Below, piece by piece: positions 1 to 35,888 of a stretch of DNA of 35,888 bases. The position numbers and the translations under genes are program-made. Position 1 is the first letter of the stretch; the number at the start of each line of letters is the position of its first letter. The stretch lies in contig SABN01000024.1 of NCBI GenBank assembly GCA_009928955.1, forward strand, positions 1-35,888. The letters are read 5' to 3'. Below the pieces are notes generated by a model. It did no database searches, was not told where the DNA came from, and saw only the letters and a list, made by a program, of their open reading frames with translations. The stretch is from Opitutia bacterium (GTDB taxonomy: Bacteria; Verrucomicrobiota; Kiritimatiellia; CAIQIC01; Lenti-01).

Positions 1-1
1 C

Positions 2-826
2 GGCTTCTCCGGCGCCGACCTCGCCAACCTCATGAACGAAGCCGCCCTCCTCGCCGCCCGCCGCGGCGCCGACGCCATCGTCGAAAAGGATCTCGAGGAG
101 GCCCGCGACAAGGTCCGCTGGGGCCGCGAGCGCCGCTCGCGCGTCCTCGACGACAAGGAAAAGCGGATGACCGCCTGCCACGAGGCCGGCCATGCCATCG
201 CCCTCGCCCTCACCGAAGGCACCGAACCCCTCCACAAGGTCACCATCATCCCGCGCGGACGCGCCCTCGGCGCCACGATCCAGCTCCCCGAGAAGGACAA
301 GTACACCGAAAGCCGCAAGCAGCTTCTCGGCATGATCGTCGGCACCATGGGCGGCCGCGCCGCCGAAAAAATCTGCTTCGGCGAAATCACCACCGGCGCC
401 GCCTCCGACATCAAGCAGGCCACCCACATCGCCCGCCTCATGGTCACCGAATGGGGCATGAGCGACGAACTCGGCCCCCAATCCTTCGGCACCCGCGACG
501 AAATCCTCTTCTTCGGCCGCGAAGTCTCCCGCTCCAACGACATCTCCGAAGACACCGCCCGCAAGATCGACGCCGAGGTCAAGCGCATCATCGACGAATC
601 CTACGCCAAGGCGCTCGACCTCCTTTCCCAGAACCGCGCCAAGCTCGACCTCCTCACCAACATCCTCATCGAGCGCGAATCCCTCGACGGCCGCGATGTC
701 GACGAACTCCTCGCGCATGGCCGACTCCTCTCCGCCGCGGAACGCAACGCCGCCGACGCCGCCAAAGCGGCCGTCGCGAAGTCCGCCCCGCCGGCCGAAT
801 CGCCTCCCGCGCCCCCCCCGGCTTAG
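2..826 (+). CDS. ftsH: ATP-dependent zinc metalloprotease FtsH, C-terminal part (5' end outside window)
   Basis: This is the C-terminal half of the membrane-anchored AAA+ protease FtsH, which extracts and degrades membrane and short-lived cytosolic proteins. The reading frame is open from base 2 and begins in the end of the AAA module (GFSGADLANLMNEAALLAARR). The M41 peptidase domain follows, with the zinc motif HEAGH and the downstream GAASDI aspartate that is the third zinc ligand in the family. The ATPase Walker motifs and the N-terminal membrane segments lie upstream of the window. The C-terminus ends in an Ala/Pro-rich tail, as is usual for FtsH. The next gene is folP, the same order (ftsH-folP) as in enterobacteria. 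The track start at base 32 is an internal Met, not a real start. Confidence 0.97.
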   Translation, partial: GFSGADLANLMNEAALLAARRGADAIVEKDLEEARDKVRWGRERRSRVLDDKEKRMTACHEAGHAIALALTEGTEPLHKVTIIPRGRALGATIQLPEKDKYTESRKQLLGMIVGTMGGRAAEKICFGEITTGAASDIKQATHIARLMVTEWGMSDELGPQSFGTRDEILFFGREVSRSNDISEDTARKIDAEVKRIIDESYAKALDLLSQNRAKLDLLTNILIERESLDGRDVDELLAHGRLLSAAERNAADAAKAAVAKSAPPAESPPAPPPA

Positions 827-840
827 CTGCGGCTCATCGG

Positions 841-964
841 TTTTCCACGCAATGGAAAAAGATTTTCCATTTTTTCCACGCAATGGAAAAAAGTTTTCCA
901 CCCCGTGGAAAAACAGGCCCGATTTTTCCACGCCGTGGAAAAAAGTTTTCCACCCCGTGGAAAA
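841..964. repeat. Array of five phased 19-bp palindromes TTTTCCA-N5-TGGAAAA
   Basis: Five palindromic units start at 841, 872, 894, 924 and 946. Each is TTTTCCA, five variable bases (CGCAA, CGCAA, CCCCG, CGCCG, CCCCG), then TGGAAAA. Start-to-start distances are 31, 22, 30 and 22 bp, close to three, two, three and two helical turns, so all units face one side of the DNA. The array fills the gap between ftsH and folP and ends 52 bp before the folP start. A second array with the same spacing lies at 35659-35760. This looks like a multi-operator for an unknown DNA-binding protein. It is not a CRISPR because the 3-12 bp linkers are too short to be spacers. Confidence 0.9.
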
Positions 965-1016
965 CTTTCCTGCTCAGTTGTCTCCTGTCCCCCGTCCCCT
1001 GTCTCCTCCCCTCCTC

Positions 1017-1757
1017 ATGGGCATCCTGAACCTCACGCCCGACTCCTTCTCCGACGGCGGCCGCTTCCTCGATCCCGCCGCCGCCGAGGAGCAGGCCCTG
1101 CGCCTCGAAGCCGATGGCGCGCAGATCCTCGACATCGGCGCCGAATCCACGCGCCCCGGCCATGCGCTCGTTTCCGAAGAGGAGGAACTCCGCCGCCTCC
1201 TCCCCGTCCTCGACCGCCTCGCCGGAAAATTGAACATCCCGATCTCCATCGATACGAGCAAGGCCCCCGTCGCCCGCGCCGCCTTCGACCACGGCGCCGC
1301 CATCCTGAACGACGTCGCCGCCCTCTCCCGCCCCGGCATGGCCGACTTCGCCCGCGAAGGCGATTTCCCCGTCCTCCTCATGCACGGCGTGGCCCATGTC
1401 CTCCCCGATGCCGATGCCGCGCCCTCCGCTACCATCGCCGCCTGGCTCGCCGGGCGCATCGCCGAACTCGGCCTCGACCAAGAACGCCTCGTCCTCGATC
1501 CCGGCATCGGCTTCGGCACCACCCGGCCGCAGGATGCGGCGATCCTGGAAAACCTCGCGCCCCTCGCCGCCCTCGGCCATCCCCTCCTGATCGGCCTCTC
1601 CCGCAAGCGCATCGTCCGCACCCTGCACCCCGACGCGGACCGCGACCTCGCCAGCGCCCAGATGGCCCTCCGCGCCTGGCAAAACGGCGCGACGATTCTG
1701 CGCCTGCATGAATTGCGCCCGTTCACCGAATGGTTCCGGAAGGAAATCGCGCCATGA
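1017..1757 (+). CDS. folP: Dihydropteroate synthase
   Basis: FolP condenses p-aminobenzoate with 6-hydroxymethyl-dihydropterin pyrophosphate in cytosolic folate synthesis. The protein starts with the family signature MGILNLTPDSFSDGGRF. Further motifs are ESTRPG, the DTSKAPVARAAFDHG and INDV-like (ILNDVAAL) segments, DPGIGFG, and the C-terminal GLSRKR substrate-binding motif. It has 246 residues, slightly shorter than the usual 260-280, because the start was placed at the Met of the first conserved strand. The longer ORF upstream runs through ftsH and the palindrome array and is not credible. A non-ATG start a few codons upstream remains possible. The stop overlaps the next gene by four bases (ATGA), so the two are probably co-translated. 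Confidence 0.93.
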   Translation: MGILNLTPDSFSDGGRFLDPAAAEEQALRLEADGAQILDIGAESTRPGHALVSEEEELRRLLPVLDRLAGKLNIPISIDTSKAPVARAAFDHGAAILNDVAALSRPGMADFAREGDFPVLLMHGVAHVLPDADAAPSATIAAWLAGRIAELGLDQERLVLDPGIGFGTTRPQDAAILENLAPLAALGHPLLIGLSRKRIVRTLHPDADRDLASAQMALRAWQNGATILRLHELRPFTEWFRKEIAP

Positions 1758-2170
1758 GCCTGTTCCCCGTCAGCTTTGAAAAGGAAGACCAGCTCGTCCT
1801 GCGCATGGCCAAGCTCGGCATCCTGGAAAGCGACCTGCAGGAATGGTTCATCCGCGGCGGCGGCCCCGGCGGACAGAAGACCAACAAGACCTCCTCCACC
1901 GTTTGCCTGCGCCACAAGCCCACCGGCCTCGAAGTCCGCTGCGCCCAGGAACGCTCCCAATCCCTCAACCGCTTTCTCGCCCGCCGCGACCTCTGCGACA
2001 AGATGGCCGCCAAGATCCACGGCGAAAAGTCGAAGAAGGAGCAGGAGCGCGAGAAAATCCGGCGCCAGAAGCGCCGCCGCTCCCGGCGGCAGACCGCGAT
2101 CATGGTCGACGCCAAGAAAAAGCACGGCGCGAAAAAAGCCCTGCGCCAGAAGCCGTCCCGCGACGAGTGA
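1754..2170 (+). CDS. RF-1 domain ribosome-rescue protein (GGQ peptidyl-tRNA hydrolase-like)
   Basis: This 138-residue protein has only the peptidyl-tRNA hydrolysis domain of class I release factors. The catalytic GGQ lies at residues 39-41 in the context GGGPGGQKTNKTSS, followed by the ERSQSLNR segment. It has no stop-codon-reading domain. The C-terminus is a long, strongly basic tail (KKKHGAKKALRQK), as in ArfB-type factors that insert a tail into the empty mRNA channel of stalled ribosomes. The GGGPGGQ-TNKTS form resembles the mitochondrial MTRFR (C12orf65) group more than E. coli ArfB. The likely role is release of peptides from stalled 50S or 70S particles. The start overlaps the folP stop as ATGA. 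The exact subfamily is not certain, so no symbol is given. Confidence 0.85.
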   Translation: MSLFPVSFEKEDQLVLRMAKLGILESDLQEWFIRGGGPGGQKTNKTSSTVCLRHKPTGLEVRCAQERSQSLNRFLARRDLCDKMAAKIHGEKSKKEQEREKIRRQKRRRSRRQTAIMVDAKKKHGAKKALRQKPSRDE

Positions 2171-2184
2171 ATCGCGCAACCGCC

Positions 2185-2261
2185 TTGTAGGGGCTCAGCT
2201 TGCTGAGCCCGCTTCGGCTGCCGAATATAGATCCCGGTCCGAGCAAGCTCGGCCCCTACAA
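2185..2261. repeat. Composite inverted repeat with two internal hairpins between convergent genes
   Basis: Perfect 10-bp outer arms TTGTAGGGGC (2185-2194) and GCCCCTACAA (2252-2261) enclose two further hairpins. One is GGGCTCAG-CTTG-CTGAGCCC (2191-2210) and the other CCGAG-CAAG-CTCGG (2239-2252). The element sits between the convergent release-factor-like gene and murA, where it could act as a two-way transcription barrier. The architecture is like a REP or MITE element rather than a simple U-tract terminator. Confidence 0.75.
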
Positions 2262-2280
2262 CTGGACGAATCGACGTTTC

Positions 2281-3561
2281 TCACCCCTCGCGCGAAATAT
2301 CCGCGCCCAGCGCGCGCAGGCGCGCCTCGATGCGCTCGTAGCCGCGGTCGACCATCTCGGCCTGCTCGATGATCGTCGTCCCCTTCGCGCACAGCGCCGC
2401 GATGATCAGCGCCATGCCCGCGCGGATGTCCGGGCTCGTGATCAGCTGCGCCCGCAGCTTGACCGGCCCGCTCACCACCACGCGGTGCGGATCGCACTGC
2501 ACCAGCGTCGCCCCCATCTCCAGCAGCCGGTCCACGAAATACATCCGGCTTTCGAACAATTTCTCGAAGAACAGGACCTCGCCGCGCGTCTGCGTCGCCA
2601 GCACCAGCGCCACGCTCAGCAGGTCCGAGGGAATCGCCGGCCAGATGCCGTCCTCCATCTTGGGAATCGCCCCGCCCAGATCCTTGCGCACGCGCAGCGC
2701 CTGCCGCGCGGGCAGCACCAGCTTTCCGCCGGCGATCTTCCACTCCACGCCCAGGCGCCCGAACGCCCGCTGCATCACCTTGAGCGTCGTGGCGTCGGGC
2801 AGTTCCGTCACCGTCAGCGCCCCGCCCGTGGCGACCGCCGCCGCGAGGAAGCTGCCGATCTCGATGTAGTCGGGTCCCACGCGGTGCTTGGCGCCGCCGA
2901 GCTGTTGGACGCCTTCGATCTCGATGCGGTTCGTGCCGAGCCCCGTGATCCGCGCGCCCATCTTCTTCAAGAGCGCGCCCAGATCCTGCACATGCGGCTC
3001 GCCGGCCGCGTTGGTGATCACCGTGCGCCCCGGCGCGAGCGTCGCGGCCATCAGGATGTTCTCGGTGGCCGTCACGCTGGCCTCGTCCAGCAGGATCTCC
3101 GCGCCGCGGAATGTTCCCCGCCGCAGATGGAACGCATCGCGCTTCCACGCCATGCCGATGCCCAGCTGATCGAGCCCCTCGAAATGCGTGTCGAGCCGGC
3201 GGCGGCCGATCACGTCGCCGCCCGGCGCAAAGAGCGTCGCGCCGCCGCGCCGGGCCGGCAGCGGGCCGGCCAGCAGGATCGCGCCGCGGACCTTCGCGCA
3301 GAGATCCCGGTCCAGGGCGGTTTTCGCCAACCCCTTCGCGCACAGCTCGACGGCGTGCCCCCGGCGCGCGACCGCCACGCCCAGGTCGGCCAGCAGGAGG
3401 AGCATGTTCTCCACGTCGAGGATGTTCGGCACGTTCTCCAGCACCAGCGGCGCGTCGGTCAGCACGCAAGCGGCCAGCATCGGCAGCACCGCGTTCTTGT
3501 TGCCCAGCGGCTGGAAGACCCCGCCGATCTTCCTCCCGCCCCGGATGATGAAGCGCGCCAT
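2281..3561 (-). CDS. murA: UDP-N-acetylglucosamine 1-carboxyvinyltransferase, Asp-type active site
   Basis: MurA transfers enolpyruvate from PEP to UDP-GlcNAc, the first committed step of peptidoglycan synthesis in the cytosol. The 426-residue protein has the N-terminal GNKNA motif with Lys22 and Asn23, the VRGAILLAGPLPAR segment, and an EPSP-synthase-like two-domain fold pattern. In the mobile active-site loop the usual cysteine of PGGC is aspartate: APGGDVIGRR, Asp116. The same substitution occurs in Chlamydia and Mycobacterium MurA, where it gives intrinsic fosfomycin insensitivity. The gene starts 16 bases after the glmS stop on the same strand, so glmS-murA probably form an operon supplying and using UDP-GlcNAc. 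Full length; no frameshift seen. Confidence 0.95.
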   Translation of the reverse strand: MARFIIRGGRKIGGVFQPLGNKNAVLPMLAACVLTDAPLVLENVPNILDVENMLLLLADLGVAVARRGHAVELCAKGLAKTALDRDLCAKVRGAILLAGPLPARRGGATLFAPGGDVIGRRRLDTHFEGLDQLGIGMAWKRDAFHLRRGTFRGAEILLDEASVTATENILMAATLAPGRTVITNAAGEPHVQDLGALLKKMGARITGLGTNRIEIEGVQQLGGAKHRVGPDYIEIGSFLAAAVATGGALTVTELPDATTLKVMQRAFGRLGVEWKIAGGKLVLPARQALRVRKDLGGAIPKMEDGIWPAIPSDLLSVALVLATQTRGEVLFFEKLFESRMYFVDRLLEMGATLVQCDPHRVVVSGPVKLRAQLITSPDIRAGMALIIAALCAKGTTIIEQAEMVDRGYERIEARLRALGADISREG

Positions 3562-3577
3562 GCCCGGACTCCCGCCG

Positions 3578-5425
3578 CTATTCCACCGTGACGCTCTTGG
3601 CCAGGTTCCGCGGCTTGTCGATGTCCGCCCCGCGCGCCTTGGCGTTGTGATAGGCGAACAGCTGCAGGGCGACGACGTTGATCAGCGGCGAGAATTCCTC
3701 GAGGGTCGCCGGCACGGGGATGAGGTCCTGCGCGATGCCGCGCAACGTCCCGTCGCCTTCCGCCACGACGGCGATGATGCGCCCCTTGCGCGCCTCGACC
3801 TCCTTGAGGTTCGAGATCATCTTGCCGTGCACCTCGTCGGCCGTCGGCGTGCAGAGGCACACCACCGGCAGGAACTCGTTGATGAGCGCGATGGGCCCGT
3901 GCTTCATTTCGCCGGCCGCGTAGCCTTCGGCGTGCTGGTAGGAGATCTCCTTGTTCTTCAGCGCGCCTTCGAGGGCGATCGGATAGTTGAACCGGCGGCC
4001 GATGTAGAGCGCGTTGAAGCACTCGTAGTACTTCTGCGAAATCGCCCGGATGTGGTCCTGCTGTTCGAGCACGCGGTGGATGGCGTCCGGAATCCGGCCG
4101 AGCTCCGCCGTCAGCTCCCGCTCCCGCTTCGCGTCCAGCGCGCCGCGCAAGCGCCCCAGCCGGATGGCCAGCAGGGCGAAGGCCATCAGTTGCGCGGTGA
4201 AGGCCTTGGTGGAGGCCACGCCGATCTCCGGCCCGGCCTGCGTCAGCAGCGCCGCATCGCTTTCGCGCAGCAGCGTGCTGCCCGAAACGTTGCAGATGCC
4301 GAGCACCTGGCAGCCCATCCCCCGCGCCAGCCGCACCGAGGCCAGCGTGTCCGCCGTCTCGCCCGACTGCGACACCGCGATCACCAGCGTGCGCTCCGGC
4401 AGGCGCGGGCCGCGATAGCGGAACTCGCTGCCCAGATCCGTCTCGCACGGGATGCCCGCCCACCGCTCGATCAGCAGGCGCCCATACATCCCCGCATAGT
4501 GGGCCGTGCCGCAACTGAGGATCAACACGCGCTGCAGATCGGGCGCCGCCGCCGCCAGCAGGGCCGCGGCTTCGCCCAGATCCACCGAACCGTCCTTCCC
4601 GACATGCGCGTCCAGCAGCGTACGCAGCCCGCGCGGCTGTTCGTGGATCTCCTTCAGCATGAAGGTCTCGAACCCCGCCCGCTCCGCCGCCTCGGCCCGC
4701 AGGGTGACGGCCTTGATCTCCGGCACCACCGGCGTCCCGTCCAGCTTCGTCAACGCCACGCCGGCCGGCCGCAGCTCCGCCACCTCGCCGTCGTTCAGAT
4801 AGATCACCTTCTTCACGCGGTTCAGGATGGCCGGCACGTCGCTGGCGATGTATTGCTCGCCCTCGCCCACGCCGATGATCAGCGGGCTGCCGCAGCGCGC
4901 GGCGTAGAACACGCCCGGCTCGTCGCGGAACACGATGCCCAGCGCATAGGCGCCTTGGGCGCGCCGCAGCGCCTCCCGGACCGCGTCGGCCGGGCTCTTC
5001 CCGCCGGCCTTCCGGATCTCCTCGATCAGGTGGGGGATCACTTCCGTGTCGGTCTGCGACCGGAACACGTGCCCCTGGGCCTCCAGTTCCGCCCGCAAGG
5101 AAAGATAGTTTTCGATGATGCCGTTGTGCACCACCGCGATGGTTCCGGAACCATCGAGATGCGGATGGGAATTGGCTTCGGAGGGCTCTCCGTGCGTGGC
5201 CCAGCGCGTGTGGCCGATGCCCAGCCCCCCGGCGAGCGGGCTCGCGTCGAGCGCCTCTTCCAAACTCGAAAGGCGTCCCACCCGCTTGCGGACGGCCAAG
5301 ACGCCGTCGGCCTGCAACACCGCCACGCCGGCCGAGTCATAGCCCCGGTATTCCAGCCGCTTCAGCCCCTCGATCAACAGCGGAACCGCGTTCTTCGGCC
5401 CCACATATCCCACGATGCCGCACAT
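3578..5425 (-). CDS. glmS: Glutamine-fructose-6-phosphate aminotransferase (isomerizing)
   Basis: GlmS makes glucosamine-6-phosphate from fructose-6-phosphate and glutamine, the entry to UDP-GlcNAc. The N-terminus MCGIVGYVG has the catalytic cysteine exposed after Met removal. The Ntn glutaminase domain continues with YRGYDSAG, HTRWATHG and the HNGIIENY motif. Two SIS sugar-isomerase domains follow (CGTAHYAGMYG, SQSGETADT, ALEGALKNKE). The protein ends with the conserved DKPRNLAKSVTVE. At 615 residues it is full length. A purine-rich GAAAGGATCGGAG precedes the ATG. It is the first gene of a two-gene unit with murA. No glmS ribozyme-like core was recognised in the short leader. Confidence 0.97.
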   Translation of the reverse strand: MCGIVGYVGPKNAVPLLIEGLKRLEYRGYDSAGVAVLQADGVLAVRKRVGRLSSLEEALDASPLAGGLGIGHTRWATHGEPSEANSHPHLDGSGTIAVVHNGIIENYLSLRAELEAQGHVFRSQTDTEVIPHLIEEIRKAGGKSPADAVREALRRAQGAYALGIVFRDEPGVFYAARCGSPLIIGVGEGEQYIASDVPAILNRVKKVIYLNDGEVAELRPAGVALTKLDGTPVVPEIKAVTLRAEAAERAGFETFMLKEIHEQPRGLRTLLDAHVGKDGSVDLGEAAALLAAAAPDLQRVLILSCGTAHYAGMYGRLLIERWAGIPCETDLGSEFRYRGPRLPERTLVIAVSQSGETADTLASVRLARGMGCQVLGICNVSGSTLLRESDAALLTQAGPEIGVASTKAFTAQLMAFALLAIRLGRLRGALDAKRERELTAELGRIPDAIHRVLEQQDHIRAISQKYYECFNALYIGRRFNYPIALEGALKNKEISYQHAEGYAAGEMKHGPIALINEFLPVVCLCTPTADEVHGKMISNLKEVEARKGRIIAVVAEGDGTLRGIAQDLIPVPATLEEFSPLINVVALQLFAYHNAKARGADIDKPRNLAKSVTVE

Positions 5426-5472
5426 GCTCCGATCCTTTCGCCGTTCAGTTCATCCCAAAACCAATTAAACGG

Positions 5473-5506
5473 AAAAGACCGGGATCACGCAACGGTGCCC
5501 CGGTCC
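5473..5506 (-). terminator. Rho-independent terminator after the pseudopilin gene
   Basis: On the minus strand GACCGGG and CCCGGTC form a 7-bp stem with a loop of about 15 bases, followed directly by TTTT. It lies 24 bases downstream of the pseudopilin stop codon and before glmS. Confidence 0.6.
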
Positions 5507-5529
5507 ATTCATGCGGAATGGCAGATCCG

Positions 5530-6153
5530 TTAGGAGCCAGGTCCGACCACGACGAGCGAGATGCCCGTCGCCGGGGCCTGGGCCGGATTCATCAATTCGC
5601 TCGTCAGTTGCTGTCCCTTCAGCGAGAAGGAGGAGCCGCCCTTGAGAACGGCCACCATGCCGGCGGTCCCGAAAGGATCCACGGTCAGCAGGGTGACGGG
5701 TCCCGGCGTCGTCGGAACCGCCGCGGGACCGTTCTTGGTGTAGAGCCAGGTGGTCCCCTCGTTCGGATCGCCTCCCACGAAATTCACCAGGTTCCACGCA
5801 TTCGCCGCCGCGTTGAGCGGCTGCCCGGGCGGCGGCGGCGGCAAGCCGCGCGCGCCGAAGAAGCTCGCCGAGACTGTCATGACGCCCGAGGTCATCAGGT
5901 TGATGAAATATTGCGTCGAGGAGGTCGCGTTCGACGGCCAGGCCGAATAGCCGCCGCCGAGCACCACGTCGTCCATTTGGCCCGCGAACGCGGACTTGTA
6001 GATGTTGGCGCCGTTGGAGACGGTCTGCACCATCGCCGCGCTCAACAAGGCCTTGTTGACGGCCGGAACCAGGATGGCGGCGAGCATGGCGATGATCGCG
6101 ATCACCACCAGCAGTTCGATCAGGGTAAAACCAATGGCCTTGCGCTTAGTCAT
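5530..6153 (-). CDS. Type IV pilin-like / type II secretion pseudopilin
   Basis: The N-terminus carries a prepilin signal: a short basic leader (MTKRKAIG), the G-F cleavage point, then FTLIELLVVIAIIAMLAAILVP, which is both membrane helix and assembly helix. A prepilin peptidase would cut and methylate at Phe. The rest (about 180 residues) is a soluble head with a Pro run (GLPPPPPGQP) and no recognised catalytic motif. This resembles the GspG/H-like prepilins common in PVC genomes. The start at 6153 lies 11 bases from an AAGGAG motif. A second Met nine bases upstream (6162) lies only two bases from that motif and would add MKV. No pilus or secretion machinery genes lie nearby, so this is a solitary substrate-type gene. 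Confidence 0.85.
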   Translation of the reverse strand: MTKRKAIGFTLIELLVVIAIIAMLAAILVPAVNKALLSAAMVQTVSNGANIYKSAFAGQMDDVVLGGGYSAWPSNATSSTQYFINLMTSGVMTVSASFFGARGLPPPPPGQPLNAAANAWNLVNFVGGDPNEGTTWLYTKNGPAAVPTTPGPVTLLTVDPFGTAGMVAVLKGGSSFSLKGQQLTSELMNPAQAPATGISLVVVGPGS

Positions 6154-6242
6154 AACTTTCATGTCTCCTTGGATTGACAACTCTTTAACGATCATACGCT
6201 TTCGAGGCGCCAAGTCAACCCCGTCCTTGCGAAAAACGAAGG

Positions 6243-6710
6243 TCAGGTCGCGGCGGCCCAGACGGGAAACAGTCCGTGCGCCAGGAAGGCGATCGCCACG
6301 CCCAGCAACGCTCCCATCACCACCTCCAGCCGCGTGTGCCCCAGGAACTCCACCAGTTTCTCCGGCGAGAACTTGTGGTTGCGGTAGAACTCTTCCGCCA
6401 TCTGGTTCAGCAGCCGCGCCTGCACCCCGGCCGCGCGCCGCACGCTCTGGGCGTCGATCATGATCAGCGCCAGCATCCCCGTCGCCACCGCGAACACCGG
6501 CGATCCAAACCCCGAACGCAACCCGACCGACACCGCGCAGGCCGCCGAGGCCGCCGTATGCGAACTGGGCATGCCCCCCAGCCGGAACAGGAAGCCATAA
6601 TCGAACTTCTTCTCCCGGATCGCGAAGGTGAGCAGTTTGATGAACTGGGCCACCATCCAGCCCGCCACCGCCGCCACCAGCGTCACGTTGTTGATGAAAT
6701 CATGGAACAT
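6243..6710 (-). CDS. Divergent PAP2-family membrane protein (DUF212/YuiD type)
   Basis: A 155-residue integral membrane protein with about four hydrophobic segments and the signature GGMPSSHTA, which matches the SxxH phosphatase motif region of the divergent PAP2 family (DUF212, B. subtilis YuiD). The downstream IMIDAQSVRRAAG and LGHTRLEVVMGALLG segments also fit this family, whose substrate is unknown. The start at 6710 was chosen because family members begin just before the first membrane segment and an AGGA lies upstream. The longer ORF to 6839 adds an unrelated basic stretch. The gene is divergent from the AbiEi-like gene across about 110 bases. Confidence 0.85.
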   Translation of the reverse strand: MFHDFINNVTLVAAVAGWMVAQFIKLLTFAIREKKFDYGFLFRLGGMPSSHTAASAACAVSVGLRSGFGSPVFAVATGMLALIMIDAQSVRRAAGVQARLLNQMAEEFYRNHKFSPEKLVEFLGHTRLEVVMGALLGVAIAFLAHGLFPVWAAAT

Positions 6711-6823
6711 ATCGCGGCATCCTATGAAAATCCGGCCGCCGCCCGCAATCCTAAATCCAATTCTCTTGCGTCCGCTCCGGTTTTGTGGTTCCGTTGCCGC
6801 CATAACTTCCGTCAGGCAGGCCC

Positions 6824-7369
6824 ATGGGTACATCCTCAAAAGAATTGGCTCAGCAGTTGCGCAAATTGGCCAAGCGCCAGCATGGATGCTTCACCGCGTC
6901 GCAAGCCATCGAAACCGGCTATGCCGACAGCGTCCACCTCTACCACATCAAAAACGGCGAGTGGATCCGCGTGTTCCGGGGCATCTATCGCTTCGCCGAT
7001 GCGCCGGAAACGCCCGCCGCGCGCTGCATGGCCGCCCTCCTCTGGACCCGGGACAAAAACGGGAAAATCCAAGGCTTCCTGACCGCCGGAACCGCCGCCG
7101 CCCTCCGCGCGGGCACCCTGCCGGACGGACAGCCCATCCAAATCGGCGTCTTCAAAGGTTTCCGGCGCTCTTCCGCCGCCCCGGATGGCATCGCACTCTC
7201 CTTCTGGAGTCAAAAGTTTCACAAAACCTCAAAATTTTGCGGTCTTCCCGTCCAGGAACCGGCGGCGAAGCCTTCTCCGGGCCTTCCCGCCGCCCCGGCC
7301 AACCTCGACCTCCCCGATTATTACGATTGGCTCGATTATCAGGCGGTTCGATGCTCCCCCGGCACCTGA
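6824..7369 (+). CDS. AbiEi-type antitoxin-domain DNA-binding protein (solitary)
   Basis: This 181-residue protein starts with a winged-helix domain typical of AbiEi antitoxins and related transcription regulators: ELAQQLRKLAKRQHGCFTASQAIETGY, then HLYHIKNGEWIRVFRGIYRFA. In type IV toxin-antitoxin pairs AbiEi represses its own operon and counters the nucleotidyltransferase AbiEii. No AbiEii-like gene is present here. The second half is less conserved and ends in a Pro/Ala-rich stretch. The 3' end overlaps the start of the subtilisin-like protease gene by 19 bases, so the two are likely translationally coupled. The function is more likely regulation than toxin neutralisation. Confidence 0.75.
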   Translation: MGTSSKELAQQLRKLAKRQHGCFTASQAIETGYADSVHLYHIKNGEWIRVFRGIYRFADAPETPAARCMAALLWTRDKNGKIQGFLTAGTAAALRAGTLPDGQPIQIGVFKGFRRSSAAPDGIALSFWSQKFHKTSKFCGLPVQEPAAKPSPGLPAAPANLDLPDYYDWLDYQAVRCSPGT

Positions 7370-8823
7370 AATCCTTCATTTCCCTGCTGTTTCCGCTGCT
7401 TTTCCTCTCCGGACCCGCATCGGCCCTCTATTTCCGCCTCGATGGCGACCGCCTCTGGCTCCAAGCCGAGCAGACGCCGCTGGTCGACATCCTCGACCAA
7501 TTCGCCCGCCTCGGCGTCGAGGTCCGGCTCGACCCGCGCATCCAGTCCACCGTCACCGGCGCCGTCCGGGGCGAAAACGTGGACGAGGCGCTGGAAGCCC
7601 TGCTCGAATCCTATGACTATCTGCTGACGTGGAAAATGCTCCGGGGGCCCCTCGGACGCATCCCCAAGCTGCAGGAAATGCAGGTGTTCCTGCCGGGCGG
7701 AAAAACCGCCGCCCTTCCGATCCCCAAAAAATCGGCGAAATTCGACTTCACGCGGGGCGTTCTCGGCACCGCTCCCGAATTCGTGAAGGATGAGCTGCTC
7801 ATCGGCGTGCGCCCCGGCGCTTCCTATGACCGGTTCAAGCGCCTGCTCGACGGCATCGGCGGCATGATCGTGGAATCCGATTCCGCCACGGGCATCTACC
7901 TCATCCGCTTCCCGGCCGGCACCAACGTCGAGGCGCTCCTGCGACAACTGGCCGACAACCCGCTCGTCGCCCACGCCGAACTGAACCTGGTGACCCGCCT
8001 GCCCGCCGCGGCCCCGTCCGCCGCGACCCGCCCCCCCGCTCTTCCCGCCGTCCGTCCCCCCGCCGATGGCTCCATCCCCGTCGCCGTCCTCGACAGCGGC
8101 CTCGATCCGCGCGCCGGCCTCTCCGCCCTCGTCTCCGCCGGCTGGGACGCCGTCGATCCCGACCGCGCCCTTTCCGACCCCGCCGGACACGGCACCCAGA
8201 TGGCCTTTCTGGCCTCCGGCCTCTTGGCGGCCGCGGGATCGGACCCCGCCGGCCAGATCCTTCCGCTGGTGTCCGTCCGCGCCTTCGACGAAGACGGCAA
8301 GACCTCCAACTTCGCCATCCTCCAGGCCCTCGCCTATGCCGCCCAGGCCGGCGCCAAGGTCGTCAACATGAGTTGGGGCTCCGAAACCGACAGCGATTTC
8401 ATGCGCACCGCCATGCAGGTGGCCGCCGACAAGGGCTTGCTCCTCGTCGCCGCCGCCGGCAACGCGCCCACCGGAATGCCCGTCTATCCCGCCGCCTATC
8501 CCGTCGTGATCGCCGTCGGCGGCGTCGATGCCTCCGGCCAGCCCTGGACGAATTCGAACCATGGCGACTTCCTCGATCTGTCCGCTTCCGCCTTCGCCTC
8601 CTTCCCCATTGGCCACAACGGCCCGGCCGGCGATTACGCCGGAACCTCCATCTCCTCCGCCGTCGTCGCCAACGCCCTCGCCCAATACATGAACCGGAAT
8701 CCGGGCGCGACCGCCGCCGCCGCCCGCGCCGCGCTCACCCAAGCCCTCTCCCCCGCCCCCGCCGGCGGCTACGGCGGCGGCATCCTCGATGCCGCCGCCC
8801 TGCGGCGCTTCCTGAATCCGTAA
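7351..8823 (+). CDS. Secreted subtilisin-like (S8) protease with N-terminal STN-like domain
   Basis: A 490-residue protein with a Sec signal peptide (MLPRHLKSFISLLFPLLFLSGPASA). Residues about 26-100 resemble the secretin/TonB short N-terminal (STN) domain (PLVDILDQFARLGVEVRLDPRI, then ALEALLESYDYLLTW). A region around residues 148-220 looks like a protease propeptide (DELLIGVRPG... NPLVAHAELN). The catalytic S8 domain has Asp248 (AVLDSGLD), His280 (GHGTQ), oxyanion Asn371 (AAAGN) and Ser433 (AGTSISS), so all catalytic residues are present. It probably acts in the periplasm or outside the cell. The start at 7351 gives the signal peptide; the longer ORF upstream is a shadow of the AbiEi-like gene. 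Pairing of STN with S8 is unusual in my knowledge. Confidence 0.88.
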   Translation: MLPRHLKSFISLLFPLLFLSGPASALYFRLDGDRLWLQAEQTPLVDILDQFARLGVEVRLDPRIQSTVTGAVRGENVDEALEALLESYDYLLTWKMLRGPLGRIPKLQEMQVFLPGGKTAALPIPKKSAKFDFTRGVLGTAPEFVKDELLIGVRPGASYDRFKRLLDGIGGMIVESDSATGIYLIRFPAGTNVEALLRQLADNPLVAHAELNLVTRLPAAAPSAATRPPALPAVRPPADGSIPVAVLDSGLDPRAGLSALVSAGWDAVDPDRALSDPAGHGTQMAFLASGLLAAAGSDPAGQILPLVSVRAFDEDGKTSNFAILQALAYAAQAGAKVVNMSWGSETDSDFMRTAMQVAADKGLLLVAAAGNAPTGMPVYPAAYPVVIAVGGVDASGQPWTNSNHGDFLDLSASAFASFPIGHNGPAGDYAGTSISSAVVANALAQYMNRNPGATAAAARAALTQALSPAPAGGYGGGILDAAALRRFLNP

Positions 8824-8835
8824 GCGCCGCTTGCT

Positions 8836-8941
8836 GAACTCTGGCTTGAACGGTCGGGACGGAGCCCGACCCTCCAGAAAACAAGCATAACCGCGTGTTC
8901 TTGGAAATGGAGGGACGACCTCCGCGTCGCCCGGGTTCGTT
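8836..8941. repeat. 106-bp dispersed repeat, copy 1
   Basis: This segment aligns without gaps to 35783-35888, with seven differences by eye. It contains two hairpins: GGTCGGG-ACGGAG-CCCGACC, and GGAGG-GACGA-CCTCC near its right end. It starts 12 bases after the protease stop. No coding function is apparent. It behaves like a REP/MITE-type interspersed element. Confidence 0.88.
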
Positions 8942-8982
8942 CCGCAAGAGGCTCATCCGGCTGGAATTTCTCGCGCGCGCGC

Positions 8983-9050
8983 AGAGGGCACAGAGAACCA
9001 CGGAGCCCATCGCCTTTCCCGGTGTTCTCCGCGTTCCTCTGTGCCCCCGG
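8983..9050. repeat. Imperfect inverted repeat with GGGCACAGAG arms
   Basis: The left arm AGAGGGCACAGAGAACCACGG (about 8983-9003) and the right arm CGCGTTCCTCTGTGCCCCCGG (about 9030-9050) are imperfect reverse complements. The element follows the 106-bp repeat in the 344-base gap between the protease and thioredoxin genes. Together with the promoter at 9107-9136 these are the only structures I see in that gap; the many small minus-strand ORFs are not credible. Confidence 0.6.
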
Positions 9051-9106
9051 TGAAAGCCTTCTTCTTCCTCCTTCTTCTCTTCCGTGCACAAATCCCAAAA
9101 TGCCTG

Positions 9107-9136
9107 TTGTTCCCCCGCCGGATTCCGTGATACAAA
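9107..9136 (+). promoter_or_regulatory. Putative sigma-70 promoter of the thioredoxin gene
   Basis: TTGTTC (9107-9112), an 18-base spacer and TACAAA (9131-9136) lie about 32 bases before the thioredoxin ATG. The match to consensus is moderate. Confidence 0.4.
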
Positions 9137-9167
9137 TCCGGCACACGATCCGATTCGGGAGAACAAC

Positions 9168-9476
9168 ATGAGCACGGAACTGAATCAGCAGACGTTCAAG
9201 GATTTCATCGCCTCCGGCCTTTCGCTGGTGGACTTCTGGGCCCCGTGGTGCGGCCCCTGCCGCATGCAGATCCCCATCCTCGACCAGGTCGCCGAAAAAC
9301 TGCCCGCCGTCAAGATCGGCAAGGTCAACGTGGACGAAAACGGCGAACTCGCCGTCCAGTTCGGCGTCAACACCATCCCCTATCTCGTCCTCTTCAAGGA
9401 TGGCCTGAAGGTCAACGAATTCGTCGGCATGCGCCAAGCCAACGTGCTGGTCGACGCCCTCAACGCCGCGAAATAG
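9168..9476 (+). CDS. trxA: Thioredoxin
   Basis: A 102-residue single-domain thioredoxin, the usual size. The redox motif WCGPC is at residues 27-31 (LVDFWAPWCGPCRMQIP), followed by the VNVDENGELAVQFGV segment and the cis-proline loop NTIPYLVLF. It reduces protein disulfides in the cytosol, since no signal peptide is present. GGGAGAA lies six bases upstream of the ATG. It begins a tightly spaced run with the FmdB-type protein, carbamate kinase and a small DnaJ-type zinc protein. The symbol follows similarity to the general TrxA type. Confidence 0.95.
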   Translation: MSTELNQQTFKDFIASGLSLVDFWAPWCGPCRMQIPILDQVAEKLPAVKIGKVNVDENGELAVQFGVNTIPYLVLFKDGLKVNEFVGMRQANVLVDALNAAK

Positions 9477-9487
9477 CGCCGGAGCCC

Positions 9488-9721
9488 ATGCCGCTTTTCG
9501 AATACATCTGCCGGGCCTGCGGCGAGATCTCCGAGCAGCTCGTGACCGGATCGCGCCAGCCCGCCTGCCCGAATTGCGGATCGAAAAAACTGGAGAAACA
9601 GCTCTCCAGCTTCAGCGCCCAGGTCTCGCCGACGTCGTTTTCCACCCCGCCCTGCGGAACCGCCGCCTGCCCCACCCGCGGCTGTGGATGCTCGGGCGGC
9701 GGATGCCCCCACAGTCATTAA
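9488..9721 (+). CDS. FmdB-family zinc-ribbon protein
   Basis: A 77-residue protein whose first half, MPLFEYICRACGEISEQL then CPNCG, is the CxxC...CxxC zinc ribbon of the FmdB putative regulatory family. The C-terminal third is very rich in Cys and Gly (CGTAACPTRGCGCSGGGCPHSH). FmdB was named for a supposed regulator of formamidase, but the role of most members is unknown; a part in ribosome or nucleic-acid binding is possible. It sits 11 bases after thioredoxin, and its Cys-rich tail could be a thioredoxin substrate or metal site (inference). Confidence 0.85.
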   Translation: MPLFEYICRACGEISEQLVTGSRQPACPNCGSKKLEKQLSSFSAQVSPTSFSTPPCGTAACPTRGCGCSGGGCPHSH

Positions 9722-9740
9722 CCCCAACGGAAACACGCCC

Positions 9741-10685
9741 ATGAAAAATCCCCTCGCCGTCATCGCCATCGGAGGCAATTCCCTCATCCTGGACAGCAAG
9801 AAAATCACCGTCTCGGACCAATACCGCGCGGCCAGCGAAACCTCCCACCACATCGCCGCGCTCGTCGCCGCCGGCTACCGCGTCGTCGTCACCCACGGCA
9901 ACGGCCCGCAGGTCGGCTTCATCCTCCTCCGCTCCGACCTCGCCCGCAACGTCCTCCACGAGGTTCCTCTCGACAGCTGCGTCGCCGACACCCAGGGCGC
10001 CCTCGGCTACCAGATCGGTCAGACCCTCGCCAACGAACTCCGCCGCCAGAACATCCAGAAGTCCATCGCCACCGTCGTCACCCAGGTCCTCGTCGACAAG
10101 AACGACAAGGCCTTCTCCAACCCCACCAAGCCCATCGGCTCTTTCTATACCGAAGCCGAAGCCCAGCAGCACAAGGCCGACAGCGGCTGGGTCCTCAAGG
10201 AAGACGCCGGCCGCGGCTGGCGCCGCGTCGTCGCGTCGCCTCAGCCCCTGCGCATCGTCGAGGAAGATACCATCCGCCTCCTGCTCGAACAGGACGTCGT
10301 CGTCATCGCCGTCGGCGGCGGCGGCATCCCCGTCCGTGAAAACGAACAGGGCGACCTCGAAGGCTGCGCCGCCGTCATCGACAAGGATCTCGCCTCCTGC
10401 CTCCTCGCCAAGAATCTCAAGGCGGATCTCTTCATCATCTCCACCGGCGTCGACAAGGTCGCCGTCGACTTCAAGAAGCCCACCCAGCGCGAACTCGACC
10501 GGCTCACCGTCGCCGAGGCCAAGCAATATCTCGCCGAAGGCCAGTTCCCCGCCGGCAGCATGGGCCCCAAGATCGAAGCGGCCATCGACTTCCTCGAGCA
10601 TGGCGGCCAGGAAGTCATCATCACCCAGCCCCACCTCCTCGAGGAAGCCATCGCCGGCAAGAACGGCACCCATCTGGTGCCCTGA
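9741..10685 (+). CDS. arcC: Carbamate kinase
   Basis: A 314-residue member of the amino-acid kinase fold. Carbamate kinase makes ATP and carbamate from carbamoyl phosphate and ADP, usually in arginine, agmatine or purine breakdown. Visible motifs are AIGGNSLI at the N-terminus, THGNGPQVGF, the DSCVADTQGALGYQIGQTL segment, GWRRVVASPQP, AVGGGGIPV, the IDKDLASCLLA segment and the C-terminal FPAGSMGPKIEAA. No arginine deiminase or ornithine transcarbamylase gene lies in the window. The start at 9741 matches the family N-terminus; the longer ORF overlaps the FmdB gene. Confidence 0.96.
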   Translation: MKNPLAVIAIGGNSLILDSKKITVSDQYRAASETSHHIAALVAAGYRVVVTHGNGPQVGFILLRSDLARNVLHEVPLDSCVADTQGALGYQIGQTLANELRRQNIQKSIATVVTQVLVDKNDKAFSNPTKPIGSFYTEAEAQQHKADSGWVLKEDAGRGWRRVVASPQPLRIVEEDTIRLLLEQDVVVIAVGGGGIPVRENEQGDLEGCAAVIDKDLASCLLAKNLKADLFIISTGVDKVAVDFKKPTQRELDRLTVAEAKQYLAEGQFPAGSMGPKIEAAIDFLEHGGQEVIITQPHLLEEAIAGKNGTHLVP

Positions 10686-10696
10686 CCGCCCCCCGC

Positions 10697-10882
10697 ATGT
10701 CCGCATATGCCCTCTCCTGCCTGGTCGTGTTCGCTCTCGCCGGCGGGCTGATGTGGATGTTCCGGCCCAGGAAATGCAAGGAATGCCAGGGCACCGGCAA
10801 GCGTCTTTGCCACGACGGCGCGGAATCGGATTTTCACTATGCCGATTGCGACAAATGCAAGGGCACCGGCTGGAAAATTTAA
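10697..10882 (+). CDS. Small membrane-anchored DnaJ-type zinc-motif protein
   Basis: A 61-residue protein with one N-terminal hydrophobic segment (about residues 4-22). It is followed by two CxxCxGxG-type motifs, CKECQGTG and CDKCKGTG, as in the zinc-binding repeat of DnaJ. Two motifs could bind one or two zinc ions. It starts 11 bases after arcC and is the last gene of the thioredoxin run. A role in redox or folding is suggested by context only. Confidence 0.7.
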   Translation: MSAYALSCLVVFALAGGLMWMFRPRKCKECQGTGKRLCHDGAESDFHYADCDKCKGTGWKI

Positions 10883-10903
10883 GCGGGATCCCGGCGGAAA
10901 AAG

Positions 10904-10979
10904 TGGTGAGACGGGCGGGGCTCGAACCCGCGACCACAAGCTTAAAAGGCTCGTGCTCTACCAACTGAGCTACCGTCCC
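10904..10979 (-). tRNA. tRNA-Lys (anticodon UUU), CCA encoded
   Basis: On the minus strand GGGACGG pairs with CCGTCTC as a 7-bp acceptor stem with one G-U pair. The D arm is TAGCTCAGTTGGTAGAGCA. The anticodon loop CTTTTAA has anticodon TTT at 10934-10936, and the T arm contains GGTTCGAGCC. The discriminator is A and the 3' CCA is encoded in the DNA. Confidence 0.95.
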
Positions 10980-11237
10980 ACGATTTCCGACCGCGCGAAA
11001 ACGTGTGGTTCTACGCCATTTCCCCCTCCCCGCACAAGCAAAAACAGGCCCTGCCGCCGCTCCGCGGCATCCGGCGCGGCCCATCACCGCCGCAGCCTCC
11101 GTCCCCGTCGCCGCGCCACTCCCATCTGATTCCGGTTGCGGATCTCCCGGGTTTTCACGGCATTCGGGAGCGGGGTTGTCCGGAAATGGCTCATTATTCG
11201 CTTGCATTCAGTTCCCGCTGACGCATCATCGGTTTTA

Positions 11238-12281
11238 ATGAAAACCAAACAATTCGCGTGGGCGGCGGCGCTGGCGATGCTGGCCGGATGCAGTGGTTCC
11301 GAATCCCCGCCCCCCCCGGCGGCTCCGGACGCGGCATCGCACCCGGTCATGATCGGATTCTCCTTGGGCGGCGTCCGCCTGGAACGGTGGAAAAAAGACG
11401 AGCAGAGCATCGTGGATCGCGCGCGGGAGCTGGGCGCGACCGTCGTCGCCTTTTCCGCCCTCGAGAATCCCGACCTGCAAAACAACCAAGCGGAAAACCT
11501 CATCATCCAAGGCGTGGACGTCCTTCTGGTGGTTCCGCAAGATTCTGAAAAATCGGCCCGGATCGTCGAACTGGCCCACAAGGCCGGCATCCCGGTGATC
11601 GCCTATGACCGGATCATCCGGAATTGCGCGTTGGATTATTACGTGTCGTTCGACAACGTGAAGGTGGGGGAATACCAGGCGGCGGGCGTGATCGCCGCGC
11701 TCGCTCCGGACCGCACGAACCGGCTCGCCTACATCGGCGGCTCGCCGGTGGACGCCAATTCGGCCCAGTTGAAGCAGGGCGCCATGCGGGTGCTCCAACC
11801 GCTGCTCGCAAGCGGCAAGGCCACCTTGGAATTGGAAACCTTCACCGCGGATTGGAGCGCCCAGAACGCCTATCAGGACATGAAGAATTTCCTGGACGCG
11901 GGCGGCCGGGTGGAGGGCGTCGTCGCCGCCAACGACGCGACCGCCAGCGGGGCGATCCAGGCGCTTCACGAATATGGATTGCCGGCCCTGCCCGTTTCCG
12001 GCCAGGACGCCGACTTGGGCGCTTGCCAACGCGTGGCCCAAGGCCGCCAGGCGGTGACGGTCTACAAGCCGATCGACCAGCTGGGCCGCATGGCGGCGGA
12101 AATGGCCGTGCAGGTGGCCCGCGGATTGCCCGTCCCCGTCAACGCCTCGGTCAACAACGGATTCCACGACGTCCCCTCCGTTCTGCTCGAATCGATTCCC
12201 GTCACCCGGGAGAATATGAACGACACCGTGGTCCGGGACGGCTTCCACACGCACGCCGAAGTCTTCGGGAGCCATCCGTGA
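11238..12281 (+). CDS. XylF-like periplasmic sugar-binding lipoprotein (probable sensor component)
   Basis: A 347-residue substrate-binding protein. A lipoprotein signal with lipobox LAGC ends near residue 17, then an Ser/Pro linker. The mature part closely follows E. coli D-xylose-binding protein Xyl[84 protein letters not shown] and VYKPIDQLG. The ligand is therefore probably xylose or a similar pentose. No ABC permease or ATPase gene is nearby; the next two genes are histidine kinase proteins. I infer that it presents the sugar to the sensor kinase rather than to a transporter. The start at 11238 gives the lipoprotein signal. Confidence 0.88.
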
Positions 12282-12312
12282 GCCGAACCGCCGGAAAAGA
12301 TTCGAAGCGTCC

Positions 12313-14608
<2,296 letters not shown>

Positions 14609-14616
<8 letters not shown>

Positions 14617-15787
14617 ACCCTCCATCGAAACCCTGTCCCAAATCCTCGTGGTGGACGATACCCCGGAAAACCTGCAGATCGTCGGCGAAACGCTGTCGCG
14701 CCACTTCCCCTGCGACTTGTCGTTCGCCACCGATGGCCGGCAGGCGCTGGAAGCGCTCAAGGAGTCCCTTCCGGATTTGATCCTGCTCGACGTGATGATG
14801 CCCGGCATGAGCGGACTCGATGTCTGCCGCACGCTCAAGACGAACGCCCGCACGGCGGACATTCCGGTGCTGTTCCTGACCGCGAAGGTCGAAAGCGCCG
14901 ACGTGGTGGCGGGCTTCGAGGCGGGCGGGGTCGATTACATCACCAAACCCTTCCATCCGCCCGAGTTGGTTGCGCGCGTCAAGACGCAACTCGAAATCCG
15001 GCGGACGGAAGCGGAACGATTGAGGCTCGAAACCCAAAACCGGATTCTTCAAAAGACCAACAGCCTGAGCCGCATGGCCGGAGCCATCGCCCATAGCTTC
15101 AACAACAAAATGCAATCGGTGATGGGATATCTGGAATTGGCCGCCGACGCCCTGCGCGAGGGAACCCCGGCAGAGAATTGGGTCGCCGCGGCCCGCCAAG
15201 CCTCCCAGAACGCTTCGGAATTGGGCCATCTCATGCTGACGTATCTCGGCCAGGCCCCGTGCAAACTGGAACCCCTCGATTTGTCGGAAATTTGCCGGCG
15301 CCTGCCGCCGGATCTTCCCTTCTCGCCGCCCTTGCCGGCGCAACCAGTCATCGCTCTGCCGGCGGCAGGCCCGCTCGTGAAGGCGAATGCCCAGAAGATC
15401 GAGTTGATGCTCAACCATCTGCTGGCCAACGCCCAAGAGTCCATCGGACCGAACCCGGGCATGGTCCGGCTGAATCTCAAGACGGTTCCCGCCGCGGACA
15501 TTTCGCCGGCCCACCGCTTCCCTCCCGATTGGGATCCGCAAGATTCCCGGTACGCCTGCATTGAAGTGGCCGACACCGGCTGCGGCATTCCGCAAACGGA
15601 TCTCGAGGGGATCTTCGATCCGTTCTTCACGACCAAATTCACCGGACGCGGCATGGGTTTGCCCATGGTGCTGGGCATCACCCGCACCCATGGCGGCGCG
15701 ATCACGGTGGAAAGCGCGCCAAATCTCGGAACCATCGTGCGCGTCTTTCTCCCGATCTATTTTCCGGAGGCACCCCCCGCCCCCTGA
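14609..15787 (+). CDS. Response-regulator receiver/histidine kinase fusion protein
   Basis: A 392-residue soluble protein. The N-terminal receiver (about 10-128) has VVDDTPEN, phosphoacceptor Asp61 ([13 protein letters not shown]) and the Lys of DYITKPF, so it looks functional. A coiled linker leads to a kinase domain with phosphoacceptor His162 in [15 protein letters not shown], then an N box ([10 protein letters not shown]), DTGCGIP and [12 protein letters not shown]. It has no membrane segment and no DNA-binding output. It probably takes phosphate from the upstream membrane kinase and passes it onward through its own His, to a regulator not encoded here. Translation is probably coupled to the preceding gene (8-base overlap). 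Confidence 0.92.
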
Positions 15788-15796
15788 TCGCCCGCT

Positions 15797-15820
15797 CCGG
15801 GCCGGGCGGCGCCGGCCCGG
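15797..15820 (+). terminator. Strong GC hairpin after the signalling operon
   Basis: CCGGGCCGG and CCGGCCCGG form a perfect 9-bp stem with a 6-base loop, nine bases after the receiver-kinase stop. There is no T-run, so it may slow or help end transcription but is not a classic intrinsic terminator. Confidence 0.4.
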
Positions 15821-15853
15821 CCCCGAGAGCAGCTGTTCGCTCCCCTTTCCCTG

Positions 15854-15882
15854 TCGACACCTGATTTTACCGGCGATATGCT
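15854..15882 (+). promoter_or_regulatory. Promoter of the TCGACA class (copy A)
   Basis: TCGACA (15854-15859), a 17-base spacer and TATGCT (15877-15882), preceded by CCCCTTTCCCTG. It precedes the permease remnant and mgtE. Two more copies with the same layout are at 17555 and 18923. Confidence 0.55.
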
Positions 15883-15922
15883 CCCCTCCGGTTGAGGATA
15901 GGCAAAGGCGGGCAGGATCCCC

Positions 15923-16135
15923 ATGGCCGACAAGACTTCGAAACCCGATGAGTTGAACCCCAAGCGGTTCGGAACGTTTGGGGGCGTGTTCACGCCGAGC
16001 CGGCTGGCGATCCTCGACGTGGCCATGTTCCTGCGGTTCACTGGCGCCTTCGTCCCCGTCCTCCAAGAAACCATGCATTCCCCCGGCGATGTGATTCGCG
16101 GCCGCGGCGCCGGCGCCGTCCCGCGGCAGGCCTGA
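15923..16135 (+). pseudogene. Remnant of an SLC12-type amino-acid/cation-chloride permease
   Basis: The 70-codon ORF encodes LNPKRFGTFGGVFTPSRLAILDVAMFLRF. This matches the N-terminal signature of SLC12-like permeases (family form roughly KLGTFGGVFTPSILTILGVIMYLRFGW) through the first membrane segment. After about residue 40 the similarity stops, and the remaining 30 residues end in a Gly/Arg/Ala-rich tail. The complete transporter would be several hundred residues long. I read this as the 5' end left after deletion of the rest, still with promoter and ribosome site (GCAGGA) in front and mgtE 18 bases behind. A functional small protein cannot be excluded. Confidence 0.6.
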
Positions 16136-16153
16136 CCGAAAGAAACAAACCCC

Positions 16154-17482
16154 ATGCGACCCGCCATCGAAGAATTGGACCCGGCGCCGAATGCCCATGC
16201 GCACGTCGGCCGCCATCCCGCCGACCTCGCCGACGAACTGCAGCGGCTCGGCACCGAAGAAGCCGTCGCCCGCTTGCGCTCGCTCCCGCCCGAGACCGCG
16301 TCCGAAGTGCTGTCCGAGCTGAACGAGGAATTCGCCCAGACCATCACCGCGCAGCTCTCCAGCGTGGAAATCACCCAGTTGATCCAGGAGCTGCCGCACG
16401 ACGAGGCCGCCGACATCGCCGCCGAACTCGAGCCCGGGCAGCGCTCCGAAGTGCTCGCGCAACTCGCCGCGCCGGAATCCGCCAAGGTTGCGCAACTGAT
16501 GCGCTACCCGGAGGATTCCGCCGGCGCCATCATGAAGGATGAATTCATCGCCCTGCCCGCCACCCTCACCATCGGCCAAGGTCTCGACGCCATCCGCCGC
16601 AAGGATGAACGCGAATTCGACGGCGCCACCTATGTCTATGTCGTGGACGACCGCAAGAAACTGCTGGGCGTCGTCCCGATCCGCAACTTCGTGTTCCTGC
16701 CCCCCGCGCGCCCGCTCAAGGACGCCATGATCCCGGATGTCCGCTTTGTCCGCGCCGACACCGACCAGGAAGAAGTCGCCCGCTTGTTCAGCCAATACCA
16801 CTACATGGCGCTGCCCGTGCTCGAAGCGGACGGCCGCCTCGTCGGCGTGGTCGAAGCCCGCCAGGTCATCGCCGTCATCCGCGAAGAGGCCACCGAGGAC
16901 ATGCAGCGCATGGTCGGCGTCTCCGGCGAAGAAAGCGCCTTCACCCCCTGGCCCCGCGCGCTCGCCATGCGCATGCCGTGGCTGTTCATCAACCTGGCCA
17001 CCACGTTCATGGCCGCCGGCGTCATCGCCTTCTTTGAAAGCACCCTCGCCCGCTGGACCGCGCTCGCCATCTTCCTGCCCATCATCGCCGGACAAGGCGG
17101 CAACTCGGGCATGCAGGCCCTCACCGTCACCATCCGCAGCATGGCGCTGGGCGAATTGGCCGGGAACACCGGCCGCCAGGTCCTCGTCAAGGAACTGGTC
17201 ATGAGCCTCCTCAACGGTCTGGCCATCGGAGCCACCGTCGGCCTGGTCGGCTGGCTCTGGAAAGGCAGCCTCCTGCTGGGGGCCATCGTCGCCCTAGCCA
17301 TGTTTCTCAATATCCTGGCGGCCGCCGCCGCCGGCGTCCTCATCCCCCTCGCCCTCCGCGCGGCCAAGGTGGATCCCGCCCTCTCCTCCAGCATCTTCCT
17401 CACCACCGTCACCGATGTCGCCGGCTTCTTCTTCTTCCTCGGCCTCGCCACCTTCCTCATCCCCCTGTTCGGCAACCTCTGA
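16154..17482 (+). CDS. mgtE: Magnesium transporter MgtE
   Basis: A 442-residue Mg2+ channel of the inner membrane, the usual length. The N-terminal helical domain (about 20-125) is followed by two CBS domains (about 130-255; YVYVVDDRKKLLGVVPIRN and HYMALPVLEADGRLVGVVEA) that sense Mg2+ and gate the pore. Five membrane helices follow, with the family motifs PIIAGQGGNSGMQALTVTIRS and SSIFLTTVTDVAGFF, the latter holding the pore Asp. It follows the permease remnant and may now be driven by the promoter at 15854. There is only a weak purine stretch (GAAAGAAAC) before the ATG. Confidence 0.96.
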   Translation: MRPAIEELDPAPNAHAHVGRHPADLADELQRLGTEEAVARLRSLPPETASEVLSELNEEFAQTITAQLSSVEITQLIQELPHDEAADIAAELEPGQRSEVLAQLAAPESAKVAQLMRYPEDSAGAIMKDEFIALPATLTIGQGLDAIRRKDEREFDGATYVYVVDDRKKLLGVVPIRNFVFLPPARPLKDAMIPDVRFVRADTDQEEVARLFSQYHYMALPVLEADGRLVGVVEARQVIAVIREEATEDMQRMVGVSGEESAFTPWPRALAMRMPWLFINLATTFMAAGVIAFFESTLARWTALAIFLPIIAGQGGNSGMQALTVTIRSMALGELAGNTGRQVLVKELVMSLLNGLAIGATVGLVGWLWKGSLLLGAIVALAMFLNILAAAAAGVLIPLALRAAKVDPALSSSIFLTTVTDVAGFFFFLGLATFLIPLFGNL

Positions 17483-17554
17483 TCCATCCGCCGCCCGCGC
17501 CGCCCCCTTGCGTGGCGTCGCCCCGCTTGTCGCCCCGCTTGGCCTCCCTTTTCC

Positions 17555-17583
17555 TCGACACCTCTTTTCGCCCGCGCTACGCT
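17555..17583 (+). promoter_or_regulatory. Promoter of the TCGACA class (copy B)
   Basis: TCGACA (17555-17560), 17 bases, TACGCT (17578-17583), preceded by CCTCCCTTTTCC. It lies 41 bases before the start of the coiled-coil/LamG-like gene. Confidence 0.55.
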
Positions 17584-17624
17584 GTCTCCACTTCGGGTTT
17601 CATCCGGCAACAGGAGAACGGCGT

Positions 17625-18863
17625 ATGAACGGCATCCATCTTGACAGACTGGCCGGCGGCGGCTTCTTGCTCCTGTTGCTCGCCTTTTCGGCTTTTGCCG
17701 ACGCGCAACTGGATGACGCCAAAACCAAGTACGGCGCCAGCGACGAGCAGATCCTGCGGGAATCCACCCGGGAGAAGGACCGCCTCCTCGACCACTACCA
17801 CCAAGCGCTGGACCGCGCGGCGCAGGAACTTCAACAGCAAGGCCGGCTCGACGATTATCTGGCCGCAAAAAACGAGTTGGAGCGCTTGGCCCTGGAAAGA
17901 TCCATCCCGGCGAAATCTCCGGCGCAACGGGCCGCCGGCCTCGCGAGTCTCGAAAACACCGCCTGGATCACCCTGGAGCGAATCCAACAAGGCGAGTGGC
18001 GGCGACGCGCCGATTTGGCCAGGCGGTACGTCGAATTTCTTGGCCGGCGGGGGCGGCAACTAACCGCCGAGGGCCAGATCGAAGCGGCTACGGCTGTGAA
18101 CGCCGAAAAGAAAAGGGTCGAATCCATCCTCGCCGAGCTGACCGCGAAACTCCCGCCGCCCGAGCCATCCCCGGCCCCCGCTGCGACCGCCGCGGCCGGT
18201 CCCACCGCCCCGCGCGCCGGTCCCCTGGCCCGGCCCGGCGATCCCAAGCGCCGAACCGCCTTTCAACCGCCGACGAAAGACATGGAGCTGTGTTTGACTT
18301 TCGAAAAGGGCCTCGCCGATCGAATCAAGACTCCCAAGATCACGTGGGAAAAAGCCGAAGTGATCGAAGACGGAAGATTCGGCAAGGGGTGTCGGTTCTC
18401 CGGAAACGGGCGGCTCACCCTCGATTCGATTCCCGTGCCCGACGAAGGCACGTGGTGCATCTGGGCGCGGATTTCTCCGGACGCCGATCTGATCCAGCAA
18501 AAGGCGATCATCGATGCCAATGGCATGGGCTTTTCCGTGAGCTCCGGCGAACTGAGCTGCAATTTCTACGATGGCGTCAGCACCTCGGTCGGAACAATCA
18601 CGCCGGTCAAAGGAAAGTGGATGCATCTGGCCGTGACCTGGGGAAACCAGGAGCGGCGATTTTACGCCGATGGCGATCTCGTCGCGACCGTGGCTTATTC
18701 CGGAAAACCATACGCCGCCAAGCGAACCATGCAAATCGGTGCCCGTTGGACCGGAGCGGAGCGACATTTCATGGGCGACGTGGATGAACTGATTCTCTAC
18801 AGCCGCTGCCTCTCCCCGGCGGAAATCGCTTTGGTCGCCGCCAAGGAAAGCGGCGAGAATTAG
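17625..18863 (+). CDS. Secreted protein with coiled-coil region and C-terminal LamG/concanavalin-like domain
   Basis: A 412-residue protein with a Sec signal peptide (GGGFLLLLLAFSAFADA). Residues about 30-165 are strongly helical and charged and probably form coiled coils (EKDRLLDHYHQALDRAAQELQQQ). A Pro/Ala linker (about 170-205) leads to a C-terminal domain of about 200 residues typical of LamG-like jelly-roll domains: LCLTFEKGLADR, GKGCRFSGNGRLTL, GTWCIWARIS, WMHLAVTWGNQERRFYADGDLVA, and DVDELILYSRCLSPAEI. Such domains bind glycans or proteins outside the cell. CAGGAGAA lies seven bases before the ATG at 17625. No enzyme domain is seen. Confidence 0.85.
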   Translation: MNGIHLDRLAGGGFLLLLLAFSAFADAQLDDAKTKYGASDEQILRESTREKDRLLDHYHQALDRAAQELQQQGRLDDYLAAKNELERLALERSIPAKSPAQRAAGLASLENTAWITLERIQQGEWRRRADLARRYVEFLGRRGRQLTAEGQIEAATAVNAEKKRVESILAELTAKLPPPEPSPAPAATAAAGPTAPRAGPLARPGDPKRRTAFQPPTKDMELCLTFEKGLADRIKTPKITWEKAEVIEDGRFGKGCRFSGNGRLTLDSIPVPDEGTWCIWARISPDADLIQQKAIIDANGMGFSVSSGELSCNFYDGVSTSVGTITPVKGKWMHLAVTWGNQERRFYADGDLVATVAYSGKPYAAKRTMQIGARWTGAERHFMGDVDELILYSRCLSPAEIALVAAKESGEN

Positions 18864-18922
18864 CCGTTTGGCCCCCCCCAAACCGCTCCGCTCGCTTTGT
18901 TGCCGTCCATTCCCTTTTCCCG

Positions 18923-18952
18923 TCGACACTTCTTCGGCCGGCGCGCTATTCT
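18923..18952 (+). promoter_or_regulatory. Promoter of the TCGACA class (copy C)
   Basis: TCGACA (18923-18928), 18 bases, TATTCT (18947-18952), preceded by TTCCCTTTTCCCG. It lies 39 bases before the small membrane protein gene at 18992. Confidence 0.55.
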
Positions 18953-18991
18953 TTTTCTTCCCGTCCCGGACCTTGCCCGAATTCACGACCG

Positions 18992-19279
18992 ATGAACGAT
19001 TATCGAAAACTAGTCCTGTTCGCGGCGCTGATCTACGCCTATGTCGTCGCGATCTGGCTGTGCGACATTCCCTTCCGGCTCTTCACCTCCCGGAGCGGCG
19101 GCGGCCTCGGCATCGATTCTTACCTCTTGTCCGCCTGGGCCGCCTGCTTTTGGCGGGGACCGCACACCTTCAGCGCCTTCGATCCCCATCCCTTCCGCTC
19201 GACGGCCGTTTTCATCGGCGTGCTCGGCATGGCCCTCTCCCTCGGCGCGAAACTCGCCGTCCGCTTCCTGCTCGATTGA
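18992..19279 (+). CDS. Small two-helix membrane protein, unknown function
   Basis: A 95-residue protein with two predicted membrane segments, at about residues 7-25 (LVLFAALIYAYVVAIWLC) and 72-92 (TAVFIGVLGMALSLGAKLAV). They are joined by a polar loop with aromatic residues. I do not recognise a family. Support for the gene comes from the promoter-like sequence upstream, the open frame and the clean membrane topology. It lies 120 bases before mnmE. Confidence 0.65.
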   Translation: MNDYRKLVLFAALIYAYVVAIWLCDIPFRLFTSRSGGGLGIDSYLLSAWAACFWRGPHTFSAFDPHPFRSTAVFIGVLGMALSLGAKLAVRFLLD

Positions 19280-19363
19280 GCCCCTCGCGCCCGCCACCGG
19301 CTCCCGGGCGCTTTCCCTTGCGCGCTCTGCGGCGGTTCGGCGGTTCGCACGGCTCTTCCGCTA

Positions 19364-19392
19364 TTGCGGCACGGCCCGTTTGGGTGTATCAA
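19364..19392 (+). promoter_or_regulatory. Putative promoter giving a leaderless mnmE mRNA
   Basis: TTGCGG (19364-19369), a 17-base spacer and TATCAA (19387-19392). Only seven bases separate the -10 element from the mnmE ATG at 19400, so transcription would start at or next to the start codon. No ribosome-binding site is seen. Confidence 0.4.
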
Positions 19393-19399
19393 ACCGCTC

Positions 19400-20785
19400 A
19401 TGCCGTTTTCAGGTCCATCCGACACCATCGCCGCCATCGCCACGGCGCCCGGCGAGGGCGCCATCGCCATCGTCCGCGTCTCCGGTCCCGACACCTACGC
19501 CCTCGCCGACCGGTTTTTCCGCTGCCCGGCGCCCGCGCCGTCTGCGCGCGCGGCCGGCACCTTCGCGCATGGACAAGTCGCGGACCCCGCCACGGACGAA
19601 GTCCTCGACGACGCCCTGCTGCTGATGTTTCGCGCGCCTCATTCCTACACCGGCGAGGATTCCGTCGAAATCCACTGCCATGGCGGATCCCAGGCCGCCC
19701 AACGCATCCTCGGCGCCCTCCTTTCTTCCGGCGCGCGCCAGGCCGAGCCCGGCGAATTCTCCAAACGCGCCTTTCTCAACGATAAACTCGATCTGACGCA
19801 AGCCGAGGCCGTCCTGGACCTCATCCATGCCCGCTCCGAACGCGCCGCGCGCCTCGCCACCGCCCAGTTGGAAGACACCCTCGGATTGCGAATCCGCGCC
19901 CTCTACGATTCCCTCCTCGCCGTGGCGGCCGACATCGAGGCGATGCTTGATTTTCCGGATGATGAACTGCCGCAATCGGTTCCGAAAGAAGTTGGCGAAC
20001 GCTTGTCCGTCATTTCCGCCGAGATCCAGACCCTGCTCGACACCTGGCACGAGGGCCATGTCCTGCGCGAAGGCGCCCGCATCGTCATCGCCGGCGCCCC
20101 CAATGTCGGCAAATCCACCTTGCTGAATCTCCTCGCCGGCCGCGAACGCGCCATTGTCTCCCCCCACCCCGGCACCACCCGCGACACCATCGAAGAGTCC
20201 ATCACCCTGCAGGGATACCCGCTGCAGCTCGTCGATACCGCCGGCCTCCGCGACGCCCCCTGCGAAATCGAGCAGGAGGGCATCCGCCGCACCCATCGCG
20301 CCCTCGCCGAGGCCGATCTGTGCATCTGCCTCGTCGATGCCTCCCGAACGCTTTCCGCCGACGAAAAATCTTTCCTGGCGGCGCACGACCCTCAAAAACT
20401 GCTCGTTTTGCTCAACAAGATCGATCTGGGACAGGAAATTCGACCTGAAAGTCTTCCCGGACTCTGTTCCTTGTCCATTTCGCTTAAAAATTCGCCTTCC
20501 ATGGACCCCGTGGTCGAAAAAATCCTTGAGAAAGTGCTCCGAACCCCCTCCGGAAACGACCACGGGGCCTTGGCAATCTCCGAAAGACATAAAAATGCCC
20601 TTCTCATTGCATTGGATGGGGTTAAAAGTGCGGAAAACAGACTGAACAGCGGTTTGGAGGCCGATTATTTGCCTGCGGCGACCCATGCGAGGTCTGCAGT
20701 GGAGCAAATCGGCTTCATTTTCGGGAAAAATTGCACCGAAGAGATGCTCGATGCCATTTTTTCAAGGTTCTGTGTAGGAAAATGA
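19400..20785 (+). CDS. mnmE: tRNA uridine-5-carboxymethylaminomethyl modification GTPase
   Basis: A 461-residue protein that with MnmG modifies U34 of tRNAs reading two-codon boxes. The N-terminal folate-binding domain begins DTIAAIATAPGEGAIAIVRVSG and contains the conserved EDSVEIHCHGG and EPGEFSKRAFLN motifs. The GTPase has the P-loop GAPNVGKST (Lys238), the GTTRDTIEE switch, DTAGLRD and NKID. The C-terminus ends in FCVGK, the family C-x-G-K motif with the catalytic Cys458. It precedes mnmG by 139 bases, so the two partners of one complex are neighbours. The last 130 codons have lower GC and more A/T-ending codons than the first part. Confidence 0.97.
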   Translation: MPFSGPSDTIAAIATAPGEGAIAIVRVSGPDTYALADRFFRCPAPAPSARAAGTFAHGQVADPATDEVLDDALLLMFRAPHSYTGEDSVEIHCHGGSQAAQRILGALLSSGARQAEPGEFSKRAFLNDKLDLTQAEAVLDLIHARSERAARLATAQLEDTLGLRIRALYDSLLAVAADIEAMLDFPDDELPQSVPKEVGERLSVISAEIQTLLDTWHEGHVLREGARIVIAGAPNVGKSTLLNLLAGRERAIVSPHPGTTRDTIEESITLQGYPLQLVDTAGLRDAPCEIEQEGIRRTHRALAEADLCICLVDASRTLSADEKSFLAAHDPQKLLVLLNKIDLGQEIRPESLPGLCSLSISLKNSPSMDPVVEKILEKVLRTPSGNDHGALAISERHKNALLIALDGVKSAENRLNSGLEADYLPAATHARSAVEQIGFIFGKNCTEEMLDAIFSRFCVGK

Positions 20786-20806
20786 CATCGGTCATTTATC
20801 TGGTGG

Positions 20807-20828
20807 GGACGCCGCGCCGACGGCGTCC
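20807..20828. repeat. Hairpin GGACGCCG-N6-CGGCGTCC between mnmE and mnmG
   Basis: A perfect 8-bp stem with a 6-base loop, 22 bases after the mnmE stop. A smaller hairpin, AAATGAC-ATCG-GTCATTT (20780-20797), overlaps the mnmE stop codon. No T-run follows the larger stem on the plus strand. The pair may limit read-through from mnmE into mnmG. Confidence 0.55.
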
Positions 20829-20880
20829 AAAAGAAAACCGCCCGCTCGTCACGGCAAGACGCCCCCACCCAAATCCATAT

Positions 20881-20903
20881 TGTGATTACATTCACATTAT
20901 AGA
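20881..20903 (+). promoter_or_regulatory. mnmG promoter region with CRP/FNR-type palindrome
   Basis: TGTGA-TTACAT-TCACA (20881-20896) is an exact match to the CRP consensus half-sites. TATAGA (20898-20903) follows and would be the -10 element, 21 bases before the GTG start of mnmG. A protein bound there would block the polymerase. Confidence 0.45.
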
Positions 20904-20924
20904 AATTCACCCCTCCCCCACCCC

Positions 20925-22823
20925 GTGAACTCGTTCGATGTCATCGTCATCGGCGCCGGTCACGCCGGATGCGAGGCCGCGCTGGCTGCGGCCCGGATGG
21001 GCGTTCGCACGGCGCTGATCACGATGGATCCGCTTGCGGCGGCGCGGATGTCCTGCAACCCGTCCATCGGCGGCATCGCCAAATCGCATATGGTTTTCGA
21101 ACTCGATGCCTTGGGTGGCGAGATGGCGCTGAACACCGATTGCACCGGAATCCAGTTCCGCGTGCTGAATCGCCGCAAAGGCCCGGCCGTCCGCGCCAAC
21201 CGCGCCCAATGCGACAAGCCGGCCTATTCCGCCCGCATGCACGCCGTGCTGCAGGCTCAGAACAACCTGACGCTGATCGCCGATCAGATCGAAACCCTCC
21301 AAGTCCACAACGACCGGATTTCCGGCGTTTGGGGCCGAAAATCGGGCTTTTTGGAGGCCAAAGCCGTCATTTTGACCGCCGGAACCTTCCTGCGCGGCAA
21401 GATTTTCGTCGGAAAATCCGTCGTCAACGGCGGACGCCTGAACGAGCCATCCGAGGAGAAACTCAGCCTCCAACTCCAGAGCCTCGGCTTCCGGATGGAG
21501 CGCCTCAAGACCGGAACCCCGCCGCGGCTGCACAAGGACAGCATCGATTATGACCGAATGGCCGTCCAGCCCGGCGAGGACCCGCCGCCGTTCTTTGGCT
21601 GGCGCTGCCGGACCGCCAACGGATTGTTCCACGTGGAACAATCCCGCCCCCGGACCGGATCGGAAACCGGCGGACCCGCCGTTGTTCCACGTGGAACAAT
21701 CGATCTCCCCCCGTTCGCACCTTGGATTCCGGGATCCAACCAACTCCCGTGCTGGCTGACGCATACCAACGAAAAGACCCTCGAGATCATTTCGTCGCAT
21801 CTGGCCGATTCCGCGCTCTATGGCGGGTTGATCGCAGGAACCGGCGTCCGCTATTGTCCGTCCATCGAGGACAAGGTGGTCAAATTCCCGCTCCACGCCG
21901 ACCACCATGTGTTCGTCGAGCCGGAGGGCAGGGGGGTGCCAGAGATGTATCCCAACGGCACCTCCAACAGTTTGCCGGTCGAGACGCAACGGGAAATGAT
22001 CCATTCCATTCCCGGCCTCGAGCGGGCGGAGTTCCTGGCGCCAGGATATGCCATCGAGTATGACTTTTTCGATCCCACCCAATTGACCCACGCCTTGGAA
22101 ACCAAGAGGCTGGGGGGGCTGTATTTCGCGGGGCAGGTGAACGGCACCACGGGATACGAAGAAGCGGCTGCGCAAGGCCTGATGGCCGGCATCAATGCAT
22201 CCTTGCATTTGATTGGTAGAGAAAGCATTATATTGAAACGCCACGAGGCGTACATTGGTGTTATGATCGATGATCTGGTGACGAAAGGAACGAACGAGCC
22301 CTACCGGATGTTCACGTCGCGGGCGGAACACCGGTTGCTGCTGCGACAAGACAACGCCCTGTTCCGCTTGGCGGCGCACGCCGAAAGCCTGGGTATCGTT
22401 CCGGCGGAGCGGTTGCGCGAAGTGCGGTCGATGGAGCGCGCCATCGCCCAGGAAATCGACCGCTTGAACCGGACGCACCATGAAGGCACCTCTCTGGCCC
22501 AATGGCTGAAGCGTCCCGAGACGGATTATGCGACGTTGCCCGGGCGGAGGGACGACCAGCCGCCTGAAGTGGCGGAACAGGTGGAGGTGGAGCTCAAGTA
22601 CGAGGGCTACATCGCGCGCGAGTTCCGGCAGATCGAGAAATCGGACCAAGTCTCCCGCCAGCAGATCCCGGCCGGCTTCGACTATCAGGCCATCCGCGCC
22701 CTGCGCTATGAATCGCGCGAAAAGCTTTCCGCCATCCGGCCCCGCGATCTTGGCCAAGCCTCCCGCATCTCCGGCATCACGCCGGCCGATATTTCCATTC
22801 TGTCCGTCTGGCTCAAAAAATAG
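20925..22823 (+). CDS. mnmG: tRNA uridine-5-carboxymethylaminomethyl modification enzyme, with insertion carrying parS-like sites
   Basis: A 632-residue FAD enzyme, partner of MnmE. The FAD motif [10 protein letters not shown] is at residues 10-18, followed by [60 protein letters not shown], and [16 protein letters not shown]. It starts with GTG and has no clear ribosome-binding site. Between the conserved PPPFFGW and [12 protein letters not shown], about 35 extra residues (roughly 228-265) are present compared with E. coli MnmG. These are encoded by DNA containing two TGTTCCACGTGGAACA palindromes. The insertion keeps the frame and is rich in Gly, Pro and Arg, so it is probably a surface loop. 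Confidence 0.97.
21625..21640. promoter_or_regulatory. parS-like centromere site 1 inside mnmG
   Basis: TGTTCCACGTGGAACA fits the widely conserved ParB-binding parS consensus TGTTNCACGTGNAACA. The palindrome extends perfectly to 22 bp (21622-21643). Confidence 0.8.
21683..21698. promoter_or_regulatory. parS-like centromere site 2 inside mnmG
   Basis: A second identical 16-bp TGTTCCACGTGGAACA, 58 bp after the first. The palindrome extends to 18 bp. Both sites lie in the in-frame insertion of mnmG. Confidence 0.8.
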
Positions 22824-22884
22824 GGCGCGCGCCTGGATCGACTTTGAAAAGAAAGCACCCCGATGCTTGATCAAATGAAACCAT

Positions 22885-22904
22885 GCATAGTTAATTAACT
22901 ATGC
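22885..22904. repeat. 20-bp perfect palindrome, copy 1
   Basis: GCATAGTTAATTAACTATGC, a perfect palindrome and identical to the copy at 22984. It lies 61 bases after the mnmG stop. Confidence 0.9.
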
Positions 22905-22983
22905 GCAGGCTGGAAACATCATAATTGTCTTTTGCTTAATCTAATGAGAAGCAATTATTCAATCGAATCATTACTTTTACGAC

Positions 22984-23003
22984 GCATAGTTAATTAACTA
23001 TGC
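22984..23003. repeat. 20-bp perfect palindrome, copy 2
   Basis: Identical to copy 1. Flanking bases differ between the copies, so the repeat unit is the palindrome itself. Confidence 0.9.
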
Positions 23004-23038
23004 ATTGAATATTTTGCAGAAAATTCAAAAACAGATTT

Positions 23039-23755
23039 CTATTTTGTCAGGATTTGGATGGCGATTTGGGCGGCGGGACCGCCCGCATCCGCCCAACGGG
23101 AAGGAAATGCCGCGGAATGGGCCAGCCGGTTGTTGAGTTTGGCCATGTGAATGGCGGGCGGCAGATGGCGAGCGGCCCGTTCGGCGGCGGAACCCCATGC
23201 GGGATCGGCATTGGGGAGCCGCGCGCCAGCTTGCAGGGCCATGCCCGCCAGATAATGGGTGAATCGGGCCCCGGAATAGTCTTCTCCGAACCCGCCGTCT
23301 GGATTTTGTTGGCGGAGCAGATGGGCCATGCCGGAGCGGAGGACGAACGCCCGCGAACCATCGAGAATGGCGGGATCGGCATGGATCAGGGCGAGCAGCG
23401 CAAGCGCGGTCACGCCGGTGTCGTAGCGGGAGCGCAAGTTCTGTTCGTCGGCGGACCAGCCGCCATCGGCCCGCTGGGCGGACATGAGGATTTCCACGGG
23501 CGAGCGGGGGCGGGGCGCCGGCATGGAGGCCGGATGGATCCGCCACAGGCCCGCCACGCCGAACAGGATCGCGAAGGCGGCGGCCGCACGCCATGCGAAG
23601 ACCAACCTGGTGCTGCGCGGTTCAGGCCTCTGCCGCAGGCGCTCCATCGTGCGCGCGGAAAACCCGGGGGAGGGCTCCGGGGCCGGTTGCCCGCGCAGGC
23701 GAGCCCGCAGGTCGGCGAACCGGGGGTCCTGAAGGGGATCAGGGGCGTTTTTCAT
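23039..23755 (-). CDS. Membrane protein with toroid repeats, probable anti-sigma partner of the ECF factor
   Basis: A 238-residue protein. About 50 charged N-terminal residues (cytoplasmic; SPGFSARTMERLRQRP) precede one membrane segment at about 53-71. A periplasmic part follows with alpha/alpha-toroid repeats of the prenyltransferase/squalene-oxidase type: ILMSAQRADGGWSADEQN, TGVTALALLALIHADP, HLLRQQNPDGGFGEDY. The start overlaps the end of the upstream ECF sigma gene by 17 bases. A cytoplasmic tail plus single membrane helix directly after an ECF sigma gene is the usual layout of an anti-sigma factor. No ZAS zinc motif is visible, so this role is inferred from context. Confidence 0.8.
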   Translation of the reverse strand: MKNAPDPLQDPRFADLRARLRGQPAPEPSPGFSARTMERLRQRPEPRSTRLVFAWRAAAAFAILFGVAGLWRIHPASMPAPRPRSPVEILMSAQRADGGWSADEQNLRSRYDTGVTALALLALIHADPAILDGSRAFVLRSGMAHLLRQQNPDGGFGEDYSGARFTHYLAGMALQAGARLPNADPAWGSAAERAARHLPPAIHMAKLNNRLAHSAAFPSRWADAGGPAAQIAIQILTK

Positions 23756-24290
23756 CGAACATCTCCTGCAGGGTGGACAAGGCGTTGAACACGCGCGATT
23801 TGACGGTGCCGACAGGGATGGAGAGGATCGCGGCGATCTCGTCGTAGGCCAACCCCTGATGGACGGCCAAGACGAGCACTTCGCGCAGCTTGGGAGAGAG
23901 GCGATCGAGCGCCGCCTGGATGTCGAGCCGCTTCCGGAGCTTGCCGATGCCGCCATCGGTGAAGACGGGCATTTCCTCGCGGTAGCGCTCGGCGAAGATC
24001 CGGAAGCGGATCTGCCGGCGCACGTGATCCAGCCACGCATGCCGGGCGAGCGTGTAGAGGAACGTCGTGAATTTCGCCGCGGGCCTGTATTTTTTCCGGT
24101 AGTTCCATAGGCGGATGAACGTCTCCTGGGCGAGATCTTCTCCAGCGGTGGAAGCGCCCATGCGGGCGAAAAAGTTCAGCACGGGTCGTTGATGGCGCGC
24201 CAGCAGGACGGCAAAGGCGTCTTCGCGTCCGTCGCGCACCTGCGCCATGAGAGCGAAGTCGTCGGGTTCGGACTGGACGGGATCGGGCAT
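23739..24290 (-). CDS. ECF-type RNA polymerase sigma factor
   Basis: A 183-residue sigma-70 family protein with only regions 2 and 4. Region 2 includes DAFAVLLARHQRPVLNFFARM, the EDLAQETFIRLW motif and FTTFLYTLARHAWLDHVRR. Region 4 has LSPKLREVLVLAVHQGLAYDEIAAILSIPVGTVKSRVFNA with its helix-turn-helix. The start at 24290 matches the usual ECF length; the longer ORF upstream is a shadow of the divergent gene. It overlaps the membrane toroid gene downstream and is divergent from a secreted toroid protein, which may be its target. Confidence 0.93.
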   Translation of the reverse strand: MPDPVQSEPDDFALMAQVRDGREDAFAVLLARHQRPVLNFFARMGASTAGEDLAQETFIRLWNYRKKYRPAAKFTTFLYTLARHAWLDHVRRQIRFRIFAERYREEMPVFTDGGIGKLRKRLDIQAALDRLSPKLREVLVLAVHQGLAYDEIAAILSIPVGTVKSRVFNALSTLQEMFDEKRP

Positions 24291-24330
24291 GAAAAGGCAT
24301 TCTTGGACCCAACGCGCAAAAAAAGAAAGT

Positions 24331-24401
24331 CTTTTGCGAACGGCGGCGCCCCTGGATATTCCGCGCGGAAAAAGGAATGAACCTTTTGCCGGGGAACGGC
24401 G
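24331..24401. promoter_or_regulatory. Divergent control region between the ECF sigma and secreted toroid genes
   Basis: Two related segments, CTTTTGCGAACGGCG (24331-24345) and CTTTTGCCGGGGAACGGCG (24383-24401), lie in the same direction in the 153-base divergent gap. They may be binding sites for the ECF sigma factor or a regulator. The second contains GGGGAACGG, which could serve as a GGAAC-type -35 for the plus-strand gene. Confidence 0.35.
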
Positions 24402-24443
24402 CTTCCACGCAAAACAGGACGGGTTTTCGAAAGGATGGACCTC

Positions 24444-25574
24444 ATGAAGAAGTGGATGGTCGGAGGGGTGGCGGGATGGATGGCGGTCCATGCGGCGGTC
24501 GGCGCCGGCTGGCCGGTGGATCTGGAGGCCGAGGCGCGCGCGGCGATGGCGAAGGGCGCGGCCTGGCTCGCGGCGCAGCAGCAGGCGAACGGCCACTGGG
24601 CGCTGGTGGATTCTCCCGCGCTGACGGGGCTTTCGATGTGGGCGCTGCAGCAGACCGATCCGGCGGCCTACCGCCCGGCGATCGACCGCGCGCTGGTGTT
24701 CCTCCTGACGAGCGTGCAGGAAGACGGCTCGATCTGGCGCCAGCCGGCGGCGCAGCGGAAGGGCGGGGGGCTGGCGAACTACAATACGGCGGTCTGCATG
24801 TCGGCGTTGCACGCGCTGAACCGCCCCGAGCTGGTGCCGGTGGTGCAGAACGCGCGCACCTATCTCTCCAAGATGCAGTATCTCGATCCCAGCGCCTATC
24901 GCGGCGGCATGGGCTACGACGCGGATCAGGGGCGACCCTACGCGGACCTGTCGAATTCCTACATGGCCTACGAGGCGATGCGCCTGACGCAGGAGGTCGA
25001 GGATCTGCGCGCCGCCGGCGAACCCAAAGCCGATCTGGACTGGGCGGCCGCGCAGGAATTCCTTTCGCAGATCCAGAACCTCAAGGCCGTGAACACGAAT
25101 TATTGGATCAGCGAAAGCGTGGACGACCGCGGCGGATTCGCCTATACGCCTGGCGCAGGACCTTCGACCACCAACGCGGAGGGCAAAGTGGCGCTGCGTT
25201 CCTATGGCAGCATGACCTATGCGGGCCTGCTCTCGCTGATCTATGCGCAGGTGGATGCGCAGGACGTGCGCGTGCAGGCCGCCAAGGACTGGGCGGGCCG
25301 GCACTGGTCGCTCGAGGAAAATCCCGGCATGGGGCAGGAAGGCCTCTACTATTTCTTCAACGTCCTCGCGAAGACCCTCGCGGCGGCCGGCGACGAGACG
25401 TTGACGCTCCCCGATGGCCGCACCGTGGCTTGGCGCGAGGAGGTCGCGCGCAAGCTGATCGCGCTGCAGCAGCCGGAAGGCTTCTGGGTGAACGAAAACA
25501 ACCGCTGGTGGGAGGCCGATCCGACCCTGGTGACGGCCTACACGCTGCTGGCGCTCTCCGCCGCAATGCCCTAG
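24444..25574 (+). CDS. Secreted prenyltransferase/squalene-oxidase-repeat (toroid) protein
   Basis: A 376-residue protein with an N-terminal signal sequence (MKKWMVGGVAGWMAVHAAVGAG). Successive helical repeats of the terpene-cyclase toroid type follow: GAAWLAAQQQANGHW, FLLTSVQEDGSIW, YRGGMGYD, LRSYGSMTYAGLLSLIYAQ, and LIALQQPEGFWVNENNRWWE. The DxDD motif of squalene-hopene cyclase is not seen, so terpene cyclisation is doubtful. Such secreted toroid proteins are frequent in PVC genomes and have no known function. AAGGA lies eight bases before the ATG at 24444, which favours it over the ATG at 24435. It is divergent from the ECF sigma/toroid pair. Confidence 0.85.
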   Translation: MKKWMVGGVAGWMAVHAAVGAGWPVDLEAEARAAMAKGAAWLAAQQQANGHWALVDSPALTGLSMWALQQTDPAAYRPAIDRALVFLLTSVQEDGSIWRQPAAQRKGGGLANYNTAVCMSALHALNRPELVPVVQNARTYLSKMQYLDPSAYRGGMGYDADQGRPYADLSNSYMAYEAMRLTQEVEDLRAAGEPKADLDWAAAQEFLSQIQNLKAVNTNYWISESVDDRGGFAYTPGAGPSTTNAEGKVALRSYGSMTYAGLLSLIYAQVDAQDVRVQAAKDWAGRHWSLEENPGMGQEGLYYFFNVLAKTLAAAGDETLTLPDGRTVAWREEVARKLIALQQPEGFWVNENNRWWEADPTLVTAYTLLALSAAMP

Positions 25575-25657
25575 ATCCCGCTTCCCGCGGCGTTCAGTCG
25601 CGGCTCGGTTCCGCGCGGGCGCTGTTCCTCGCCACGGGAAACGGGGAAGCCGCGGCG

Positions 25658-25706
25658 CGGAAATTTCTTCACTATCACTTATAATTATATGTGATAGTGA
25701 TTTCCG
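25658..25706. repeat. Long inverted repeat between convergent genes
   Basis: TCACTATCAC (25669-25678) and GTGATAGTGA (25691-25700) are perfect 10-bp arms around a 12-base AT loop. Outer arms CGGAAAT (25658) and ATTTCCG (25700) extend the symmetry. It lies between the 3' ends of two convergent genes, so it may act as a two-way terminator or be a small mobile remnant. Confidence 0.7.
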
Positions 25707-25737
25707 GGGCCTTGCCGCGCCGGAACGCGGGGAGACA

Positions 25738-26556
25738 CTACCGCTCGAATTGTCCGAGGAAGGCTTCCAACTCGGCGTTGCCCGCGGCGCCGGGCTTGAA
25801 CCAGGAGCTGTCGTTGTGTCCGCCGGACAGGAGGACGAACGTCTTGGGCGGCGCGGCGGCGGCATGGAGGATGCGCCCGCTCTGGAAGGGGATGACCTCG
25901 TCGGTCGTGCTGTGGCCGAAGAGCTTGGGCATGGCGTTCAGCGCGGCGGCCTTGGCGGCGGAATCGTAGGAGACGGAAAGGAGGCGGGCGAGGGGGAAGT
26001 TCGGATACCAGCGGCGGGCGATGTCGGCGGCGGAGGCGAACGCGCCCTCCACGACGAGGGCGGCGGCGGGGCGGTCGGCGGCCAGTTGGATGGCGACGGC
26101 GGCGCCCAGCGAATTGCCATAGACCAGGATCGGCAGCGGGCCGCTCATGGCCGCGGCGGCATCGAAGGCGGCGCGGGCGTCGTCGTAGAAGCCGTTTTCG
26201 GAGGGGCGGCCGCCGCTGCGGCCGTACCCGCGATAGTCCCAAAGCAGGAGATGGAACCCGCGCTTGAAAAACTCGGGGGCGAGATGCGCGTTGCTGCCGA
26301 TGTTGCCGGCGTTGCCATGGCAATAGACGACGGTTCCGCGCGGGCGGTTGGCGGGAATCCACCAGCCGTGGAGGGGCGTGCCGTCCGAGGCGACGAACTG
26401 CACCTCCTGATAGCGGAGCTGGAAGTGGGCGGGCGTCGCGAAAATCTCCGCCGAGGGATGATAGAGCGTGGCGAATTCGAAACGGCGCAGATAGATCCCG
26501 CCGGCCGCGGCGGCGACCAGCAGCAGGAACAGGCTGAAGAGCAGGACTTTTTTCAT
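25738..26556 (-). CDS. Membrane-anchored alpha/beta hydrolase (BEM46/ABHD13-like)
   Basis: A 272-residue protein with an N-terminal membrane anchor (VLLFSLFLLLVAAAAGGIYL) and one hydrolase domain. The oxyanion motif is YCHGNAGNIG, the nucleophile Ser lies in YGNSLGAA, the acid is probably Asp in GHSTTDEVIPF, and the catalytic His is in LSGGHNDSSW. The segments WDYRGYGRSGG and PSENGFYDDARAAFD are typical of the BEM46-like group of serine hydrolases. The substrate is unknown; esterase or thioesterase activity is likely. It starts six bases after the M24 peptidase stop, so the two form an operon. Confidence 0.9.
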   Translation of the reverse strand: MKKVLLFSLFLLLVAAAAGGIYLRRFEFATLYHPSAEIFATPAHFQLRYQEVQFVASDGTPLHGWWIPANRPRGTVVYCHGNAGNIGSNAHLAPEFFKRGFHLLLWDYRGYGRSGGRPSENGFYDDARAAFDAAAAMSGPLPILVYGNSLGAAVAIQLAADRPAAALVVEGAFASAADIARRWYPNFPLARLLSVSYDSAAKAAALNAMPKLFGHSTTDEVIPFQSGRILHAAAAPPKTFVLLSGGHNDSSWFKPGAAGNAELEAFLGQFER

Positions 26557-26562
26557 CGCCCG

Positions 26563-27690
26563 CTATATTTCCAGTTTTTTCGGGAAGGTGGCGAGCACTT
26601 TGTGGCCGGTGCGGGTGACGACCACGGTGTCTTCGATGCGGACGCCGCCCACCCCCGGATAATACAGGCCCGGTTCGACGGTGAGGACATTTCCGGCGCA
26701 GAGGCGCCCGGGTTCGTTGCGCAGGCCGGGGGATTCGTGGATGTCGAGGCCCACGCCGTGGCCCACGCTGTGGATGAAGCCGCATTCCCGGCCCGGCGGA
26801 GAGAGGCGCGTCTCGTGGCCGGCCGCGCGGAAGAATTCCTCGACGGCCCGCTGCACGGCGCGCGATTCGACGCCGGGGCGGACCATGGACAGCGCGAGTT
26901 TCTGCGCGGCGAGCACATCGCGATGGAGGCGGCGGACCGCGGCGGAGGCGCGGCCGCGGACCACGGTGCGGGTGAGGTCGCCCCAGTAGCCGGTCGCCTT
27001 GTCGCGCGGAAACACGTCGATGACGATTGGCGCGCCGGCGCGCAACGGGCCGGAGCCGACATCGTGCGGCCGCGCGCCCTGCGGGCCGGCGGCGACGATG
27101 GTTCCTTCGGCGGAGCACCCGTGCCGCAGCAGGGTTGCCTCGATGAGATCCTTGAGAGACTCGGAGGTGAGCGGCTTGCCGTGGTGCTTCAGAAGCCCGG
27201 ACGACGTGATCTGCGCGTCATGGATGCAGCGGATGGCGGCGCGCACCGCGGCGACGGCGGCGCGCTGCGATTTCGCGATGCAGGCGATTTCGCGGGGCGA
27301 CTTGCGGGCGCGGCGGGGAAAGGCGGGCGTGGCGGCCAGGCGGACTTCCACGCCGCCGCGTTCCAGCGCGCGAACGACGCCGACGGGGAAATGCGGACCG
27401 ACCTGCACGGTGCGGAACTTCAGTTGGCGCGCCAGCGCCAGGATCTGGTCGTTCAAGGTGCGGCGACGCGGCGCGGCATCGGCGAACAGCTGGGCGGGGG
27501 TATGGAGCCGCGCGGCCGGGCAGGTTTTGCGGGCTCGGGCGGCCTCCAGCGCGGAAACCAGCAAATGGAGGCGGGCCCCCTCCAAAAACAGGCAGAACGG
27601 ATCGGTCGCCACGAGGCCGGTGGCATAGCGAACATCGTTTTCTTCCAAGCCTGTGGCCATCAAAATGCGGAGGACTGTTGATTTCTTCAT
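26563..27690 (-). CDS. M24-family aminopeptidase (Xaa-Pro type)
   Basis: A 375-residue metallopeptidase of the pita-bread fold. The N-terminal creatinase-like domain (about 1-150) is followed by the catalytic domain. Metal ligands are the two Asp of VIDVFPRDKATGYWGDLTRT, the His of SVGHGVGLDIHE, the Glu of LTVEPGLYYPG and the Glu of VRIEDTVVV, so the site is complete. It probably releases N-terminal residues before proline. The start at 27690 (MKKSTVLRILM) was chosen; a start at 27660 (MATGLEEND) is possible, and both lack a strong ribosome site. First gene of a two-gene unit with the hydrolase and divergent from dnaA. Confidence 0.9.
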   Translation of the reverse strand: MKKSTVLRILMATGLEENDVRYATGLVATDPFCLFLEGARLHLLVSALEAARARKTCPAARLHTPAQLFADAAPRRRTLNDQILALARQLKFRTVQVGPHFPVGVVRALERGGVEVRLAATPAFPRRARKSPREIACIAKSQRAAVAAVRAAIRCIHDAQITSSGLLKHHGKPLTSESLKDLIEATLLRHGCSAEGTIVAAGPQGARPHDVGSGPLRAGAPIVIDVFPRDKATGYWGDLTRTVVRGRASAAVRRLHRDVLAAQKLALSMVRPGVESRAVQRAVEEFFRAAGHETRLSPPGRECGFIHSVGHGVGLDIHESPGLRNEPGRLCAGNVLTVEPGLYYPGVGGVRIEDTVVVTRTGHKVLATFPKKLEI

Positions 27691-28116
27691 GTTTTTGGCT
27701 GAATCCGGTTTCCAGTGGCTTGTTAACAGGTCGATTCTCAAGGGGTTAGGGACGCTTTTCAATCACAAAATTTCTTGTCAATAGGGGCGGGAAAGATTTT
27801 CTGATTTTTTTAAAAAATACACCATATGGATGGTTTAAAATGGATGGCCACAATATCGTGTGGCGCGGAATATATATTTCGGAAAGAGCAGAGAAGGTTC
27901 TTGCTCAAAATCGAGGTGGACCCTACAGTCGGCGCTGGTTTAGGGGCTGAGGACCGAGAAGTGGTTGTGAACAAGCTGTGGATAAGTGGTCCGAAGGCCC
28001 GTCCTGCCGAGTCCAAAACGGGACGAGCCGAGGCTTGGCGGGACGCATAAATTTGGGTTGTGCAGGGTCCTCGTCCGTGAGAGACTGGCGGACCGAGGCA
28101 GGAAGAGGAATTTTCA
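27691..28116. other. dnaA upstream region with AT-rich tract and DnaA-box-like sites
   Basis: This 426-base gap has no credible gene. An AT-rich stretch at about 27765-27890 (GATTTTTTTAAAAAATA, TTTAAAATGG, ATATATATTT) could unwind. Downstream, a perfect DnaA box TGTGGATAA (27977-27985, reverse of TTATCCACA) lies 11 bp from a weaker one, TGTGAACAA (27966-27974). CGGGACG occurs twice near 28019 and 28039. This may be one half of a two-part oriC or the autoregulatory dnaA promoter. Confidence 0.6.
27977..27985 (-). promoter_or_regulatory. Consensus DnaA box upstream of dnaA
   Basis: TGTGGATAA, the exact reverse complement of the consensus TTATCCACA, 132 bases before the dnaA start. Confidence 0.75.
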
Positions 28117-29496
28117 GTGGAAACGAACAAGGCAAAACAGATTTGGACGAAGGCCTGCGAATTCCTCGCGTCCGCTGTTTCGGCGGATGTCTACAACCGC
28201 TGGATCGGCGTCATCGAAGCGATCGGGGATGAGATGCCCGGCCAGCTGACGTTGACGGTGCCCAACGGGTTCTACCAGGACTGGCTCGAAGAGCATTACC
28301 TGGGGATGATCCGGGAAGCGATCGATGCATCGGGGGCGGAGAATCTGGTCATCACCTTCATGGTGGACGGGGCGCGCCAGCCGCCGGAGGGGATGCCGGC
28401 GGCGAAACCGGGGGAAGAAAAGGAGAAGGCGCAGAAAGGCCGGGTCCTGAAGTCCTACAACGTGGGGGGGGCGCTCAATCCGCGGCACACGTTCGACAAC
28501 TTCGTGGTGGGGCCGTCGAACACGTTCGCGCACGCGGCGGCGCTGGCGGTGGTGGAGGCGCCGGGGCGCGCCTACAATCCGCTGTTCATCCACGGGGGCA
28601 CGGGGCTGGGCAAGACGCATCTGATCCAGGCGATGGGGCAGGCGGTGCTGAAGCGCGGGAAGGGGACGGTGTGCTACACCTCGTGCGAAGCCTTCACCAA
28701 CGAGTTCATCCAGGCGCTGCAGCAGCACGAGATCGCGACCTTCCGGAGGAAGTACCGCCACATCGACTTGTTGTTGATCGACGACATCCACTTCCTGGCG
28801 GGCAAGGAAAGCACGCAGGAGGAGTTTTTCCACACGTTCAACACCCTGTACGAAAACCAGAAGCAGATCGTGATGACGAGCGACCGGCCGGTGAGCGAGA
28901 TCGCCAACCTGCAGAAGCGCCTCGTTTCGCGGTTCGAGTGGGGTCTGGGGACGGAGATGGAGATGGCGGATCTCGAGACGCGGGTGGCGATCCTGCGGCG
29001 GAAGCGCGAGCAGCTGAGCATCCAGCTGCCTGACGACGCGCTCTTTTTCATCGCCGAGCACGTGCGCTCGAACATCCGCAAGCTGGAAGGGTCGCTGCTG
29101 CGGGCGGCGTCCTACGCCTCGCTGACGCGCAAGCCGCTGACGACGGAAGCGCTGGAATATCTGCTGCGGGACACGATCGAGCAGGAGAACCAGACCGCGC
29201 TGACGATCGAAGGGATCCAGCGGATGGTCGCGGAATACTACGACATCCGGCTGGGGGACATGACCAGCAAGCAGCGGCCGCAGAACATCGCGTTCCCGCG
29301 CCAAGTGGCGATGTATCTGTGCCGGGAGATGACCGACCAGTCGCTCCCGGCGATCGGGAACGGATTCGGGCGCAACCATGCGACGGTTCTGCATGCCCAC
29401 CGGAGCGTGGGCGGCAAGATGAAGAAGGACTCGGGCCTGCGCCAAACCATCCTGTCGCTTCAGCAGCGTCTCGGCGGAGTCTCCGCACCTTCCTGA
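28117..29496 (+). CDS. dnaA: Chromosomal replication initiator DnaA
   Basis: A 459-residue AAA+ initiator that opens oriC. Domain I (1-85; WTKACEFLASAVSADVYNRWI) precedes a short linker. The ATPase domain has Walker A GGTGLGKTH (Lys166), Walker B LLLIDDIHFLAGK, and the sensor-1 region VMTSDRPVSEI. The C-terminal DNA-binding domain has the signature GRNHATVLHAHRSV; the family usually has RDHTTV, so Asn replaces Asp here. The start is GTG at 28117, with AGAGGAA seven bases upstream. dnaN follows after about 300 bases, the classic dnaA-dnaN order. Confidence 0.97.
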   Translation: METNKAKQIWTKACEFLASAVSADVYNRWIGVIEAIGDEMPGQLTLTVPNGFYQDWLEEHYLGMIREAIDASGAENLVITFMVDGARQPPEGMPAAKPGEEKEKAQKGRVLKSYNVGGALNPRHTFDNFVVGPSNTFAHAAALAVVEAPGRAYNPLFIHGGTGLGKTHLIQAMGQAVLKRGKGTVCYTSCEAFTNEFIQALQQHEIATFRRKYRHIDLLLIDDIHFLAGKESTQEEFFHTFNTLYENQKQIVMTSDRPVSEIANLQKRLVSRFEWGLGTEMEMADLETRVAILRRKREQLSIQLPDDALFFIAEHVRSNIRKLEGSLLRAASYASLTRKPLTTEALEYLLRDTIEQENQTALTIEGIQRMVAEYYDIRLGDMTSKQRPQNIAFPRQVAMYLCREMTDQSLPAIGNGFGRNHATVLHAHRSVGGKMKKDSGLRQTILSLQQRLGGVSAPS

Positions 29497-29800
29497 TATG
29501 ATTTGGCGGAACCCCATCTCACCTCAGGCAAACGGGGGGGGGATAGGATTTCCGGCGGCTGTGGACAACCCGGTGGAAACCGGGGGACGGCCTGTGGACA
29601 ACCGGCGGAGATTGTGGGCAACCGGAAGTTGCGGAGGTTGGGCACAGGAAGAGGGGGGCGGTTTTCGACAGGGCCAACGGGCACGGGAGCCATGTCCTGT
29701 CGATTCTGTTCTTGATGTCCACACTGTCCACAGGACATACTGATACGACTTAGATCATAGATGGATAAGAAAGAGATAACAGCCACGAGGCGGAGGCGGA
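29497..29800. other. dnaA-dnaN intergenic region with DnaA-box-like sites
   Basis: This 304-base gap holds TGTGGACAA twice (29560-29568 and 29593-29601), TGTGGGCAA (29613-29621), and tandem ATGTCCACA/CTGTCCACA (29715-29732). All are one or two changes from the DnaA box. The first three point one way and the last two the other. A 9-bp inverted repeat ATGTCCTGT/ACAGGACAT (29692-29738) encloses the last pair. Possible promoter elements TTGATG and CATACT overlap these boxes, so DnaA may control dnaN. No gene is credible here. Confidence 0.65.
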
Positions 29801-30895
29801 ATGAAAATCAAAGTGAACAAAGAGGCGATCATCGATTGCCTCCAAAAAGTCCAGTCGGTGATCAATCCCCGGAACGCCCTCCCCGTTCTTTCCAACGTGT
29901 TGTTCCGGGCGGAGAACGGGAAATTGGAGCTGACCGCGACGGACATGGCCTTGACCGTCCGGGCGACCTTGCCGGCCGAAGTCCTCGAAGCCGGTTCGAC
30001 GACGTTGCCCGCCAAGCGGATTTTCGGCGTGTTCCGGGAATTGAGCGTGGACGAGGCGGAAATGGCGGTCAACGACCAGAACATCGCGTTCATCCATTCC
30101 GGCAGCTCCGATTTCCGGATCCACGGGATTTCCGAGGCGGACTATCCGAGCCTTCCGGAGATGACCGATGCGAAGGCGTTTTCGTTCGACCAGGGGGCGT
30201 TCCGGAACATGCTGCGGCTGACCTCCTATGCCGCGTCGACCGATGCCAACCGGCCCCTGCTCAATGGCGTGCTGCTGAGCTTCAAGGGGGGCAAGCTGAG
30301 CGTGGTGGCGACGGACAGCCGCCGGCTCGCGCTGGTGGAGCATGAAGTCGAGTTTCCGGCGGACGCGGGGATGGACCTGATCGTGCCCCTCAAGACGGTC
30401 GACGAGCTCGTGCGGACCTTGGGCGATTCCGGCCTCCTGAAGATCCTGGCGACTCCGAAGCAGATCGCCTTCGAGTTCGACGGGGTGCTGATCATCTCCA
30501 AGCTGGTGGAGGGGACCTATCCGAACTTCCGGCAGGTGATTCCGCAGGCCAACGGCGACCGGGTGGCGATGGAGCGCGAAACGCTCCTGACGGCGGTCCG
30601 GCGCACCTCCCAGCTGGTGAGCGACGCGGTGTCGGGCGTGAAGCTGACCTTCACCAAGAACCGGCTGGAGATCTTGGCGCAGGCGGCGGAGATCGGCGAG
30701 GGGCGCGAGACGATGGATGTGAAGTACAACGGGCCGGACATCGGCATTTCGTTCAATCCCGCGTTTTTGATGGATCCGCTGAAGGCGCTGACGACGGACG
30801 AGGTGTTTTTGGATCTGATGGACGATACGAGCCCGGGCGTGATGCGTTCGACGATCAGCTTCGTGTATGTGCTGATGCCGATCCGGGTCACCTGA
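29801..30895 (+). CDS. dnaN: DNA polymerase III beta subunit (sliding clamp)
   Basis: A 364-residue three-domain clamp, the usual length. It starts MKIKVNKEAIIDCLQKVQSVINPRNALPVLSNVL, has the LTATDMALTVRATL segment, the domain 2 sequence RPLLNGVLLSFKGGKLSVVATDSRRLA, and ends with the C-terminal VLMPIRV motif next to the hydrophobic partner-binding cleft. It encircles DNA and tethers the polymerase. GGAGGCGG precedes the ATG. A bidirectional terminator follows. Confidence 0.97.
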   Translation: MKIKVNKEAIIDCLQKVQSVINPRNALPVLSNVLFRAENGKLELTATDMALTVRATLPAEVLEAGSTTLPAKRIFGVFRELSVDEAEMAVNDQNIAFIHSGSSDFRIHGISEADYPSLPEMTDAKAFSFDQGAFRNMLRLTSYAASTDANRPLLNGVLLSFKGGKLSVVATDSRRLALVEHEVEFPADAGMDLIVPLKTVDELVRTLGDSGLLKILATPKQIAFEFDGVLIISKLVEGTYPNFRQVIPQANGDRVAMERETLLTAVRRTSQLVSDAVSGVKLTFTKNRLEILAQAAEIGEGRETMDVKYNGPDIGISFNPAFLMDPLKALTTDEVFLDLMDDTSPGVMRSTISFVYVLMPIRVT

Positions 30896-30938
30896 CCGGC
30901 GGAGAAGGCGGGGGAGCGGAAAGTCCCCCAGGAAGTTG

Positions 30939-30969
30939 AAAAGCCGTCTCCGGAACGAGGCGGCTTTTT
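30939..30969. terminator. Bidirectional intrinsic terminator between dnaN and tRNA-Gln
   Basis: AAAAGCCGTCTC-CGGAAC-GAGGCGGCTTTTT makes a 12-bp stem with one G-U pair and T-runs on both strands. It serves dnaN on the plus strand and tRNA-Gln on the minus strand. Confidence 0.9.
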
Positions 30970-30975
30970 GCAGAT

Positions 30976-31049
30976 TGGTTGCCCGACTAGGATTTGAACC
31001 TAGACAAACAGCTCCAGAGGCTGCTGTGCTACCGTTACACCATCGGGCA
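30976..31049 (-). tRNA. tRNA-Gln (anticodon CUG), CCA encoded
   Basis: On the minus strand TGCCCGA pairs with TCGGGCA. The D arm is TGGTGTAACGGTAGCACA, the anticodon loop CTCTGGA has anticodon CTG (31015-31017), and the T arm contains GGTTCAAATCC. The discriminator is A and CCA is encoded. Confidence 0.94.
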
Positions 31050-31070
31050 AGAGGAGGCAGGAACGCGGAG

Positions 31071-31098
31071 AAGGTACTTTTTTTGGGAATGAAGTCAA
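31071..31098 (-). promoter_or_regulatory. Putative promoter of tRNA-Gln
   Basis: On the minus strand TTGACT (31093-31098), a 16-base spacer and TACCTT (31071-31076) lie 22 bases before the tRNA. Confidence 0.45.
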
Positions 31099-31132
31099 GC
31101 CTTGCCTCCGGAGGCCTGGGCCGGACAAGGGA

Positions 31133-33445
31133 ATGAGCGGAAAGATGAGCGATTTTCAAAAAGACAACGTGGCGCTGATGTGCGACATCGGCGAGCTGGT
31201 CGGCCTCTTCGATTTCGAAGCCGGTCTCGATGCGTTCCTGGCGAAGGCGGTGTCCACGGTCGCTTGGCACATGCGGGCGGCGGTTTGTTCGATCTATCTG
31301 TACGAATCCGAGACCCAGGAACTGGTGTTGCGCGCCAACCAAGGGCTGAATCCGGGCTTGATCGGGAAACTCCGCCTGAAGATCGGCGAAGGCATCACCG
31401 GAATGGCGCTGAAGGAGATGCGGCCGGTCTGCGAGGCCCAGGCGACTGAAAATCCGCACTACAAGTACATTCCCGGCAGCCAGGAAGAGCGCTTTGTTTC
31501 GTTTCTGGCGGTGCCGATCCTGCGCAAGATGGACCCCGTGGGCGTGATCGTGACGCAGGATCCCCAGTGGAATTATTTCACGCCGAACGACATCCAGGCC
31601 CTGAAAGTCATTTCCTCCCAGCTGGCGGGCGTGATTGAAAACGCCCATTTGCTCATGAAACTGCGCGGGACGGGGGAATTGACCTCGCCCGCCTTGCCGG
31701 GTTTTTCAGAAGGCGGATTCGATTTGGGCACCCATTGCGTGCGCGGGCAATGGGCCTCGGGCGGGATGGCGATGGGGCTTTCCACGCGCATCGGACAATA
31801 TCTGTCGCCTGGGGCGGAGGGGGATTCATGTCCGCTGGGCCTGACGGAGGCGGATTTCGACCGGGCCCTGGCGGTGACCGAGCGGCAGCTGATGGAACTG
31901 CAGCGCCGGCTGGAGGACAAGATCCACGATGCGGCCTCGATGATTTTCGGCGCGCATGTGTTGATGCTCAAGGACGAGGCGTTTTCCGGCGAGATCCGCG
32001 CGCAGATCCGCGCGGGGAAGAACCCCTGGTCGGCGATTTTGGACGAAGTGCGCCGCTATGCGGACCTCTTCTCGCACAGTCCGAACCCGGCCTTGCGGGA
32101 GAAGGTGCTCGACGTGGAGGATCTGGGCCACCGCCTGCTCCACAATCTGTCCGCCACCGCTTCGGAAAGCATCGGGCCCGACTATGCCGGCCAGATCATC
32201 ATCGCGGAGGAGCTGTTGCCGTCGGACATCCTGAAGCTGTCGGCGGAAGGGGCGGCGGGACTGCTGCTGCTGGGCGGCGGGCAGCATTCGCACGTGGCCA
32301 TCCTCGCCAAGGCGCTCCAGATCCCGCTGGTGATCGCTTCGGACCCGCGCCTGCTGCATCTGCCGGAGAACACGCCGATCCTGCTGGACGCGAAGGAGGG
32401 GCAGATCGTGGTCCGGCCCGGGCCGGAGACGATCCAGACCATGAAGGCGCTGATCCGGTCCCTGGCCGATTCGGAGCGGTTGGCCGGCCAGGTCAAGCCG
32501 GAGACCCGCACGCAAGACGGGGTGGAGATCCAGCTGCTGGCGAACCTGAACCTGGTGAGCGAGCTGGACGTGGCCCTGAGCGTGAAGGCCAAGGGCATCG
32601 GCCTGTACCGGACGGAGTTCCCCTTCATCGTGCGCAGCACGTTTCCGACGGAAGAAGAGCAATATCTGGGCTACAAGCGCGTGCTGGACCGGATGGAAGG
32701 CCGGCCGGTCGTGTTCCGCACGCTGGACATCGGCGGCGACAAGGCGCTGTCGTACTTCCCGGTGCAGCATGAGAACAACCCGTTCCTGGGGTTGCGGGCG
32801 CTTCGTTTTTCGTTGCGGAACCCGGAAATCTTCAAGCAGCAGCTGCGGGCGATGCTGCGGGCGGCCTATGGGAATCCGCAGGCCAAGGTGATGTTCCCGC
32901 TGGTGGCGTCGCTGGATGAATTCCTGGCGGCGAAGGATTTGGCGCGCGTCTGCCAGCAGGAGCTGGAGCAGGAACGGATCCCCAACCGGATGCCGGAGCT
33001 GGGCGTGATGGTCGAGCTGCCGTCGGCGGCCGTGATGGCGAACGAGCTGGCGGCCACGGCGGATTTCCTGAGCATTGGCAGCAACGACTTGATCCAATAC
33101 CTGCTGGCGGTGGACCGCACGAACGACGAGGTGGCCGTTTGGTACGCGCCGCACAACCCGGCCGTGCTCCGGTCGCTGCAATTCATCGTGAAAGCGGCCC
33201 GGAAGGCGGGCAAGCCGGTTTCGCTGTGCGGCAATCTGGGCTCGGACCCGCAGATGCTGCCCTTCCTGCTGGGCATCGGGCTGCGCACCTTGAGCTTGGA
33301 TCCGGTGGTGCTTCCGGCGGTGCAGGGCCTGATCGAGAAAATCGATCTGAAGCAGGCCCGGCAGCAGGCGCTGGCCATGCTGTCGTTCGGACGCATCGAG
33401 GAAGTGGCGGAATACCTGAAGGCCGCGCCCGCGGGCGCGGGATAG
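31133..33445 (+). CDS. ptsP: Phosphoenolpyruvate-protein phosphotransferase with GAF domain (EI-Ntr type)
   Basis: A 770-residue enzyme I paralogue. An N-terminal GAF domain (about 10-175; VCSIYLYESETQELVLRANQG, LAVPILRKMDPVGVIV) is followed by the EI phosphotransferase domains. The phosphorylated His is His387 in GGGQHSHVAILAKAL. The PEP-binding barrel has GLYRTEFPFIVR, TLDIGGDKAL, the FLSIGSNDLIQYLLAVDR motif and catalytic Cys699 (SLCGNLGSD). In the nitrogen PTS this protein phosphorylates NPr, which signals nitrogen status rather than carrying sugar. No HPr, NPr or EIIA gene is nearby. A second Met at 31145 is an alternative start. Confidence 0.95.
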   Translation: MSGKMSDFQKDNVALMCDIGELVGLFDFEAGLDAFLAKAVSTVAWHMRAAVCSIYLYESETQELVLRANQGLNPGLIGKLRLKIGEGITGMALKEMRPVCEAQATENPHYKYIPGSQEERFVSFLAVPILRKMDPVGVIVTQDPQWNYFTPNDIQALKVISSQLAGVIENAHLLMKLRGTGELTSPALPGFSEGGFDLGTHCVRGQWASGGMAMGLSTRIGQYLSPGAEGDSCPLGLTEADFDRALAVTERQLMELQRRLEDKIHDAASMIFGAHVLMLKDEAFSGEIRAQIRAGKNPWSAILDEVRRYADLFSHSPNPALREKVLDVEDLGHRLLHNLSATASESIGPDYAGQIIIAEELLPSDILKLSAEGAAGLLLLGGGQHSHVAILAKALQIPLVIASDPRLLHLPENTPILLDAKEGQIVVRPGPETIQTMKALIRSLADSERLAGQVKPETRTQDGVEIQLLANLNLVSELDVALSVKAKGIGLYRTEFPFIVRSTFPTEEEQYLGYKRVLDRMEGRPVVFRTLDIGGDKALSYFPVQHENNPFLGLRALRFSLRNPEIFKQQLRAMLRAAYGNPQAKVMFPLVASLDEFLAAKDLARVCQQELEQERIPNRMPELGVMVELPSAAVMANELAATADFLSIGSNDLIQYLLAVDRTNDEVAVWYAPHNPAVLRSLQFIVKAARKAGKPVSLCGNLGSDPQMLPFLLGIGLRTLSLDPVVLPAVQGLIEKIDLKQARQQALAMLSFGRIEEVAEYLKAAPAGAG

Positions 33446-33458
33446 CGGGCGCGGGCGG

Positions 33459-33992
33459 GTGGACACCCTGTTCCATGGCGTGGTCGGCGCGGCCTTGTGC
33501 AGCCGGACGGGGCTGGCCGGCGGGCGGCGGGGGCCGGTGGACGGGCAGGGGCGGCGGATATTTTCCGATTGGACGCTGTGGGCGGCCTTTTTCTTTGGCA
33601 TCCTGCCCGACTTGGCCTCGCTGGGCATCCACTTTTCAATGGATCTGTTCGCCGGCGACGGGGTGAAGTGGCACGGCATTCCGGACTTTGTCTTCGTGCT
33701 CTACAACCTCACCCACAGCCTGGCGGGCATCGCGGTGGGCTATGGCCTGCTGGTGGCCTGGAAGCGCGCGCTGTGGTTGCCGGCGCTGGCCTGGCCGGTC
33801 CATGTGCTGACGGACGTGCCCACCCACGGCGATGGGCGGTTCATGACCCCCATCCTCTGGCCCTTTTCGGAGTGGGGGTTCGTCGGCTGGAGCTGGTGGC
33901 AATATCCGGATGTGTTTTACGGCGGCTGGATCTTCGTGGGGGCCCTGTGGCTCGCGGTGATCGCGCTGCGCCTGACGTGGAGGAAGAAATGA
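33459..33992 (+). CDS. Membrane protein resembling membrane-bound metal-dependent hydrolases
   Basis: A 177-residue protein with about four membrane segments and several conserved polar positions inside them: FHGVVGA, FFFGILPDLASLG, YNLTHSLAGI, and HVLTDVPTH. This spacing of His and Asp resembles the YdjM/DUF457-type predicted membrane metal-dependent hydrolases. The activity is unknown. The start is GTG, 13 bases after ptsP, and the stop overlaps the nitroreductase start as ATGA, so the three genes form an operon. Confidence 0.75.
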   Translation: MDTLFHGVVGAALCSRTGLAGGRRGPVDGQGRRIFSDWTLWAAFFFGILPDLASLGIHFSMDLFAGDGVKWHGIPDFVFVLYNLTHSLAGIAVGYGLLVAWKRALWLPALAWPVHVLTDVPTHGDGRFMTPILWPFSEWGFVGWSWWQYPDVFYGGWIFVGALWLAVIALRLTWRKK

Positions 33993-34531
33993 GCTTTCTG
34001 GAATTGGTGAACCGGCGGCAGAGCGTGCGGCGATATGCGCCGGGCCGGCGCATCCCGCGCGAGACGCTGGACCGCTGCCTGGAGGCGGCGCGGTTGGCGC
34101 CCTCGGCCTGCAATTCGCAGCCGTGGTCGTTCGTGGTGGTGGACGATCCGGAACAGGTGCGCGCGCTGGCGGAGGCCACCTGCGGCCATGCGCCCTACGC
34201 CATGAACCAGTTCGCGATGGATGCCTCCGCCCTCGTCGCCGTCGTGACGGAGAAGATGAAGCTCGCCGCGCGCCTGGGCGCGCAGTTCCGCGGCGTGCAA
34301 TACAGCCTGATCGACCTCGGGATCGCCTGCGAGCATCTCGTCCTCCAGGCGGCGGAGGACGGCCTCGGGAGCTGCTGGATCGGCTGGTTCAACGAGCGGG
34401 TAGTGAAGAGCCGCCTCGGCCTTCCGCGCGGCAAGAAGGTCGATCTGCTGATCTGCCTGGGCTACGCCGCCGACGGCCGGATGCGGGAGAAGATCCGTCG
34501 GCCCCTCGACGAGGTCCGCCGCTACGCGTGA
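33989..34531 (+). CDS. Nitroreductase-family FMN oxidoreductase
   Basis: A 180-residue flavoprotein of the nitroreductase fold. It begins with the FMN-binding signature FLELVNRRQSVRRYAPGRRI, then ARLAPSACNSQPWSFVVV, and continues with the LIDLGIACEHLVLQAAEDGLGSCWIG segment typical of the family. It reduces nitro groups, quinones or similar acceptors with NAD(P)H; the real substrate is not known. The start was set at the ATGA overlap with the upstream membrane protein. Its last ten bases overlap the end of the convergent phosphatase gene. Confidence 0.92.
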   Translation: MSFLELVNRRQSVRRYAPGRRIPRETLDRCLEAARLAPSACNSQPWSFVVVDDPEQVRALAEATCGHAPYAMNQFAMDASALVAVVTEKMKLAARLGAQFRGVQYSLIDLGIACEHLVLQAAEDGLGSCWIGWFNERVVKSRLGLPRGKKVDLLICLGYAADGRMREKIRRPLDEVRRYA

Positions 34532-35175
34532 CCGGCGCCGGGAAGGAACCGGGCGGCGAAGGCGGGGAAGGCGGGGAAGACGAGGTCGGGGATTTCCGTT
34601 CCGGGGTGGCCGAATCCGCTTTGGAGGAAGATGGAGCGGATGCCGGCGCGGCGGGCGGCTTCGAGATCGGTGTGGTGGTCGCCGACCATCCAGGCCTCGG
34701 CGGGGGCATGGCCGGTGCGGCGCAGGACTTCCTGCAAGGGGACGGGGGAAGGCTTGAGTTCGGGGGTGTCGCCGCCGCCGAGCAGGACGGCGAAGAGCGG
34801 CGTCCATCCGAAGTGGTCGAGGAGGCGCCGGGCGTGGGGAGCGGGCTTGTTGGTGGCGAGGGCGAGGGCATGGCCGGCCGCGCGGAGGGCGTGGAGGCCG
34901 GCGTCGACGCCGGGATAGGCCTGGGTGTGATCGACGAGATGCGCGGCATAGGCCTCGCCGATTTCGCGCGCGGCGAGATCCGGATCGACGGGGGCGCCTT
35001 CGAGGGCGCGGAGGGCCAGGACGCGGACGCCATCGCCGACGTAGGCGGCGACGGTGCCGAGCGGAAGCGGGGGAAGATCGTGCCGCGCCCGCATGCGGTT
35101 GACGGCGGCGGCGAGATCGGCGCGCGAATCGATGAGGGTGCCGTCGAGGTCGAAGATGAACAGCCGGGGCTTCAT
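34522..35175 (-). CDS. HAD-family phosphatase, phosphoglycolate phosphatase-like
   Basis: A 217-residue HAD hydrolase. Motif I is FDLDGTLIDSRADL with the nucleophile Asp, the cap domain follows (about 20-80; AAYVGDGVRVLALRAL), motif II is LATNKP, motif III has the Lys of ELKPSP, and motif IV is VGDHHTDLEAARRAG. The cap and motif pattern match Gph, which removes phosphate from 2-phosphoglycolate formed during DNA repair, but other sugar phosphates are possible. It starts within the end of the upstream membrane protein gene (ATGA overlap), so the two are co-translated. Confidence 0.9.
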   Translation of the reverse strand: MKPRLFIFDLDGTLIDSRADLAAAVNRMRARHDLPPLPLGTVAAYVGDGVRVLALRALEGAPVDPDLAAREIGEAYAAHLVDHTQAYPGVDAGLHALRAAGHALALATNKPAPHARRLLDHFGWTPLFAVLLGGGDTPELKPSPVPLQEVLRRTGHAPAEAWMVGDHHTDLEAARRAGIRSIFLQSGFGHPGTEIPDLVFPAFPAFAARFLPGAGHA

Positions 35176-35639
35176 GGCTGCGGGCCCGGGGCGGGGGTGA
35201 AAAAGGCGCGGAGGGCGGCGGGGAGTTGCGGGAGGAGGAAGGCGAGGCCGCCGAGCATGCCCATGAGGAGGTCGAGGAGGGTGTCGGCGAGGCTGAGCTG
35301 GCAATGGGTGCCGAAGAAGCGGTCGGCCGTCCACTCGGCGAATTCCCAGAAGACGGCGGCGGTGCCGGCCAGGGCGAAGAGGAGCAGGATCCGGAGGAGG
35401 GGGTCGGGCGGGCGGACGAGGCCGCGGCCGGCGAAGACGCGCAGGGCGCCGCCGGCGAAATGCGCGATGGCGAAACCGCCCAGGAAATGGAGGGGGATGT
35501 CGATGGCGGGCCAGCGGGCATAGCCATCGACGACGTGGGCGCAGCCTTCGTGGAGGAGGAAGACGCCGAGGGGAAGCCAGGCGTGGCGGCGGAGGATTTC
35601 GAGGCCGGCGGCGAGGGATTGGCGGAGGACGGGGTTCAT
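35172..35639 (-). CDS. Membrane protein, possibly DUF2238/YjdF-like
   Basis: A 155-residue protein with about four membrane segments. The HFLGGFAIAHF segment and WEFAEWTADRFFGTHCQLSLADTLLDLLMGMLGG resemble the conserved Trp-Glu-Phe and DTxxDL region of YjdF/DUF2238 proteins, whose function is unknown. The match is from memory of the pattern and is tentative. The start at 35639 comes directly after the palindrome array (20 bases away), so that array lies where the promoter should be. Confidence 0.7.
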   Translation of the reverse strand: MNPVLRQSLAAGLEILRRHAWLPLGVFLLHEGCAHVVDGYARWPAIDIPLHFLGGFAIAHFAGGALRVFAGRGLVRPPDPLLRILLLFALAGTAAVFWEFAEWTADRFFGTHCQLSLADTLLDLLMGMLGGLAFLLPQLPAALRAFFTPAPGPQP

Positions 35640-35658
35640 GGCGGGAATCCTATGCGAT

Positions 35659-35760
35659 TTTTCCACGCAATGGAAAAAATATTCGGGGTTTTTCCACGCA
35701 ATGGAAAACTTTTTTCCACGGTGTGGAAAAACGGGGCTGATTTTGCCACAGTATGGAACA
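35659..35760. repeat. Second array of phased TTTTCCA-N5-TGGAAAA palindromes
   Basis: Units start at 35659, 35690 and 35712, with a degenerate fourth at 35742 (TTTGCCA-CAGTA-TGGAACA). Central bases are CGCAA, CGCAA, CGGTG and CAGTA. Distances are 31, 22 and 30 bp, identical to the first four units at 841-942. The linker before the fourth unit (ACGGGGCTGAT) resembles that of the first array (ACAGGCCCGAT). The array lies upstream of the minus-strand membrane protein and phosphatase genes. Confidence 0.9.
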
Positions 35761-35782
35761 CTGTTCCATGGAGCCTGTTGCA

Positions 35783-35888
35783 GAACTCTGGCCCAAACGG
35801 TCGGGACGGAGCCCGACCCTCCAGAAAACAAGCGCAACCGCGTGTTCTTGGCAATGGAGGGACGACCTCCGCGTCGTCCGGGTTCGTT
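35783..35888. repeat. 106-bp dispersed repeat, copy 2 (cut by window end)
   Basis: About 93 percent identical by eye to 8836-8941, with the same two hairpins and no gaps. It follows the second palindrome array. The element may continue beyond the window. Confidence 0.88.

Follow-up and report, generated by a model that had tools for sequence, protein, structure and literature searches.

A repeat of 106 bp with two hairpins occurs twice, without gaps, in the window, by which we mean the whole stretch of 35,888 nucleotides analysed here: at 8836-8941 and at 35783-35888. The two copies are identical at 99 of 106 positions, in agreement with the identity of about 93 percent claimed by a sequence-only reading of the same DNA. 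The question raised by this locus is what kind of unit has been copied and which enzyme moves it. As judged from sequence comparisons, the repeat is very probably part of a non-autonomous IS1182-type MITE of 131 bp, inside which two GGAG-tagged REP hairpins lie in inverted orientation.

Limits and copies of the repeat

The limits of 106 bp turned out to be too narrow. The full unit reaches outward beyond them to terminal inverted repeats of 16 bp (consensus GAGCCTCTTGCARAAC) and measures 131 bp. Copy 1 (8824-8954, no strand assigned) is two-ended: the left terminal inverted repeat lies at 8824-8839 on the plus strand (GCGCCGCTTGCTGAAC, 3 mismatches to the consensus) and the right one at 8939-8954 on the minus strand (GAGCCTCTTGCGGAAC when read on that strand, 1 mismatch). 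Both fall at the margin of the 106 bp or directly beyond it, and the earlier statement that there is no clear terminal inverted repeat has to be given up. Between these ends, hairpin A (8852-8876, minus strand) reads TGGAGGG TCGGG CTCCGT CCCGA CC with the tag GGAG, and hairpin B (8908-8932, plus strand) reads TGGAGGG ACGAC CTCCGC GTCGC CC with one stem pair broken at 8930; the two hairpins of the unit are inverted relative to each other and their tags face inward. Copy 2 (35771-35888, no strand assigned) comprises 118 of the 131 bp and is incomplete because the contig that makes up the whole window, C320, stops at 35888. It is 99% identical to a consensus-like query and consists of a left terminal inverted repeat at 35771-35786 on the plus strand (GAGCCTGTTGCAGAAC, 1 mismatch), hairpin A at 35799-35823 on the minus strand, and hairpin B with an intact stem at 35855-35879 on the plus strand (TGGAGGGACGACCTCCGCGTCGTCC). 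A wider alignment of both copies gives 91% identity over 116 bp. Over 118 bp they differ at 11 positions, ten of them outside the stems, as had been supposed for the changes in general, and one inside, at 8930, where an A-T stem pair is disrupted in copy 1; two sequences do not suffice to judge whether this distribution is meaningful.

Copy 1 directly adjoins the TAA stop codon (8821-8823) of a subtilase-family gene, and its borders read GTAA and ATCC, the target duplication being gone. One would argue from this position immediately behind a stop codon, and from a strand that folds better than its shuffles (z -2.2), that the repeat is a structured RNA, a terminator or attenuator selected at gene ends, for which mobility is secondary. 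We regard this as extremely improbable, since the unit matches no Rfam family at the gathering threshold, its copies are found in both orientations, some hairpin copies lie in frame within the coding sequence of REP-associated tyrosine transposases (RAYTs), and copies stand beside unrelated sequence with target duplications. The Rfam scan of the window returned two tRNAs only, and viral contigs searched with a window protein gave no match. Two further inverted repeats were seen in the window: one beside copy 1 at 8975-9062 (GCAGAGGGCACAGAGAACCACGGAG ... CTCCGCGTTCCTCTGTGCCCC), unrelated to the MITE, and an AT-rich one at 22872-23016 with arms of 34 nt (CATAGTTAATTAACTATG) in a contig that is otherwise GC-rich.

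A DNA search of the host assembly located the repeat at 21 places at E<0.005, as the sequence-only reading had foreseen in speaking of many copies genome-wide; this and the other genome-wide copy and motif counts refer to the matches listed. About 11 of the copies have one or both ends, and the rest lack ends, being hairpins that stand singly or in pairs. The host's own copies have GAGCCTCTTGCARAAC ends on both sides and a length nearly constant at 131 bp. Being short (<300 bp), free of a transposase gene and present in about 11 copies in the host assembly, the unit qualifies as a MITE. Five host copies are 97-100% identical to one consensus-like query, which suggests that the spread of the 131-bp unit in this genome was recent. 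Contigs C124, C269 and C101 likewise stop within a copy, which points to breaks of the assembly at repeats, and therefore the assembly probably undercounts the copies.

IS1182-type ends and target duplications

The borders were studied in a set of 69 distinct two-ended elements, 80-320 bp long, collected from the host, from its relatives and from GTDB loci. An exact 4-bp direct repeat was found at the borders of 36 of the 69, against an expectation of 0.26 obtained by combining the left flank of one element with the right flank of another; exact matches of 3 bp and 5 bp numbered 3 and 2, and about half of the elements are without an exact 4-bp duplication. Among the host's own two-ended copies the duplication is present in 6 of 7, copy 1 of the window being the exception. 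Of 388 genomes of the phylum, 25 contain the exact end motif, while the reversed pattern, taken as a control, gave almost no matches. As assessed by eye, seven of the 11 host copies lie in or at the palindrome TTTTCCAY-NNN-RTGGAAAA, a frequent place of MITE insertion. The 3.4-Mb assembly contains about 328 such sites within two mismatches, and none for the reversed-pattern control. Arrays of the palindrome TTTTCCAYNNNRTGGAAAA were also observed in the window at 841-964 and 35659-35760, with spacings of 22 and 30-31 bp; a palindrome of such high copy number and regular spacing is perhaps a protein-binding array.

The same ends enclose a complete element in another genome of the phylum (L299), in which ends at 1 and 1506 delimit a unit of 1506 bp that contains an ORF for a transposase. 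The best NCBIfam model for this ORF is IS1182, below the cut-off of the model, and Pfam matches to DUF772 and DDE_Tnp_1 were found as well; its plasmid relatives are annotated as IS1182. L299 is the only full autonomous element seen in the phylum. The ends of the host MITE match those of L299 and are closely similar to those of two IS1182 elements, a copy of ISUnCu17 (L404), which starts with GAGCCTCTTGCAAAA and is flanked by ATGA on both sides, and a Comamonas element (L405) flanked by TGGT on both sides. ISPse1, also of the IS1182 family, has inverted repeats matching at 16 of 16 positions and a 4-bp duplication (PMC3281130). Inverted ends of about 16 bp and the 4-bp duplication are shared with insertion sequences of the IS1182 family (ISUnCu17, ISPse1) and their MITEs; the GAGCCTCTTGCAAAA end motif is shared with ISUnCu17, and the full-length relative of the unit has a DDE transposase. 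In contrast to IS1182 elements, the host unit has no transposase, is only 131 bp long and holds a REP pair inside, and no IS1182 gene was found in the host assembly. Taken together, the inverted ends, the 4-bp duplications, an IS1182 transposase between the same ends and the matching plasmid IS1182 elements argue that the 131-bp unit is an IS1182-type MITE.

An IS1182-family DDE transposase acting in trans would cut at the 16-bp ends and insert the unit with a 4-bp stagger. A homologue of the L299 protein was not found at 1e-10 in the host or its family, in a search run without a positive control, so the helper may be absent, unassembled or gone. The best DDE_Tnp_1 matches of the host, on contigs C178 and C30, were rejected as autonomous partners, as they are without these ends. 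Two long candidate elements (L258 and L280) were dropped for having no recognisable transposase, and in G178 two ends with 3.9 kb between them turned out to come from two different elements of 131 bp each rather than from one long element.

GGAG-tagged hairpins and their RAYT genes

The hairpins follow the pattern (T)GGAGG-6-bp stem-CTCCGY-stem, also read as TGGAGGG-stem-CTCCGY-stem. Covariation was tested with only the head and the loop as anchors and the 3' arm left free, on a set for which 120 of the loci had been retrieved by one stem type. Of 193 distinct units, 167 showed full stem pairing, whereas shuffling gave 37 on average and 56 at most; 21 different fully Watson-Crick stems occurred, and the earlier claim of conserved stems is thereby upheld. 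Judged by the conserved 5' tag and the covarying stem, the hairpins inside the 131-bp unit are REP elements; because the tag is GGAG, and not GTAG or GTGG, we file them as a variant REP class. They are abundant as stand-alone copies across genomes of the Verrucomicrobiota group. The exact hairpin TGGAGGGACGACCTCCGYGTCGTCC was found in GTDB genomes in at least 120 stretches, the titles of which, among the matches listed, mostly name Verrucomicrobia, Kiritimatiellae, Lentisphaerae, Opitutia or Spartobacteria; it is on this distribution that the assignment of the host to the phylum is based. Only about 16 of the 120 loci listed, all retrieved by the hairpin alone, have MITE ends, and therefore most of the hairpins are independent REPs.

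At five loci a small Y1 transposase gene has these hairpins on its flanks or within it: L160 (Opitutaceae) and L158 (Chthoniobacterales), which reach the RAYT model NF047646 at and above its cut-off, respectively; L244 (host's family), the protein of which matches NF047646; and L407 (host's genus) and L408 (host's family), which phmmer identified and which were included in the RAYT tree. The L160 protein also matches the structure of E. coli TnpA_REP (4er8, E 2e-7). In L244, L407 and L408 (G007, G010) a REP sequence is inserted in frame in the RAYT gene, adding tens of residues, and the flanks carry the same REPs. Genes for RAYTs are found in 16 of 17 genomes of the host's family, with up to 18 matches per genome, and several of these RAYTs have their own REP flavour (GTAG and GGAG). 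Beside the host's own nine Y1_Tnp loci a strict hairpin scan found no TGGAGGG REPs, and the RAYT gene on contig C270 (L038/L375) has GTAG REPs on its flanks.

Neighbouring hairpin units are oppositely oriented in 115 of 123 cases. Such alternation is the rule for REP pairs, and with cognate RAYTs present in the host's genus it could be that the repeat is a pure REP doublet (REPIN/BIME), moved whole by a RAYT, of which the 16-bp ends are merely a part. We consider this very unlikely: RAYT-type enzymes are not known for 4-bp target duplications or for such ends, both of which fit IS1182; most REP pairs lack the ends; and elements with the same ends and no REPs exist, 167 bp long in G330 and about 100 bp in G368. 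The RAYT link proposed in the sequence-only reading accordingly survives for the hairpins, given their position around RAYT genes in the host's genus and in other Verrucomicrobiota, and probably fails for the 131-bp unit with its IS1182-type ends and 4-bp duplications, which a RAYT is unlikely to have moved. Conversely, the hairpins could be intrinsic to the MITE and the stand-alone ones its decayed remnants, and the constant length of 131 bp and a partly shared spacer (GAAAACA...) across different bacterial families agree with this. However, arrays of hairpins without ends flank RAYT genes, and the stand-alone units are paired and have many different covarying stems, so that we give this possibility hardly any credence. 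The preferred reading is thus a composite, in which RAYTs would separately spread the hairpins, single or paired, by cutting single strands with the GGAG tag as their guide; IS1182 ends would at some point have captured a REP pair, and REP pair and ends would then have spread across the class as one unit.

REP tags and the residue at position 101

Published REP tags are GTAG or GTGG, CGTC, and CnGA for class 3 (Di Nocera 2013, PMC3733652; Quentin 2018, PMC6006769); we found no GGAG-tagged REPs in the open-access literature searched. The present hairpins share with GTAG REP/BIME elements and their RAYTs (PMC3733652, PMC6006769) a hairpin of about 25 bp, a conserved 5' tetranucleotide, a covarying stem, inverted pairs and the flanking of a RAYT gene. 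They differ from GTAG/GTGG REPs in the GGAG tag, in the conserved loop CTCCGY and in Thr or Arg at the RAYT position equivalent to His101, and the host pair further differs from GTAG REP/BIME in being enclosed in a DDE-type MITE. With CGTC REPs (PMC3733652) they have short tagged hairpins and inverted pairs in common; those REPs, however, bear a different tag and have no known RAYT, whereas the GGAG hairpins have RAYTs.

H101 of E. coli TnpA_REP is a guide-contacting residue (PMC6006769). The GGAG tag also occurs on REPs around several other RAYTs of the host's family, and in a tree of 23 RAYTs GGAG and GTAG are separated by one change (shuffled mean 7.8; 0 of 500 shuffles as low), the dividing branch having a support of only 42/36. 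At the aligned H101 position, His is present in all 10 GTAG RAYTs, and Thr or Arg in each of the 13 GGAG RAYTs. This rule was predicted beforehand and then tested on 88 hold-out loci from across the phylum, for which tags were called by script, with unparsed motifs read by eye, and clear two-sided cases were counted. The His RAYTs had 36 GT[AG]G and 0 GGAG tags, 3 more being ambiguous because the palindrome overlaps both tags; the Arg RAYTs had 6 GGAG and 3 GT[AG]G, and the Thr RAYTs 2 GGAG and 0 GT[AG]G. Therefore, in counts that treat loci as independent of shared ancestry, His is an exceptionless predictor of GT[AG]G, Thr agrees with GGAG, and Arg is compatible with either tag.

We tentatively propose, as a possibility that falls somewhat short of probable, that GGAG REPs and RAYTs with Thr or Arg at position 101 make up a guide-specificity class of their own that is widespread in the PVC group, and that the REP pairs ride as cargo of IS1182 MITEs, so that two unrelated chemistries, double-strand (DDE) and single-strand (HUH), could spread one small element. 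If this is true, a further tag class would be added to the REP/RAYT world, beyond GTAG/GTGG, CGTC and CnGA, and the swap between Thr or Arg and His at a guide-contacting position would offer a direct and testable rule for the choice of REPs by RAYTs. A REP pair packaged in a MITE would be a route by which REPs spread without a transposase of their own, and REPs packaged in this way may bear on how these elements spread within and between genomes.
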